From assembly GCA_027946365.1 (NCBI GenBank), contig JAPEUQ010000002.1, forward strand, positions 3,906,001-3,970,000: a DNA stretch of 64,000 bases, in the 5' to 3' direction. The translations under genes and the position numbers were made by a program. The DNA comes from Kalmusia sp. IMI 367209 (lineage: Eukaryota > Ascomycota > Dothideomycetes > Pleosporales > Didymosphaeriaceae). Under the pieces are notes generated by a model. It did not search any database, was not told where the DNA came from, and saw nothing but the letters and a program-made list of their open reading frames with translations. Shown here piece by piece: positions 1-64,000 of this stretch; positions within the stretch are counted from its first letter, which is position 1; every line of letters starts with the position of its first letter.

Positions 1-1910
1 CTGGAATATGACTCGAAGAAAGCCGTGAAAGAGTTTCTACATCCGATTTCGATGAGGGCCTTGGCAAAGATACCGTGAATTGCGTGCTTTCTATGCTGCT
101 CAGTGTGCCTGGAGAGTTGGATGAGGGAATGCTGGGTGGCCCAGACACGATTGATGAAAGTGGAACACTACCTGAGTGTACAGATGATGCCACGCCTGAA
201 GGACTATCTGGTGGCATGGGCGAGGGCAAATTCGAGCCACCACTGGAAGATACGGCGGGTTGTAGGTTCGAAGCACTGGTTGAAAGCAAAATCGATGACG
301 GATTTGGCGCACTACCAAAGATTACAGAGGAAGGCACAATTGGCTCAGTAACAGAAGAGAGCGGTGTTGACACTTTAGTGTCAGTAATCGTCTGTCCATC
401 AGACGCAAAGCTTGTGAAGGTGGGTGTAACAGGAGACCTTGACGTAGTGAGGGAGGGAGTAGACGATGAACTAGGTGTCATCGACGGAATCGCTCCAGAT
501 TCACTAGGTGCACCCGAGAAGATTGGGGGACTAGGAAGCGTAGTTGAACTAAGACCCGGGGGTATGCCTGAAGACGGAATACTTGGGTTATTGCTAGAGC
601 TGACTGACGTACTCGGGTTTGCACCTGGTGGTTCCTTGGAAACAAAGGGTCTGTGATGTACATGTATGATGAGCACAGGTCTCATGATACATTGCATCTC
701 ACCTCACTCACATATTTGGTCCATTCGACAAAGTAACAACGACCGTAGACATCCCTGTAGGTCCTTGCAGAGTACTCGTCAAGATTACAGGGGGAGGCCT
801 CGAGCGCGGAGGCTGCTCAATCTGACTATGAGGACTCGATAAAGAGGAAAATGTTGCTCCTGGCGGAATCATGTTGCTTGTGCTGGGTGGACTTTCAACG
901 GACGAACTGCTCCCTGGAGGAAGACTCCCAGCGACATTCGTAGTGACTGTCGAGCCAGACACCATTGTCGTCACTATCGTGCCGCTAGGTGTGGATGGAG
1001 AAGGAAGCGGCCTTGGCAGTGGCGATCCGGAATTGGTCGCACCTATGCTAGATAAATTTGGGTAAGATGCAGACGGTGGTGATACCACCGGTGGTGACTC
1101 GAGAAGCGAGCTATGGGGGCTCGATACAGGGGATAGAGGAGGTGGTAATAGACCTGAATTTGGCGGCTGCCCGGGGGGAAGAGCGGTCGTAATCGTTGGG
1201 GATATTCCTGATGCAAGGCTTTGTCCTGGTGGAAGTGGCGTGAGCTCGGCCGTCGTCGTAGCAGGGGTACTGGAACGAGGAGGGGGTGCAATACTGTCAA
1301 GCCATTGCGTCGTTCCATTAATGACTGAATAGTAGTATGTCCCGTGATTCAGATCGGTAGGCGTGTGGCCGACCAGAGAAACTGTAACAATAGGACCGGG
1401 GATCGTGACGTAGGCAATGCTACAATCAGCACTCTGAGCAGCAACTCCTTTAAAAACGAGAAGCATGCCTTCTATTGTAGTCCAGCATGTTAAAAGAAAT
1501 CCCAGGAGAAATAAGAGGGTGTACAGCTGATCGAGCCAGTATTCAGTCAGGAATAGACGGAGGAACGCGGCAAGGAAGTCGCTTATCCACCTGAATGCCC
1601 GACAGGGCCACCATTTGCAGGGCTGTAGCATCCAAATGTGGCGCCGCCGTGGCCGGTAGTATGCCATTGAGTCTTTTGGGCGCGGCTCTTGTTGGCTCTC
1701 GAGATATGAGGACATGCTCGAGGGCGTCGGCTGCTCCGAGGTACCGTCGTAGAGTCTCATGTCTCGTGACGTGGACGTCGTGCCGATGATGCTGGCTGGT
1801 TTGCTCGATGATTGGCTGTAGAGGCGCTCAGTCGCCTTTCCTGCGTCCTGGGCGTCGTTCTTGTTCCTGGTCTTAGTTTTTTGGCGGTACCTGAGCTTGC
1901 CCGTGTCCAT
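1..1910 (-). CDS. Ser/Pro/Thr-rich single-pass membrane protein, 3' end beyond window
   Basis: Two exons are visible: 1910-712 and 650 to the window edge, so the C-terminus is missing. The intron 651-711 (61 bp) starts GTGAGT and ends CACAG; splicing it joins the frame ending in SNGPN to a second Ser/Pro/Thr-rich frame that stays open to base 1. The first ~125 residues are basic and polar. A hydrophobic segment at about residues 129-152 is a likely transmembrane helix. Everything after it is low-complexity Ser/Pro/Thr/Gly (many PPG, SSP and TPS steps), like a heavily O-glycosylated outer domain. No enzyme motif is seen. A wall-stress-sensor-like or adhesin-like role is only a guess. The open frame at 75-656 on the opposite strand is the antisense of the second exon. 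Confidence 0.75.
651..711 (-). other. Intron in the Ser/Pro/Thr-rich protein gene
   Basis: GTGAGT donor and CACAG acceptor, 61 bp. Removing it replaces a stop immediately after the donor with a continuous Ser/Pro-rich frame. Confidence 0.75.
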
Positions 1911-2475
1911 TACGGAAGGGAGGACGAGAAAATGTTGTAGCTATGATGTCGCCGCGAAAATGCTCAGAATAGGTTGTTGCGCAATGACTGGGATGCAAAT
2001 GCAGGTCCAGGAGTGAAGAGTGACGAGGGCAAAGCCTGCGGCGAGCGCGCGTTTGTTTGCCCACCGCTAAGCGGCTTCCTGCCATTCTGTCGAGCACGAG
2101 GCAAGTGTAGGGAGGACTTATCGTGCATGGTAGTGAGTGACAATAGAGAAGACAGGTGAGGTTGCGGCAGTGGCATGTTCGAGACGGGGAAGGCCAGCTA
2201 AGCCGGTGGGTGGACGCACCTTCCGCAAGAGTTACGGAGGGTGGGACCACCCTTGGCGCTTCCACTATCGCGAAAGTGCATTACGCTACATGGGAATTGT
2301 CTCTGTCGACGGAAATGCGAATCGAAATCGAGCGAAGCAGAAACGGGTGCAAGGTGGGGAGGAAATCAACAGGGGTAGCATGAAAGCTGCCTCGGTAGAC
2401 GCACGATAACAAATACTCCGACCACATATTCGGATGCCTTCGAGATTGCCTTAATATATCTATTTCCAGAACCCG
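1911..2475. other. Intergenic region: promoter of the 1-1910 gene, 3' flank of UTP18
   Basis: No convincing coding frame. Short open frames on both strands are compositionally random. The region should hold the promoter of the minus-strand gene starting at 1910 and the 3' untranslated region of UTP18. Confidence 0.6.
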
Positions 2476-4508
2476 TCACGCCCTCACCTCCCACATCCGA
2501 ATACGTCCAGTCTCCATACCGACGGCTAGTAGCGCAAAACTGCCTTCTCTTGCTTCCTCCTGCGATGGATTACCCCACGCTACTGACGTAATCCTGCCCA
2601 AAGCCGTCTTCTGCGTGGGCCAGTTTCTGTACACCGTCGCAGAGGGTAGATGCACGAGCCTCAGCGCGCCGTGCTTCCAACGGCTAGCCATGGCCAGGAT
2701 TTGTCCATCCGGCGAGAAGTGGAGATGTGAGACAGGGGTCGTAAGGTTGTCGAGGGCTCGTAGAGGCTTCGGCGATTTGGGGATACCCCCATTGGGCGTT
2801 TCGCTCTCGCCGTCGGTTGATGGGCCATCGTCAATCCATGCCCGTCTATCGTAGACGTTGACGATGCCGCTGGAGCTCCCGATAGCTACCCATCTGTCTC
2901 CGCCAATCCATCCGTCTCTTCCGCTTTTACCGCCAACTGCGATAGTTGTATTGCCTACCGCGCCTTCGTCCATCCACCTTCCGACTACACCATTTTGCAC
3001 GCTCCACTCCGTCACTTCACCGTTCTTGCCCGCAATTAAGAGACCATTTCCGTCGCCCCACCACGCGAAATCCGCAATGCCACCTCTAGATTCGACGCGC
3101 ACCTGGGTCACCCATTGCAGGGTTCTAGCGTCGAGGATGTTCATGACACCGCCACCCTTCTTTGATGAGCCGCGTAGGGCCATGTACTTCCCATTCGGTG
3201 ATAAGGCGAAATGCTCCATTGTGCGTTGCTCGTGTTGGTGGCCGTACACACGAGACACCTTCTCCACACTGCCGGTGGTAAGATCCCACACATGAAAATA
3301 ACGCCTTCGTGCACTGAGGAAGATTCGTGAGTCAGACGACGAAGGATGGAAGGCGGTAGTTGCAAGAGGTGTTCGTTTGATGTGGAGAGAAGTAAGGAGA
3401 GGGTTGGGGTTGTGAGGATCCGATGGGTTCACGTGATGAAGAGAAAGAGTCGAGCTGGGGCCCGAGGACAGGAGAAGTGGGTACGTGGGGTGAAAGGAGA
3501 GAGAGGTTATCGCAGACTGTCATTGACATGTTAGCTTAGGACATTAAGTGACAGTACAGTACTAACCGGGCCAGCTCCAGCGACATCTTTCAGTCTTGGA
3601 ATTTCTATTGTACCAGCCTGGAGCTTTCTCCTCTTGGTCAAGCCCCTAGTCGACCGGGACAAGATATCTGCGTCCTTCAATAGCCGTGCTAAAGGAAGTG
3701 TAGAGAGATCGTCGTCGTCGTCGACGTCCATATCACTCCCCGAATCGATGTCGCTCGCATCGTCTGTGACGTGTCGTCGCTTCCGTTTCGCCTTGCCAGT
3801 CGCATGAATAGCCCACTCTGGAACTGGATATAGTCGCTCATACTGTCTACGCAACCTGCGCACGTATTCTTTTCCATTGACCATGTCGTCCTCTTCTGTA
3901 TCTCTCAATTTCCGCAGCTGTGGTACCGAAGCCAGGCTCACCATTAGACGCTCGTCGTCGCTGTCTTCCCAAGCAGGCTTATCATCTTCGTCTTCTGTCT
4001 CTTCCGCCTTTGCGATGGCAAGCGACCCTGCAGCCTGCGCGGTCGGGCCTGCATCAAAGAAAAACAAGTCCTGGTCTGCAATCTCGCCATAGTCCTCGTC
4101 CTCGTCTTGTTTGTCTTCAGGCTCATTGCTAAGGGCAGCACCTGATGCGGCTAGTGAAAACTTGTCGATGCCTTCCCTGAAACCTGCAGAGTCACCGAAG
4201 ATGATTCTCTCGAGTTCTTCTTCCTCCGAGTCTTTCGGGAGCACTATCTTTTCTTTCTTCTTTGTTATTATCTCTATGCTCTCGTCGCTGCTGCTCTGTC
4301 GATCTCGCTCTGCTTCTCCCCCCTCCTCGTCGTCGAAGCCTTCCCAGTCTGCCTCGTCTGCACCGTTTGTAGGAACGAGCGCACCGTCTTCTGCATCGCT
4401 GGGTTCGAGGTCAAATGCAGGTTTGGACGGCGCGAGTTCTTCCGTTTGCGTGGGTAGATAGCGCTTGGGACCGACTGACTTGCGCGCGGCTTTCATTGTG
4501 GGTGCCAT
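2476..4508 (-). CDS. UTP18: U3 small nucleolar RNA-associated protein 18 (Utp18), WD-repeat, SSU processome
   Basis: Two exons, 4508-3567 and 3516-2476, give 660 residues. The 50-bp intron (3517-3566) has donor GTTAGT, an AGCTAAC branch site and a GACAG acceptor; the junction reads AGP-SAITSLSFHP. The N-terminal ~310 residues are acidic and disordered with KKKEK and DEDED runs. A YVRRLRRQYERLYPVPEWA segment precedes the propeller, as in the Utp18 family. The second exon holds WD40-type blades (FHVWDL, LSPNGKYMALRG, LHFSPDGQILAMAS, GRIRMWEV). Utp18 belongs to the UtpB subcomplex of the 90S pre-ribosome and acts in nucleolar 18S rRNA maturation. Both halves are intact, so the assignment is firm. 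Confidence 0.93.
3517..3566 (-). other. UTP18 intron
   Basis: 50 bp, GTTAGT donor, AGCTAAC branch point, GACAG acceptor, phase 0. Without it the first exon runs into a stop at 3531. Confidence 0.85.
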
Positions 4509-5352
4509 TGGAGCGGTTCACGGGGCGTGCAGAGCTGGCGACTGCGCGGGAGAAAATTGTGGTTTGCGAAAAAGTTGCAGGGATCTGGATAAGCTTTTTA
4601 GCTCGGCATTCCAGGCGAGCCACCGCGATCAACTCCTTCCGCAAATTGCCCGAAGCGGCAGCGACACCAGCGAGCATTGCCGTCGTCTTCTTTTCCATTG
4701 CATCAAGATGTTCAGATGGAATCAGGCATTGTTATCGCCAGTTCATCTCATAGAAATTTCCCAAACGCATGTGGCGATTTTACCTCGGCAAACGGTCACA
4801 TAAGACAGTATTCGAAGCAAAGCCCTTCGCATCCGACAGGCTCAGTACGTCATAGCCCATTCGACGCTACAAAGAAGTGCCCCATGAAGTGCCATCCTAT
4901 GTTTCATCGAATGCAACTACGTGTACTTGGTCATCGGCCTTGGGCCCACTCCTCTCTTTCCATGGGCCCACTGGACTATTCCGAGTCCCGATTGGTATTC
5001 CGAAGTACCTGTCTACGTGCTTTTTGTAACCGCGCATGCCACAACTTATCATTCGTTAGTCCGGCATTTTAGTCATTTTTCAATACAAAGGATCTGCTCG
5101 AGGATCTGTTTCGCACTGCTATTGTGTAATCCACAGGGCGTGAGGCCTACGCTTTGATGACTCATTGTATTTCCGGAAAAGGAAGCTACCTGCACTTCAC
5201 TGTGTGACTGTTCCGTGTACAGATTCTCGACCTCACCTACATCTTTATCTAACGGACTCAACCCCATCTTTTCATCCCACTTCTGCGTTCCTAAGGCCAT
5301 ACCCTCCGACCCAGTATCCACACCCACATCAAGCCCCCTCAAAATACCGACA
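4509..5352. other. Intergenic divergent promoter region between UTP18 and GNAT gene
   Basis: Overlapping short frames on both strands have no recognisable protein features. The two flanking genes are transcribed away from each other, so both promoters lie here. The last ~130 bp before 5353 are C/T-rich, as is common in fungal 5' leaders. Confidence 0.6.
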
Positions 5353-6000
5353 ATGCCGGACCCTAATCTCGCCGTCTCCCTCCTTACCGCTGAGGAAGCA
5401 GAACTATACATGCGCATCCGCCACACCGCTTTCGCTCATGATGTTAATAAGATTTTCTACTTCAATCAGCATGAGCCCTCCCAGGCTACCCTCGACAGCG
5501 TCACAGCCGGCATCGCCGACGGCGTCACTAAAAATTCCGCCCTCTATCTCAAATGTGTCGACACACTAACTGGGACCATCATCGCCGGCGCTCGCTGGCG
5601 CCACATGCGTCCCGCCGACCCGAACGCCACGCACCGCACATGGGACGAGGTCGAGGCGGACTTGACAGTCCCAGAGCCGTACGCCGAGTCGCATCCGGAG
5701 GCCAGTCGTGTGTTCTTTGAACAATTTAATGAAAAGAAGAGGAAGCACATGGGGACGCGGCCGTACTGGGTGCTTGATACGTTGGTGACGCATCCGGAGC
5801 ACCATCGGAGGGGGGCCGGGCGTTTGTTATTGCAGTGGGGATGTGAAAGGGCGGATGAGGCGGGGCTAGAGGTTTATCTTGAGGCAAGTGAGATGGGGGA
5901 GCCGCTGTATAAGCGGTTTGGTTTCGAGCCTGTGGAGAGGATCGAGTTGGATTTGAGGAGGTGGGGCGGTGATGAAGTGATCAAGTGGGCGGTGAGTTGA
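5353..6000 (+). CDS. GNAT-family N-acetyltransferase
   Basis: A single exon of 215 residues. I start at the ATG at 5353 (MPDPNLAVSLL) rather than 46 codons upstream, because the upstream stretch is Ser/Pro-rich leader and the GNAT fold begins directly after it. The acetyl-CoA-binding motif A is visible as LDTLVTHPEHHRRGAGRLLL (R/Q-x-x-G-x-G/A), followed by LYKRFGFEPVERIEL, the usual beta6-beta7 end of small fungal GNAT proteins. The protein should transfer an acetyl group from acetyl-CoA to an amine; the substrate cannot be told. It has no signal peptide or membrane segment, so is probably cytosolic. Confidence 0.85.
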   Translation: MPDPNLAVSLLTAEEAELYMRIRHTAFAHDVNKIFYFNQHEPSQATLDSVTAGIADGVTKNSALYLKCVDTLTGTIIAGARWRHMRPADPNATHRTWDEVEADLTVPEPYAESHPEASRVFFEQFNEKKRKHMGTRPYWVLDTLVTHPEHHRRGAGRLLLQWGCERADEAGLEVYLEASEMGEPLYKRFGFEPVERIELDLRRWGGDEVIKWAVS

Positions 6001-6724
6001 TTTGCGTTTGAAGTTTGAGATTCGGGCAAATGCTGATTATTGGGTAGGTGATGGTGAGGCCTGCTAAGGGGGCGACTCGGAGCGATGCTTAGATGAGGTG
6101 GGTTGGGGTCGATGGATGACCGGTGATAAAACGGTGCATAAATTATCAAAACAATAGAGAACGAACCAACGTACAATGTGTCGAGCCGATTATTTTTTCG
6201 TTTGCTACGTTTATGCAAGTCTCTCTAGTGACCTCCACGTAAACAATTTTGGCACTCATGGCAGCGAAGATGTCTATTACGCTCGATTCGCATGAACTCC
6301 AATAGTCTTTGCAAGGCTAGCCCGCGCATCAACGTGTACTTAGAGTTTCGATGTCTAGACTGCATTTCATATACCTTAAGGTGCTACATGAGACGGTTGT
6401 TGATTTTTGGGATTGCGTTGGGGAATGACGGAAGCGTAGAGGGCGAGATTACACCCTACCTCTGCCGGGGTGTTGAGATTCTTTTTTTTTTTCAATGCCC
6501 ACTATAGCGAGATAGTGGAGGATCAAGTACAACTTTCAGGGGTCATTCATCGACTTCGTACAGGCGCCCCGTCCCTGCCAACGTTCCTAGCTCAAGAATT
6601 TCGTCCTCTTCTTCTCATTTACACCTCATTTACCTAGTGCAAGACTGAACATTGGCTTGAATGATCTGCTGACAATTTGCGCCGCTTTACCCTCTTAGTG
6701 AGCTTGTGCAAGGAAAATCCGCTG
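6001..6724. other. Gene-poor stretch
   Basis: No supported gene. It holds a T-rich run near 6480 and short random open frames. Confidence 0.5.
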
Positions 6725-7374
6725 ATGAAGATGCGCCTGCATCTCCCCTCTTGGAATTTCAATATTGATTGGAGGGAGAGAGGTGGCAAGACCTTACTTG
6801 TAGCCATGCTCGATAGCATGCAAATGAGCCTCGTGTTCGTCAACGATGATAGCGTTGCAAACCCTCACACATCTTTGTCACCACAGCATGCTAATATTCG
6901 CGATTCTTGGGCTAAGCATGCTAAGGATTGGACGGTAATGCTTGGCTCTGATACGTTATTCATATCGATCGAAAATCTTGGTACTTTTATGGATATCTCA
7001 AACATGGAAGTAGAACTTTACATGAACCACTTGATGCGCCGCTACCGTAACACCGGTCCAGGTGGTATTCTGAGTGGGGTTGACGCTCATGGATTCTTCA
7101 ATACAAACTTTATTGATGGCGACTCCTAACTAGATATATCGTCCGATAGTGGATAAAAGGCCATGAGACAATTCATGCATGGGTAACACAGTTGTACAAG
7201 GAATGGATCACGGCTATGAAAGAGGACTTTGATCAAGAGATATTCCGAGGATCGTATTCGTGGGTATGGATGGATAATGCATGTAATTCCTGGAAGTCTG
7301 CGTTCAAAATTCAAGCTGAGATTGAATATAGTTGGATCCTACTTACTAAAGTAGAAGGCAGATATCTCTCATAA
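6725..7374 (+). CDS. Hypothetical protein, doubtful two-exon model
   Basis: Two open frames can be joined as 6725-7078 plus 7150-7374 (192 residues). The intervening 71 bp start GTTGAC, contain a good CTAAC branch site and end CGATAG. The product would have runs such as IRDSWAKHAKDW, MDISNMEVELYMNH and EIFRGSYSWVWMDNACNSW, which look more protein-like than random AT-rich translation. I do not recognise the family. The weak donor and the lack of a recognised domain mean it could be a decayed gene or not a gene. Confidence 0.3.
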
Positions 7375-7945
7375 GATCATTTTGTCGTTGAATCATGATT
7401 GCTGCTAGGTCGAGGCATAAGCTGTTTGAGTTGTTGATTGACGTGTGTATGCAGTATCCGTAGATAGTAAGTGTCCTTAGCTATTGTACGCACAGCTTAT
7501 ATCCATTATTGTTGCGTGTAGAATGAAGCGAGGCAGGGCGAGGTGGGGAAAGTGATGCAAAGAGAAGGAGAAAACGGCGAGATGCTTCGGTAAGCCTATA
7601 GGCTGACCACGCGAAACTTGAGCAATCGAAACATCTTTGATATTCTAATCATGTTGGGGGCGTCTGTCTATTCTTTCTAAAATAGCGTATTCGGTGTTCT
7701 TTATAGTATGAATAAACCTTCATTATTTCAGTCATGAAACTCGTCGTACTGCGAAACGTACACTTTTAGCACGAGTGTAATACCGTAAGATCACTGTTGT
7801 CGCCTCAATAAAGTGACCTTGCTCTTTCGGGATGCGGGGCTCGCATCTTCGATCGAATCCCACCTTCAACACCATCCCGCGTTTTCCACTTTGCAAGTCA
7901 ATCAAAAACTTTTACGATACCTCAAACTGCATATTTATTCTTGCT
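7375..7945. other. Intergenic stretch, promoter of the HET gene
   Basis: No coding signal. The HET-domain gene immediately downstream would be driven from here. Confidence 0.5.
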
Positions 7946-10364
7946 ATGCTCCAATACTTCGGTTCTAGACAGGCTCCTAGGAAATATCCCGTTCTCGTGG
8001 AAGTCGCGTCAGCTAAGCCAAAAGCCGCCGCCGCTCCCGAATGGATAGAATGCTCGCGCTGTAGTGCGACAATTTGGACAGCGGAACTGTTTTCAGAGCT
8101 ACAATCCCTACCAATCAAAGATCAAAGACTTATCAATGTGCATAATGTACATTCGTCAGAGTTGCGGGCTGCAGTGATGCAAGGCTGCCAGTTTTGCCGA
8201 AGCTTAGCTGATGGGATTCATGGCCGAGTATTTCTAGATGCTCTATATGATCAGTGGAACAAGACTGAGAGTTGGCCATCTACCGGTAGCCATGCGGATG
8301 TAGAAGAGAAATTGGAGGGAGGAAGTGAGAAAAACAACGAGGCTGAAGAGGCTCTTGGCGTGGAGGAGGACGATGATGACGAAAGTGGTTGGAAAGATGT
8401 TTCTGCCTTCAATGAAGAGTTTTATGAGGATGAGTTAACTGGAGGATGGAATGCGTATGAGGACAAGGACACGCTAGAATTGCCCTGTCATTTCTCTATG
8501 ACATTATCGTTTGAGAGAGGCGAAGATGACCTGTTCACATTCCTGAATGTTCATCTTGAGTCAATCGATCAGGAAGAAGATAATGCCGTTAGGAGACTGA
8601 GAGGAGAAAGAGCAGTCGACTTGCGGTACCACACTAATTCTGAAGATCAGCGTCTGGATAGTCGTACAGCAGACACTTACAATGCCGGAGCTTCTGTCCA
8701 GATGCGCAATCGATTTTTCCCGCTCACTTCAGCAGATACGATAATTGGGTCTCAGAAAAATATGCGTCATATATACAAATGGACACAGGGGACACTTAAA
8801 CATTCACAATTTGTGACTGCTGACTCGATTTTGTTACCCAGAAGATTGATCAGCGTCAGCCCCGACATGCTTCGTGTTGTGGAAACTGCGACCATCAAAG
8901 TTGATGATGAAGGTTCATCCAAGGGATTCGTCGCGCTAAGCTATGTCTGGGGCCTGAGCCAGACATTCGTTTTGACAACCGATACGATAGATGAGCTCGA
9001 GTCATCTTTTGAGATTCTCCAGCTCCCTCAAACCATACAAGATGCTATTCAAGTCACTCGCGCTATAGGTTTACAATATCTCTGGGTCGATGCTTTGTTA
9101 GTCTTTGACCATGAGTACCCCAATAACTCATAAGTAAGTAATAACACGAGACAGATGCATTCTCCAGGACTCTTCTGCCGATAAAACTACCGAACTCCCC
9201 AAAATGCGTAAGATATACGAATCCGCGGCAGTGACCCTCATTGCCGCCGTAGCACGGTCCGCTACTGAAGGCTTCCTTCATCACCAGATCCAGACACCAC
9301 ACGCCATCCCTCCAATACTCATCCCCAGTCGTACACAGTCTACATACAATATCATCTTAAGCTATCCGGCAGCCTACGAGCGTCGATCCGACCCCATCAA
9401 CCTCCGTGCTTGGACATTCCAAGAACTTCTCCTATCTCCACGAGCGATCCTATTTTCGTACAGGGGTCTCGAATTCGTTGATCGCAATCACATCCCTGCA
9501 GCTGATGGTTCGACATCTGGTCGTGACCCTCAACTCCCAAGCCTACCCTGGTTCAGTCGACTCTTCCGCTTGACACACATCGACCCCGAGAATCTCAGGT
9601 CCGTTTGGTTGACCGTGCGTGGTGAATATAGTCGTAGGAATTTGAGCTATGCTGGAGACAAATTGGTGGCAATCTCTGCGGTTGCGGAAGAGATTGGGCA
9701 AGGTTATGGGGGCAGGTATCTGGCAGGGCTGTGGGAAAAGGATCTCGAGAGCGAGCTGAAGTGGAGTCGAGCTGATGCTACATACGTCAATGAACCTGGA
9801 ACTATACAAACAAAAATTGGAGGGCGACCTAGTGAGTACGTGGCGCCAAGTTGGAGCTGGGCGGCCATCGAAAGCCCGGTTGACGACTTCCATATCGATG
9901 GTGACGCTAAGCCGCTAGAAGACAAACTTGGGTTTAAGATCCTCAGTTGCGAGGTCAAACATGCCGTCCCGGGGTTTCAATACGGTGCCGTGGTATCCGG
10001 GGCTCTGCATCTGCATGGCCGTATCCATTCGTTCTTTTGGCGTCCACATAATGAGAAATTCATCTCTCCTGACCAGACTGATGGTGCTCTGGCTGTGAAA
10101 AGCGAGGCTGAACCACATACGGAATTACAAGTAGGCGAGGCCATTCTTGACGCATTACATGAGGAAATAGTAGATGGTTGTGTGGTCGATGTTCTGGCTA
10201 TGGGGTTGATTGAGCAGATCCCTAACAAGGTAGAGGTAGAGGGACTAGTGCTACTACCAGTCGGAGAGGAGGAGGAGGGAAAGTGGAGGAGAGTGGGATT
10301 TGCTAAATTGAGGGTTAGTGATTTATTTAAAGAGTGCCAGGGCATGGATGTTATTGTTATCTAG
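7946..10364 (+). CDS. HET-domain (heterokaryon incompatibility) protein
   Basis: Exons 7946-9096 and 9155-10364, 786 residues. The 58-bp intron starts GTTAGT and ends ACAG; splicing restores the canonical block YLWVDALCILQD followed by LPKMRKIYESA. HET-domain hallmarks appear in order: FVALSYVWG, then YLWVDALCILQD, then the RAWTFQE block. The start at 7946 (MLQYFGSRQAP) is preferred; an in-frame ATG at 7832 would add 38 residues. An N-terminal CSRC-x(n)-GCQFC pattern may bind metal, and an acidic stretch lies near residues 110-150. HET proteins trigger cell death after fusion of genetically different hyphae. The specific partner is unknown. The gene converges on the S8 pseudogene, 300 bp away. 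Confidence 0.92.
9097..9154 (+). other. HET gene intron
   Basis: 58 bp, GTTAGT...ACAG. It interrupts the codon between DAL and CILQD and otherwise introduces a stop at 9131. Confidence 0.85.
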
Positions 10365-10664
10365 GGCTGTTGAGATGGATAACCCTAATTTGGACGTTTT
10401 ATACAAATTTCAATAACTCCTACTACAATTGTCCAATTCATTCTAGTATATTGTGCCTATATAACACCCAGCAGCGCAACAATTAAGTTTTGTAGTGACA
10501 GACATGCGTAACATGGAGACTATAACGAGCGAATAATCTAAAATTGATATAACATCGGAACGACAGGTAAGAACACGTTACTGCAATAAACGAGATAGAA
10601 ATGTAAGAAGAAACCTTCAAGGTATATCATGTATCCACTGGGCCGGAATGGGGTCTAGTTTCGA

Positions 10665-13600
10665 CTAAGGTGCTGGAGTGGCTGAAGGCGTCTGCACTGC
10701 TACATAAGAGACTATTCGCGAAAAAAGCCCGCCAAAGGGTAGACTACTTGTAGACGACGGTAATGACACAGGGTCTGCAACTGAAAATCGACAAGATTCC
10801 CAATTGGGACCATGTTGTATGCAATTGGGATGATCAGTTGGATCACTTGATGGTACTGGTGCTGAGACAGAGGACTGCTGGGTTGTCGAGACATCTGAGT
10901 TGGTGGTTGTTGTGGATGTTGAGTACGCGAATGTACTTGTACTCTTGGTAGAGTACACGAATGAGATTGGGGGCGTTGAAGAAGCCTCAGTCTTTGAAGC
11001 ATCTGTCTGGCTTTCGATGTGGGCGGTTTTCATTGAAGGGGATGTAAGAATCGTCCGAGTTTCGCTTGAGATGCCTGTAGCTGAACACGCTGAAGCCGAG
11101 TTGTTGTCCCGTTTCTCAAAGTTGATGACACATGGGTCATCTTCATGGGCTTTGTCACCACGTGCAAGGTTGTAAACGACTTTCATGTTGATAGGGGGCC
11201 ATTCAGACTCGAGGTTTTCTTTGGACGGAATCATGTACGCGTGTCCAAGCGTGATCCACGATGAACTGCTTCATATTTTCATCGCGTGCAGATGGAAGAC
11301 CTGGTAAAGCATAGAGATAAGCTATGAGTCCGGACTAGTCCTCAGTTAGTAGGTGCTCGACTTTTGAAAGTTCGAGGCATATGAATCGTCATCGAAGAAG
11401 TAGAACTGTAACTTGATTTGAGCTTTGGACTCTTAAAGTAGGCATGAGAATCATTTCAATCATCATAAATGATACCAAGCTTAGCTAGCTCAAGTAGCCG
11501 AAAAGTTTGGGAATAGAATGCTAATAGAATGCTTACTTACCACGATGGCATCTGCCTGGCTTGTGCCATGGTCCGGAAGATTGGTATTTTTAGGTATGAC
11601 TACTTCAGTAGTGGGTGTAAATACTGTCATCGAAGCTTGGCCCTTCTTTTTGGGTGAGGTGTCCATATGCAGCGTACCATCCTTCTTAACGCCTCCAACT
11701 GTAATGACCGTGTTGTCGGAAGTACCTAGCTTTTGAGGAACAGTATTTTGAATCGGCTTATTGCGGTTATTGCCGGCAGAGAGAACGACAGGGATTTTTG
11801 AGAGCTTGCACCAATCGAAGAAAGTCCGGAACAACGGTTCCATGAGATTATCACTGAATTGATCGTCCACGCCTGCTCAGAATAAGCCTTGCTATCTGTG
11901 ATGAGCTTTTTCGACTTACCCCACAACATATTAATGACTGACTTTGCGTTAGAATTCGCCTTGAGCTAATTTTGAATCATGAAACGAATATGGTCGAGAG
12001 CTAGATCGATGGCGCTCACCACATAGCGCATGTTCAAGGTTTCTGGGTGTTCGGGAGCTTTTTTCCACTGTCCTTTGGCTTTGACAAGATATAAATCTGC
12101 ATTGGGTGCTATACCATGCTGGCTACCACCAGCGATGATAGACATTTTAGTACCGTGTCCTCCGCCCTCGGTGTTTTGGGAGAGTATTAAAGCGTGCGGA
12201 TTGTTGAGTCTTACGCTATCAAGTAGCCCCAATGGGGTGACCATATCAGTCGGGACAACGAAGGTGTCCACGCGACGGGCTCCCCAACTTAGATCCTATA
12301 GTTACTAGTCAGCTATAGGTCTATGAACCGGTTCCCATCATCCTACGATATATGTTTGTATATCCTGGGCTAATTCGATATGAAACATCATTAGGTATTC
12401 GTTCCAGGACTGCGCTGAGATGGTACAACACAAAAGACTTGCGAAACTGTGTTCACAGCAAGATTCAAATCAAATCCGTCGTCAATTACGTAAATAGTCA
12501 CCCCTTCACCACCTGAGCTATCCGCCCTGTATGGAGGGTTTCTGGAGGAAATTTTGGGTATTTTAGATAGGGCGAAGATATCATCTTCTTCCAATATGGA
12601 GCGTTAGGTTCATCTGGTCTCATGCTTCGCGAGAGCCTTGAACGTCTGGTCTTTATTTGCTGTGGCGGTGGTTCTAATTTACGATCGTCATCTGGGTAAG
12701 ACTGACTAAAATGATGTCTGCTTTCAGACTGATCTACTGCATGGAACTCTTCGGTTGACTCAATATCTTCTGGGGAAGCCACGAAGTGGTGAACGAAGAG
12801 AATGAAATCGTACTTTTCTTTTAGACTATTAGCCACTGATGGTCTTAACATAGTCAAATAGCTCTGGTGTGGGATGATATCCGGATTCCAAGTGTAAGCT
12901 GTCCCGGCGCCTTGGTCAAGCTCTTGAATAAACTTCTTGAAGTCTTCAAGCGATGTCCCTTCTTTTGTGCGTATGTAATACTTTGATGTCTCGGTCGGCT
13001 GAGAGCTCGCTGATGATAAGCTCATCGATGTAGAGGTGGTTGCTGACGTGTCAATCGTGGTTGGAGATGCATGTACAGACGTTGTGTTTTGGGCATTCGT
13101 ACTATGCGTGGGCTGGCTTTGGCCGCTAGTAGAGGTTGCAGTCTCTGAAGAAGCATGTCTGAATCAGTCAACAACTGATCCAATTCAACAAGAAGGGAGA
13201 GTGAGCCATACGTCGTTGACGCTGAGTTTTGACCTGTTGCAGTCGTACAGCTGCCAGCTGTCCCATTTCCTCCATCACGCTTCCCAATGCAGAGATCATT
13301 ATGACCATCCAGATCACCCCGCACTAGGTTGTAAATGACTTTCAATGGGTTTGGGGGCCATTCACTGAGAATCTTCTCAGGAGGAATGCGGACCCAGGCA
13401 TGGTTGATCAGCAGGCGTTTCATAGCGTTCATGTCGTCCTCGGGGTCATGATGTAGTACGAAAGGAGCTAGCTGCGGCCATGCATATAAACAGGCTATGA
13501 GTCCGGACTACACTCGAGGTAAGTACTAGTTCGACATAAGAACGATTCATTTGACTTACAGTCATAGCGGCGACTTGGCTGGTACCTGACCTTTCATCCA

Positions 13601-16600
13601 GATCTGACGGATTTCGGCCGCCGACTGTTGGAACTTGGATGTCCTGCACAATGAAAAGAAAGATTAGCGAGAATTGAGTGACATTATGCCAGGTGTCGTA
13701 CCTGCAATACTAGTAATTAGTGAAGGCAATGTAGATCCATGGTAGGGCTGAATACCTCTCCAGGTGCAAATATGGTCAAAGATTCAGCTTTGCCACCAAC
13801 GGGCACAGCAGTACCAGGCCAAAATGTACCATCCTTCTTCACCGCTCCGACAGTGATGATGTTATTCTTATTAGTTCCAAAATGCTGGGGAGATCCTCCA
13901 TGCAAGCTTGTTGCTACAGGCTTATTCCCTGCGGCGAGAACAACAGGAATGTTATTCACTGTGCAAAATCGGAAAAACTCCTCAAAATACTGATCCAGTC
14001 TGTTGCCGCCCCGGTTCAGGGATTGACCTGTCATATGTTGTTACCTGTGTATCTGCTCATAGACTCACTATGATGACTTACCCCAAGACATGCTGATGAT
14101 AGACTTAGTAGCTTGGTTATTTCTCAATCTGGTCTCGATATGTGCTTCAATCTCACTGAGAATGAAAGCTAAAGGTTGCGGCTGAACACCTCTAACATGT
14201 ACTATTCTATTACTGTCATAGTGGCGATCTTTATATTTGTTCTTTGTCCTTGCCAGAAAAAGGTTCGCGTTTGGAGCTATGCCCAGTGTTCGACCGGCAG
14301 CTATAATAGCCATCCTACCCCAGTAAAGTCAATGATAATACAATGTAGAAACAATTAAGTAAAGCTTGTTGTATAAATATAAAGAGGAATAGCAAAAAAT
14401 GTACACCGAAACCGAAGACGATTCATAGAGAGTGATAATACTTACATGGTTCCATGCTCACCACCGTGCTCACCACTACCTATACCTTCTTCAAAACGCC
14501 TCTCGTGATCAATATTTGGAAGTGTAAGATCATTAGGAGCAAATACAGGATCGACGATGCGACCATCTGATGAAAGATCGGAGGCAGTGAGATCGAATCC
14601 ATCGTCTAAAATATAGATCGTTGTTCCTCTTCCGCCAGAATTATCGGAGATGTACTCAGGGTCATGAGAAGGGTCTGAATTAGGGAGGGTGAGATCCCGG
14701 GGACGGGCAGATATCATCTTTTTCCACCACGGTGCATTTTCATCTAGGGATAAAGATCTCTTGAACAGCATAGACTCATTGCCATCGTGATATTTCGCAT
14801 GGTCATGGATAGGCGTTTCGTCCTGCGCCAAGCCAAATCGATCTGTTCTGTTCAATGCATGGAACTCTTCGACGCTCCCATCGTAAGCTTCATCTATCAG
14901 TCCACAGATGTCAACAAATTTGATAAAGCTATGGGTATCAGGGAGATTGATTGCCTGCTCATTTGTGAGATTAGTCAAGTACATTTGCTTCGCGGTTATT
15001 TCCCACGTCCATAGCTGACCGGTACCCGCATCGAGCTGCTGTGTAAAGTCTTTGAAAGTCTGCACTGGAGTTCCGTTCTTGGAGATTATGATATACTGCG
15101 CTGTTGAGGGGGTTCCGGACAGAGTTGCACTACTGCTGCTTGTGGATGTTCTGCTGGAGCTTTGATGCGTGGTAGAGGTTGCCTGAGTGGCCGTTAGATC
15201 CTGCGAACTCTGTTGCGAAGCTGTGTCCATCGATGTATGAGTCCCACTTGGCTGATCTATCGCAGAATTTGTAGGCTCCCCAGTTGCCGTGGGCGTCTGA
15301 GACTGAGGCATCTCGCTGTCCAAAGGAAAATCTTCGAAAGCCTTTAACGCCGCTCCCGCTTTCCCTAATGGTCCCCCTTCTCCTGCAAACTCTCCGATAT
15401 TCTTCTTGACCTGATCCCGGACATCCTCCGAAAGGCCATCGAATCCATTGACAAGGCTAGTAGTCGAGGTGAGCCAATTGGATGCTTGCCGACCAAGATT
15501 CTGTACTCCGCGGACAGTTCCCAGTCCGGCTTGCGTGAGTTTATTTGTTGGTAAATACATTTAGATCCCATTTAGAGACGAGACCAGGTCGTTAATATCA
15601 TTGCCAGCTTGCGAGAGACTACTAGCTATAGTCCCTAAAGGTGTACGGCCAGGAGTATTCTTAGCCAGATCCAACGCTTTTTCGCCTGCACCTGTGACGC
15701 TCTTGGCAGCTTTTTTGGCAGAGCCAACGAGACCGCCGAGAAGACCACCAAGACCTCCACCGCTTCCACCGCCACCGCCGCCGCCCTCCGAATCTGGTTC
15801 TTTTTGTCTCGCCTGGTTTCTTTTGTACTTTGTGATTCCCTTTGCTGGTTTTTCTTGTGCCGGAGAATTGCGAAAAGGCGAAGACATCGTTGCCAATCTT
15901 GACTTCGTCATTTGATAGCTGTGCTTGTGTACCGTCAAGCAATATGATATCGAAAGGGGGTTCACCCGTAGAAGGAAGGTGATAAGCCTGACCATTTATA
16001 ACTGCATCGATGATATAAGGCGAAGGAAAAGCAGCAAGTGGTGCTTGTGCTTGCGTAGATGACGGTACATCTGTCGGAGATTGCGCTATTCGGGCTGTTA
16101 CACCCGAGTCATCAGTGGAAGACGAAGGCTGAACTTGTGTAGCCAAAGTAACGAGCCTAGGCGATCCGTCGGTCGCGGTGACGGTTGTAACAACGAAGCT
16201 CGTTGGTCCAGGTACGCCTTCATTGGTTGCGGATGTGGGGTCGATGAGTGACTCGGTTAGCGAGGTGTGCCCAGTGCACTTTCCAAAGAAGAGTTAGAGG
16301 AGGGGGCGATTGTAGAGAAGACCGAACCTGAGCTTTGAGCTGGTGGTGGTGCAGTATGCCGCTCATATGTAGCGGTTTAGGAGATTGAAGACCCTGTAGA
16401 CTCTTCGTTGGTTGAAATTTGAGGAGATGAGGTGATCCTACTTCCCCCATCTAGCGTAGTCAACATGGCCGATGACATATTGCTTAGAGTATGACCACTG
16501 GCAGATGTCTCTGCTGAATAAGTGGAGCTTCTAGGTGAGAGCTGAGCTGTTGTCGAATTGACAAAAATTCCCGAACGGCTTGTATGAGTGGATAAGTAGG

Positions 16601-17041
16601 ACCATATCAATGATGTAGTTGTAGTCAATTTTACGTCACTTCTAGAACTCCTGATCGAAGCATACGAGCTAAGATTACCGGCGGCCGATTTGGTAGTTGC
16701 GAAAAACAAAGAGGAACATGTAGGCTGGGACGACTCTGAGACCATAGGGAGATGTCCAGACCAGCTAAACGAACCTGTTGTGATGACCTCTCCGAAACCA
16801 ATTGAGAGTAGGCGAGTAGAAGGCAGGAACGAAGAGGCAATAAGTAGGTCGTCAGTCGGAAGAGGCTGCCCACGCTTAACGTTTGAATGGCCTACATAGG
16901 GGCGATTAGTATACAACTCGCTTTAAATTTTTAAAGTAACAAGGTGTACCTACGGAATTTGGGTATACGGTATGGTAGAACACTATGGACCCTACCGACC
17001 ATTAGCGTGAGCAAGACCAAGGTTTCAGGATCAATTCGCAT
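10665..17041 (-). pseudogene. Decayed large secreted protein with two tandem subtilisin-like (peptidase S8) domains
   Basis: Proposed start 17041: a signal-like MRIDPETLVLLTLMVG exon with a 62-bp intron (16892-16953), then Ser/Thr-rich sequence, a Gly-rich stretch near 15770 and S8 domain A. Domain A has Asp (DDGFDL, ~14600), His (GEHGT, ~14450), Asn (LAAGN, ~13935) and Ser (GTSQVAA, ~13580); its introns at 14315-14445, 14028-14081, 13644-13755 and 13508-13559 splice cleanly. Intron 13159-13211 leads through a Ser/Thr linker into domain B, with Asp (DDGFDL, ~12480), His (GGHGT, ~12160), Asn (LSAGN, ~11780) and Ser (GTSQADA, ~11560). Each domain ends in SEWPP...YNL.RGD. Lesions: stops at 16377-16379, 15561-15563 and 11966-11968; frameshifts near 16265, 15870, 12560 and 11240. 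All eight catalytic positions remain, so decay looks recent. Sequencing error is unlikely because adjacent genes are intact. Confidence 0.8.
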
Positions 17042-18453
17042 CACGGACAGAACCGGAGACGTGAATAGTTTGTAAAGAGGAACAATGACAGAGACCAAGC
17101 AAGATAAGCGAGTAAAGGACTCAAAACAACAGTAGAAAGAGAAACTTTATACCTACACGGTATACAGCGTCTTCGGTGATAATGTGCGAGGGAAGCGGCG
17201 CAGATAGGAGACACATAAGTCAAAACATTAAGGGTCAAGGCAACGACCACAGATTCGAGACGCCCATGTAGTACAGACTTGGTGCATACGCTCCCGCCAC
17301 CTCCTTGTACTGGAAGGATGTATGAACAGCGGTCAATAAGTCGTCATATGCGGGAAGTGGAGTTGAGTGAATGATTGCTTTTGGTAGGTCTCTGTATTCG
17401 TTTTTGGCTAGTCGCATGTGAAGCGATCTATTTTCAATGTCCGCCTTTTAAGGCTTGGAGATACAACGTACAAGCATACGGTGAGGGTAACTCGGAGCTT
17501 GGTGCACAGCACGAACGTCATTAGACCTGATTCAGGATAGAGTCAGGTGTCATGAAAGGCAAAACCGCATATGATCAACTTTAAAGTCAGTTAGAGGCAA
17601 AGCAAGACATTGTGAAGCGAGATGCTGTGCCGCATTGCAGATCTGTGAGCCAGCATGCGCACGTGATTTCCCTCGAGCTGTGCTGAATCAGCCAGAACTC
17701 ACTTCCACGTGAAGAGTACATACCGCCGAGGTACCAAAAGTCAGAGAACAGAACATGTCGGATTGCGCCGGCGGCCTTTTCCGGTACCAATGGACGCGAA
17801 TCCTGCTAATGCATGTACAGGTGACCCCTGTTCTGTGACCCGAGAGCCAGTTGGTAGGATGCGGCCGGTGGCGCGCAGCACCGTACAAGGGCACACCTGT
17901 GCGAGATTTGCGCACCGAAGAACATTGTCGGAGCGTGGGTCTCGCCGAAAACACGCGTTCCTGACCAGCGCGACGGCGTGCACATCATTGTCGGCCATGC
18001 TTCGCTGATCGTGCGGAACGACGTAGGACTAGCAGGGATGGCCGCGCGGGAAGTGGTGATAGGCTCGTGGTGTTGAGGTTACCAAGCCCCCCGAATTGTT
18101 TATGCGGGGGGTCCCAGCCACCAAAAACAAATGCGCAAATTGCATCATGCCTTCGTCCGCTGAATTGTTCTGCGACCGAGGCCGACAATCCCTTTCCTCT
18201 CTTTTTCGCCTTCCATAGCTTTGATTCTTCGTGGTTTCGCATCGCTCTGCGATTGCCGTGGCACTTCGGTCGCTCTTTCCTGTTCCTTGTTTACTGCCCC
18301 TCCCGGCCCTAGCGCCGGCACATCCGGCCAAGCAACAACGACTTGGACATCGCTGTCCTCCGTGGCAACACGCACAGCTTCGACTCCTTGCGCGGCCATA
18401 GCATCGCACTGCCCACAGACGTACTGGGAAGCCTGCCGCGCATCGCCATCGCC
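17042..18453. other. Intergenic region
   Basis: Divergent upstream region between the S8 pseudogene and the membrane-protein gene. Frames around 17235-17417 and 17041-17250 (minus) look mildly protein-like but have no clear splice connection. The part from about 17740 onward is GC-rich and open in several frames on both strands, a compositional effect. Confidence 0.5.
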
Positions 18454-19014
18454 ATGCCCGCTCTCGCCACGCCTCACGAAGCGCCCGACTCCAGCCTCGC
18501 GGCGCGAAACCCAGCGTCGCAACTCACCCGAGACAACATCCTCTCGCCCTACACAATCGACGCCAGATCGCTACACTCGAGAGAGATTGTCCAAGGCCTC
18601 ATCCCCACCTACTTGCGCCAAGATGGTCCCAGCCCCGGCGTCGTGGCAGGCATAGTCCTCGGTAGTATTGGTGGTTCTCTGCTCATTCTCTGGCTTCTCT
18701 GGACGCTCACGAATAGCGGCCGCACTGCAATCGCGGGCGAGGAAGAAATAGTCGTCCGCAGGCCGAGGCGCAATTCGGGCTCGCATCGCTCAAGGCGGAA
18801 CACGCGTAGCGAGGTGCGCGAATATAGCAGGAGTCCGCGGAGGTCGGGAGGAAGGTCCGCGGTTATCGTGGAGGAAGCGAGGCGGCCGCCACGCATGCGC
18901 AGCATCGTGGTAGAGGAAAGATCGCGGGTGCCAGGTGACGATGTGGTCGAAGTGATCGAGGAACACGACGACTACCGCGAGAGAAGGGCCAGGAGAAGCA
19001 GCGGCTATCGGTGA
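18454..19014 (+). CDS. Single-pass membrane protein with Arg-rich cytoplasmic tail
   Basis: I start at ATG 18454 (MPALATPHEAP), giving 186 residues; an upstream in-frame ATG at 18343 would add 37. After a polar N-terminus comes GPSPGVVAGIVLGSIGGSLL and a further LWLLWTL run, a clear transmembrane helix of the GxxxG-rich type seen in fungal single-pass proteins of the Mid2/WSC-like topology. The tail is strongly basic with many RR and RSR steps (RSPRRSGGRSAV, RRARRSSGYR) and an acidic VEVIEEHDD patch. No catalytic motif is present. The topology suggests a plasma-membrane or endomembrane adaptor; the function is unknown. Confidence 0.7.
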   Translation: MPALATPHEAPDSSLAARNPASQLTRDNILSPYTIDARSLHSREIVQGLIPTYLRQDGPSPGVVAGIVLGSIGGSLLILWLLWTLTNSGRTAIAGEEEIVVRRPRRNSGSHRSRRNTRSEVREYSRSPRRSGGRSAVIVEEARRPPRMRSIVVEERSRVPGDDVVEVIEEHDDYRERRARRSSGYR

Positions 19015-19923
19015 GACTAAGGTGCTGCGGTTCACAAATTACCAACGTATGTATGCGAACCTGGACTTGCCTCATGTGTGCTATGCTGACAATGGTGGCA
19101 GAAGCAGCAGATATCGTTCTTACCTTCCTTCACTGTTCAGGTTGAGCCAATACCACCGACACTTTTTGGCCCTCGCCTGTATTGCGAGTACATTCTACCA
19201 GCAAAGTTCCGCCGGGATACCCTTTGTCGATTTGTTTCTATGTCTATTCGCTAGCACACGTACTGCCATTGTCGTTGCACCCTCGGCAACCTTAACCGGG
19301 CCTCTACTTCCTTGTACACTATTCCTGCATTATTATAGCATTAGGCGTCAGGTACTGGGAAGCATGATGAAGTGGTGGGTTTGGAGCTTAGGAGTGTGGA
19401 TACTGGCCATTCGAGCCGCCCTGGTGGAGCGGAAGACAGCTGGAATATGCTGCCATCCGCGGTTGATGAGAAATACGAAGCATGTCATGTGTTTTGATAT
19501 CGTTCAAAATGTATTGCAAAGTATATAGCGAGCAGGTTGAAATTGACTGATTTGCTATTGATCTTGTGCCTGTGTCGGCACTATACGATGGCTAGAACGT
19601 TTTGGATTGCGAGAAGCGCAAGGCTCTGAATTGTGGTCTGAGTAGACTGGACTTACAGGTCCCGAGTATAATCTGCGTGGTATAGGCTGTGATTCTGATA
19701 TGATATTAGTTTCAGTCAAACGCGAAGATTCCGAACACCTTAAAGAAGGCATCACCTGGCAGGCAGACTTAACGACTTCTGCCAGAGCACATCTATGTAC
19801 TGCACATGCTCCACCGAGGAGTCATCTCAAATTACTGCCTTTTAGATCTACGATAAAACCAGCAGCCATATCTCTTTTGAGTCTCAATAGAGGGTCCGAA
19901 GTGCGAATGGTGTGTAAGTGAGC
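19015..19923. other. 3' flank and intergenic region
   Basis: A 168-codon frame at 19022-19528 starts directly after the upstream stop and has no domain, so I treat it as 3' UTR. Nothing else is supported. Confidence 0.5.
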
Positions 19924-20989
19924 TCATTGTCTAGCTATGAAGCTTTCTACGAGCAGGTCCTGACTCAGGATCGTCGCTACAGGGTGACCCAAGCTGAGAA
20001 TTATCAACTCATCTGAAGCGAGTCCCAGACGCACCACCCTTTCGGCCCTCGTCCCCCTTGTTCTTCTTGCCCTTCTTCCTGTCCTCGACTTTCTTGCTCC
20101 CATTGACACCTTCTTAACCCATGAATCCGCAAGTGTCGCCCAACGCTCGAAGACTGCATCCGTAGGGCGCGTGGTAGGATTAATGAAATATGAATCACAC
20201 GACTCTAGGAATTTCTCCTTTTTGAACATGCCGGTGGTGCGAATGCTGAAGTTTGGGGCTTTGGTAACAGCCTCGCGGAATGGCCCGATGTTCTTCTTGC
20301 CAATCATCTTTCTGACCTCCCAGTGAATAAACAGTGTTTGATCTGGTATGAGAGAGTCACCTGGGATGAGCTCCGTGAGATCCTCGTTTGTGAAGGCGAA
20401 TGTCAAAAGTACGCCTGCTCGCACGAATGGCAATATCATAGCGGGCTGGCAATCAATGTACACGAAATACGGGGAAGATGAAGTGTAAATCTGCCTTGGG
20501 ATTTGCGACGCAGAAGTTAAGCATTCCGAGAACAGCATTCATATTCACCTTCATCCATTCGTCGGGAACCTGATCTAGGATTGTGGCGTTCTTGGTTGGC
20601 GGTTGATTGATGGTCACGCGTCGGAGGCGACTTGCTCGAACCAGGTTGCCGGCGTACTTTGCAAAGCCCTGATATCCATGGCCTGCGATGTCGATGCCGT
20701 ATGTGAATAGTACCGTGTTGAACTCCTCGAAGAGCCCATGCGTTTCTGCTCGCATCTGTCTGTTTACGAGAGCCAAAACATTCGGTTTGGTGGCTTCGCG
20801 TTTTCTCTCGTCTAGGGTTATGACATCAAATTCGGTCAGCGATGCGGTGCGCCACTTCAGGGTTGCCGAAGGACCGGTCGAACTATCATGCCCCGTAAGG
20901 ACAAGCTTGTATATGCGTTTGCGGACATCTTTGACGAGTTTGGCGAAGAAAGGCGAAGGCACTGTGGCGGCGGATGTTTCTATGGCCAT
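19924..20989 (-). CDS. Hypothetical protein with an F-box-like N-terminal segment
   Basis: Two overlapping frames join as exons 20989-20464 and 20414-19924 (338 residues) across a 49-bp GTGTAC...GAGCAG intron. The N-terminal FFAKLVKDVRKRIYKLVL followed by VLALVNRQMRAETHGLFEEFNTV matches the general pattern of fungal F-box-like/2EXR proteins (an LP.E.R..IY block, then C/NRQ...E). The donor is weak. Near 20090 a Lys-rich alternative frame also looks like a natural C-terminus (ending KGGASGTRFR), so the 3' end is uncertain and a frameshift there is possible. The function is not known. Confidence 0.55.
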
Positions 20990-23626
20990 CTCCAGAAAAG
21001 AGCGCTACGGACGAGTGTGGGTACAAATTTGAAGGCGGACATTCGCAAATGAAACTTGAGATAGCAACGTGACGGATGCCTTTTGAAGTGGTGGCAGCTG
21101 CAAACGCAAATTGAGACCGGAAAGCTAGGGCACAGTGTGTAGGCAAAGACATGTTGACGCTGTTGTTTCATAACAAAGTGAAGGGACCTACAGTTACCCC
21201 CTCAACAACAGCCAACTCATTTCACTACCTGCCGATGAAGTGTATAAGGTTGTGCATTGCGCAATGGGTGACGCAATGAGCATAACATGGTATGAAGTCT
21301 TCTGAGTATGTTTTCAGAAAACTGCTTTCGAACACAGCGTACCGATACGTAACCGAGATATTCACTCGCGACTCATATATAAACCATCTCCCATGTGTTG
21401 CTGAATACATGTTGAAGTCGCAATAGAACTAAAAATTACTCCAACATGGTTCCTCACATAATTAGCATCGGATCTCGCTATCAAATATGTTGCCCAACAT
21501 CTCTTGCTTATGAACAGAGGTTACTTCGCTCCACTTAATGTGAATTTAAGACCTTTATTCATTATTGCATTTCGAGGTTTGAAGCTCTCAAGAGGCCATA
21601 AAGTCCCTTGAATCAATTTCTGGACCATTATTTCTTCCTCAAGACTCGTCTGACAGACGAAGACTCAATGAAAAAAAAAAGTGAAAGGTCCACGATGAGT
21701 CAGTGACTGGGACTGACTTGCATCCGCCAGTATATCTCGATGGTTTTCGCGGATGGCCTGGCCCTTGACGACCGCAAGCAAAGACCTGCTCTGACAGTCA
21801 GGCTCCGGCCAAACTCAGACCTGTTCACCCCCATGGAGCTGTCTGCCTAAACACAGCGTTTGTAAGACGGGACCTGAGCCAGGAGCATCCATGGACTGCT
21901 GTGCTTGGACGAGGGATCGCCTCGTTGATTCCGCACACCCTGCCCCCTGCCCAATGGACTCGCAAACAGCTTACCGAGATGCTGATTGCTACAACGGCAC
22001 GACCCGAGGGTTGGCAGGCGCAGTCATGTTGGGTGGATTCGGTGTATTGAACTGGGCTCTCTGGACATGTGCGTACTGAGAGAAACTTCCTAGTGAAGTA
22101 CTGTCCGTACTGTCACCGGGCATGAACCTCCTAGCGCTGGCTCAGACCATGGCAGAAGAGTCCGAGGATCCAGAGACTCGAACAGCGCATAGCCTTGCAT
22201 CAAGCATTGAGGCCCCGGCTACTTGGTATGTAGAAACGGGGATAGGACCCGAATAAGCCAGGTGCAATGCCTAGAGTGTTCAATTTGTCCTTCCAGTCGC
22301 CGGTGGCCGTGTCACTGGTAGTAGATGGCTTTTGTCTTCGTTGCTGGCGTGCCGGCCATTATCGTGTAGAATATCGGTCCTAGTTAGTAGCTGTTGTCCT
22401 GAACAATGTTTTTTCGGTTATTGTCGTGGTCTTTGGGAGCTTGTCCTAGTAAAGCGGGATATAAAGTCGCGGCTTTGAGGTTGGGTGAGGTAGTGTTGAC
22501 TAGGGTGCGTCGTATACCGAAGCTAAAAAGAAGTCGACTTGTTTTGCAAAGATTTCAAAGAAATGAGGTCTAGTACAGAGCGAAAGAGGGACGGTGGGCA
22601 GGTTGTGCATATATATCGCCAAACGGCAATTGCGCTAGTCTGCGCTAATGCTAGCGCGAGGCACGTGCACAGGTGAGACTGGCTTCACTTGCGTTCAACT
22701 TGCATATTATTCAATTGCAAATGTTTTTTTTTTCACCTTCACATAGAGACATAGCTCTTATTCTATTAAAAAGAACTTGATTCATGCAATGCGCCTCTAA
22801 GCAGCGTAAAGTCATATGTCTTGCCTGCGTCACCACTGCTGCCCTAGCCTCAGGCATGAACGATAGCGATATCTTAATCACAAGCATCAAATAGCCTCAC
22901 AATAGCGAGTATGTCTCCCCAAAATTGCTCGAAATATGAGGTGAGGGGGGCGAACATTCTAGAGACACCTAGTAAGCTATGCAATCTACATCACGTTATG
23001 GCAATATGTCAAATTCAAGTGATACTTGTGATATTGGCTGCCTACGATAAGAGGAGTGAATTAAGAATAGGCGACGTGCCATCACGGTTGATATTAGACT
23101 AAGCTCGTTTTTCGCTGGAGTTGCGACGAGCCTAGGGAATACACTTAACATAAGCTGATAATCAGCCTGCCACGTACGATATACTAAGGGTTCGTTATAT
23201 ACAAGCTTTACATTATACTGAATTGTATGTTGCTTTTCGAGTATTATTTTAAATCGTTATGAAGGATTGGTGTAACCGTGTAATCTGGCGAGGTTATTTA
23301 TATGGACAATATGGTTAAGAACGTATTGGTATTGTTTGCTACCGTCTTTTTCGTGGCGTGAAACCAAGATAATTTAAGCAACGAGAGTCTAGTGACGCAA
23401 TGAAATTTGGTAAAATCTGAGTATATAATGAATAATATGGAGGAGAGCTGTAGCTATTATCTGTGTAACCCTCACTAAAGCGAAGTCTCTGCGACTGTCA
23501 ATCTATGGGCATGTACAGGTCTAACGAAGGAACATTCTTCTTTGTTGTATGTTGAGGCTATTTACAGATGAGTAAAGCGAAGATTCTATCAAAAATAAGA
23601 TTCTTCGGACCAAGATAACATTTGCT
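20990..23626. other. Gene-poor region, 2.6 kb
   Basis: No supported gene. A 62-codon plus-strand frame at 21891-22079 ends in a hydrophobic GLAGAVMLGGFGVLNWALW stretch that might be a leftover membrane-protein exon, but no partner exon was found. From about 22700 the DNA is AT-rich and stop-dense. Confidence 0.5.
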
Positions 23627-25013
23627 TTAGAAGGCCGGTTTGGCGTTCTTAACTAATGTCTCGAAGTATGCCTGGTTCCACTCGCCGGCTTCAGGAGAAG
23701 GTTTGAAGGCATCTTCCTTACCACAGAAGGAGTCATAGCGAGTAGCGGAGGTGTCGCTAGTTCCGTCAGACTCACCACCAGGCTTGCCCCACACGAAGGC
23801 ATCGACAAGCTCAGCGCCTGTATCAGCGGTAGGTCGGACGCCAAAGCCTGCACCCTTGACGTTGCACCAGTCACCCCACTCCAAGCGAAGACCAGTGACA
23901 GCATTACTGAAAAAAGAAAATCAGTCACTTTTCAAGAGTGATTTCATATCGGATATGCAGGATTTGACTTACCGACCGGTGTCAACAATAGCGTGGTTAG
24001 GATGGCCAGCAGTCTTAAGAGCTGCACCGAAGAGCTCGACATACAATTTCTCGTTCTGGGCCTTGTTCCACTGAGCGTCGGTAGCAGTTGAGAATTCACC
24101 AGGAGTTTGGTCGCTAGATATGGTCAACTATGATTCTCAAGCTTGGAAGTCATGGACGACTCACAAGGAGTTCCACCCGGCAATGTTGGTGGCTACTCCA
24201 CGAACTTGGCTAGGGGAGCCTGCGGCTTTGTAAACCTTGGCAAGCCCTTCGGCACCGGGCTTGAGGTTGTCGTTCCAGCCCAACCAACCTCCGTGACCAG
24301 CATCGATGTACATGACGACATTGTCTAAGTTGAGTGTCTTCAATGCGTACGCGACACCCTCCTCGTAACCAGCCTTAGATTGCTGGCAGGTAGTCAGGTC
24401 AGCATTCGTGACCAGGTTAGGGAGGGAATCAGGCTCGATGATAAGAGCAAAGGCCTGGTCAGGATGCTCCTTCAGAATACCAGCGATAACTTTGTTACCA
24501 GTCAATTTTCATACTTGCTCAGCGTGGACTAACTCACCATCGATGTATTCAGTCTTGTACCTGTTGATTTCACCGACTGCCAATTCACCATTGGAAGCTT
24601 TCGCAGCACAGTCACGGCCGGGGAGATCATAGATGACGAGACCCAAGATATTCTTCGCAGGGATAGTCGTCGCAAGCTCGGTCTTCAGCTTCTGAATATT
24701 CGCGATGGTGTCGCTACGAAATCAGTCAGCAAATGAATATTATGGTGAAAGGGGTAGGGCGATTTGGTTTAACTCACAGCCAGAGGAAAGAACCGACATC
24801 TCCAACTTTGGCCGCAGCAGTGGCTAAGCTCTTATCGCTGAGATTCTTGACTGCTGCGTCGACTTCGGCCTTGTAGAATGAATTGGCGTGCAATGTGTAT
24901 GTTTTGAAGACATTTTCATTCGCGCTGAGCTTGAGTGCACGTTTGGCGACCGGCGCTGATGGCAGAGCAGCGGCGATAGTGGCCAGAGCCAGGAGTGAGG
25001 TGGATGTCTTCAT
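23627..25013 (-). CDS. Secreted glycoside hydrolase family 6 cellulase (cellobiohydrolase/endoglucanase)
   Basis: Five exons: 25013-24778, 24713-24538, 24489-24165, 24113-23973 and 23906-23627, giving 385 residues. Introns of 48-66 bp all have GTGAGT or GTAAGT donors. A signal peptide (MKTSTSLLALATIAAALPSA) is followed by a KR site. GH6 landmarks in order: YDLPGRDCAA with the general-acid-type Asp113, IIEPDSLPNLVTN with Asp158, YIDAGHGGWLGW, VDTGRNAVTGLR and LEWGDWCN. The spacing of the two Asp residues (45) is close to that in Trichoderma Cel6A (46). There is no CBM1 or linker, so it is a bare catalytic domain. It should cleave cellulose beta-1,4 bonds by inversion outside the cell; exo versus endo action cannot be decided by eye. 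Confidence 0.95.
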
Positions 25014-26165
25014 GTTGAAAGCAATATCGGTGCCTGATAGTGAATGTCGACGATGCTGACTTGTTGACTTGGATTTGAAGTCGTGGCACAGGTCGCTACC
25101 TTATATACCTAAGCCAAGGAGACCAGTCTTGAGCCTCTTCCTGAAGATTATGCCCGAGCCTCTGTGATTGCGGCGTCAGGCTATCATACTGCGATTTCCC
25201 GTCCGCTCATTTATTTCCGTACGAGGCACCCGTTGAGCCGCATCTTAGGGCAAGACTTCCATAGGATGGAAGAATTGGCTGTCCACACTTCCTTGTTGTT
25301 TCCACTCTGCGGCGACCGGACCGTATTCGAGTCGGGCCCCAGAAGATAGCGAAGTACCACGCGAACATTTCTGGATATTGCAACTTCTTGGGCATCCATT
25401 ACTTCCCTGAAGAGATCATCACAAATTGTGACGTATGGAGAAGGACAATGGCGTGCTTTGAATATGATAGGTACAACATGCGGTACAGGGAAGTATGCTA
25501 CGTGCGCTAAGTAGTCCCTAAGACGGACTCCAGGGCCGGTGGAGGACTAGGGTTCCGAGTGACATAGTATACAAGCTCTTGGGATTATCTATCCCGTGAT
25601 CGCGTATTCCCCGGGTTGCAAAGCTTGATGGCTGTTTCGAATAAAAAGTGCCGATCTGTTACCGTTTATGTAGCAAATCAACGCTCCGAGTGCTGAACAG
25701 GGAAAGGTGGGTCTGCAAGCCTAAATTACCTTGTGACGACGCTCGCGCATTCTCCCGGGTAAAATACTTACAAAATTTAATTTCCATAGAGCAGCCAACC
25801 GTCGATCGATCACTTGGCGATAATGTGAGTGGTGATTTCTTATTAATCCGCCGCATAGTCGGTTGTCAACCTGGTTAGTGGTTTCAAATGCCAACGCCTG
25901 CATAGTAACGATTCACATTTGGAAGTTTTCCAGAAGCATGGCATTTCTTGTCGCACAAAAACTCCAGCGAAAGATGCAGAGCCATCAACTTTCTAGAGAC
26001 CAGGATCCCCTACAATCATACATGACCAAAGCCGGTACACGATTGTTGAAAATAAGCTGCTTCAGTGTCCAAACGTTTAGAACTTTTCCCAGCCCGTATA
26101 TTTTTCATGTGTCAACTTGACGCGTTGGAGTAGTTTTGTGATGCTAGGCAAAAACCCATCAATCA
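25014..26165. other. Intergenic region, GH6 promoter side
   Basis: No coding region is supported. The GH6 gene is transcribed leftward from 25013, so its promoter lies in the first part. Confidence 0.5.
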
Positions 26166-26773
26166 TCAATAGGCCGAGCCTTGTCTGTCATCTACATGAG
26201 ATTGCACGTTAACATGGTGCCGAAATGGAACATCACGTGCACACTTACAATTCGCCCCCATTGCTTTCCGCAACTTCATCGTGACAGAATCAGCCTCGAG
26301 ATCTTTCTTATCACTCGTTTGAATCTCTACCGCATACGTCCTTATCACTTGCTTGACCTGCCCACTCTGAAAACTCATCTTCGCCTTCCGCATGATCTTC
26401 GTCTGTGGACCTGTCCATCGTCATTAGCTTGATCATAACTCACTATTGAGCAATTCCCTTCTTTCCATGCGCACTTTATTGAAGGTTCCACATTATACTC
26501 ACCCGCCCAGACAACGAAACAGAATTTCGTCCTCTCCGAATACTCATCGTTCCCCAATTTCATCCTCACATACGCGTACGCTGCCTCATCGTCTCCTAGA
26601 GTCTCACACATCTCCGCAATATCTCCGGTTCCCGTCTTGTCCAACTTCAGTGAGTCAGAAGTTGAAGATGCGTACTTGAGAACCAGCCACGTGGTCTCTG
26701 ATTTGTCGGATCGCACATCCTCGTACGCTTGCGCGATATCAGGATCGGAGAGGATGTCGCCTGGTGGGGCCAT
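26166..26773 (-). CDS. Coactosin-like actin-binding protein (ADF/cofilin homology domain)
   Basis: Three exons, 26773-26503, 26410-26249 and 26191-26166, give 152 residues. The introns (92 and 57 bp) have GTGAGT and GTAAGT donors; the last exon adds only the end of GANYDRQGSAY. The ADF-H signature is visible: AYEDVRSDKSETTWLVLKY, DEAAYAYVRMKLGNDEYSER, TKFCFVVWAG, then RKAKMSFQSGQVKQVIRTYA and a basic final helix. The single-domain length and the order of blocks match coactosin rather than cofilin. Such proteins bind F-actin in the cytoplasm. The intact frame across two introns supports the model. Confidence 0.88.
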
Positions 26774-27613
26774 GGTGTCTGCTCTATGTGGTTTTGATAG
26801 GGTCTCCGAACTATGGTTATGGGTTTTGGTCGAGGGTAGGTGATGGCGGTGAACGTGGTGGGGAGGAATTTGAGACTCGGCGTTAATGCGGGGCCATAAT
26901 TTTGGGGCTGAGTGTGACCAATAGGAGTTGAGATGCGCATTGTCTCAGATATGCGGCTAGAGTCTGAGCAAGATTCATCGTTCTGAATGTTGTTGACTTA
27001 TGTCACGATTTTGCGTTCTTGTGGGGACATGATCGCACCCCTCTGTCGAATTTAGGTGAATCATCGTTCGGATACCCACAATCGGCCCAACCTCAATTTA
27101 GGACACTACAGATCTTCCGAGGACCTGATAATATGATCTTGCTCCTAAAGGGGTCCGTAGTCCATTGCTCCCTACTCATAGATCTGGACTATGAGGGAGC
27201 CTCGGGGCCCCAGCACCTAATCGAGGGACTTTGATGAAACCTGGGCTGAAAATCGTCACGTGTATAACCTATCAAGAGCTTAGTCAGCCACAACAAATGG
27301 GTCTCCATTCCGAGCCCTGAGAACGTTCTTCTATCCTGTAAGGTGCTGCTGTATAAGTTTCGAGACATTCTTATTACTCGGCCCCACAATATTTGCAAAG
27401 TGTACTCATCGAATCGCAGGGCGAGATGCCCGAGTCGCCCCCTTCAACCAGAAAAAGTAAAAAGCGCCAACCGCAACTTCAACGCAACTCCAGTTCCTGA
27501 GCGTAAATATCCTATATAAATACTAAAAGAGTAAACGACAACGCACTAGTTAAAGCTGAGCCTGCAATGTACGTCTCGGAAAGGAATCTGATTCTTTACA
27601 CTTCGAGAACAGT
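26774..27613. other. Intergenic region
   Basis: No gene is supported. It contains the coactosin-like gene promoter near 26774-27000. Confidence 0.5.
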
Positions 27614-29020
27614 TCATTCTTCTTCCCACCTACTTGATGCTGCACTTGACGGTATCATAAATAATTTCTTCAAGAATTCCGCGTCGCTCTTATCCCATAG
27701 GTATCTCTCCGTTTGTTGCTCAACCATGATGCCATGTTCGTGACTTCGAGGCGCGATACGGACCTTGAAATACCCAGGCTTTGCAACAAGACCAGGCTCG
27801 ATGGCATGTACGTTAGGGTTCTCTACTCCATTTGTATCCGATGCTGGACGAAACTTAATACAACTAGTGTCTGCACGAATATCAGACCATTTAATCGCAT
27901 TTTTCACAGCTTAAATCCAATCCTCCGATTTCAATTTGAGCCTGATCAATTGACCGCGAGACGAACGACGGCCCTGCTTCTTCGCAAGCTTTATGTTCTT
28001 TAACAAGGCTGTACGAGATATTAACGCAAGCCAGAAGAGTATTCTTCCAGGCCCGTGCCGCGCATTTGAACTTGGTGCCTGGAAACCAATCTGGGAGATA
28101 TCTAAACTTTGAGACCATGTCTACTAGCCATCTCCCAGGCATGATAGCTTAGCTGAATTGCTCGAGAGCGCCATCAGCAAAAGTGATCAAAAGATCCGGT
28201 TTACGTGTGTCAATTTTGGAGTCGTAAAGGACTCTGGGAATAGATCAGCTCGTTTGTCTGCCATAAAGATTAGTAAAAGGCGTAGGGCGAATATACTAGA
28301 ATGACATATCTATGAGTATGATTCCGAATACTAAGTCAAGTCGTATAAGATTAAACCTTATACAAGACACTTGAAGAGCGTGTATAAAGTCCACGCCTTT
28401 GTCAGGTGTTGATGAAAGTTTCAGAAATCGTAAAACATGAGTTACGATTTGAGATCCTCAAGAAGGTTTACGCCTGAGTTCTGCTTTATTCGTCAAGAAA
28501 ACGACCAGACATGGCCTCCTGCATTGAATGATATTGGGAAACGGCTATTTTAGAACGAGTCGCTATTGTGCATACTTGCGATACCATCGATGCGTGGCCT
28601 TGGTCTGTATGCCAGACATAGTGTCGATCTAGCCAACCCTGCTACCGAATCAGCTCCCATTACATCAAAATTTGTTTCGCGTGTCACTGACATATCGAAG
28701 CCGAATATCGTCCTCGGTCTTCTAGAGTGTATGGCAAAGCGTTGCTCCATTAGTTCCAGTGCGGCTTTCCTATCGTGAATAAAGATCATTGTTTGTCCTA
28801 GAACAATCACCAAGCTAATCGGCCCGTATTTGTCACTATTTTTCAGCCAGTGTAAGCACTCAGGCATTCCTGGCGGCGGGAGATCGTTCATGTTGCCAAC
28901 CAATGGTAGGCCTCTGGGGCCCGGTGGAAGTTCGCTATTCGTCTGTCTATACCTCGCTACAGTTCTTGTGAGATTTTACAGAATGAGTAATACTAGAGTC
29001 GTTGTAATTGCGGATGTCAT
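27614..29020 (-). pseudogene. Cytochrome P450 pseudogene lacking the haem-binding core
   Basis: From ATG 29020: a short hydrophobic anchor (TTTLVLLIL), then a stop (28976-28978), then ELPPGPRGLPLVGNMNDLPP, the classic P450 proline hinge, and GPISLVIVLGQTMIFIHDRKAALELMEQR and FAIHSRRPRTIFGFDM. After about 400 bp of stop-filled sequence, 28142-27900 gives PGRWLVDMVSKFRYLPDWFP and ...WKNTLLACVNISYSLVKEH, the middle of an O-methylsterigmatocystin-oxidoreductase-type P450. Then, in another frame, 27907-27614 gives a C-terminus (F.PASDTNGVENP, YFKVRIAPRSHEHG). The I-helix, ExxR and Cys-haem loop are absent: a deletion lies between about 27890 and 27910. It cannot encode an active enzyme. Confidence 0.8.
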
Positions 29021-30277
29021 GGTAACGCTCGAATGTTGATACGACTATTCTTTGAAGTGAAGATGCGGAGTCGCAGCATGATCGCCAAGCACTAGAACGA
29101 CATAATAGATGGCTTACCAGGCAAAAGCCCTTGGTTGGTTGTTTGGAAAATCCTTCATCCCACAAGGTTTCAGTTGGCCCTACAATTGCGGACTTCTTGC
29201 AAATAAGCCCCGGTTCCCGAAGCTAAACGGGGGTTGAATCCGGGGCTAAATTCCAAATCCGGTGGTAAGGGTCAACTCGACTTGATTCTTAGAATGGCTA
29301 GAACAGAACCTCCAGGTGAACGTGCGCTGATTAGGGAGTGTCTCCACTCGACTCGAAGGATTATCATGATTGATAGGACTTTTTTGAAGTCTTTGGCAAA
29401 GTGATACACGCAGAAAGCGTCGCCAATACAAAGCATCTTTGGGTAATTGACCCATATGAGTAAAATATGTCCGAAAGATGGTGTCAGCTATCAGCTAGCT
29501 GTTGGTTCGCGTTGTCTCTGAGAATTTCGATCCCAATCGAAACATTTCTGCCTCCAGCGTGTGAAGACAGAACCTGAAAATGGAGAATATCTAATGACGC
29601 TCTTGAACGGACAGACCGGCCCACAATAGTTAGAAACCATGCCCACGAATATCTCGAGAGCAGCTAGTGTCTAGGTGAAACGTACCAATTGACCCTTCGC
29701 AGAAATAAATTGGAGCTTAGGATGTGGTGAGAGGACCGAGGCCGAACGTCTAGATCCTCCCGCGATCTCATCATTTACAACAATAGTAAACATGATCATC
29801 GCAAAAAGCGTCTGGTTGTGGCGTCCATAGCTGGTGCGCTAAGACTGTTTCGGCCACGACTTTGGCCGGAAGGTGACGCTTCCGAACGCGAATGGAAGAA
29901 CCCTAATCTTTTCCATCACTAGACCTCGTCATAACGCCACAAGATCCCTCTCGACAAGACACGAAATGATCATGACGATTAGCGGCATGATGATTGGCTA
30001 CGCTTCTAGCGGAAAGATGCGTTGCCGGCAACCTTCACGATGGTTTCCTTTTTGGGGCATGTTGCTCACTACGTAGTTGAAATTCGGTCACATCGCGGCA
30101 TATTGTAGGCAGAAGCGAAGCCCATTCAAGAGAGCTAATCATATCTTCGGAATTACGCATCCGTAATGAGAAGTCTTGTCGCTGAAAGATAGGAGTATTC
30201 AAAAGCGTGTGCAGGTCCCCCAGGCTGCGTGCGATATTCCGTTCTCAATCCTCTCTCTGTGTTCATACTCTCTCAAC
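29021..30277. other. Intergenic region with an inverted repeat
   Basis: No gene is supported. It holds the former P450 promoter, including the GC-rich inverted repeat at 29206-29247, and the promoter of the globin-like gene. Confidence 0.5.
29206..29247. promoter_or_regulatory. GC-rich imperfect inverted repeat upstream of the P450 pseudogene
   Basis: The arms AGCCCCGG and CCGGGGCT enclose a second pair, CCCG and CGGG. It lies about 190 bp upstream of the P450 start. Paired CGG/CCG triplets are the usual target of fungal Zn2Cys6 regulators, so this may be a relict regulator site. No footprint evidence exists. Confidence 0.35.
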
Positions 30278-31249
30278 ATGCGTTATTCTACCATTACTGC
30301 CGTATTGGGCACATTCAGTTCTGCCTTTGCTCAGAACATGTCACTGTGCGATAAATACACGACCGCGCTTTTAAAAGACAACAATGCCACGAACCAATAT
30401 ACTCTCCTGACACTGCTCGTCAACACTGTCGTTATCGGAAACTACACGCAACCGAACATGAACGCAGTGCCAGGAATTCTTGCGAAAGGCGATTTCAAAG
30501 GTGAAGAGGTTAATCTGCTCCCTTATTTCGATGGCTCTTTGATGTCCAGCAATCGCGGGGGTTCTAGAGGAGTCTCAATCAATTTCCTCGACGACGGGGG
30601 CGCTGCACCGCTGATGCAGAATATGCCTGCCAACACGACCAACTCGAACCAGTAGTGAGCATCCACTGCGGCTTAAATTAATGCTCCTTTGCGCTGATAA
30701 AGAAAAAGTTTTCTGCTCACCCACCTTTACCAATTTTTCGGAAAGCTTCTTGACTGCTCTGGCTACGGTAGCATGGGCTTCCCTAAGTACAGCGGCCACG
30801 ACATGGCATCCGCACACGCTTTCATGGATATCAGCCCCGCCGAATTCGGATACTTCGTCCAACAGGTCGGCCTCGCAGCTACGTCGTTCGGCGTCACCGA
30901 GGATGACGTGTCGGCCGTCGCGATGGCGCTGCAGAAGCTGTTTGGTTACAGGTGTAGCCCAGCGGCTACAGTAATCCCAGAGCAGGGCGCAACACTTAAC
31001 AGTATCTGCCAGAACGAAGAATGTCCCCTTGATCCTATGCCCACATGTGCGGCCTACCCGAACAATGGAACGGCAATGGAGCCGCAGATGGCGAGCGGTA
31101 CAATGAACGGAACGATGCCGAGCTCGACTGGTATGACGCCGTCGACGACAACGTCTACCGGAGCTCCGGACTTCACAGGAGCTGCCGTTGCTCAAGGAGC
31201 CGGGATGGCAGTATTGATAGGAGGATTGGCTGTCGCTATTGTATTGTAA
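30278..31249 (+). CDS. Secreted, probably GPI-anchored, globin-like protein
   Basis: Exons 30278-30654 and 30709-31249 give 305 residues. The 54-bp intron starts GTGAGC and ends AAAAAG. The start at 30278 gives a signal peptide (MRYSTITAVLGTFSSAFA). The part around the junction (LLTHLYQFFGKLLDC, then FPKYSGHDMASAHAFMDISP, AEFGYFVQQVG) follows the pattern of truncated (group I-like) globins, where DM...AH carries the proximal haem His and a short helix pair follows. Downstream come cysteines, a Ser/Thr/Pro-rich stretch and a C-terminal hydrophobic tail (AVLIGGLAVAIVL) preceded by small residues, as expected for GPI attachment. Several NxS/T sites are present. The globin reading is from pattern only; haem binding is not shown. 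Confidence 0.7.
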
Positions 31250-33022
31250 CCAGCACGTCTCAACATACACACTCTATGTTTACTTCATTAATATCCCTTG
31301 AAATAATATTTGGACTATTGAACATTTGTCCCTATCGATGCTGACCAGTTCCAATAAGCCCTGCAGCGGTTTTTCTGATGTACACACATTTTATCCGCTA
31401 TGTGCGTTCGTCTCCTTAACATACATCTTCCCATGCACCATTTTGGTTGGCTTAGATACCTCTATATCGAAAGGCTTCTGCTTTTTAGAAGCTTCTAAGC
31501 TAGTAATTCTTCGCACTAGAGATACTTAGGTCTATGACCGATTCATTCGTATTAAATTAAAAAGTATAATTTGGATTAGACTTTCTACGTACACTATCCT
31601 ATATGTAGTAAATTATGTCTATTATAATATTATATTATTTCCAAAGTATATAAAGACAAGTGTATCTATATATTACTTTTATTTCTTATTAGTAGTAACT
31701 TCAACCTTATGATCAATACCAATATCTTCCCTAGGACCAACAACAAGAGGCCAGCAGCCACATAACTGTAAACAACCAAGCGGGCCCTCAGATATTTAAG
31801 GATATAAGCGATCAAGGTAAGCATCTTTCGTTTACGACTACATTCATAATATCTGATAGCAGGAAGATTATCTTCCCACCACCAAAGGCGTAAGGACTAG
31901 CGGCGATGGAAACGACAGTCGCCACCAGAGCATGAGTGGCATGCGGCTGACACGAGACGAGAACGTAATACCTCCATGAATGCCCTCAGCCGAAAGCAAC
32001 ACAATGCGCATTGGACAAAGCATTGAAGCAGCGACCCAGGAACGCCCTACGCCCCACCAAGCAACGCAAGCGATTTCCGCCACACCATGCTTTGCTAAGA
32101 AAACCTCCTCAGAAGGTGTCACCGAGCGTCCTTGATACTTTAACAAGTTACGGTGATGAGATTGGCACCGAAAGAAACAGGAATGGCCCAGGACTTCATC
32201 ACAGCAGCCGATATACTATTTTCACGGCCTTACAGAGCACATAAACGTGCCCTTTCCTGCAATAGCTCAAGGAAGGATTGAATACATGGTTAACATCATC
32301 TTAGGTGCACGCCTTGACAGCGGAAGACTGCAGTAAAGTATCCGTTGCGCTGGATCTGAGGCAGATGTGGAATGGTATAATACATCTGATCTAGTACTCC
32401 GTGAACATATGTGGTTCTTGCTCCGACTAGGGTGGCGTCATTCACGTTGTCATAGCCTTGGCCGCGTTCGAAGGGCTTTTCAGTAGAGGGGGACGGTTGT
32501 AGGTTGATTTAGCTACGTGGCTCACCACATGGATAGGAGAAAAGTGGGCTGATATGTCTTGTTCTGGGGCCAGAACGAATTGACTTAGCCTACTCGCTGC
32601 TTTCAAATTTGGATCAATGATAGCGTGAGAAATGAAATAAGTGAAATGAATGAAAGGCAACATTCATTTTGTTATACATCTAATCGCCTACTTTGATATT
32701 CAATATTAACTCATAGAGACAATATGATTCCCCTCCTACTCTTGCCCTGCATCCTCTTGCTAATGTATACCACCTTTAGAGTAGTACTGGGTTAAAGGCC
32801 TCGCCTCAGGCGAACATGACTTAACTTGAAAAATAGTAAAAAGCCCTTTAGTACAGGAGAAAGGAGCCTATCAAAGGTTGTGGTTAAGCCCTACCACCGG
32901 TAGACCTCTGAGCCGCTAGTATACACATACTGAATAGCGCTTACCCATATGGATCCCAGGCGTCACCAGCATTTTCCTGATTTAGTAGGCTCTTTCTTGG
33001 AGGCCCGGATGACTCTTACCTG
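31250..33022. other. AT-rich gene-poor region
   Basis: No intact gene. 31520-31720 is very AT-rich. Plus and minus frames at 31868-32244 look like translated repeat or relic sequence but match no family I recognise. Confidence 0.5.
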
Positions 33023-33417
33023 GGCATGTAGTGGACAAAAAAGCTCGGACTTACAAGATCGCTTATACATTAAAACAACTTACACAACCTTATAACAATA
33101 ATTTCTAAAAGGCCTACTAAAGCGCTTCTACGATAAATTTTCATTGCTTAATTATTTGAACACCTACAATATTATAGATGCAGGGTACTATGATCTTCTA
33201 CTGTGTACAATACCCTAGTTTCATGTTGAAAGACACGCCTTCTTAAAACTAAGAAATAGGCTTATATATAGTTGATAGTGTATTTGGAGGCCTTTAATCT
33301 TAAAATTTATGACATAATTAAATACATCTTGGATATTGACTTTGCACGATTATTCGTATAGCTGACAGATTATTAAGCTATACTACGAAGTCCGAACTTT
33401 TTTGTCCACCACGTGCC
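33023..33417. mobile_element. MITE-like element with ~30-bp terminal inverted repeats
   Basis: The left end (33023-33052) and the reverse complement of the right end (33388-33417) match at 27 of 30 positions; the core GTGGACAAAAAAG-TCGGACTT differs at one base. All three mismatches are C/T or G/A transitions. The 395-bp AT-rich interior has no coding frame. This is the form of a non-autonomous DNA transposon, possibly Tc1/mariner-derived. A clear target-site duplication was not seen. Confidence 0.75.
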
Positions 33418-33746
33418 AGCTTTCGTACGATAGGGATTGAAAATGAGACCATGGAATTTGAAAGCCTCAGGTTGTGGATTTGTAAAGATCTTAGTAAGAA
33501 GCTGCATGCGGAGATCCAAGGTGGAGTTAGGATGAAAGATGATGGTGCGAGTTGGCTATGTATGGAAAGGTCAGGAATGATGTGATAGAATATGGCATGC
33601 GGGGATTTGGGGGGGCTATGGATGAGGCTGACTGTACACTTTGACTGTGAATAGAGGTCTTCTATATAAGATTAAAGTTTCTCAGCACTTGTAATATTGA
33701 GCAGCCTTTGAAGCCGTTATTCTCTTAAATCTTCATCCAGTTCAAA

Positions 33747-34742
33747 ATGACTACCACCGTTGTTGTCGGCGCCTCGCGCGGAATTGGGGTATGTACATAA
33801 GACTATATCCCTCATAGCATAGATACCCTCGAACTATGAAGCAGAAGCTAACGTCCTCTAGTACCAATTCATCCGAACCCTCGCTGCGGAAGGAAACACC
33901 GTGATTGCCACCGCCCGCAATGTCGCCGACCTCGAAGGCAAGGTGAAAGCTGACAAGATCCCAAACACGCACGTAGTCCAAGCCGACCTCACATCCGCGG
34001 ACTCCCTGAAAGCCGCCGCCAAGGCCACATCGTCCCTGGTCAACGGCCAAATCGACCATCTGCTCATTAATGGCGCCTTCCTCTCATCAACGGGCGGCAT
34101 GAACCCCACCGATTTCGCCGACAAGCCCGAACTCTTCCTCGAAGAGCTCAGGAAGAGCGACGAGGCGAACATCGCCGGCCCCCTCTTCGCGATCATCGCC
34201 TTCCTGCCGCTCCTCCGTGTGGGCAAGGAAAAGCGCGTGACGTACATTTCCTCCAGCGTCGCCGACGTGCCCGAGACCATCGAGACGCGCATCGCGAACT
34301 CAGTGCCCTATTCCGTGAGCAAGGCGGGCGGAAATATCATTATTACGAAATTTGCGGCTGAGCTACAGGACGAGGGGTTCACTTTTCTAAGTATTGCGCC
34401 TGGCGCGGTGGCGACGGAGGCACTGACGGACATGTCAAAATGTGAGTTATCCTTTTCTTTTCTTTTTCTTGTAGAGGCGTAACTCTGTCATGTGGGGGTT
34501 ATGTTCATGAAATTTTAAATATACTTGGCAATGATACTAACAAAGGTTTTCCAGTCACCGACGAGGAGAAGGCGAAGATACAAGTTATGTTTGGCAGGAT
34601 GATGCAGAAGTACCCCGGGTGGAAGGGCCCCATCTCTCCCGAGGAGAGCGTAAAGAGGATTCTCAACGTCGTAAAGAACTCAAAGGTGGAGCAGAGTGGC
34701 CAATTCTTAAGCTACTGGGGTAACACCACCCATTGGCTGTAA
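33747..34742 (+). CDS. Short-chain dehydrogenase/reductase (SDR), NAD(P)-dependent
   Basis: Three exons, 33747-33788, 33862-34441 and 34555-34742, give 269 residues. Introns of 73 and 113 bp have GTATGT and GTGAGT donors. The Rossmann glycine motif spans the first intron edge (VVVGASRGIG). An ARNVADL cofactor-side segment, LLINGAF (replacing the usual NNAG) and the catalytic YISSS...YSVSK pair follow, then SIAPGAVATEALTDM. The C-terminus (FLSYWGNTTHWL) is typical of small fungal classical SDRs. The substrate is not predictable. No pathway partner is adjacent: the nearest upstream feature is the MITE, downstream is a decayed secreted-protein gene. Confidence 0.9.
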
Positions 34743-34919
34743 AGGATATACAGTAGGAAGAATCTATTTAGGAAGTCAGTTGGAATGAATAGAGCTATAC
34801 TCAGCGTTTTGGGGCTTTCGAGAAGAAACCTCGGCTAAAGCATCATCCATTGATCGATAGAAGTGAAGGAAAATGGCTGATGGATATGTTTATCTGCCTA
34901 TCTAGCTATATACGGTGGA

Positions 34920-35432
34920 CTGAAACTCTTATTCATCACAACCATCATGCCTCTCATTGCCCCTCATAGTGTACTGGGTTGCCTTTACCTCCGCTTCGGG
35001 TAACGCTTTGCATTGCCATCCAATGGCTTCGTGCATTCCGGAGCATTACGAGAAAATTGCCGTAAAGGCGTTGATGGAGGAGTGCACGCTTGAGGCAGAT
35101 ATATTAGAAGTCACCAAAGTCTGTCGCACCGGACAGACCTACTCAATACTATCTCCAAACTTCAGCGATGAACGAGGAAGCCATTCAAAGGGCCTAAAAC
35201 TTACTCGATTCATCTGGAGACATCCCATAGCAACTGGTTTGCCGAGGTTTATACCTGCTGCGCAGAGACGTTCCGTAACGAAGGAAAATATGCAGTGCAT
35301 GTTTTCGACAAGCACGATGATGATGATGATACTGCTGCTCCTACCCGGGTCTCGGACTCTGTGCCTCTTGGACGACGCTTTTCGACTTATCAGCAGACTG
35401 CTTCAGCCATGCACGAGCCTTGGAACGCTTGA
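34920..35432 (+). pseudogene. Decayed secreted-protein gene
   Basis: A signal-peptide-like stretch (KLLFITTIMPLIA) follows a CTG where an ATG would be expected (34920). One frame then carries ALHCHPMASCIPEHYEKIAV and MEECTLEADILEVTKVCRTG. A second frame carries NEEAIQRA-stop-NLLDSSGDIP-stop, and a third carries SNWFAEVYTCCAETFRNEGK and a C-terminus ending TASAMHEPWNA at 35432. Both stops in the second frame are one C-to-T change from Gln codons. The pieces are collinear and protein-like, so I read them as one broken gene. I do not recognise the family. Confidence 0.5.
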
Positions 35433-36235
35433 CAAAGCTTCCTAATTCATTGGCAAACTACGTTGGCTAAGCATGAGTCTTCGACCACTGTGACCCCTAG
35501 TCCTGCATCTACGTGGACTCGGCCCTATTCTAAACGTGTGGGTGTAGTAACCAAAGGGGCCAGGGAAAGGCCGAACGGCTCAGAGGAGGCCAAGAGCTGA
35601 GAAGAGGCCGAGGAGCATGCTTCAATGGTCATTTACGCTGGTTCCCCATAAGATAGTAAGGGGTAATGCGTAAGGCGCTATAAAGGATTTCGTCGCGTGG
35701 AAGTTCGATAATATGCCATACAGGACGCAGAAAAAAAGTAAACACCGAGGATCCTGATTCATTGTGAACAACGCATACCCAGTATATTCTATGAATTGTG
35801 ACTGTAGTGCGCCAGCGTTGTTTCCGGGGTCTAATCCTTCAATCTATTCGATGTATTAGGCTCGCTTGCGCGTGTGCTCGATGAGAATAAGTTAGGCATC
35901 TTTAGGCATCTGATCATATGCGGCACCAACTGTGGACTGTGGCCATCTGTCAAAGCTGGCGAAGGAATCGACATATAAATTGTTTCGAGCAGGGAGAGTG
36001 GCAGCGAGATGGACTAAAGAGTAGAGAGAAATGATTGGTATTGGGGGTGACGCGAACATATCGGAGGGCTCGTGCGCCTACGGTATCGATTGCGTTAGCG
36101 TGAAAGCGCGTCAGGGACGTGTCGCGATCCGCGTTTGATGGCAAGAGCGCCCCAGCCAAATCATCTTCGTCTCACTTCGCCACTGCTCTTTTCCTGCTCT
36201 TCACTTTCGCATTGTACTTGTAGCCTCTTTACAGC
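35433..36235. other. Intergenic region, MSH2 promoter
   Basis: No coding region is supported. A purine-rich GGCC-spaced stretch lies near 35560-35620. The MSH2 promoter lies in the last part. Confidence 0.5.
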
Positions 36236-39046
36236 ATGGCATCCAGGCCGGAGTTAAAGGAAGAAGATGAGACTAGCTTCTGTAAATTCTTTCGCAACCT
36301 CTCACAAAAGGATGATACGATACGGATATTCGATCGTGGGGACTACTATAGCGCGCACGGTGAGGACGCAAAATTCATTGCCAACCATGTGAGTATCTTT
36401 GAAAAGATAACTGGCCTACCATGCTAATGGGAGCAGGTCTACCGTACGACTGCCGTCGTTCGTAAGTTGGGTCGTGACCCGGGCCTCGAATCTGTTACGA
36501 TGACGGTCACTGTTTTTCGAAATTTCCTCCGCGACTCGCTCTTCAGATTGGGCAGACGAATAGAAATATGGCACTCATCAGGGAGGATGTCATGGAAAGT
36601 GGCAAAGCAGGCCTCGCCAGGCAATCTGCAGGATATCGAAGACGAGCTCGGCGGACAGGTTGAGAATGCACCCATAATACTAGCTATCAAGGTGTCGGCG
36701 AAAGCAGGTGAAGCGCGGAATGTGGGTGTTTGCTTTGCCGACGCGAGCGTGCGAGAGCTGGGCGTGACTGAGTTCCTGGACAATGATCTCTACTCGAATT
36801 TCGAATCACTCCTGATTCAGCTCGGTGTAAAGGAGTGTCTTATCCAGGCGGATGCTTCTAAGAAAGATGTGGAACTCAACAAACTCCGGACAATTGCGGA
36901 CAATTGCGGTTGCGCGGTATCGGAGCGAGGTGCGAGCGACTTTGGATCCAAGGATATTGAGCAAGATCTCCCGCGGTTGCTCAAGGATGAGCATGCTACC
37001 GGTACCATTCCTCAGACAGATCTAAAGCTTGCCATGGGCGCAGCAGCAGCTTTGATTAAATATCTGGGCGTTATGTCGGATTCTTCCAACTTCGGACAAT
37101 ATCAGCTATATCAGCACGACTTGTCGCAATACATGAAACTCGACTCGGCTGCGTTGAAAGCGCTAAATCTCATGCCTGGGCCTAGGGATGGAGCTAAGAC
37201 AATGAGCTTGTATGGCCTGCTAAATCATTGCAAGACGCCTTCTGGAAGTCGATTGCTAGCGCAATGGCTCAAACAGCCGTTGATGAATGTTACTGAAATT
37301 GAGCGACGGCAGCAGCTTGTCGAGGCCTTCCTCAGTGACACTGAGCTGAGACAGACTATGCAAGAAGAACACCTCCGCGCTATTCCTGATCTCTACCGGC
37401 TGGCGAAGAAGTTTCAGCGCAAGGTAGCTAATTTGGAAGATGTTGTTCGAACGTATCAGGTTGTTATTCGCCTCCCAGGTTTTATCGAAGCCTTTGAGTC
37501 GGTGATGGACGAGCAGTACAGAGACCCGCTGGATGCCGAGTATACGAACAAGCTGCGGGAATATAACGATGCTTTCGCCAAATTACAAGAGATGGTTGAG
37601 ACGACTGTCGATTTAGAGGCACTTGACAACCACGAGTTCATCATCAAGTCCGAGTTTGACGAGGGACTCGGAACCATTCGAAGACGCCTCGATAAGCTTA
37701 GACGCGAGATGAACGAGGAACACATGAGCGTAGGCCGCGACCTTAAACAGGATATCGAAAAGAAGCTGTTCCTCGAGAACCACCGCGTGCATGGCTGGTG
37801 CTTCAGACTTACTCGCAATGAAGCTGCCTGCATCCGCAATAAGAAACAATATCAGGAATGCTCAACACAAAAGAACGGCGTCTACTTCACTACATCATCA
37901 CTGCAAGCCAAGCGCAGAGAGTTTGATCAACTGTCAGAGACATACAACCGGACACAGAGCGGCTTGGTAAATGAGGTTGTCACAGTTGCTTCGTCGTACA
38001 TTCCCGTAGTCGAGAAGCTGGCCGGAGTCCTTGCCCATCTCGATGTCATCGTCTCCTTCGCGCACGTCTCTGTTCATGCCCCTACATCCTACACGAGGCC
38101 TACAATGCATCCCCGTGGCACTGGCAACACCATTCTTAAAGAAGCGCGCCATCCCTGCCTAGAAATGCAAGATGACATCTCCTTTATCACCAACGACGTC
38201 AGCCTTGTTCGCAGTTCTAGCGAATTTGTCATCATCACGGGGCCCAACATGGGTGGAAAATCCACTTATATCCGCCAAATCGGTGTCATCGCTCTTATGG
38301 CGCAAATTGGCTGCTTCGTGCCCGCTGCCGAAGCCGAACTCACCATCTTCGACTGCATCCTCGCCCGCGTGGGTGCTAGCGACTCCCAACTCAAAGGTGT
38401 CTCTACCTTCATGGCGGAAATGTTGGAAACAGCAAACATTTTGAAGTCAGCTACTAAGGAATCCCTTATCATTATCGATGAGCTAGGCCGTGGAACGAGC
38501 ACGTACGATGGGTTCGGGCTTGCTTGGGCTATCTCAGAGTACATTGTCAAAGAAATCGGCGCATTCGCACTCTTCGCAACACATTTCCACGAACTCACTG
38601 CCCTTGTCGACACCTACCCACAAGTCCAAAACCTCCACGTCGTAGCGCACATCTCCGAAGGCACGGTGGAATCCGGCAGCAGCGTGCAGAAAAAGCGCGA
38701 AGTCACGCTCCTCTACAAGGTCGAGCCGGGCGTCTGCGACCAGTCCTTTGGCATCCACGTCGCGGAGCTAGTTCGCTTCCCGCAGAAAGTTATCAATATG
38801 GCGAAGCGGAAGGCGGACGAGCTGGAGGACTTCTCGGGGAAGCATGAGCAAGGGTTCGTGGCGGCGAGTAAGGAAGAGGTCGAGGAGGGGAGTCGGTTAC
38901 TGAAGAAGATGTTGGTGCAGTGGAAGGAAGAAGTGGAGAGTAAGGGGTTGACCAAGAAGCAGCAGGTGGAGAGGATGAAGGAGTTGGTGAAGGAGAATGA
39001 GGCGCTGATGAAAAACGGGTTCTTCAAGGGGATTCAAGCGCTGTAG
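36236..39046 (+). CDS. MSH2: DNA mismatch repair protein Msh2
   Basis: Exons 36236-36388 and 36437-39046 give 920 residues, the usual length for fungal Msh2. The 48-bp intron has a GTGAGT donor and GAGCAG acceptor; the junction reads AKFIANH-VYRTTAVVRKLG. The N-terminus starts MASRPELKEEDE with the mismatch-binding domain I (FFRNLSQKDDTIRIFDRGDYYSAHG). The ATPase has Walker A GPNMGGKSTYIRQ at about residue 652, Walker B IIIDELGRGTSTYDG at about 731, and ATHFHEL after it. Msh2 pairs with Msh6 or Msh3 to recognise mismatches and small loops in the nucleus. No lesion is present across 2.8 kb, a useful control for sequence quality. Confidence 0.97.
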
Positions 39047-39472
39047 GGAAACAGCGCGAGGATCAAAACGGTGTTCTGGCGCAAAGAGACGTTTGGCATT
39101 GAACAGACAAATATCTGTATTTATAGCTCAAGATACCAAATGATATTCGCGAACTCAGATTAGCCTTAGGATGGTGGGTCAAAGCATTTCATCAATCATT
39201 TTTATTGGAGCACGGGATCATACAACGAATTGTGCGCAGCAAGCATACTCTGTTCTTTCTCTCTGCGGTTCTTATTGATGAAAGAATGGTCTGATGCTTC
39301 GTCACCTGGTGGGTCAGCCGTGTGAAGCTTACGCCACGAGTCATGCGCCACGCGACCCCGCCGCCCCAGACAAGCATCCCAATTGTACCAGGCGCCCACG
39401 TCCAACCTAACAGTTTCCCCAGCTCAACCGCCGCACCCCGAAATCGCGCCTTGTGCCTGAGAGACGAGTAAA
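39047..39472. other. Intergenic region between MSH2 and IST1
   Basis: It holds the MSH2 3' end and IST1 promoter. Minus-strand frames at 39192-39509 and 39202-39405 look partly protein-like (one ends AAHNSLYDPVLQ) but overlap the IST1 start and cannot be joined by a normal-length intron, so no gene is called. Confidence 0.45.
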
Positions 39473-40562
39473 ATGGCGCCCGCACAGTCTCTCGTTGTAC
39501 GTTTTTCAAAACTTACCGTGGGAAGTGTCATAGTTAACATCGCGGGGCTTAGAACAAGCTCAAGGTGCAGCTGAAGCTGTCCATATCCCGGCTACGTATG
39601 GTGCAGCAGAAAGACTCAGCGAAAGCGAAGCAGCAGCGGAGAGAAATGGCACAATTACTAGAAGTATGTCCTTTCTTCTAACCTTGTGATTCCGCGTTCT
39701 CGCCTACCATCCCTCCCTCTCGTCCCTCTGCTTACAGCTTGTCTCCTAGGCCGGCAAACTCCAATCCGCCCGCATACGCGTCGAAAACATCATCCGCTCC
39801 GACATCACTACTGAGCTCCACGAAATCCTCGAACTCTACTGCGAACTGCTTCTCGCGCGCTCCCAACTCCTCGACCCTCCGTCCTCGCCGTCTTCCCCCG
39901 CGCACACCATCCCGCTCGACCCCGCGCTCGAGGAGGCTGTGCGTAGCATAATATACGCTGCTCCCCGGACGGAGATCAAAGAACTACACGCAGTGCGGGC
40001 GTTGCTAGTCGAGAAATTCGGAAAGGACGTCGCGCTTGCCAGTATGGAAGGTGAAGGCGTAGCAGAACGCGTTGAACGCAAATTGCGCGTTGAAACCCCC
40101 AAGACAGAGCTTGTAGACGCATACTTGGCGGAGATCGCGCGCTTCTACGGCGTCCCCTTCGGTGAGCCAGACCCTTCGCCCGCCGACGACGACGACAACG
40201 ACGACGACGACGACGAGCCCTCTGGCGGCATCGCAGAAGAAGCAGATCCCCAAAAGGCGCTCGAACCTGCGCTCGAAACCGAGCCCTCAGCCTCTAAGAA
40301 AGTAGACGAAGAAGAGGAATTAGTCAAAGCCACGCCGCCCAAGAAATTCGGCCCGCAGAGTCCGCTGCGCGTCGTTCCGCCGAGCCCGAGCACCGATAAT
40401 GTGGCGCCGAAGCTAAAGTTGCCTGGGGCGGCGGCGGCGAAGCTGAGCGCGAGTAAGGTGGAGGGGAAGAAGGCGGTGGCCGCGAAGAAGGATGATGGGC
40501 CGGGAGGGAAGATCCCTGATGTGGATGAGTTGGCGAAGAGGTTTGCGGCGTTGAAGCGGTGA
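39473..40562 (+). CDS. IST1: Ist1 family ESCRT-III regulator
   Basis: Exons 39473-39496, 39553-39663 and 39750-40562 give 315 residues. Introns of 56 and 86 bp have GTACGT and GTATGT donors. The first exon encodes only MAPAQSLV. The Ist1 domain follows: NKLKVQLKLSISRLRMVQQK, KQQRREMAQLLEAGKLQSAR, RVENIIRSDITTELHEILELYCE and the helix to about residue 200. A D/N run and a Pro/Ala/Lys linker lead to a C-terminal DVDELAKRFAALKR, which fits the MIT-interacting motif that binds Vps4. Ist1 modulates Vps4-driven ESCRT-III disassembly in endosomal sorting. Confidence 0.93.
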
Positions 40563-41221
40563 AGTGGAGGAGAGTGTTCGGCGTTGGGGGTGTTTTGATA
40601 TCATTTGTCCCATGACATGGACTATAGACTGTGCGTGGTGAGATGTTCGGGGAGATCTACTACCCCGGTCTGAAATATTGTTTATACAGTTCTCTCTGCG
40701 GAGAGAGTTGGGTCGTTGCTTGGCCTCCCCTGATCTGATTGCTTTGTATGGAATCAGGAAATAGGTTCCGAGATTGCGATCTGGGACTGTAATTCATAAT
40801 TACACGCTGATACTCCATCAGTATGTATAGACGACATGGAGAACACTCCGAAGAACAATATACGGCAGTGCTAACGCATGAGCTTAGTGACGCATCTTGT
40901 GTTAAATGACCTCACTACATCGTACAGGCGAAACCATCTTTCACTGGCTCACTCTGGATCAGCCGAGGAAAGATAATATACCCGAGTGGCAAATATACCA
41001 TTTCGGACATTTACCCTTTAGAGAGTTGGATACAAGCTACAGGACGGCATCCCGGACGCTCTTTTCATGAAGTCTCCTGGTCTAGTGGGCATGGTCCACC
41101 ATCGAATTCAAGATTTCATCCACTGTACGCCAGGACAAGGGAGAATGAGAGCTTGAAACAGGATACAGTGCTGACCGTACTCTTCTGCGGCCTTCTACCC
41201 TGTAGGTCCATTCATACTCTT
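40563..41221. other. Intergenic region
   Basis: IST1 and the UstYa-like gene are convergent here. No gene, tRNA or clear repeat was seen. Confidence 0.5.
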
Positions 41222-42400
41222 TCAATCAAAACAAGCCTTCGTCCTCCACCAAAATGTTCTATTGGAATTCGGCACATCCTCTCCTCTCCTTCCTTCCGGG
41301 AACGCCCACCAATCTAACGCATCTAGACAATGTTGCACATGCTCCCTGTCAATATCCCTTCCGCAAACATGTCGTCCCGTATCCCTTGCTATCACGTACC
41401 TCTTCACCGCCAACACACAGTGTGCAAAGTGGAACAGCTCGTCGGTAGGCACTGCGTCAATCGCCGGACTGCCCAGCCATGTGGCGTTGAGGTAGGATCC
41501 GTTGAGTCGAATTTGGTTCATTTCAGGATACCGTTTTTGGAGCAGAGATTGGTAGCGAGCTTCTGCGGGGGAGAAGAGGTGCGATGGGATGAGGGCTTGG
41601 TCGTCGATGCGAAGCGTCCAGGAGGACGGGTCGTGCGCGTAGGAAGGGTAGGAGGTCCATGATGAAGCATTTTCGGCGTTGACGGAGAGTTGATATTTGG
41701 GGCCGATGCTACCACTGGTGTCGTATTGGATCCAGGTGTGAAGTTTGTCGGGGTCGTTGTTTCTGGTGGCGTGATTGATGGATAGGATTAGGATGATGAA
41801 GATGATTACTACGGCACACATGAAGTAGTAAATATTCTTGGAGGAGAGCGATGACTTGAGTTGGCCTTGATCAGGATGTAGTGCTGATTCTCTGGATTGG
41901 CGGAGTGTAAACGAAATTTCTTTTAGTTGCTCTGGCAGAAGACCCAGCCGATCGAGCAGTCTTTCATCGTATCGTGCTAGCACAGCCAGCGTTGAATACT
42001 GTCCGTCATTAACAGTTTTTTCGGCTTGTGCTTTGGATGTGTGGAACAAGAAGCAATCTTGGAGTTGCTTCCTATCCTCTGCAAAACACTGCAACGTCTT
42101 AAGCGCATCATCTAGACTATTAGTGGACTTGATGGACGATCTGGTAGTCCACAAGATAAAGGTGCCGCGCTTTTCAAACTCAAGTATAATGGTTGGTGCT
42201 CTATCTCGATCATGGGCTTCGGTGAGGAGGTCTCTCAGACTTGTCTCGTACCCAGCGCTTCCTTTTTCCGAATGATATAGTAAGCAGACAAATATCTCTA
42301 GGGGTGAGCATAGCCGCTCGTAAGAGATATTTTGCATGTCTGATTGATCAGAAAACATACTTTGCAAAAGATTGCAGTCTGGCTCCAAAGAGACAGACAA
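41222..42400 (-). CDS. UstYa-like (DUF3328) membrane protein with long N-terminal extension
   Basis: A single exon of 392 residues. A transmembrane helix lies at about 190-209 (IYYFMCAVVIIFIILILS). The C-terminal domain carries two HxxHC motifs, HFAHC (324-328) and HVQHC (354-358), 30 residues apart; paired HxxHC is the hallmark of UstYa/DUF3328 proteins, which cyclise the core peptides of dikaritin RiPPs. Several NxS/T sites lie after the helix, consistent with a lumenal domain. The first ~185 residues are an extension I do not recognise; usual family members begin close to the helix. The gene is divergent from the Kex2-repeat precursor at 43565, a typical pairing. Assignment rests on the motifs and topology only. 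Confidence 0.6.
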   Translation of the reverse strand: MSVSLEPDCNLLQSMFSDQSDMQNISYERLCSPLEIFVCLLYHSEKGSAGYETSLRDLLTEAHDRDRAPTIILEFEKRGTFILWTTRSSIKSTNSLDDALKTLQCFAEDRKQLQDCFLFHTSKAQAEKTVNDGQYSTLAVLARYDERLLDRLGLLPEQLKEISFTLRQSRESALHPDQGQLKSSLSSKNIYYFMCAVVIIFIILILSINHATRNNDPDKLHTWIQYDTSGSIGPKYQLSVNAENASSWTSYPSYAHDPSSWTLRIDDQALIPSHLFSPAEARYQSLLQKRYPEMNQIRLNGSYLNATWLGSPAIDAVPTDELFHFAHCVLAVKRYVIARDTGRHVCGRDIDREHVQHCLDALDWWAFPEGRRGEDVPNSNRTFWWRTKACFD

Positions 42401-43564
42401 AGCTAGGAGACGAAAGTGAAAGCAAAAGAGCCCTAGATTCTTGAGGAGCCGTTGTCAAAGGAACTGTATGAAGACACCAGACCAAAATCGTAATCACTTG
42501 CCAAACTCAATTCGCACTTTTCCAAAATGGCCGCGGAGCAGACTACCATTACGATCTACCGTTGCTCTGCAGCAGACCACATCGTATAGACGGAGTCCGC
42601 GACTCCACCACACGAAGTGGGGTATCAAAGTGTCCACCAAATCTTGCTTCGAGCCGCCCAACTACCACGTCTTTTACGACAGAGACCCTGATCCAACATC
42701 ATCCTCAATAAGCGACTGTACAGCTGAGACAATGCACATTCGTACACCAAGCCCACTTTGACAATATCAAAACGGAAGTGATGCGCCGGCCCGGCCCTCT
42801 AACGGAGAACGATCGACAACATAACTGTGGGGTGACATCGGAATCGCAATATAGAATACGATGCGTTGCTTGATATGGGGCCCGGAAGCGATGGTCTGTC
42901 GATCCGGCTGAACATGTGCAGGTGGCGCTCGTATCCGGGGGCATTTGGGTCGGCGTATTACACTTGCCAACGTTAAAGTTCGATTCTAGGGAACGAAGCT
43001 TTTTTAGATGGAGAAATTTTTGGAAACAAGAGAAACTCCTAAAAATGAACATGTTGACCTTGTATTACGATGTGTAAATAGTGGGTTACCTAAAATTTGG
43101 ATGCACGCCAGCGTCAAGTTGTGCTGGAGAGGCCTCTCAATTAGATCGAGCCAGATCCACTGAAAACTCGATTGACAGCTTAAGAGCCTTGAAACAGGTA
43201 CTAGGCATCCATTCTGGCAGGTTCTATGGTACGCAATGTGCGAAGATGCTATAGCGCGTATGCAAACGATCGTCACAGGACAGGCTAGAAAATAACCCCG
43301 GTTGTCAATTGGTAGAGAACAGCCGCCATACTATAATCCTCACGAGTACGAGATAGGATTCTGCCGGAGTCCGTAGTACTACATGAATCACTGAGCGTGA
43401 AAGTAACACTGGAGCATTCTTGCCAACGGATCTTGTGAAAGTATGCCTCACCTGTCAAGTATAAATAAGATCCTATCTCAGTCAAAATGAGGCACATGCT
43501 CACATCATATTTGCTTCTTTACTTTCCCTTGGCACACCAGAATCTTTATTCAGGCCTTCGCCCT
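42401..43564. promoter_or_regulatory. Divergent intergenic region between UstYa-like gene and peptide precursor
   Basis: 1.16 kb with no supported gene. Because both flanking genes start at its edges, it should contain both promoters and could coordinate them. No specific operator was recognised. Confidence 0.4.
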
Positions 43565-43918
43565 ATGAATATGAAGATCCTTGCAATCGCTGCTCTCGTT
43601 TCTGCCACCCTGGCCCTTCCGTAAGTCCACACAATACTTCATATTTCAAGTCCCTTCTAAAGAGCAGCTAGAACGCCAGTGGAGCAGATCGGCTGTCCTT
43701 CGCCATGGTGTATCACCAAACGGGTTGCCGAACCCGAGCCAGCGGAGGCCATCTGTCCCATCGGGTACCCACCGACATGGCCGGGATGTATCACAAAGAG
43801 AAAGGCGGGGCCCGAACCAGCCGCTGAACCTGAGACTGAACCTGAAACTGTGCCTGGGGAGGCTATTTGCGGTCCTGGAATTCCGTGGCCAGGATGCATT
43901 ACTAAACGCGATGGGTAA
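43565..43918 (+). CDS. Kex2-processed secreted peptide precursor with three Cys-bounded repeats (RiPP-like or pheromone-like)
   Basis: Exons 43565-43620 and 43672-43918 give 100 residues. The 51-bp intron has a GTAAGT donor and CTAG acceptor. A signal peptide (MKILAIAALVSATLALP) is followed by three repeats, each ending CITKR: GCPSPWCITKR, ICPIGYPPTWPGCITKR and ICGPGIPWPGCITKR. Spacers are rich in X-Ala/X-Pro pairs (VAEPEPAEA, KAGPEPAAEPETEP), the form trimmed by Ste13-type dipeptidyl aminopeptidase in pheromone precursors. The two Cys of each peptide are 4, 10 and 8 residues apart, and the peptides differ, unlike the near-identical copies usual in alpha-pheromones. The divergent UstYa-like neighbour argues for a RiPP; the spacer design argues for a pheromone. 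The stop may be just after KRDG or, with a further intron, a few residues later. Confidence 0.75.
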
Positions 43919-44528
43919 GGTGGAGAATGATTGGGAAAACGGTATGTGTTCGCGTGTGGCTTTAGGCAGAAACTTCGTTCTCTAACTGATTTTTTTGTAT
44001 ATTATCAAGTCTTGCAACCTAGGGGACCTAACATAGCATCTTTGAATTCTTATTTCGTTGTTGATGGATTACATTCTTGCCTTTATTTCAACTCGCATCT
44101 TTTGATTTCTTATATTCACCTTCATGAATCTGTAGCTGTGAGATGGATATGCTTACCGGATAGCCTAGTACTATCTTGTAAGAGTCATCAAGATTATACC
44201 TAGCAATATGAAAGGAGCGGTTTCAAATGCGCTAGCACGATCATTGTCGGCGCAGCTAAAGCACGGTTCTGGAAAACGTTTTAGAATTATTGTCAGATCA
44301 CGCCAGTATAGTCAAAGTAGCTTTTTTGAACATTATTATGTTGTGCATGCCAGCCGACCTCAGTGACGAGGCCTTGTCCAACCCTTTACCTTTTAAGGCT
44401 TTCAACATGTATCTTAAGCCTTGGGCCATACTCAAAAGATTTGTATAACACAGAGTCGTTTCAATGTCAATTCCGTTCCAGAAAAGCCAAAGCCAAAGCC
44501 GAAGCTGAAGCCGAAGCCGGGCCTCTTA
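43919..44528. other. Intergenic region with a short six-base tandem repeat
   Basis: Near 44483-44518 a six-base repeat (AAAGCC changing to GAAGCC/GAAGCT) would encode alternating Lys/Glu-Ala on the plus strand. No signal peptide or cysteine repeat accompanies it, so no gene is called. Confidence 0.4.
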
Positions 44529-46012
44529 TCAATCCATCCTTTGGTGGCGCTTGAGTGGCTTCACGCCTGAGTTTCTGAGCAACGCTACGTAGGCGGCACT
44601 TTTGATCTTTACCTTTCCTTGCACTGGTGATTCTCGCACTTCGTGTTCGTTGTCTTTGTCCGGATCTGCATCTCTTTGATCTAGCTGACATACCGGCTCG
44701 GCTTCTCCAGCCTGTTGCGCTGGCGGCATGTTCTCTTGCTCTAAGGAGCCATACTCTTGCAACCCGCAGTCGATCTGGAATATCTGGTTATTTTTTAACA
44801 AGTGGTCTTCATGTGCCACGATTTCTAGGCTGGGGACGACATCCTCGACGGGTAAATCCTCTTGATGAGGCAAATTGTCCGGTTCGGACACAACGTCTTG
44901 TTCGAGCACAATGTCCTGTTTGAGTACAACTTCTTGTTCGAACATAGTGTCGTGTTCGGAGGACTCAACGTTTTGCTCGATAGCAGTACCTTGCTCAACA
45001 AGAACATGTTGCTCTACAGCAAGGTCTAGGTCATACGCGACCTCTGGATAGAGCTCTACGTTTACTTGGTCGCAATCTTCTTCAGCTTCTACCTCTGGGC
45101 TGGCTCCAATTTTCATGATTGTCTTCGCTTCCGTGAGCCTGACTCTCTTGAAGGCTTTATCGGACATAGGAAGAGGACTCGAGTAACTAGATTTAATCAG
45201 AGTACTGACTTGACAATGACGGAATTTTAAAGTACCGTCTTCGGGGCCGGAGAATCTCCGGAATATCATGTCCTGGGTCTCTAATCGTTGTGCCAGTGAA
45301 ACCTCCCCATAGAAGTGTGCGTGACCGAGTTCCTTTTGATGATCAGTACGTTGCTCCCGAGCTACAGAACACAATTCATGTACATACCATCATGAAGGTA
45401 ATGAAGAGGCTCAACGTTAATCCCCAGCGTGATCATCTCCTTTTTGCTGCAATCCCGTACCTTCAGAAGAAAGTTTCCGTGATCTTTGAGTAGACCACCT
45501 GGCTTGCGAAGCGAGTATCCCTATTTCGGATAGACTATGAATGCCCTGAGACAGAATGTACGCACCGCGTCCTTAAGCTGAGTGACTGGCTCTTCCCAAT
45601 CACGGCTCGAAGGCATTGTAGATTTGTTGAGATGCTTGATAGGGAAGTAGACCTTGACCGTAACCTCTTTCAATATGTGACGAAATTGTAATATGGTCCG
45701 AGACACACCAGAGAGCTGTGTCTGCTCTTCAAATTGCCATAAAGCGCGCTCTAAAGAGTCATGCATAGCGAACCATGCATGATCTTCCCAATTCAGATCC
45801 TCCTGGTTCTGAAAGCTTGTCTTTTTAGTCCACTTCTCAGGTCCATTCGGCTCATAGATGTTCCTTAGTTGGAAGATTATGTTCGGGTCTTGAAGTTGTT
45901 CACGATTCGCTTTGTCCTCCTCAATCTGCTTGTTTAAATCTTCGGTGACCTGCATCCTCATGTCACCCAAAGCGCTGGTACCCCACACTACATTGGCGTT
46001 AGAGGCATCCAT
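44529..46012 (-). CDS. Unrecognised protein with acidic hexapeptide-repeat tail
   Basis: Exons 46012-45566, 45520-45388 and 45361-44529 give 470 residues in frame. Intron 45521-45565 is normal (45 bp, GTGCGT...AATAG). The second gap (45362-45387) is only 26 bp but is GT-AG bounded (GTATGT...TGTAG), and removing it gives the smooth join LHYLHD-AREQRTDHQKELGH. The N-terminal half is globular-looking (HAWFAMHDSLERALWQFEEQ, YFPIKHLN, LGINVEPLHYLHD). The C-terminal part has about ten imperfect six-residue units of the form (V/L/F)EQDVV, encoded by an 18-base repeat near 44870-45010. No family is recognised. Confidence 0.6.
44870..45010 (-). repeat. 18-bp coding repeat (hexapeptide) in the 44529-46012 gene
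   Basis: Consecutive units translate as VEQHVL, VEQGTA, IEQNVE, FEQEVV, LKQDIV and LEQDVV. The variation is mainly in the last two positions of each unit. Confidence 0.6.
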
Positions 46013-46204
46013 ATCGGCAACTTGCAGCTATAATGGCATTAGTATAGCAGATTTCAATCTGTGAGTATATCTTTACTTACATCAAGAGCGATTCACTCAG
46101 ACGCGAGATTAGACACTAGCGTGGAGGTTGCGCGGGCGTCAAGTAGATGTGCATAGGCATTATGTAGAGGCCCGCGAGAGCTAAGTGAACCGAATCAAAA
46201 TAGA

Positions 46205-46272
46205 GCACCTGAGTGTGAAAGTGAAGTGAGCGCCTAAGTGTGAAAGTGAAGTGGGCGCCTGAGTGAGATCGG
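46205..46272. repeat. 25-bp tandem repeat, 2.6 copies
   Basis: Two full units (46205-46229 and 46230-46254) and a partial third share GCxCCTxAGTGTGAAAGTGAAGTG. They lie directly beside the tRNA-like sequence at 46275-46330. Confidence 0.75.
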
Positions 46273-46274
46273 TG

Positions 46275-46330
46275 GCTTGGGATCGAACCCAAAAATGATG
46301 CACCACTTGCTACTTGCCACTGTCTACCCA
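46275..46330 (-). other. tRNA-like relic or SINE-like Pol III promoter (A and B boxes)
   Basis: Read on the minus strand, GTGGCAAGTAGC (46309-46320) resembles an A box and GGGTTCGATCCC (46279-46290) is a near-perfect B box/T arm. The anticodon arm is missing and the span is too short for a functional tRNA. The 25-bp tandem repeat follows it, as in tRNA-derived SINE-like elements. Confidence 0.5.
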
Positions 46331-47941
46331 TAGTTTGCCATTTTCAGGGTCTCTGCCCACTTTATGCGGAAGGCTTGGAAGATCCTAAATCGTGGTTCCT
46401 TGTGGATATAGGCCCTGGTAAAGGTTTCACGATTGGCATTATGATTATACGTTCAGCTTACTTATGTAACACATACATATCTTGATGTCTCCTAGTGCAC
46501 CCGTAAGAGTCTTTCATAACGCTCAGATAGTGATCATCTGAACTACAGAAACAGCTTCAAGTAAATACATATTTCCACGTGGGTACAAACAGCTATAATT
46601 TGATAGGGGCAATCTTTGAAGCGGCATTTGAATCGAGAGAAACATTTGCTCCGCCATCTTTATCACCACATAAGTTGACAAACAATCCCAGCATACCTTG
46701 ATGATCCATACTATAGCCCACTGATCATCACCTGATAAGAACGATCACTTGGTCTGAGTAATCACATTATTCCGATTCCGGACTAACATGGTCACGTGAT
46801 GGTCCAAGCGCTGCCATATCTATAAACCTTTTCCATTGTGCCTCTGCGTTTGCTCTCCAGGCTTCAACCTCAACTTCATCAATAGCTATTTTGCAGACCG
46901 AGGCGGCGGGTCACAGTCTGCGAGATGCGTGGTCAGAAGGGTCTTTGATACAGGCTGAAGGCTTCTGATCGCTGACTCGACGCGAGCTAAGTACGTAATC
47001 CCAGAGTCTCTGTCTATTGATGCAATTACAAATCTAACAGGTTAAGTTAGCGTTGCCGGGCTGATAGGAATCAGTGTACAATGGGAGCAGTTCATGGAGG
47101 GACTTGAGGCTATCATCCTCATCTTCCGGTTGTTTCCCCATGAAGCCACCATGGGGAGATTTTAGTTCAAATCCGAATCCATGAAAATGCGGCTCGTGAT
47201 GGAGTTCAGATTCATCTCTGTTCCCTGGTACCTCTCTGTAAGGCCATTACATGTAGGCGTTGGTTCGAATCCGACCTCGTGAGTGTACAGCTCATGGATG
47301 GGAACTTGGGTGTGATCTCGACTCTTGGTATTCTTCCTTTGAAGCCAACATAGGAGGATGTTGGTTCGAATCCAGCCATGAGCCCGCACCCCACCTACGG
47401 GAAGATGCCTGCGATAGAGAGCTCTGGCTCTGACAGGCCGAAAGGTCCATGGCGCACTACGTGTATTGTCACTGATACCCTAGGTCATCATGAAGACGAA
47501 TTTCAACCCCGTCTTCTACCTTACCGAGTGTTCGAGCTGTGCGAAACTGCGCGGATATTGATCGCCTACGTGCACTTATGCTTGTATCTCCACTCACGAG
47601 GATTCAACATCCTCTCCCTCTTTCATTGGACCACTACCTGCTAGGTGAGGTTTGAAGAAGGCAATCCAACGAATTCAGGCTGGGATAATATCTCTCGATG
47701 GTATGTTGAGGTCTACTCCGCCTCATTGCATGTATAATCAGATCACGATTTCGTTTCTAATGGCTAACCTTCAACGTGTCAAGATAGCGTACAGGGAGGC
47801 AATGAAAAACAATTTTGAGGTTGGATAAACATAATATGGTTGATGCCATCAGGCGAAATGTCACTCCTACATGAAATGAGGAGTGTTCGATTCACAAAGA
47901 ATTGTAATATCAAGTATCGAACATGTGTACTCAATTAATGA
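46331..47941. other. Gene-poor region with tRNA-like repeats
   Basis: No protein gene is supported. It contains the B-box repeats at 47130-47390. Confidence 0.5.
47130..47390 (+). repeat. Three ~100-bp units, each with a tRNA T-arm (B-box) sequence
   Basis: B-box-like sequences lie at 47164-47174 (AGTTCAAATCC), 47262-47272 (GGTTCGAATCC) and 47363-47373 (GGTTCGAATCC), 98-101 bp apart. Each is preceded by a related GAAGCCA-type stretch. The last two fold as 5-bp T stems. GCTCATG at 47290-47296 pairs with CATGAGC at 47377-47383, like an acceptor stem, but no D arm fits. The antisense frame gives the GFEPT/WIRTN strings typical of translated tRNA. Confidence 0.6.
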
Positions 47942-48808
47942 TTAGAACGAGTGCTGATGAACATTGATTGTTTCGACGTGGAATGTTTTGCCGTCGTTCG
48001 AAGTAGTGAGTGTGGAAGCATCGGCTTCATTTATGGCTAACGTCTTAATGAAGTTAGAGTCTGCAGCTGCTAGTCGTATGGTCGTGTTGGTATATTCTAT
48101 AATTCTTGTTGATTATCGACTCCACCCGTGAACCTTGTAGTACTCACTATGGGGGAAGACTGGGCCACTACACGCGTCCTGGCATTCCACTGCTGTTCCC
48201 CACCCGATCGCCTTTCCAGACTCTTTTGTTCATATAAGCTGAAATCCTCGCTCTATAGCATATGGCATACTTACTAGATGAAATAGTCGACACCACTGTA
48301 CCATCGAGACTCACTGCTTGGCTTGTTTCTTTGGTCGACTCGTTGTATTTGTCTGTCATAATGAGCCAGGATGTCATATGCCAATAGTGCTACTCACATT
48401 GGATTCGAACAGCTTGGTTGCTATTCATTGGCACAGCTTTGCCACTGAGCTGCTCTCCATGCTGCAGAACTGAAGCAAATATGCACCACTGTCCGCTAGT
48501 CGCTCCACAAAGTCTACTATGCGTGTCAGTGGTTTTTAACAGTCTGTCAATAGGATTGCTGACGCTTTAGCTTCTGAACCAGATGAGGAGATGATAGCTT
48601 GGATAAGGCAGTCATCATCCGTACCCATGCCTGGCCATAGTACCATACGATTTTGCTGCGGACTTGGTGTCTTTCCAGGATAAACAGTTGTATCCGATTC
48701 AACTATGTAGGAAGAGGTGGCGCCGAGACTGTAGTAAGGTCCAAATTTAACGGTATTCTGTGCCGCAGCGCCTGCGATCAGTGCGATAATAGCAGTAGTT
48801 TGCAGCAT
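47942..48808 (-). CDS. Secreted protein of concanavalin A-like/eqolisin-like pattern
   Basis: Five exons, 48808-48564, 48516-48398, 48352-48275, 48222-48148 and 48096-47942, give 223 residues. Four of the introns' ends are consensus (GTGAGT, GTAAGT, GTGAGT donors); the first donor is GTCAGC, with a good CACTGAC branch site. A signal peptide (MLQTTAIIALIAGAAAQ) precedes VESDTTVYPGKTPSPQ, LWPGMGTDDDCLIQ, CGATSGQWCIFAS, YKYNESTKETSQAVSLDG, AIGWGTAVECQDAC and a final DGKTFHVETINVHQHSF. I associate this block order with fungal secreted proteins of jelly-roll fold often named concanavalin A-like or G1-peptidase-like; catalytic Gln/Glu were not verified. The frame is free of stops. Confidence 0.65.
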
Positions 48809-51800
48809 GCTTAAAGAAGATGAGAATGATGTTTGTCGTGGGGACTATGAATTAAAGAATTGGGGGGAAGCTGTTTCTTCATTTGCGGCTTTTACCGCAG
48901 TCGAAGTCAGGTCAAGAGGCTGGGAAAATTTCAATGCTGTTCACTACCTTCGCGGCCATCAAGTCGATCGATATGCTATAATTATATAAGCGTACCTTCG
49001 ATTAATCAAGCTCAGATAGCTTTACACCCGGGACGCTTAATTTCCTTAACCCAAATTTGTATCAATAAGCTAGTTTACGCAAGGTGATTGGTGGATATCC
49101 ATTTTGACCTTGTTTCACAATTATAGATTAGATTAAATGAACTCGAAATCGATTTCACCACGTACCTTCAGTGATTTGATATCAATTTCAATTTAATTTC
49201 GTGGGTCGCAGCATGATACTTTGAAGTAGTTCGAGATGATTGTCAACTCCCTCTTTAGGCCAAAAAGCGCAGAACCCGCCCTTCCAATCTCAACAATCAT
49301 TCCTGTGAGCAATATTTACCCTATCTTCCCCTATACCATGATTGTCTTTCCCTAGCAACAGTAGGCACCAAATTCTTTTGATTATAGCGAGATCACTACT
49401 GGTTCTCGAAGTACGTGAATATTGTTTAATCACAGTGAACAAAATACATATCCATCAGCCAAAGTTCATTAATTGTCCGTCTCGTACACTAAACCCATTC
49501 CTTCTATTCCCATGCAAAGCTTAACTGTGTATCAATCAGATCCACAAAAGAAGCATGATCTCTTTCATATTGAAAATGATATACACAATGTCTAGAGATA
49601 CTTGGACTTCAGAACTGTGCCGGCTAAGCATGAAATTCCATACATTCGGAGGCCTCGTATGGATACAACATAAACCTAATGTCGTAAAATCAGTCCATGG
49701 TTGGATGTAAAATATTATGATATCGCTACTATTCGACGGGAGGACCAGTTTGAAATTATTGGATATGAATCTCCATAAATTCTTCCTTTTGCTGCTGTAT
49801 GCTAGATGATGGAAACAACATTGCCAGAAAATCAAGCTGGAATGACTCAAAAGATGTACATGACTTTGAGTCGATTGAATGAATGATCACATAGACTTTT
49901 AGATAGCGTGATCAGGAGGTTCCATGGTTCAGGTCCCCTACGACTCACACACTGCCCTTTTCTGGGATTCCCTTATTAACTATCAGAGGTTGTGATTATC
50001 GAATGAATATATAGGGCCATATACTGCATCCTGCAATATGAACATGGGCTTAGCGGAGGATCCTAGCTCTAGCCGTGTCTTCACCATTTCTCGCAAATAA
50101 AATCTCAAGGTCAGTAAGCAATCTTTGTGCCCTCCTTAAAGAAGTGGCGAATAGCTTTTCATGTCACATGATTTATGTTATGGGGCAAATAGTACAAGTT
50201 GCAAAGTGAACATGAGCTTTGTAAAGTAAACATCTTGTTGTTTTGGGCTGAATTACTTTCGCATCTTCAGAAATTTCGGATTATAATGGAGTTGATCTCC
50301 TATAGAAAAAGAAGCAGAGCTCCTCTAATTAATTAACGACTTTGTGAAGCGTCCATCAGAACATTCTATTAAATAATGGATAATTCAAATTAAATCTGTG
50401 TAAACAAAAGACCATGTTTTCATGTACTTTAACGATCATTTACCTCTTGAAGTATGTTATTAGATCTCGTGATATCCGGTATAACTTATAATTCTACCTA
50501 AATAACTCTTGATTCCCCAAACATAGCCATCACCTGGATTCCAGCCGAAATCTACGCCCGCAACAACATTGTTTTCATTAGCCACAAGACCCGACGGTAT
50601 TACCAATAGAAATGGTATTAAGGAGATTCGTGGTATTAGCTATAAGAGCAAATGAGCGCCGATGAAAAGATCCTACCTGAATGCCACTAGAATGTTCGGA
50701 CGTATGCCCTCATTGGTGCTGTATGCCGCCTTTATTCCCGCTTAAAACAACACGTTCGACTATGTTCAAATAACTGTCATACAGTTAGGCCACTAAACTT
50801 ACGGCCAGATTAACGACTCAGGTTCACACTTATTTCTCCCTCCTTCTAAGAGATATAATGGGCAGATGGCCCAAAGCTTTACTTAGAATCAAATATTCAA
50901 GATCGGCATCACCCGTTTCGAAAAGACCATCAGCATTTTGCATCATGTTTTGTAGAACTTCTTGAATGGCAGATTTAAACTACTTTTAAAGGGACAAAAA
51001 GGAGTTCAAGCTTACAATATGTCCCTATCATCAATCAGAGGAATAGCCACCGTGACTTTTACGAGGCACAACTTCATTCAAATAAAGCAACACCACCAAC
51101 AAACTCATCAGTCGACGAAATTCTTAGATGCCATACATTTCTTTCCTCTCTTTCCTTTTTCGCCAAGGAATATTAAGCTTGTCCCACCATTGTATACAAA
51201 CCCTAAGCTTTCCTGTTCTCCCGCCGATCAACTTTTGTTCAGCCATTCTTTAAAACTCAATCTTTGCTCAAATTTATTGCGACAAGATCACTTAGTCACA
51301 CGGAGACCCACCCAAAATCCCTGTCGCCACCATTTCGACTAAAACTGATCGCCGTCGCCGCGCAGCTCACACGACCTTCGCCACTAAGCCGAAGCCCAGG
51401 TGCAACCTCAATCTCTTTCACCTTCTATGCAGTTCTCTAGAGTATGCCATCTATACTTTCCCCGCCAATTAGGCGTAGATCGCCCAAGTTAGATGTGCGC
51501 GTTTCGAATAAGACTACACATCGACCTTCATCCGTTATATTAGGGTCAATGGCAAAACGCCACGGGAAATTCGAGATATAGTCTAGATGGAGTGTATACG
51601 AGGCGGCCAGTATCAAGCTCTCACCCATGATCACTGAGACCACAGGCTAGTTCATCACTATCATCTTGACGGCGGTATCCAGAACCGCTGCTTCATTTAG
51701 AACCACCTCGACAGGCTGAAAACTATTCTGTCACTGGATTTTCTAGCTAAACAGGCTTTCTCAGAAGTATTCGCTGTGCTCATCACGTTTCCCATCTCCT

Positions 51801-52734
51801 TGATTACCTCCTACCCGCAGTATTTGTGGACTCTGCTGGCGACAGCCTCAACACAATCTGGTACATAAAGGTGGGTCGGTTGATGGGACAGCCCAGTCAT
51901 TAGAGGTACTGGGTAGTCAGACAAAGGCAGAGTCTCCTAGAAGATAGTGAACTTTCGCTATCAAGAACTTCTGATCAAGATAATCTTACATTCCTCTCAG
52001 ACAACAACCTAAGAAGTGACCTGACTGTTTCAGATATTGGGAAACAGACGAAGCTGTTCGCTGTCAGCGATTTTGAGTTGCATGGGCTTTGTTGACATTG
52101 TCTTCCTAATATAATTTTTTAAGATATAAGAATTACGTTCTTTCCATAAGTTAGCGCCTCAATTCAACGCAGCCTTCTCACTCTACAGATAGGCAACTAC
52201 TACATTCGGCAATTTCAATGCATTATGCAAGAATAATGCCTTCATTACTTGTTGGTCAATTTGAAACAACACCACTAAGTAATTTGCCGCACATTGTAAG
52301 AGCAGTATCTCCTGAGTTTGACTCAGGCTTCTAGGAGGCTGCTTTTTAGTTTCCTAGTAGTTGAACTTTTCCAACTTAGGGGCTGCATGTCCTAGTACCT
52401 TACGCAGTGTTTGTGACAAACCTCCAGAATTCGAATGGAAGATTATATTTGACTTCTCGAATCACCATCAAGTTAAAGAGTGTAACATGCCTTCTGGCTG
52501 AACCACTCTCACAATGACTTGAACGGAGACTTCCACAGACTTAGTGAACGGGTTTCTAGGCGAACAACGAGTCTCAGCCCTAGCTATATAAACTTCCTAG
52601 GATTCTATTAAGAACGGTCTCTCATATCTATTCTACCACCCTCAGGCTAGCTCACCTTGATTGAGTCTCGGTTCAACCTCCAAACCTCCTTAGGTATCTT
52701 GCAATTAGGCGATAATCCTCGTTAGACGATCCAA
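48809..52734. other. AT-rich, gene-poor 3.9-kb region with decayed coding traces
   Basis: No intact gene. Minus-strand traces include 51643-51437 (SLILAASYTLHLDYISNFPW, then GRCVVLFETRTSNLGDLRL) preceded in frame by a TAG and more protein-like sequence (PVEVVLNEAAVLDTAVKMIV), and 50640-50470 (SGLVANENNVVAGVDFGWNP, then GYVWGIKSYLG). No family is recognised. Confidence 0.5.
51437..51730 (-). pseudogene. Coding remnant of unrecognised family
   Basis: The frame from about 51720 down reads QPVEVVLNEAAVLDTAVKMI, is broken by a TAG just before 51643 (CAG would keep it open), and continues to a stop at 51437. Composition and hydrophobic pattern look like a real folded protein. Upstream exons could not be joined. 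Confidence 0.35.
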
Positions 52735-53586
52735 ATGGCGCTTACCATAATCCCGCACAATCTGGACCCACGTCATCCCACCAACATTCAGCTGGTACTC
52801 TCACAAAAGCCGCCTGTCTTCAATTCTGCCAGCTTCCCTCCGCTCCCTGGATCTGAAAGCCACATCTCTCGTAGGAATCCTGCCGTTTTAATGGTATCCT
52901 ACGCGAATCTTGTGCAGAAATGGTCTTGTTTCTGGAAGTACATGCGCGTCGGAGGCAAACTACCGGTCGAGGTCCGCCAGGTGATATGGTGGTATGCGAT
53001 GCAAGGTCAGCGATACCTGGCCGACTCCCGCTTTTACAATCTCGACGAACACTTGGAGGATCCCGTCCAAATCCGTCATTACTTTCCCGATCGAGTTGCT
53101 AACCCAAAATTCCTACCTTGGCTGTGCTACCTATCTAAGGCCACCAAGCCAGAGATCGAGCAAGTATTCATTTCTAGCTCAACTTTCTTGATCGCATCGC
53201 ACTCAGCTAATCGCTACTTACAGGGGTGGCTGGCCACAATTGATGGTGTGAAGAACGTCCGAAGTCTACAATTCGATTTCTTTGACTTCTTCCCCCCAGA
53301 CATAGAGGTTAACGACGACCTCAAGCTGGCGTCGCTCTGTGGTGGTCTGACCACGATCCGCATGAGTTTTCACTGGCGCGCACTCGAGGACTTTACTGTG
53401 GCAGAGGAAATGATATCGCGCTATAAGCTCAAGCAAATTCTCGACTGCAAGAAGATGAATAAGATCATCTTGCACCAGAAGGGTCGTCCATATGATCCAG
53501 CTATGCACATGCTCCAAGCTTTGGGCGTTTGGATGCAGGCCGAGTTCGTGAAGCAGAAGCAGCGCGTCAATATTGTGCTAGTATAA
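52735..53586 (+). CDS. Hypothetical protein with weak F-box-like/2EXR character
   Basis: A single exon of 283 residues, starting MALTIIPHNL. GGKLPVEVRQVIWWYAMQGQ resembles the LP.E.R..IW entry motif of fungal F-box-like/2EXR proteins. It is followed by regular amphipathic sequence with VRSLQFDFFDFF and LKLASLCGGLTTIRMSFHW, as in the leucine-rich tail of such proteins. There is no signal peptide or membrane segment. It stands alone in a gene-poor region but the frame is intact. Confidence 0.7.
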   Translation: MALTIIPHNLDPRHPTNIQLVLSQKPPVFNSASFPPLPGSESHISRRNPAVLMVSYANLVQKWSCFWKYMRVGGKLPVEVRQVIWWYAMQGQRYLADSRFYNLDEHLEDPVQIRHYFPDRVANPKFLPWLCYLSKATKPEIEQVFISSSTFLIASHSANRYLQGWLATIDGVKNVRSLQFDFFDFFPPDIEVNDDLKLASLCGGLTTIRMSFHWRALEDFTVAEEMISRYKLKQILDCKKMNKIILHQKGRPYDPAMHMLQALGVWMQAEFVKQKQRVNIVLV

Positions 53587-55200
53587 GGTATGAGCCCTCA
53601 ATGAACGTTTGCGTCAAAGTATGCTCTTTCAATACATCATTGTGTTTATTGGCAGCATTGCATGTGATAGAAGTCTTCAAGGCTTTTAATTGTTTATCGC
53701 ATATTGTAGATAGACAAAACATCAATTCATGTGACTGTCAAGAATGTCAGCGCATGAAATTGTCTCACGACAAAATCCTATATTTCAACAGCAACTCTAT
53801 GATGTTAATAATTATTCCCTTGCTTTCATGTCTAACCCAATCCCTGATTGCAGCGCAATAGAAGTACACCTTATGATTTGATGACAGGTGAATCCTTTGT
53901 CAATAGGTGAGACGTGAACATCGTTCTTACATCTCTGCGCGATGAAGATAGCCACAGCTGTTGGAACCTGTGGACTTGATTGAAAATCAGTGGCCTTCAT
54001 CCCACAATAGTCCAATCTTACGCATTTGCTATGCTGATCCGACCCATTCTCTTCCCCGCTTTATTCCTATGGTAGTAACTGGCGTTTTTTTCGTTCATGG
54101 TCAGTCTTGTATACTACTGCCTCTCTTATTTAGCTAAGATGAAGTTGAAGACAGACAACAAGGGATGGTTGGAGGTCTCCTCGAGTTGTAGGCTATGAAT
54201 CCACATAAGTCCATTTCGTACAGTATTTTCTTGATTTTTTGAAGAACTCAAAGGTGTTTTAATTTCGACTTCGAGCTGCCCTACTTCTTCACTCTCTTGA
54301 ACCTTATCTACCTGCCAGTTCTAGGTAGAGATTTGATATGCATCAGTACAAACGCAACAATTAAAGGTCGAAGCTTGAAATCAGCGATTCTTTCTTTGTG
54401 TCACCAAAGGATTTTGATGAATACTCACTATTCTTCTACGTTACGGTTCACTTGCACCTCCTGTCCATAATCTTCACACACACACACACACACACACACC
54501 TTCTCTCTCTCTCTCTTCAAGTCATCCTCTTTCTACATTAGGCAGAACCTCTGTCTAATTTCTTATCACCCTACCAACGCTGAGTGAAGTACGCAAATGT
54601 CTATCAAGCCCGCAAGGGCCAGAATGTTGATGGGAGGCGAAGGATGGTTCGAACACCTCCGCGCGTAGTTACGGAATTTTCAGGATAGCCAACATTGTTG
54701 CTCCTCAGAGAGCGACTTGGTATCAATTCGTGCCACCGTTCCACAGACCCACTTCGCGCTCTTCACTTCATTAATAAAAGAGAGCCTCCACCAGCATCTG
54801 AAACATGCTCAAGCACGGCACAGATGCAGGGCGAGATGGTGAGGATCGCACGGTGCGACGTTGATGTTGGAGGGATCACATTCAGATATGTCGCACGTAA
54901 ATGTGTGAATGTATATGTGGCTGAACGTGGGGGGCAGCTGTGTCGTCCCCGAGAAAGAGTGATAAAAACGGTATAGGGACCTGAGAGAATATTGTGTGTC
55001 AATGGCTATATTGCATATCCGCTACAATTGCATACGACTGACCACGTGACTTCGTCATTTCCAATGTTCCCTCACATCAAAATCGAGATTGAACATCCGC
55101 CAGGGTTCAACGTACAAGATGCCACCTATTCGTTTCGTACACGTTCACGATACATGGTAATATACTCACTCCTCCCCTCATCCTTGCCCCCTCTCGACCC
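53587..55200. other. Intergenic region with a dinucleotide microsatellite
   Basis: No gene is supported. It holds the CA/TC microsatellite at 54475-54518. Confidence 0.55.
54475..54518 (+). repeat. (CA)n(TC)n microsatellite
   Basis: About 12 CA units run directly into about 7 TC units. Confidence 0.95.
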
Positions 55201-55704
55201 CTACTGGTCGCCACTACTCAACTCCTGCAACATCTCCCTCGTCGCACTCAAACTTCCACTATCTCCATAAATCGCCGCAATCAAGCTCCCATCAATCTTC
55301 GGAAACTCTCTCTCCAGCACAGCCTGGTCCTGCTCCGCTTCCGTTGCCGGCCGGCTCCGCGACATCTCGTAGCTTTGCATGACTTCGACCTGGTGGCTGC
55401 GGTCTTGGCCTTGGGGAAGTATGGATTCGGTGCCTGTGCGACGGGGTGGGAGTCCGGGGGGAGCCTCGTGCTGAGCTTGTGGGTTGGAGGGAGTGTTGTA
55501 TGTGTTCGAGGACTGGTCGGAGTAGGGATTTGGGTTTTCCTGGGAGGCGAAGGGGTTATGCGACTGCTCTTGTGGAGGGTCGTTGTAGGGGTGGGAAGAT
55601 TGGTTTTGGGTTTGGGTTTCTCCCCAGGGGTTGGAGTAGGGGTTTTGGTTCTCGTAGTGCGGGGGGTTGGTTATAGCCGCTCTGGTTGGGGGTTGGCCTG
55701 ACAT
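55201..55704 (-). CDS. Small CUE/UBA-like domain protein
   Basis: A single exon of 167 residues starting MSGQPPTRAA. The first ~90 residues are Asn/Gln/Pro/Ser-rich and disordered (YSNPWGE, NPFASQENPNPYSDQ). The last ~45 carry QAVLEREFPKIDGSLIAAIY and SATREMLQEL, which fits a CUE-type three-helix bundle, with FP in place of the usual MFP and a terminal LQEL replacing the di-leucine. CUE domains bind ubiquitin. The short size and Asn/Pro-rich leader match fungal orphan CUE proteins. The partner is unknown. Confidence 0.72.
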   Translation of the reverse strand: MSGQPPTRAAITNPPHYENQNPYSNPWGETQTQNQSSHPYNDPPQEQSHNPFASQENPNPYSDQSSNTYNTPSNPQAQHEAPPGLPPRRTGTESILPQGQDRSHQVEVMQSYEMSRSRPATEAEQDQAVLEREFPKIDGSLIAAIYGDSGSLSATREMLQELSSGDQ

Positions 55705-57581
55705 GTTGGTGGAGTGGGAGGGAAGGTGAGCTGTGGGCGTGGGTTTGTTATGGATTGGGGATTATAGAGGCAAGGTGGGATTGCGCGGAGCGAGGCGGTG
55801 TTGCTTCGTGGGGAGGTTGCTGCGGGTGGAGGTCAGGCGGCGGGGATGACGTATGCTTTGATTTGGGGCAGGGCCTGCTCCGTATGAAGGAAGACACCAC
55901 CGGTGCAGAGCCCTGACATCACGATGGGCGTAGAGTTCAAAGCTGAGTTGATCTACCGCATAGATGTGATCTCTGTCCGTTACCGTAGTTGCTCATTGGG
56001 CAAAGCGATGAAGGCGCGACGAGAGCGGTCACGCTATGGATGGGATCCCGATATGGAGAAGCCTGGTTGTCCTTGAAGTGTGCGCAATAGTCGCCGACTT
56101 CGCCATGCAAGAGCCTTAGAAAAGCAACTTGAGAATCCTCCAGACCATATGTAACCCTGAAAGCGTCCGTGACGTTGGAAATCGGGTAAGTTCGCGTGAC
56201 AGTGTGAAGTACCTCTACCCGAGGTTGACCGTAATACGTGTCTCCAATCATGAGATATTCACGGGATGTGATTCTGCCTGATCATGCGCTTGGTTCTCTC
56301 GCCTCTCTCGGTTTGTCTAGGACTCGACGCAAGAAGCGTACAAACCTGTGGACACATGTAACATCAGAGCAACATGATTGCAGTCGCAAGACTTGAACAA
56401 TATACGTAGGACAAAGCGCAGCAAAGTGAATCCCGACGGGATGGACCAACGGGAAGCGAAGGAATCTGACGCAGGAACGGAGAGAAAGATGGGAAAGATG
56501 GTGGACGGGGTTGCACGGCTCCTGTGTTGGTACCCACGCCGTGTAAGAAGCAATGTGTGCAAAAAGTAACATGTGTCCAGCTACTGTACGTGTCACCTGC
56601 ATGTGATCTGCCTTTTGGTGCTCGGGCACTTGTCAATCTCCCGGCGAATTGTCTGGAGATATAGGCACAAGCTGACGTTCGATCGTCGGCTGCTATTCCC
56701 GCGCTGAGGTGAGGTATCCCGAGGGCATGTTAGGGGATGTGGACGAACAGGTGTCCGCTCTAGCGCCAGGGGCATACAATACATAGTACATGTTGGCTCG
56801 GCCCACGGGTTCGTGATAGTCAAGTGTTGGAGAGAGAGAGAGAGCACGTGGAGGGCTCACAGTCGTGGAATTGGGGATGGCATCAAGCATTGCGTCTGCA
56901 GCGGCGGCGATGCATGGCCGGCATGCGTGGCACCTCTCCGGACGAGCGCATGCGCAGCCCTATCGAATGCGGCCATGGGCGTCTCTTGTGAAGGGCTGCA
57001 CTTCTGTCCGTCGTGGTCCGTCCTGGACACGACCAGCGACGGCGCAGCGAATGTGGCCGCGCAGGAGCGGGCACGCGCAGATTTACCCGCGGCTCAGCTG
57101 ACGATGCGGTCCGCCTTGATTCGGCGGATGTGGTGTTTCTTCTGCTGGGCTGCGTTGGCAGCGTTGGCAGCGTGTTGGCTGCTCCGGCCGCGTTCCTGGA
57201 GCTGGGCCAGGCTTTCTTTCCGTCAGCCGTCGGCGGGCCTTGCCTCCCGCCACACCGAGCTTCCATTCCATCACACATGCGGCAGCCTGCCTTCCAGCCT
57301 GCCCACGCTCCCCACCCATTCACCCATCACCCACCACCCTTCACCCTTCACCCTTCACCACCAACCCTCGCACCCGCGCCTCTGCCAGCAAATGCGTTGT
57401 TCGTCTGCGCGCCACAGCGTCTCTGCCTCTTTGGCGAATCATCCGCGCTCTGCAGCAGCAGCCAACGACGGCGCGCCGCGTGCTGAACGGGCCCCATCGC
57501 TGAAATTTGACACTTGACCGCCATTGTTCGGCTGCGTGCACCGCAGCATGCCACCGAGCCCGGCGCAGCACCCTCGCCAGC
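55705..57581. other. Intergenic region, long GC-rich leader of VAC7
   Basis: No convincing gene. From about 56850 the sequence is GC-rich and open in many frames on both strands. It probably contains the VAC7 promoter and a long 5' UTR with C-rich CCCAC/CACC tracts near 57300-57360. Confidence 0.5.
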
Positions 57582-60500
57582 ATGACAGACATCTACGACG
57601 ACTCCTTTCGCTCCTTGACGGGCTCGCCTGAGACTGCCGAGCCCGCGTCGAGCAGCTCCACGCCCACGCCCACACCTACGCCCACACCTACGCCCACGCC
57701 CACGTCCGCGCCCACGTCCGCGCCCACGGCTTCGACTGCAGCATCCGCACGCGACTCTGGCACGGCTCCACCGGCTGCACCAGCATCTGAAAGTGGGCCT
57801 GCACCTATGCGACACCAGACGCTCAACGGCGCGCGCTCGCTGAACGTGTCTGGCTCGCCGTCGACCGCCAACTCGCCCATGTCCTCTCGCGACACCTCGC
57901 CTGCACGCCAGCGCACCGGTGCCCTTACAGGACCCAAGTCCAAGTCTGGCCGGCCCTCGCGCAAGAGCAGCAACGACGCGAGTCCCAACAGGGGCCCCAG
58001 CCTGGCCGGTTCCAGCACCACCATCCCCTCTGCCGCAGCCATCCAGCGGGCCCTGTCCTCCGCAAACATACCCCAGCTTCCACCTGCCGCTTCACAGGAC
58101 CCTTCTCGCGTTCCTAGGCCCTCCAAGTCAACTTCAGGGTCCAATTCTGGGGACAGCACTCCCCATTGGCCCGTCTCGCCACGATTAAAGTCGCCGCCAC
58201 CCTCCTCAGACACTCGCTCTCGCTCGCGTAGGAACTCGCTGCGTGCCCAGCACCCGCACAAGAAGTCTGAGCCCGCTGCAACGCCATCCATCATCGTCCA
58301 GAGCTCGTCGCCTGGCCCGGCCTCTCGTGTTCCAGCCAAGGATGACGTTGTAGGCAGCGACCCTGAGGAAGCAAACCCGAGCATGAAACCTTCTCCCAGA
58401 GGAGCCAGTGGTGCTGCACCCAAACTCCCTAAGCTCGAAACCGTTCAAGAATCCAGCGTGCCTTCAACCCCCAGCGAAGGTCACGATGATAGGTGAGGCC
58501 CTTTCCCCGCATGGCCCCACCCGGGGACTAGATGTCATAGCGAAACCTTCTTACGAACATCCAACTCGATGCTAACCTAGCCCAGCTTACTTTCCAGCTC
58601 AATCGCGTCCACGACGGGCGACGAAGACAATAATGACGTCACGTCGTCCAAAATTACGGAGGACCTTAGTTCGAGGACCACGAAGAGCACTGATAACAGC
58701 AGCGACGGCAACGGTCAACACATGGCTAGGATGCAGGAGCAACGGTCGGCCTCGACGCAGCGACCTAGTGCTCCAACCTCAAAGGCCTCGTTCTCATCTC
58801 TGCACACGGCCAAATCCCGCACCGAAGCGCCCTTACGGAACATGACAGTCGAGACTGAGACGGTGCCCTCGGTGGCACAGACAACGATTGGAAACCAGGA
58901 TCGCTCCGCCTCTGGGCGTGGCGAGGGTAGTCTTCGCTTGAAGCCAAGCAACGAGACAATACGGCCCAGGAAGGAGCGCAAACCGCCGAAGCGGAAGGCG
59001 CCATCGATCAACTCTGGAACCGGTAGGTCGTCTGTCATTCCATATCATCACCACCATCCGAGCAGACCAGAGCACGGGCCTCGCTCGGCAACGGCTACTT
59101 CGCTCGGCAGTCCTGTCTCATATCGCTCGGGCGACGACCACCGGTCTATGTTGACTGTGTCGCCTCCGAGCCTTGAGATGCCGCGAAGACCCACCGCTCA
59201 ATCTCCTTCTTTCAAATATTTTTACCCAAGCACTAACGCTACGCTCCGCAAAGCGTCTTCGAAAGCAGATGTGTTTGAGCAGAAGGTGGCCAGCGAGGTC
59301 AACGAGGCCGACTCATCTGACTCTGAGGCCACCTTCATCTACGAGTCGAATCCCCCAGACCAACAGCCGCACCGCAGCCGGCACCATCACTCGAGAACGC
59401 CCAGTATGACCTCGATCGCGAGCCTCCACGACCCCAGACTAGCCATTCGCAACGAGCACAAGAACCCCGACAAGAAACCCAGCATGAAGTTCCCTAACCC
59501 TTACAATAATAGTAATGGGGACTATGACGGAGAGCGCGGCGACGGCACTGTCCGAGTCGGATCCGGCAGGGTCGGTAGCAGCCGCCACCATCATCATATT
59601 GGACGACACGGCCAAGGACGTGGCGCTCTTACCCACATCGTCATGGACAGTGATTCATCAATGGCGCAGTCTTCGCGCGCACGTGCCCCCTCCTCACGAT
59701 ATGGCTCCCAGCCTAACAGCCCGCGCTTTCAGACCTTCAACGTTATCAACGGAAATGGGAATGGACATGGCAATGGGACGAAGAAGCATGGAGAGCTTTC
59801 GACCTACGACATCGACACTGAGAATGCAGCCGACGATGAGCGAACGCCGCTGATACAGACTCGGAGTCCACGTGCACGTACCCCACGCCGCCCAAATAGT
59901 TCCACTCTACGTCAACTTGAACGCCGTCACCGCCGTGAAGGAAGCTGGTGTCGACGCTTCGCTGGGTGTCTTGTCGCATCCATCATCATTCTTGTCGTTG
60001 TCTTCACCGCCATTGGGGTCGTCTTCGCTTCTACAAAACAATTGACGAATCTACAGATACACGAGATACAGAACGTTGTCGCCAGTCAAGAAGAGATTAT
60101 TCTGGACCTAGTGGTTGGCGCAGTCAACCCTAATATAGTGGGCATCACGGTCCAGGACATGGATGTAATAATGTTCGCCAAGAGCAAACATGTTGGCTCA
60201 GACAAATGGTGGCGTGAGCACAGCAATGGCGGCCATCAAGGGGAGGAAGAATGGCTACCCATCGAAGATGTTGCCACCGAAGGCATCGACGAAGGTACGG
60301 ATCCCATCGAAGAACCACGAACCATGTCCCTTGGCCGCATCTTTCATTTCGACTCGCCGCTCACGTTTGAGGGTACATTCTTCAACCACCGCGAGGTGGA
60401 ATCTGTTGGAGAAATCCGTCTTTCAAAACCGGGTAACAAGACTGAAGCTGGGGGGACGGAACGATGGGAAGAAGTCTTGCAGTATCCCTTTGAGCTTATT

Positions 60501-60725
60501 GTCCGAGGCACGCTCAAGTATCAACTGCCACTTAGCACCCATGAGCACAAGGTCTCCGTTACTGCCTCGTATTACTACGACCCTGATGCCGAAAAGAAGA
60601 GATTGAAGATGGTAGGCTCGGAAAATGTCAAGAGGGGGTTTTTGTCAGCTATACCTGTAACACCAGCGCCAGTGGGACGTTTCGACCGCAGAATGCTCTT
60701 GCTTCTGTATTCGCATACCCAATAG
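57582..60725 (+). CDS. VAC7: Vac7-like vacuolar membrane protein, regulator of Fab1/PI(3,5)P2
   Basis: Exons 57582-58492 and 58598-60725 give 1012 residues. The 105-bp intron has a GTGAGG donor and TTCCAG acceptor, joining DDR/S to SIASTTGDED. I start at MTDIYDDSF; the frame is open 25 codons further up. The first ~780 residues are Ser/Pro/Arg-rich and disordered, with a Pro-Thr repeat and His runs. The single transmembrane helix (FAGCLVASIIILVVVFTAIG) sits near residue 765, followed by the Vac7 lumenal domain: VVASQEEIILDLVVGAVNPN, VQDMDVIMFAKSKHVG, and the HFDSPLTFEGTFFNH segment to the end. Vac7 activates Fab1 at the vacuole to make PI(3,5)P2. Confidence 0.9.
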
Positions 60726-63351
60726 GCCTTTTCTTTTGTCCAATCTCCGTTGCGCAGCAAAAATTGCCTGAACCAAAAAGCATATGAGATACCCGATACC
60801 CATACAACACGGATTAACGACCATAGACTTGTACGGTACGCCGTCTTGCTCCGCAGGCAGACGGATCGCGACCTTTTCCCGGCTTGACAACCATTTACGA
60901 ACTTTTCCTTTCTAAACCCACTTTACACCCTGCGCCTCATTTGAGGCACTGTATCATGGTACGCACATGAAGAGGGTGGCTTAACTTGTCTTTTTGTTTG
61001 TATATCTGAACCCTTCAGCGAGTGGTGTGTGTTATGATAGCCAGTTTTAATGTGTGAGGACTTGGCCTCCGTCCTCCGAATTTTTTTACCTTGCTTGATT
61101 ACGCCTGGCTTGCACAGCCGGCGATGTTGGAGGTGGGCTTTTACGGCCCAATTACGCTCTTTTAAAATCTCTTTTCTATGTTTGCTCACCTATTTTGTCT
61201 TCTATCTAGGGACTTTTGGGCATGGTATGGAATGGGTTTGGAAGGACGGAAGGGTTGCATTGCATTTGGAATAAAAGAATGGAAAACTTGACCTTATTGG
61301 GAATATCATGCATACCTTGTGGAGTGTTATTCGGTTTCAGGGTTGGGCATAGCGGCATCATGTAGCGCATCGAGCGAGGGCGTTCATTCTCTCTTTTTGA
61401 GTCAGGTTGAAGGAAGTAGTAGTAGTAGTGGTGGTGGTAGTGGTGGTAGTGGTGGCGGTATGAGGCGGAATGAGTGAGATTATGTTTGAACGAACAGCTC
61501 AGGACCAAGGCCCTCTTACATTCTTAGAGAGCGAAGTCTAGCGTCTGTCAAGAGTATTTTGGCACACAAATAGTAGCTCGCTGATTCCCGTCAGTGGGTG
61601 AGGTAGATTCAATTCTATATCTGTACGCTTAAGGCCGTAAGGTACGGAGCTGTGCTTTAAATCCTTCGGGGGCTGCCCCACAGAGTACTCTGCAAGGGTA
61701 CTTGATGTAAGTATGAACTGGGCGCTCGCAAAGATGATTCTGTCTCGGAGGTCTTGCGCTAGTTGGGATGTAGATTATTACTCTTCCTTGCTAATAATTA
61801 AGCTTCTTACGAGCGTTGAGAAGGTTCTAAGAATGGCGAGAAATTGCGGAGGTATCCGTAACGGATCGGCCTCAAAAACTCTGCCAAGCGCGCGTGTGCC
61901 ACGAGCATTCAGCTGTATTATTTGTAACTATTGTCGAGATCCTAGGTAACTTATTGCCGAACTTGGGAAGAACTCTACAAAGAGGCAGATGGGATAATGG
62001 ATTGACTAGACTGGCGGGGCTGTGCTCGTTATGGTACCTGCAGGCATCGGTCGGTCCGCCAGTCCAACCTATAATGGAAAGTTTCAAGTATGACATTCCG
62101 GGCTGCGAGAGATCCCCGAAGTCGACTGACTGACTTTTCTTAGGTGAAGGTGCATAGGAAATGTACGTATGGGACGAGGATGTCCCAAGTCGGTGATCGT
62201 ATCTGGATATAGATGGGAGAAGGCTTGTACATAAGGCCAAGGTTAAGGCCGTCCACCAACGGTGGTGCGGGAGGTCCCACAAGGCTACAGGGCTAGACTA
62301 CATTGGAGGTTATTTAGAGAAAGAGTGGGGGAAATCATCAGGAGAGGTACATAGGATAGGATCGCGCATATTAGGCCGAGGGGTCCTCCCGAGGACTGTC
62401 TAGGTCATTGTGCAGGGGTTGCGTGCGTAGTGGCTAAGGAAGTATGGACTTCGGACAGGGTCGCAGACACTAGCTACCTACAGCGAGCTCTCCTGTGGAT
62501 TACGCAGGATACTATACTGTAGCCAGCAAATGTTAGGTCGCCAACGGGGTGCTTCCGCCCCCAGGTACCATGTCTATAGTAGCTTCTTGCGACTCTTGGA
62601 GATTCGAGTGGTCGCAGAGACTACATTAGCGGGGCCGCAGGATCGTCTCGTAAACTAAACTGCAAATGGTAATCTAGCATCTATTGTAAGTATAGAACCG
62701 ATTCACCTCGGCCGTGCACAAGCTGTACTCTGTGCTGATTCTATAGCGGCTCTGAAGATTCAACGGAGCGCAAAGTCTAGCCCACAGCTTCGTCCCGTAA
62801 GCTAAACTGCATACATTGATTTACTATCCAAGACCAGGTTCGACCTGCACTGGTGTCGCTGCTGCAACTCTTGTGTATCACACGTAGACCTTAGTGAGTC
62901 CGTTCAGATCTTACAGTAAGACTAAAGCTTATAGTTTCGAAGTAGCTCTAACAAGGTGATTCCCAAGGTGATCTAAGTGGCTCGGCCCGTATTCTTACTC
63001 AATTTGTGACAACGACACCGAGATGAAAGAGCAGGGTGCTCAGGCGCATGGCGTGGAAATAGATGGAGTGGATCATCAATGACGAAGAGGCAAGCCTAAG
63101 CTGCAAGAAGTCCGAGTCCGAGTGTGCAAGTCTGCACATCTTCCACTTAGCGCACGGCATCATGACACACCGTGTGGAGAGAACTACTATCGCGCGGAAT
63201 GCCTGACTACATCAATCGTCTATAAAAGAGAGGGTGTGTGGAGCATGAGGAGAACACCACCGCACCACATTCACTCACTCAGTCATCTACTCAACACTGT
63301 TTAAACGCTTTCTCACTTGATCATCAAGCACTCTCAACCAGAATCTTCACC
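60726..63351. other. Intergenic region, 2.6 kb
   Basis: No gene is supported. It holds the GTR microsatellite at 61413-61460 and two diverged copies of a CGTAARCTAAACTGCA stretch at about 62650 and 62798. Confidence 0.5.
61413..61460 (+). repeat. Imperfect (GTR)n trinucleotide microsatellite
   Basis: AGT and GGT units alternate over about 45 bp in non-coding DNA. Confidence 0.9.
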
Positions 63352-63716
63352 ATGCAGATCCTCTCTACCATCCTACTTCTCACAGCCACCAGCTCTGCCT
63401 TCGTTGTGCAGAACTGCAGGGGCAACTTCAAGGAGAACCACAAGAACGGCCGCTGCCACGAGTACGACGTTGGCACTTCGCTGAGGTTCCAGTCGGACAA
63501 GGGATGCACTATTACCATGTACGGATTCCCCTTTTACTCCATCAAAATCCTATTTCGAATGTCGTACATCACTAGGGGCAAGATAATTGCTAACACGTTG
63601 GTGTGCACAGGTACAGCGAGCTCGGCTGCAAAGGCACGAATTATTCCACCAAGAGCCAGAACAAGTGCATTGGCTTGCCGGGCCACAAGGCGATCAAGAG
63701 CATTATGTGCAGTTAA
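63352..63716 (+). CDS. Small secreted cysteine-rich protein (candidate effector-type)
   Basis: Exons 63352-63518 and 63611-63716 give 90 residues. The 92-bp intron has a GTACGG donor and CACAG acceptor; the join reads CTITM-YSELGC. The signal peptide (MQILSTILLLTATSSAFV) is followed by a mature part of about 72 residues with six cysteines (NC, RC, GC, GC, KC, MC), enough for three disulfides, and a basic charge. The family is not recognised. Small size, secretion and even Cys number are shared by fungal effectors and antimicrobial-type peptides. The unspliced frame would run to 63750 with one Cys pattern lost, so the spliced model is better. Confidence 0.78.
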
Positions 63717-64000
63717 AAGTTTCCAGCCGGATAGAACAGGGATAGTGTAAACGGTGGGATTGTACAAGAACATGCCGTTTTATGTGGAGGGCTCAGTGCT
63801 GGGTGCCGGGACGCTGGTATCTGGGTTGAGATTGCTCCGTCCTGTCTTTACTGCTATAGATATCTTCTGTACTTAACTTGAATGGAGATGTTTTGTGGAT
63901 AACTTTCAAAGCGCCCTTTATTGTGTGGTTTGTGTTTGGTTGTGATGTGGAAGCAGGCTGGAAGATTTCATTGTGTTGAGAATGTGTGTGCGAACACTAA
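63717..64000. other. 3' flank of the small secreted protein gene
   Basis: No coding region is supported up to the window edge. A T/G-rich stretch after 63890 may belong to the 3' UTR. Confidence 0.5.

Follow-up and report, generated by a model that had tools for sequence, protein, structure and literature searches.

A Putative Two-Gene Peptide Pathway

Two divergently oriented neighboring genes in the endophyte cf. Kalmusia sp. IMI 367209, one encoding a UstYa-like candidate copper oxidase and the other a secretory precursor of repeated peptides, moderately likely form a minimal dikaritin-like RiPP pathway in which the oxidase would modify cores that carry Cys and Trp. We infer by analogy both the action of the oxidase on the neighboring precursor and the chemistry that it would perform. 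The genome, published as that of an endophyte, comprises 30 contigs, 42.78 Mb and 13,561 genes (PMC10027605). The pair lies within the window, the whole stretch of 64,000 nucleotides that was analyzed (contig C12, 3906001-3970000), and is laid out as follows.

41222..42358, minus strand: UstYa/DUF3328-like oxidase, 378 aa (ORF, 50 homologs, conserved motifs in all 49 rows of the alignment, AlphaFold2)
41327..41341, minus strand: second HxxHC of the oxidase, HVQHC, residues 340-344 (translation, alignment)
41348..41371, minus strand: family-specific HVCGRDID of the oxidase, residues 330-337 (alignment)
41417..41431, minus strand: first HxxHC of the oxidase, HFAHC, residues 310-314 (translation, alignment)
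42359..43564, no strand: divergent intergenic region, 1,206 bases (distance between the start codons)
43565..43620, plus strand: precursor exon 1, signal-peptide-like MNMKILAIAALVSATLALP (gene model, hydropathy)
43621..43671, plus strand: GT-AG intron, 51 bases (gene model)
43672..43918, plus strand: precursor exon 2, three Kex2 units with E/P/A-rich spacers (gene model, repeat tests)
Within exon 2, unit 1: (IG)CPSPWCIT-KR
Within exon 2, unit 2: (I)CPIGYPPTWPGCIT-KR
Within exon 2, unit 3: (I)CGPGIPWPGCIT-KR

A preliminary description of this DNA had proposed a possible new fungal RiPP locus with a shared promoter. The assignment to a UstYa-type oxidase is supported and the Kex2-repeat precursor is real, while the oxidase missed the PF11807 cut-off; what was called a shared promoter corresponds to the divergent intergenic stretch of 1,206 bases. 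On the oxidase side, a Pfam scan identified genes for Ist1 and for a MutS-family protein, the latter of which we take to be MSH2, and the two ORFs on the precursor side have no Pfam match at E ≤0.01. Across 14 ORFs, a subset of those in the window, the Pfam scan turned up no tyrosinase, methyltransferase, transporter or peptidase. One or more of these accessory functions is missing from some known dikaritin pathways. Elsewhere in the window, at 7817-10364 (plus strand), a HET domain extends over two open frames (profile positions 1-55, then 56-146), which are probably a single intron-bearing gene.

The Peptide Precursor

The precursor is a protein of 100 aa encoded by two exons at 43565-43918; the gene model is a prediction, and one alternative acceptor, which starts the exon at 43663, likewise leaves the frame open. 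Its N-terminus is hydrophobic on the Kyte-Doolittle scale and resembles a signal peptide. Three units at KR sites follow, each ending in CITKR and each containing two Cys and one Trp, an arrangement that agrees with one feature of KEPs, namely at least three repeats of at least 8 aa between Kex2 sites. The gene model confirms the 100-residue precursor with three CITKR-ended peptides that had been described from this DNA, and the three cores had been written correctly. The Cys pair of each core is located at or close to the core ends and encloses loops of 4, 10, and 8 residues. Trp is the sole aromatic residue common to all three cores, Tyr being present in one. CITKR is identical in all three units and WPGCITKR in two of them (units 2 and 3), with unit 1 carrying SPWCITKR, two residues off the longer stretch; the cores are unequal in both sequence and length. 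The computed [M+H]+ values of the reduced peptides are 1076.4903 for IGCPSPWCIT, 1617.7804 for ICPIGYPPTWPGCIT, and 1313.6381 for ICGPGIPWPGCIT.

Selection marks the precursor as a protein-coding gene. When the residues of exon 2 were shuffled 20,000 times, a 5-mer seen three times arose in only 6 of the shuffles. Silent change gives the stronger test. Between units 2 and 3, the WPGCITKR stretch has diverged at 7 bases in six of its eight codons, every change being synonymous, a pattern that 200,000 random placements never produced, whichever of two substitution models was applied. The pairs of CITKR stretches differ at 4, 4, and 6 bases, again all synonymous, and random placements equaled this in 200, 200, and 1 of 100,000 cases, respectively. 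The silent differences show that the ends of the units are under selection, whereas the inter-Cys loops vary. A chance ORF, to which the lack of any homolog or identical listed protein could point, is hardly credible beside this purely synonymous divergence, the clean intron and signal-peptide-like exon, and a KEP scan that called nothing in 40 shuffles of the window.

Searching the genome at the protein level turned up this one copy of the precursor. A permissive pattern modeled on the end of the repeat matched 25 places in the genome, three of which are the precursor itself, and eight other places that were examined (L028-L035) contained no KEP call. Homologs were sought in a protein database, where none of 35 candidates reached E ≤10, and in a second search, where none was present among the 7,989 candidates listed. 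Since no identical protein was listed, the gene seems to be unannotated, and the absence of homologs is weak evidence.

Precursors of this general shape also serve in mating. In its N-terminus like a signal peptide, its KR sites, the X-A/X-P dipeptides of its spacers and the two Cys of each unit, the window precursor resembles the two-Cys alpha-pheromones reported from other Dothideomycetes (PMC6339444), and it might on these grounds encode the alpha-type mating pheromone of the fungus, either linear or with a disulfide. We regard this as very improbable, and the alpha-pheromone identity was rejected once a canonical alpha-pheromone-type precursor came to light on another contig (C23:793056-793310; L051:1378-2115), with eight copies of CRFPGQPC, X-A/X-P spacers, and none of the listed PF11807 matches within 250 kb. 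That separate gene supports a non-pheromone role for the window precursor. Whereas alpha-pheromone precursors repeat a nearly uniform unit built on a two-Cys GQ or PYGxPxG core, the cores of the window precursor differ from one another, contain neither element, and enclose loops of variable length. Umemura's survey also argues against a mating role: among 216 KEPs taken as putative pheromones of fungi, all but three have no DUF3328 neighbor. Searches of the genome with PYGxPxG-variant patterns gave 0 matches. The pattern WCxxxG[QH]xC gave 12, none of them a KEP by eye, and missed the real pheromone because N, not W, precedes its Cys.

The Neighboring Oxidase and Its Family

Counted from its first ATG, the oxidase has 378 aa; the 392 aa given earlier would need translation to begin 14 codons further upstream, at a TTG. 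Its two HxxHC motifs, HFAHC (H310) and HVQHC (H340), are 30 residues apart, exactly as first noted. The deposited protein N0V90_002733 (340 aa) has 100% identity over 85% of the oxidase, agreeing through residue 320 and then continuing into a different end that lacks the second HxxHC, probably as a result of a false intron in the annotation.

Homologs of the oxidase number 50 proteins, including one each from Kalmusia, Periconia digitata and Stictis urceolatum. The alignment has 49 rows, which are the window protein and 48 homologs; P0002 (the same gene with an altered end) and P0035 (267 aa) were omitted. Both HxxHC motifs, an HVCxRD-type motif between them, Cys 314, 332, 344, and 376, and a sequon at N230 on the C-terminal side of the transmembrane (TM) segment are conserved in every row. 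Among the canonical UstYa proteins of this genome, 13 distinct motif stretches (in 14 rows, two of which are from one gene) contain neither HxCxRD nor any other Cys between the motifs. At the DNA level, the exact HVCGRDID pattern was found twice in the genome, in the window oxidase and in a paralog at C6:1150085-1151017, the sole other HVCxRD-type gene found. Conservation is concentrated around the motifs: in the close clade (25 rows), median identity to the oxidase is 0.74 at residues 301-350 vs 0.33 at residues 18-160. The protein database holds 25 close relatives with 42-55% identity, and in the tree the window protein groups with full support in a set of 26 rows; the C6 paralog, on its long branch, is of unsure position. 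A scan of viral and prokaryote contigs with the oxidase alignment confirmed no relatives, as expected for a fungal gene.

Against PF11807, where the preliminary description had listed the lack of a match among its refuting conditions, the oxidase scores 13.9 bits (E 0.051), below the curated gathering cut-off of 25. It is for this reason classed here as UstYa-like and not as a PF11807 member. The same profile is matched at E ≤0.1 by 13 of the 49 aligned rows, and PF11807 is listed among the precomputed domains of the homolog P0028. Alignment with hhalign of the oxidase family to 12 canonical UstYa proteins of the genome gave a probability of 87.5% and an E value of 3.6e-6, over a match of just 42 columns that corresponds to the motif region and aligns both HxxHC motifs. 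Motif, TM helix and profile match together support the UstYa-type assignment first made for this protein.

The AlphaFold2 model of the oxidase has a mean pLDDT of 85.9 and a pTM of 0.50, and is confident at residues ~20-105, 122-160, and most of 211-350 and 361-378. The predicted fold comprises an alpha/beta N-terminal domain (~20-160), a TM helix at residues 173-200 that coincides with the one strong hydrophobic segment of the protein, and a C-terminal domain (205-378) with the topology strand-helix(HxxHC)-helix(HxxHC)-strand-strand. Because the N230 sequon is present in all 49 rows, the C-terminal domain is probably lumenal. In the reported work on CctR, a DUF3328 protein, each monomer binds two copper ions, and activity depends on Cu, O2 and electrons and is lost when the double HxxHC, the copper site, is mutated to Ala; DUF3328 was proposed as a dicopper enzyme family (PMC12435403). 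CctR and PF11807 proteins share with the window oxidase a single predicted TM segment, the double HxxHC on two helices, a predicted lumenal C-terminal domain and a C-terminal Cys. In contrast, CctR is described as having a disordered N-terminus and a TM segment at 38-59 (PMC12435403), whereas the window oxidase has ~140 residues predicted to be folded ahead of its TM segment. The window oxidase further differs from CctR and other DUF3328 proteins in the HVCxRDID-type motif between its HxxHC motifs. The best reading of these features is that the oxidase represents a divergent UstYa-like subfamily.

UstYa-Type Genes and KEPs Elsewhere in the Genome

The genome contains 102 PF11807 matches, or roughly 72 genes after merging, and sequence close to such a match is scarce (0.49% of the genome within 1.3 kb, 0.94% within 3 kb). 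The C6 paralog is located ~5 kb from an eight-unit KEP (AVAVGPIIEEAGEGYES). This KEP, UstYa-type ORFs and the paralog make up a RiPP-type cluster at ~1150-1158 kb of that contig (L012:7971-9131, L013:459-6358). ORFs with an HxxHC pair flank the KEP on both sides, two identified by script and a third by eye; one of six scanned ORF pieces in the cluster passes PF11807, and other UstYa-type genes are closer to the KEP than the paralog is.

A KEP scan of 15 of the 55 merged UstYa loci called four, one of which (L038) is doubtful by eye. The sole call in 23 control sources (130,554 bases) was the window precursor; these controls are non-random, being the window and 22 three-kb loci that pattern searches had brought in, and two of those loci overlap the pair described here. 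Nothing was called when the window and the 15 loci were each shuffled 40 times. The cut-offs (5 of 10 matches, minimum entropy) had been tightened after a looser run called two Arg-rich low-complexity ORFs of the window. According to a published survey, 31.8% of DUF3328 counts fall within 15 genes of a KEP, with a peak at the adjacent position (PMC7329392). The contrast between UstYa loci and controls agrees with that enrichment, in a way that is suggestive only.

Two of the scanned UstYa loci hold KEP-like ORFs of other kinds. L037 (minus strand, from 2954) contains ATYAPLVYTGGL units, the end of which presumably resembles asperipin-type cores. L047 (plus strand, from 7193) contains DPHHKGRKNN units, and di-histidine units are reported among DUF3328-linked KEP types (PMC7329392).

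Possible Maturation of the Peptides

In the dikaritin-like pathway that we favor, the precursor would enter the ER and Kex2 would cleave behind each KR. Kex1 would then remove KR, and trimming of the E/P/A spacers may fall to Ste13 or other peptidases, leaving peptides of ~10-15 residues. The oxidase would act in the secretory lumen, anchored by its TM helix and with the folded N-terminal domain in the cytosol. With Cu and O2, it would carry out hydrogen abstraction in the conserved element W-(PG)-C-I-T, which is the probable target because it is held constant and contains the sole aromatic residue present in all cores. The likeliest outcome would be a ring involving Trp and the adjacent Cys or Ile. 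With loops as different as 4, 10, and 8 residues, the secreted products would then form a small related family.

The chief alternative inside this RiPP reading is a disulfide accompanied by simple oxidation: the oxidase would hydroxylate, desaturate or chlorinate the peptide, and the two Cys of each core would make the ring. Hydroxylation, halogenation and desaturation are among the reported reactions of DUF3328 enzymes (PMC12435403, PMC10512285). By this analogy such an outcome, counted as part of the RiPP reading, is conceivable and yet rather unlikely.

Alternatively, the peptides may be secreted disulfide rings of a hormone- or effector-like kind, closed by ordinary ER oxidation, with the oxidase acting elsewhere. 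The exactly two Cys of each core, at or near its ends, would suit such peptides, and the oxidase has many relatives where the precursor has none known, and any co-conservation of the pair is hypothetical. Against this, the precursor adjoins one of just two members of the oxidase family found in the genome, only 0.94% of which is within 3 kb of a PF11807 match; the paralog is near a KEP as well, and DUF3328 genes are enriched beside KEPs in the published survey. On this evidence, disulfide-only peptides are possible, though we hold them to be the less likely case. The mature peptides may carry a Trp ring, a disulfide with another oxidation, or a disulfide alone.

The RiPP reading is favored because CITKR and WPGCITKR are under selection next to a UstYa-like gene, because the paralog too is located near a KEP in a genome where PF11807-proximal sequence is rare, and because DUF3328 genes are published as peaking beside KEPs. 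It is weakened by the missed PF11807 cut-off and the shortness of the profile match (42 columns), by the lack of a precursor homolog despite 25 close oxidase relatives in the database, by repeats less uniform than those of typical KEPs with Tyr in one core of three, by the lack of accessory genes in the 14 scanned ORFs, and by a KEP comparison that is small, has non-random controls and used cut-offs tightened after a first run.

A bolder proposal, which we consider a long shot, is that this UstYa-like subfamily, with its cytosolic folded domain and HVCxRD-modified copper site, crosslinks Trp to Cys or Ile within Cys-bounded Kex2 peptides. It would constitute an ascomycete copper-enzyme route to tryptathionine-like rings, and each ortholog in other fungi would have a fast-evolving, unannotated precursor as its partner.

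Significance and Relation to Known Systems

If the oxidase acts on these Cys/Trp cores, the known chemistry of DUF3328 proteins would extend past Tyr-based rings. A 2025 paper in JACS reportedly describes copper-dependent macrocyclization by a DUF3328 protein. In the open-licence literature, as represented by titles and abstract text and with subscription papers mostly outside it, no report of the oxidase subfamily or of Cys/Trp KEPs with a UstYa partner was found. Fungal RiPP surveys, among them PMC7329392, are described as searching by DUF3328 matches and annotated precursors. Loci such as this one could systematically escape them because the enzyme scores below the Pfam cut-off, its deposited model lacks the second HxxHC, and the precursor is absent from the protein database searched. 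The HVCxRD motif together with the N-terminal domain provides a concrete signature for mining.

Among known systems, the dikaritins (ustiloxin, phomopsin, asperipin-2a, victorin and epichloecyclin) are close in design, with a signal peptide, Kex2-separated cores and an adjoining UstYa-type oxidase. The window pair likewise places a multicore precursor beside a DUF3328-type protein, provided that the oxidase is counted as UstYa-like. Tyr is the crosslinked residue in known dikaritins, whereas the cores here have two Cys and one Trp each, are of unequal length, and include Tyr in only one of three. The oxidase also differs from those of dikaritins in scoring below the PF11807 cut-off and in its extra N-terminal domain and HVCxRD motif, and the locus differs in having no tyrosinase or methyltransferase in the scanned window ORFs. 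A small gene set has a precedent in the asperipin-2a pathway, for which one UstYa-type protein and few genes are reported (PMC7329392, PMC10512285).

Ascomycete alpha-pheromone precursors share the secretory Kex2-repeat organization, the E/P/A spacers and the two Cys per unit. The window precursor differs from them in lacking a GQ core, in its unequal loops, in having Trp near the second Cys, and in its oxidase neighbor. Amatoxins and phallotoxins, according to a review, also combine Cys and Trp in a small peptide and join them in a Trp-Cys bridge, the tryptathionine; these are basidiomycete products of POP-processed precursors, in contrast to the Kex2-processed secretory precursor described here, and the analogy is chemical only. 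The best available placement of the locus is within the known dikaritin-like type, from which it differs in a divergent UstYa-like oxidase subfamily and in cores built on Cys and Trp.
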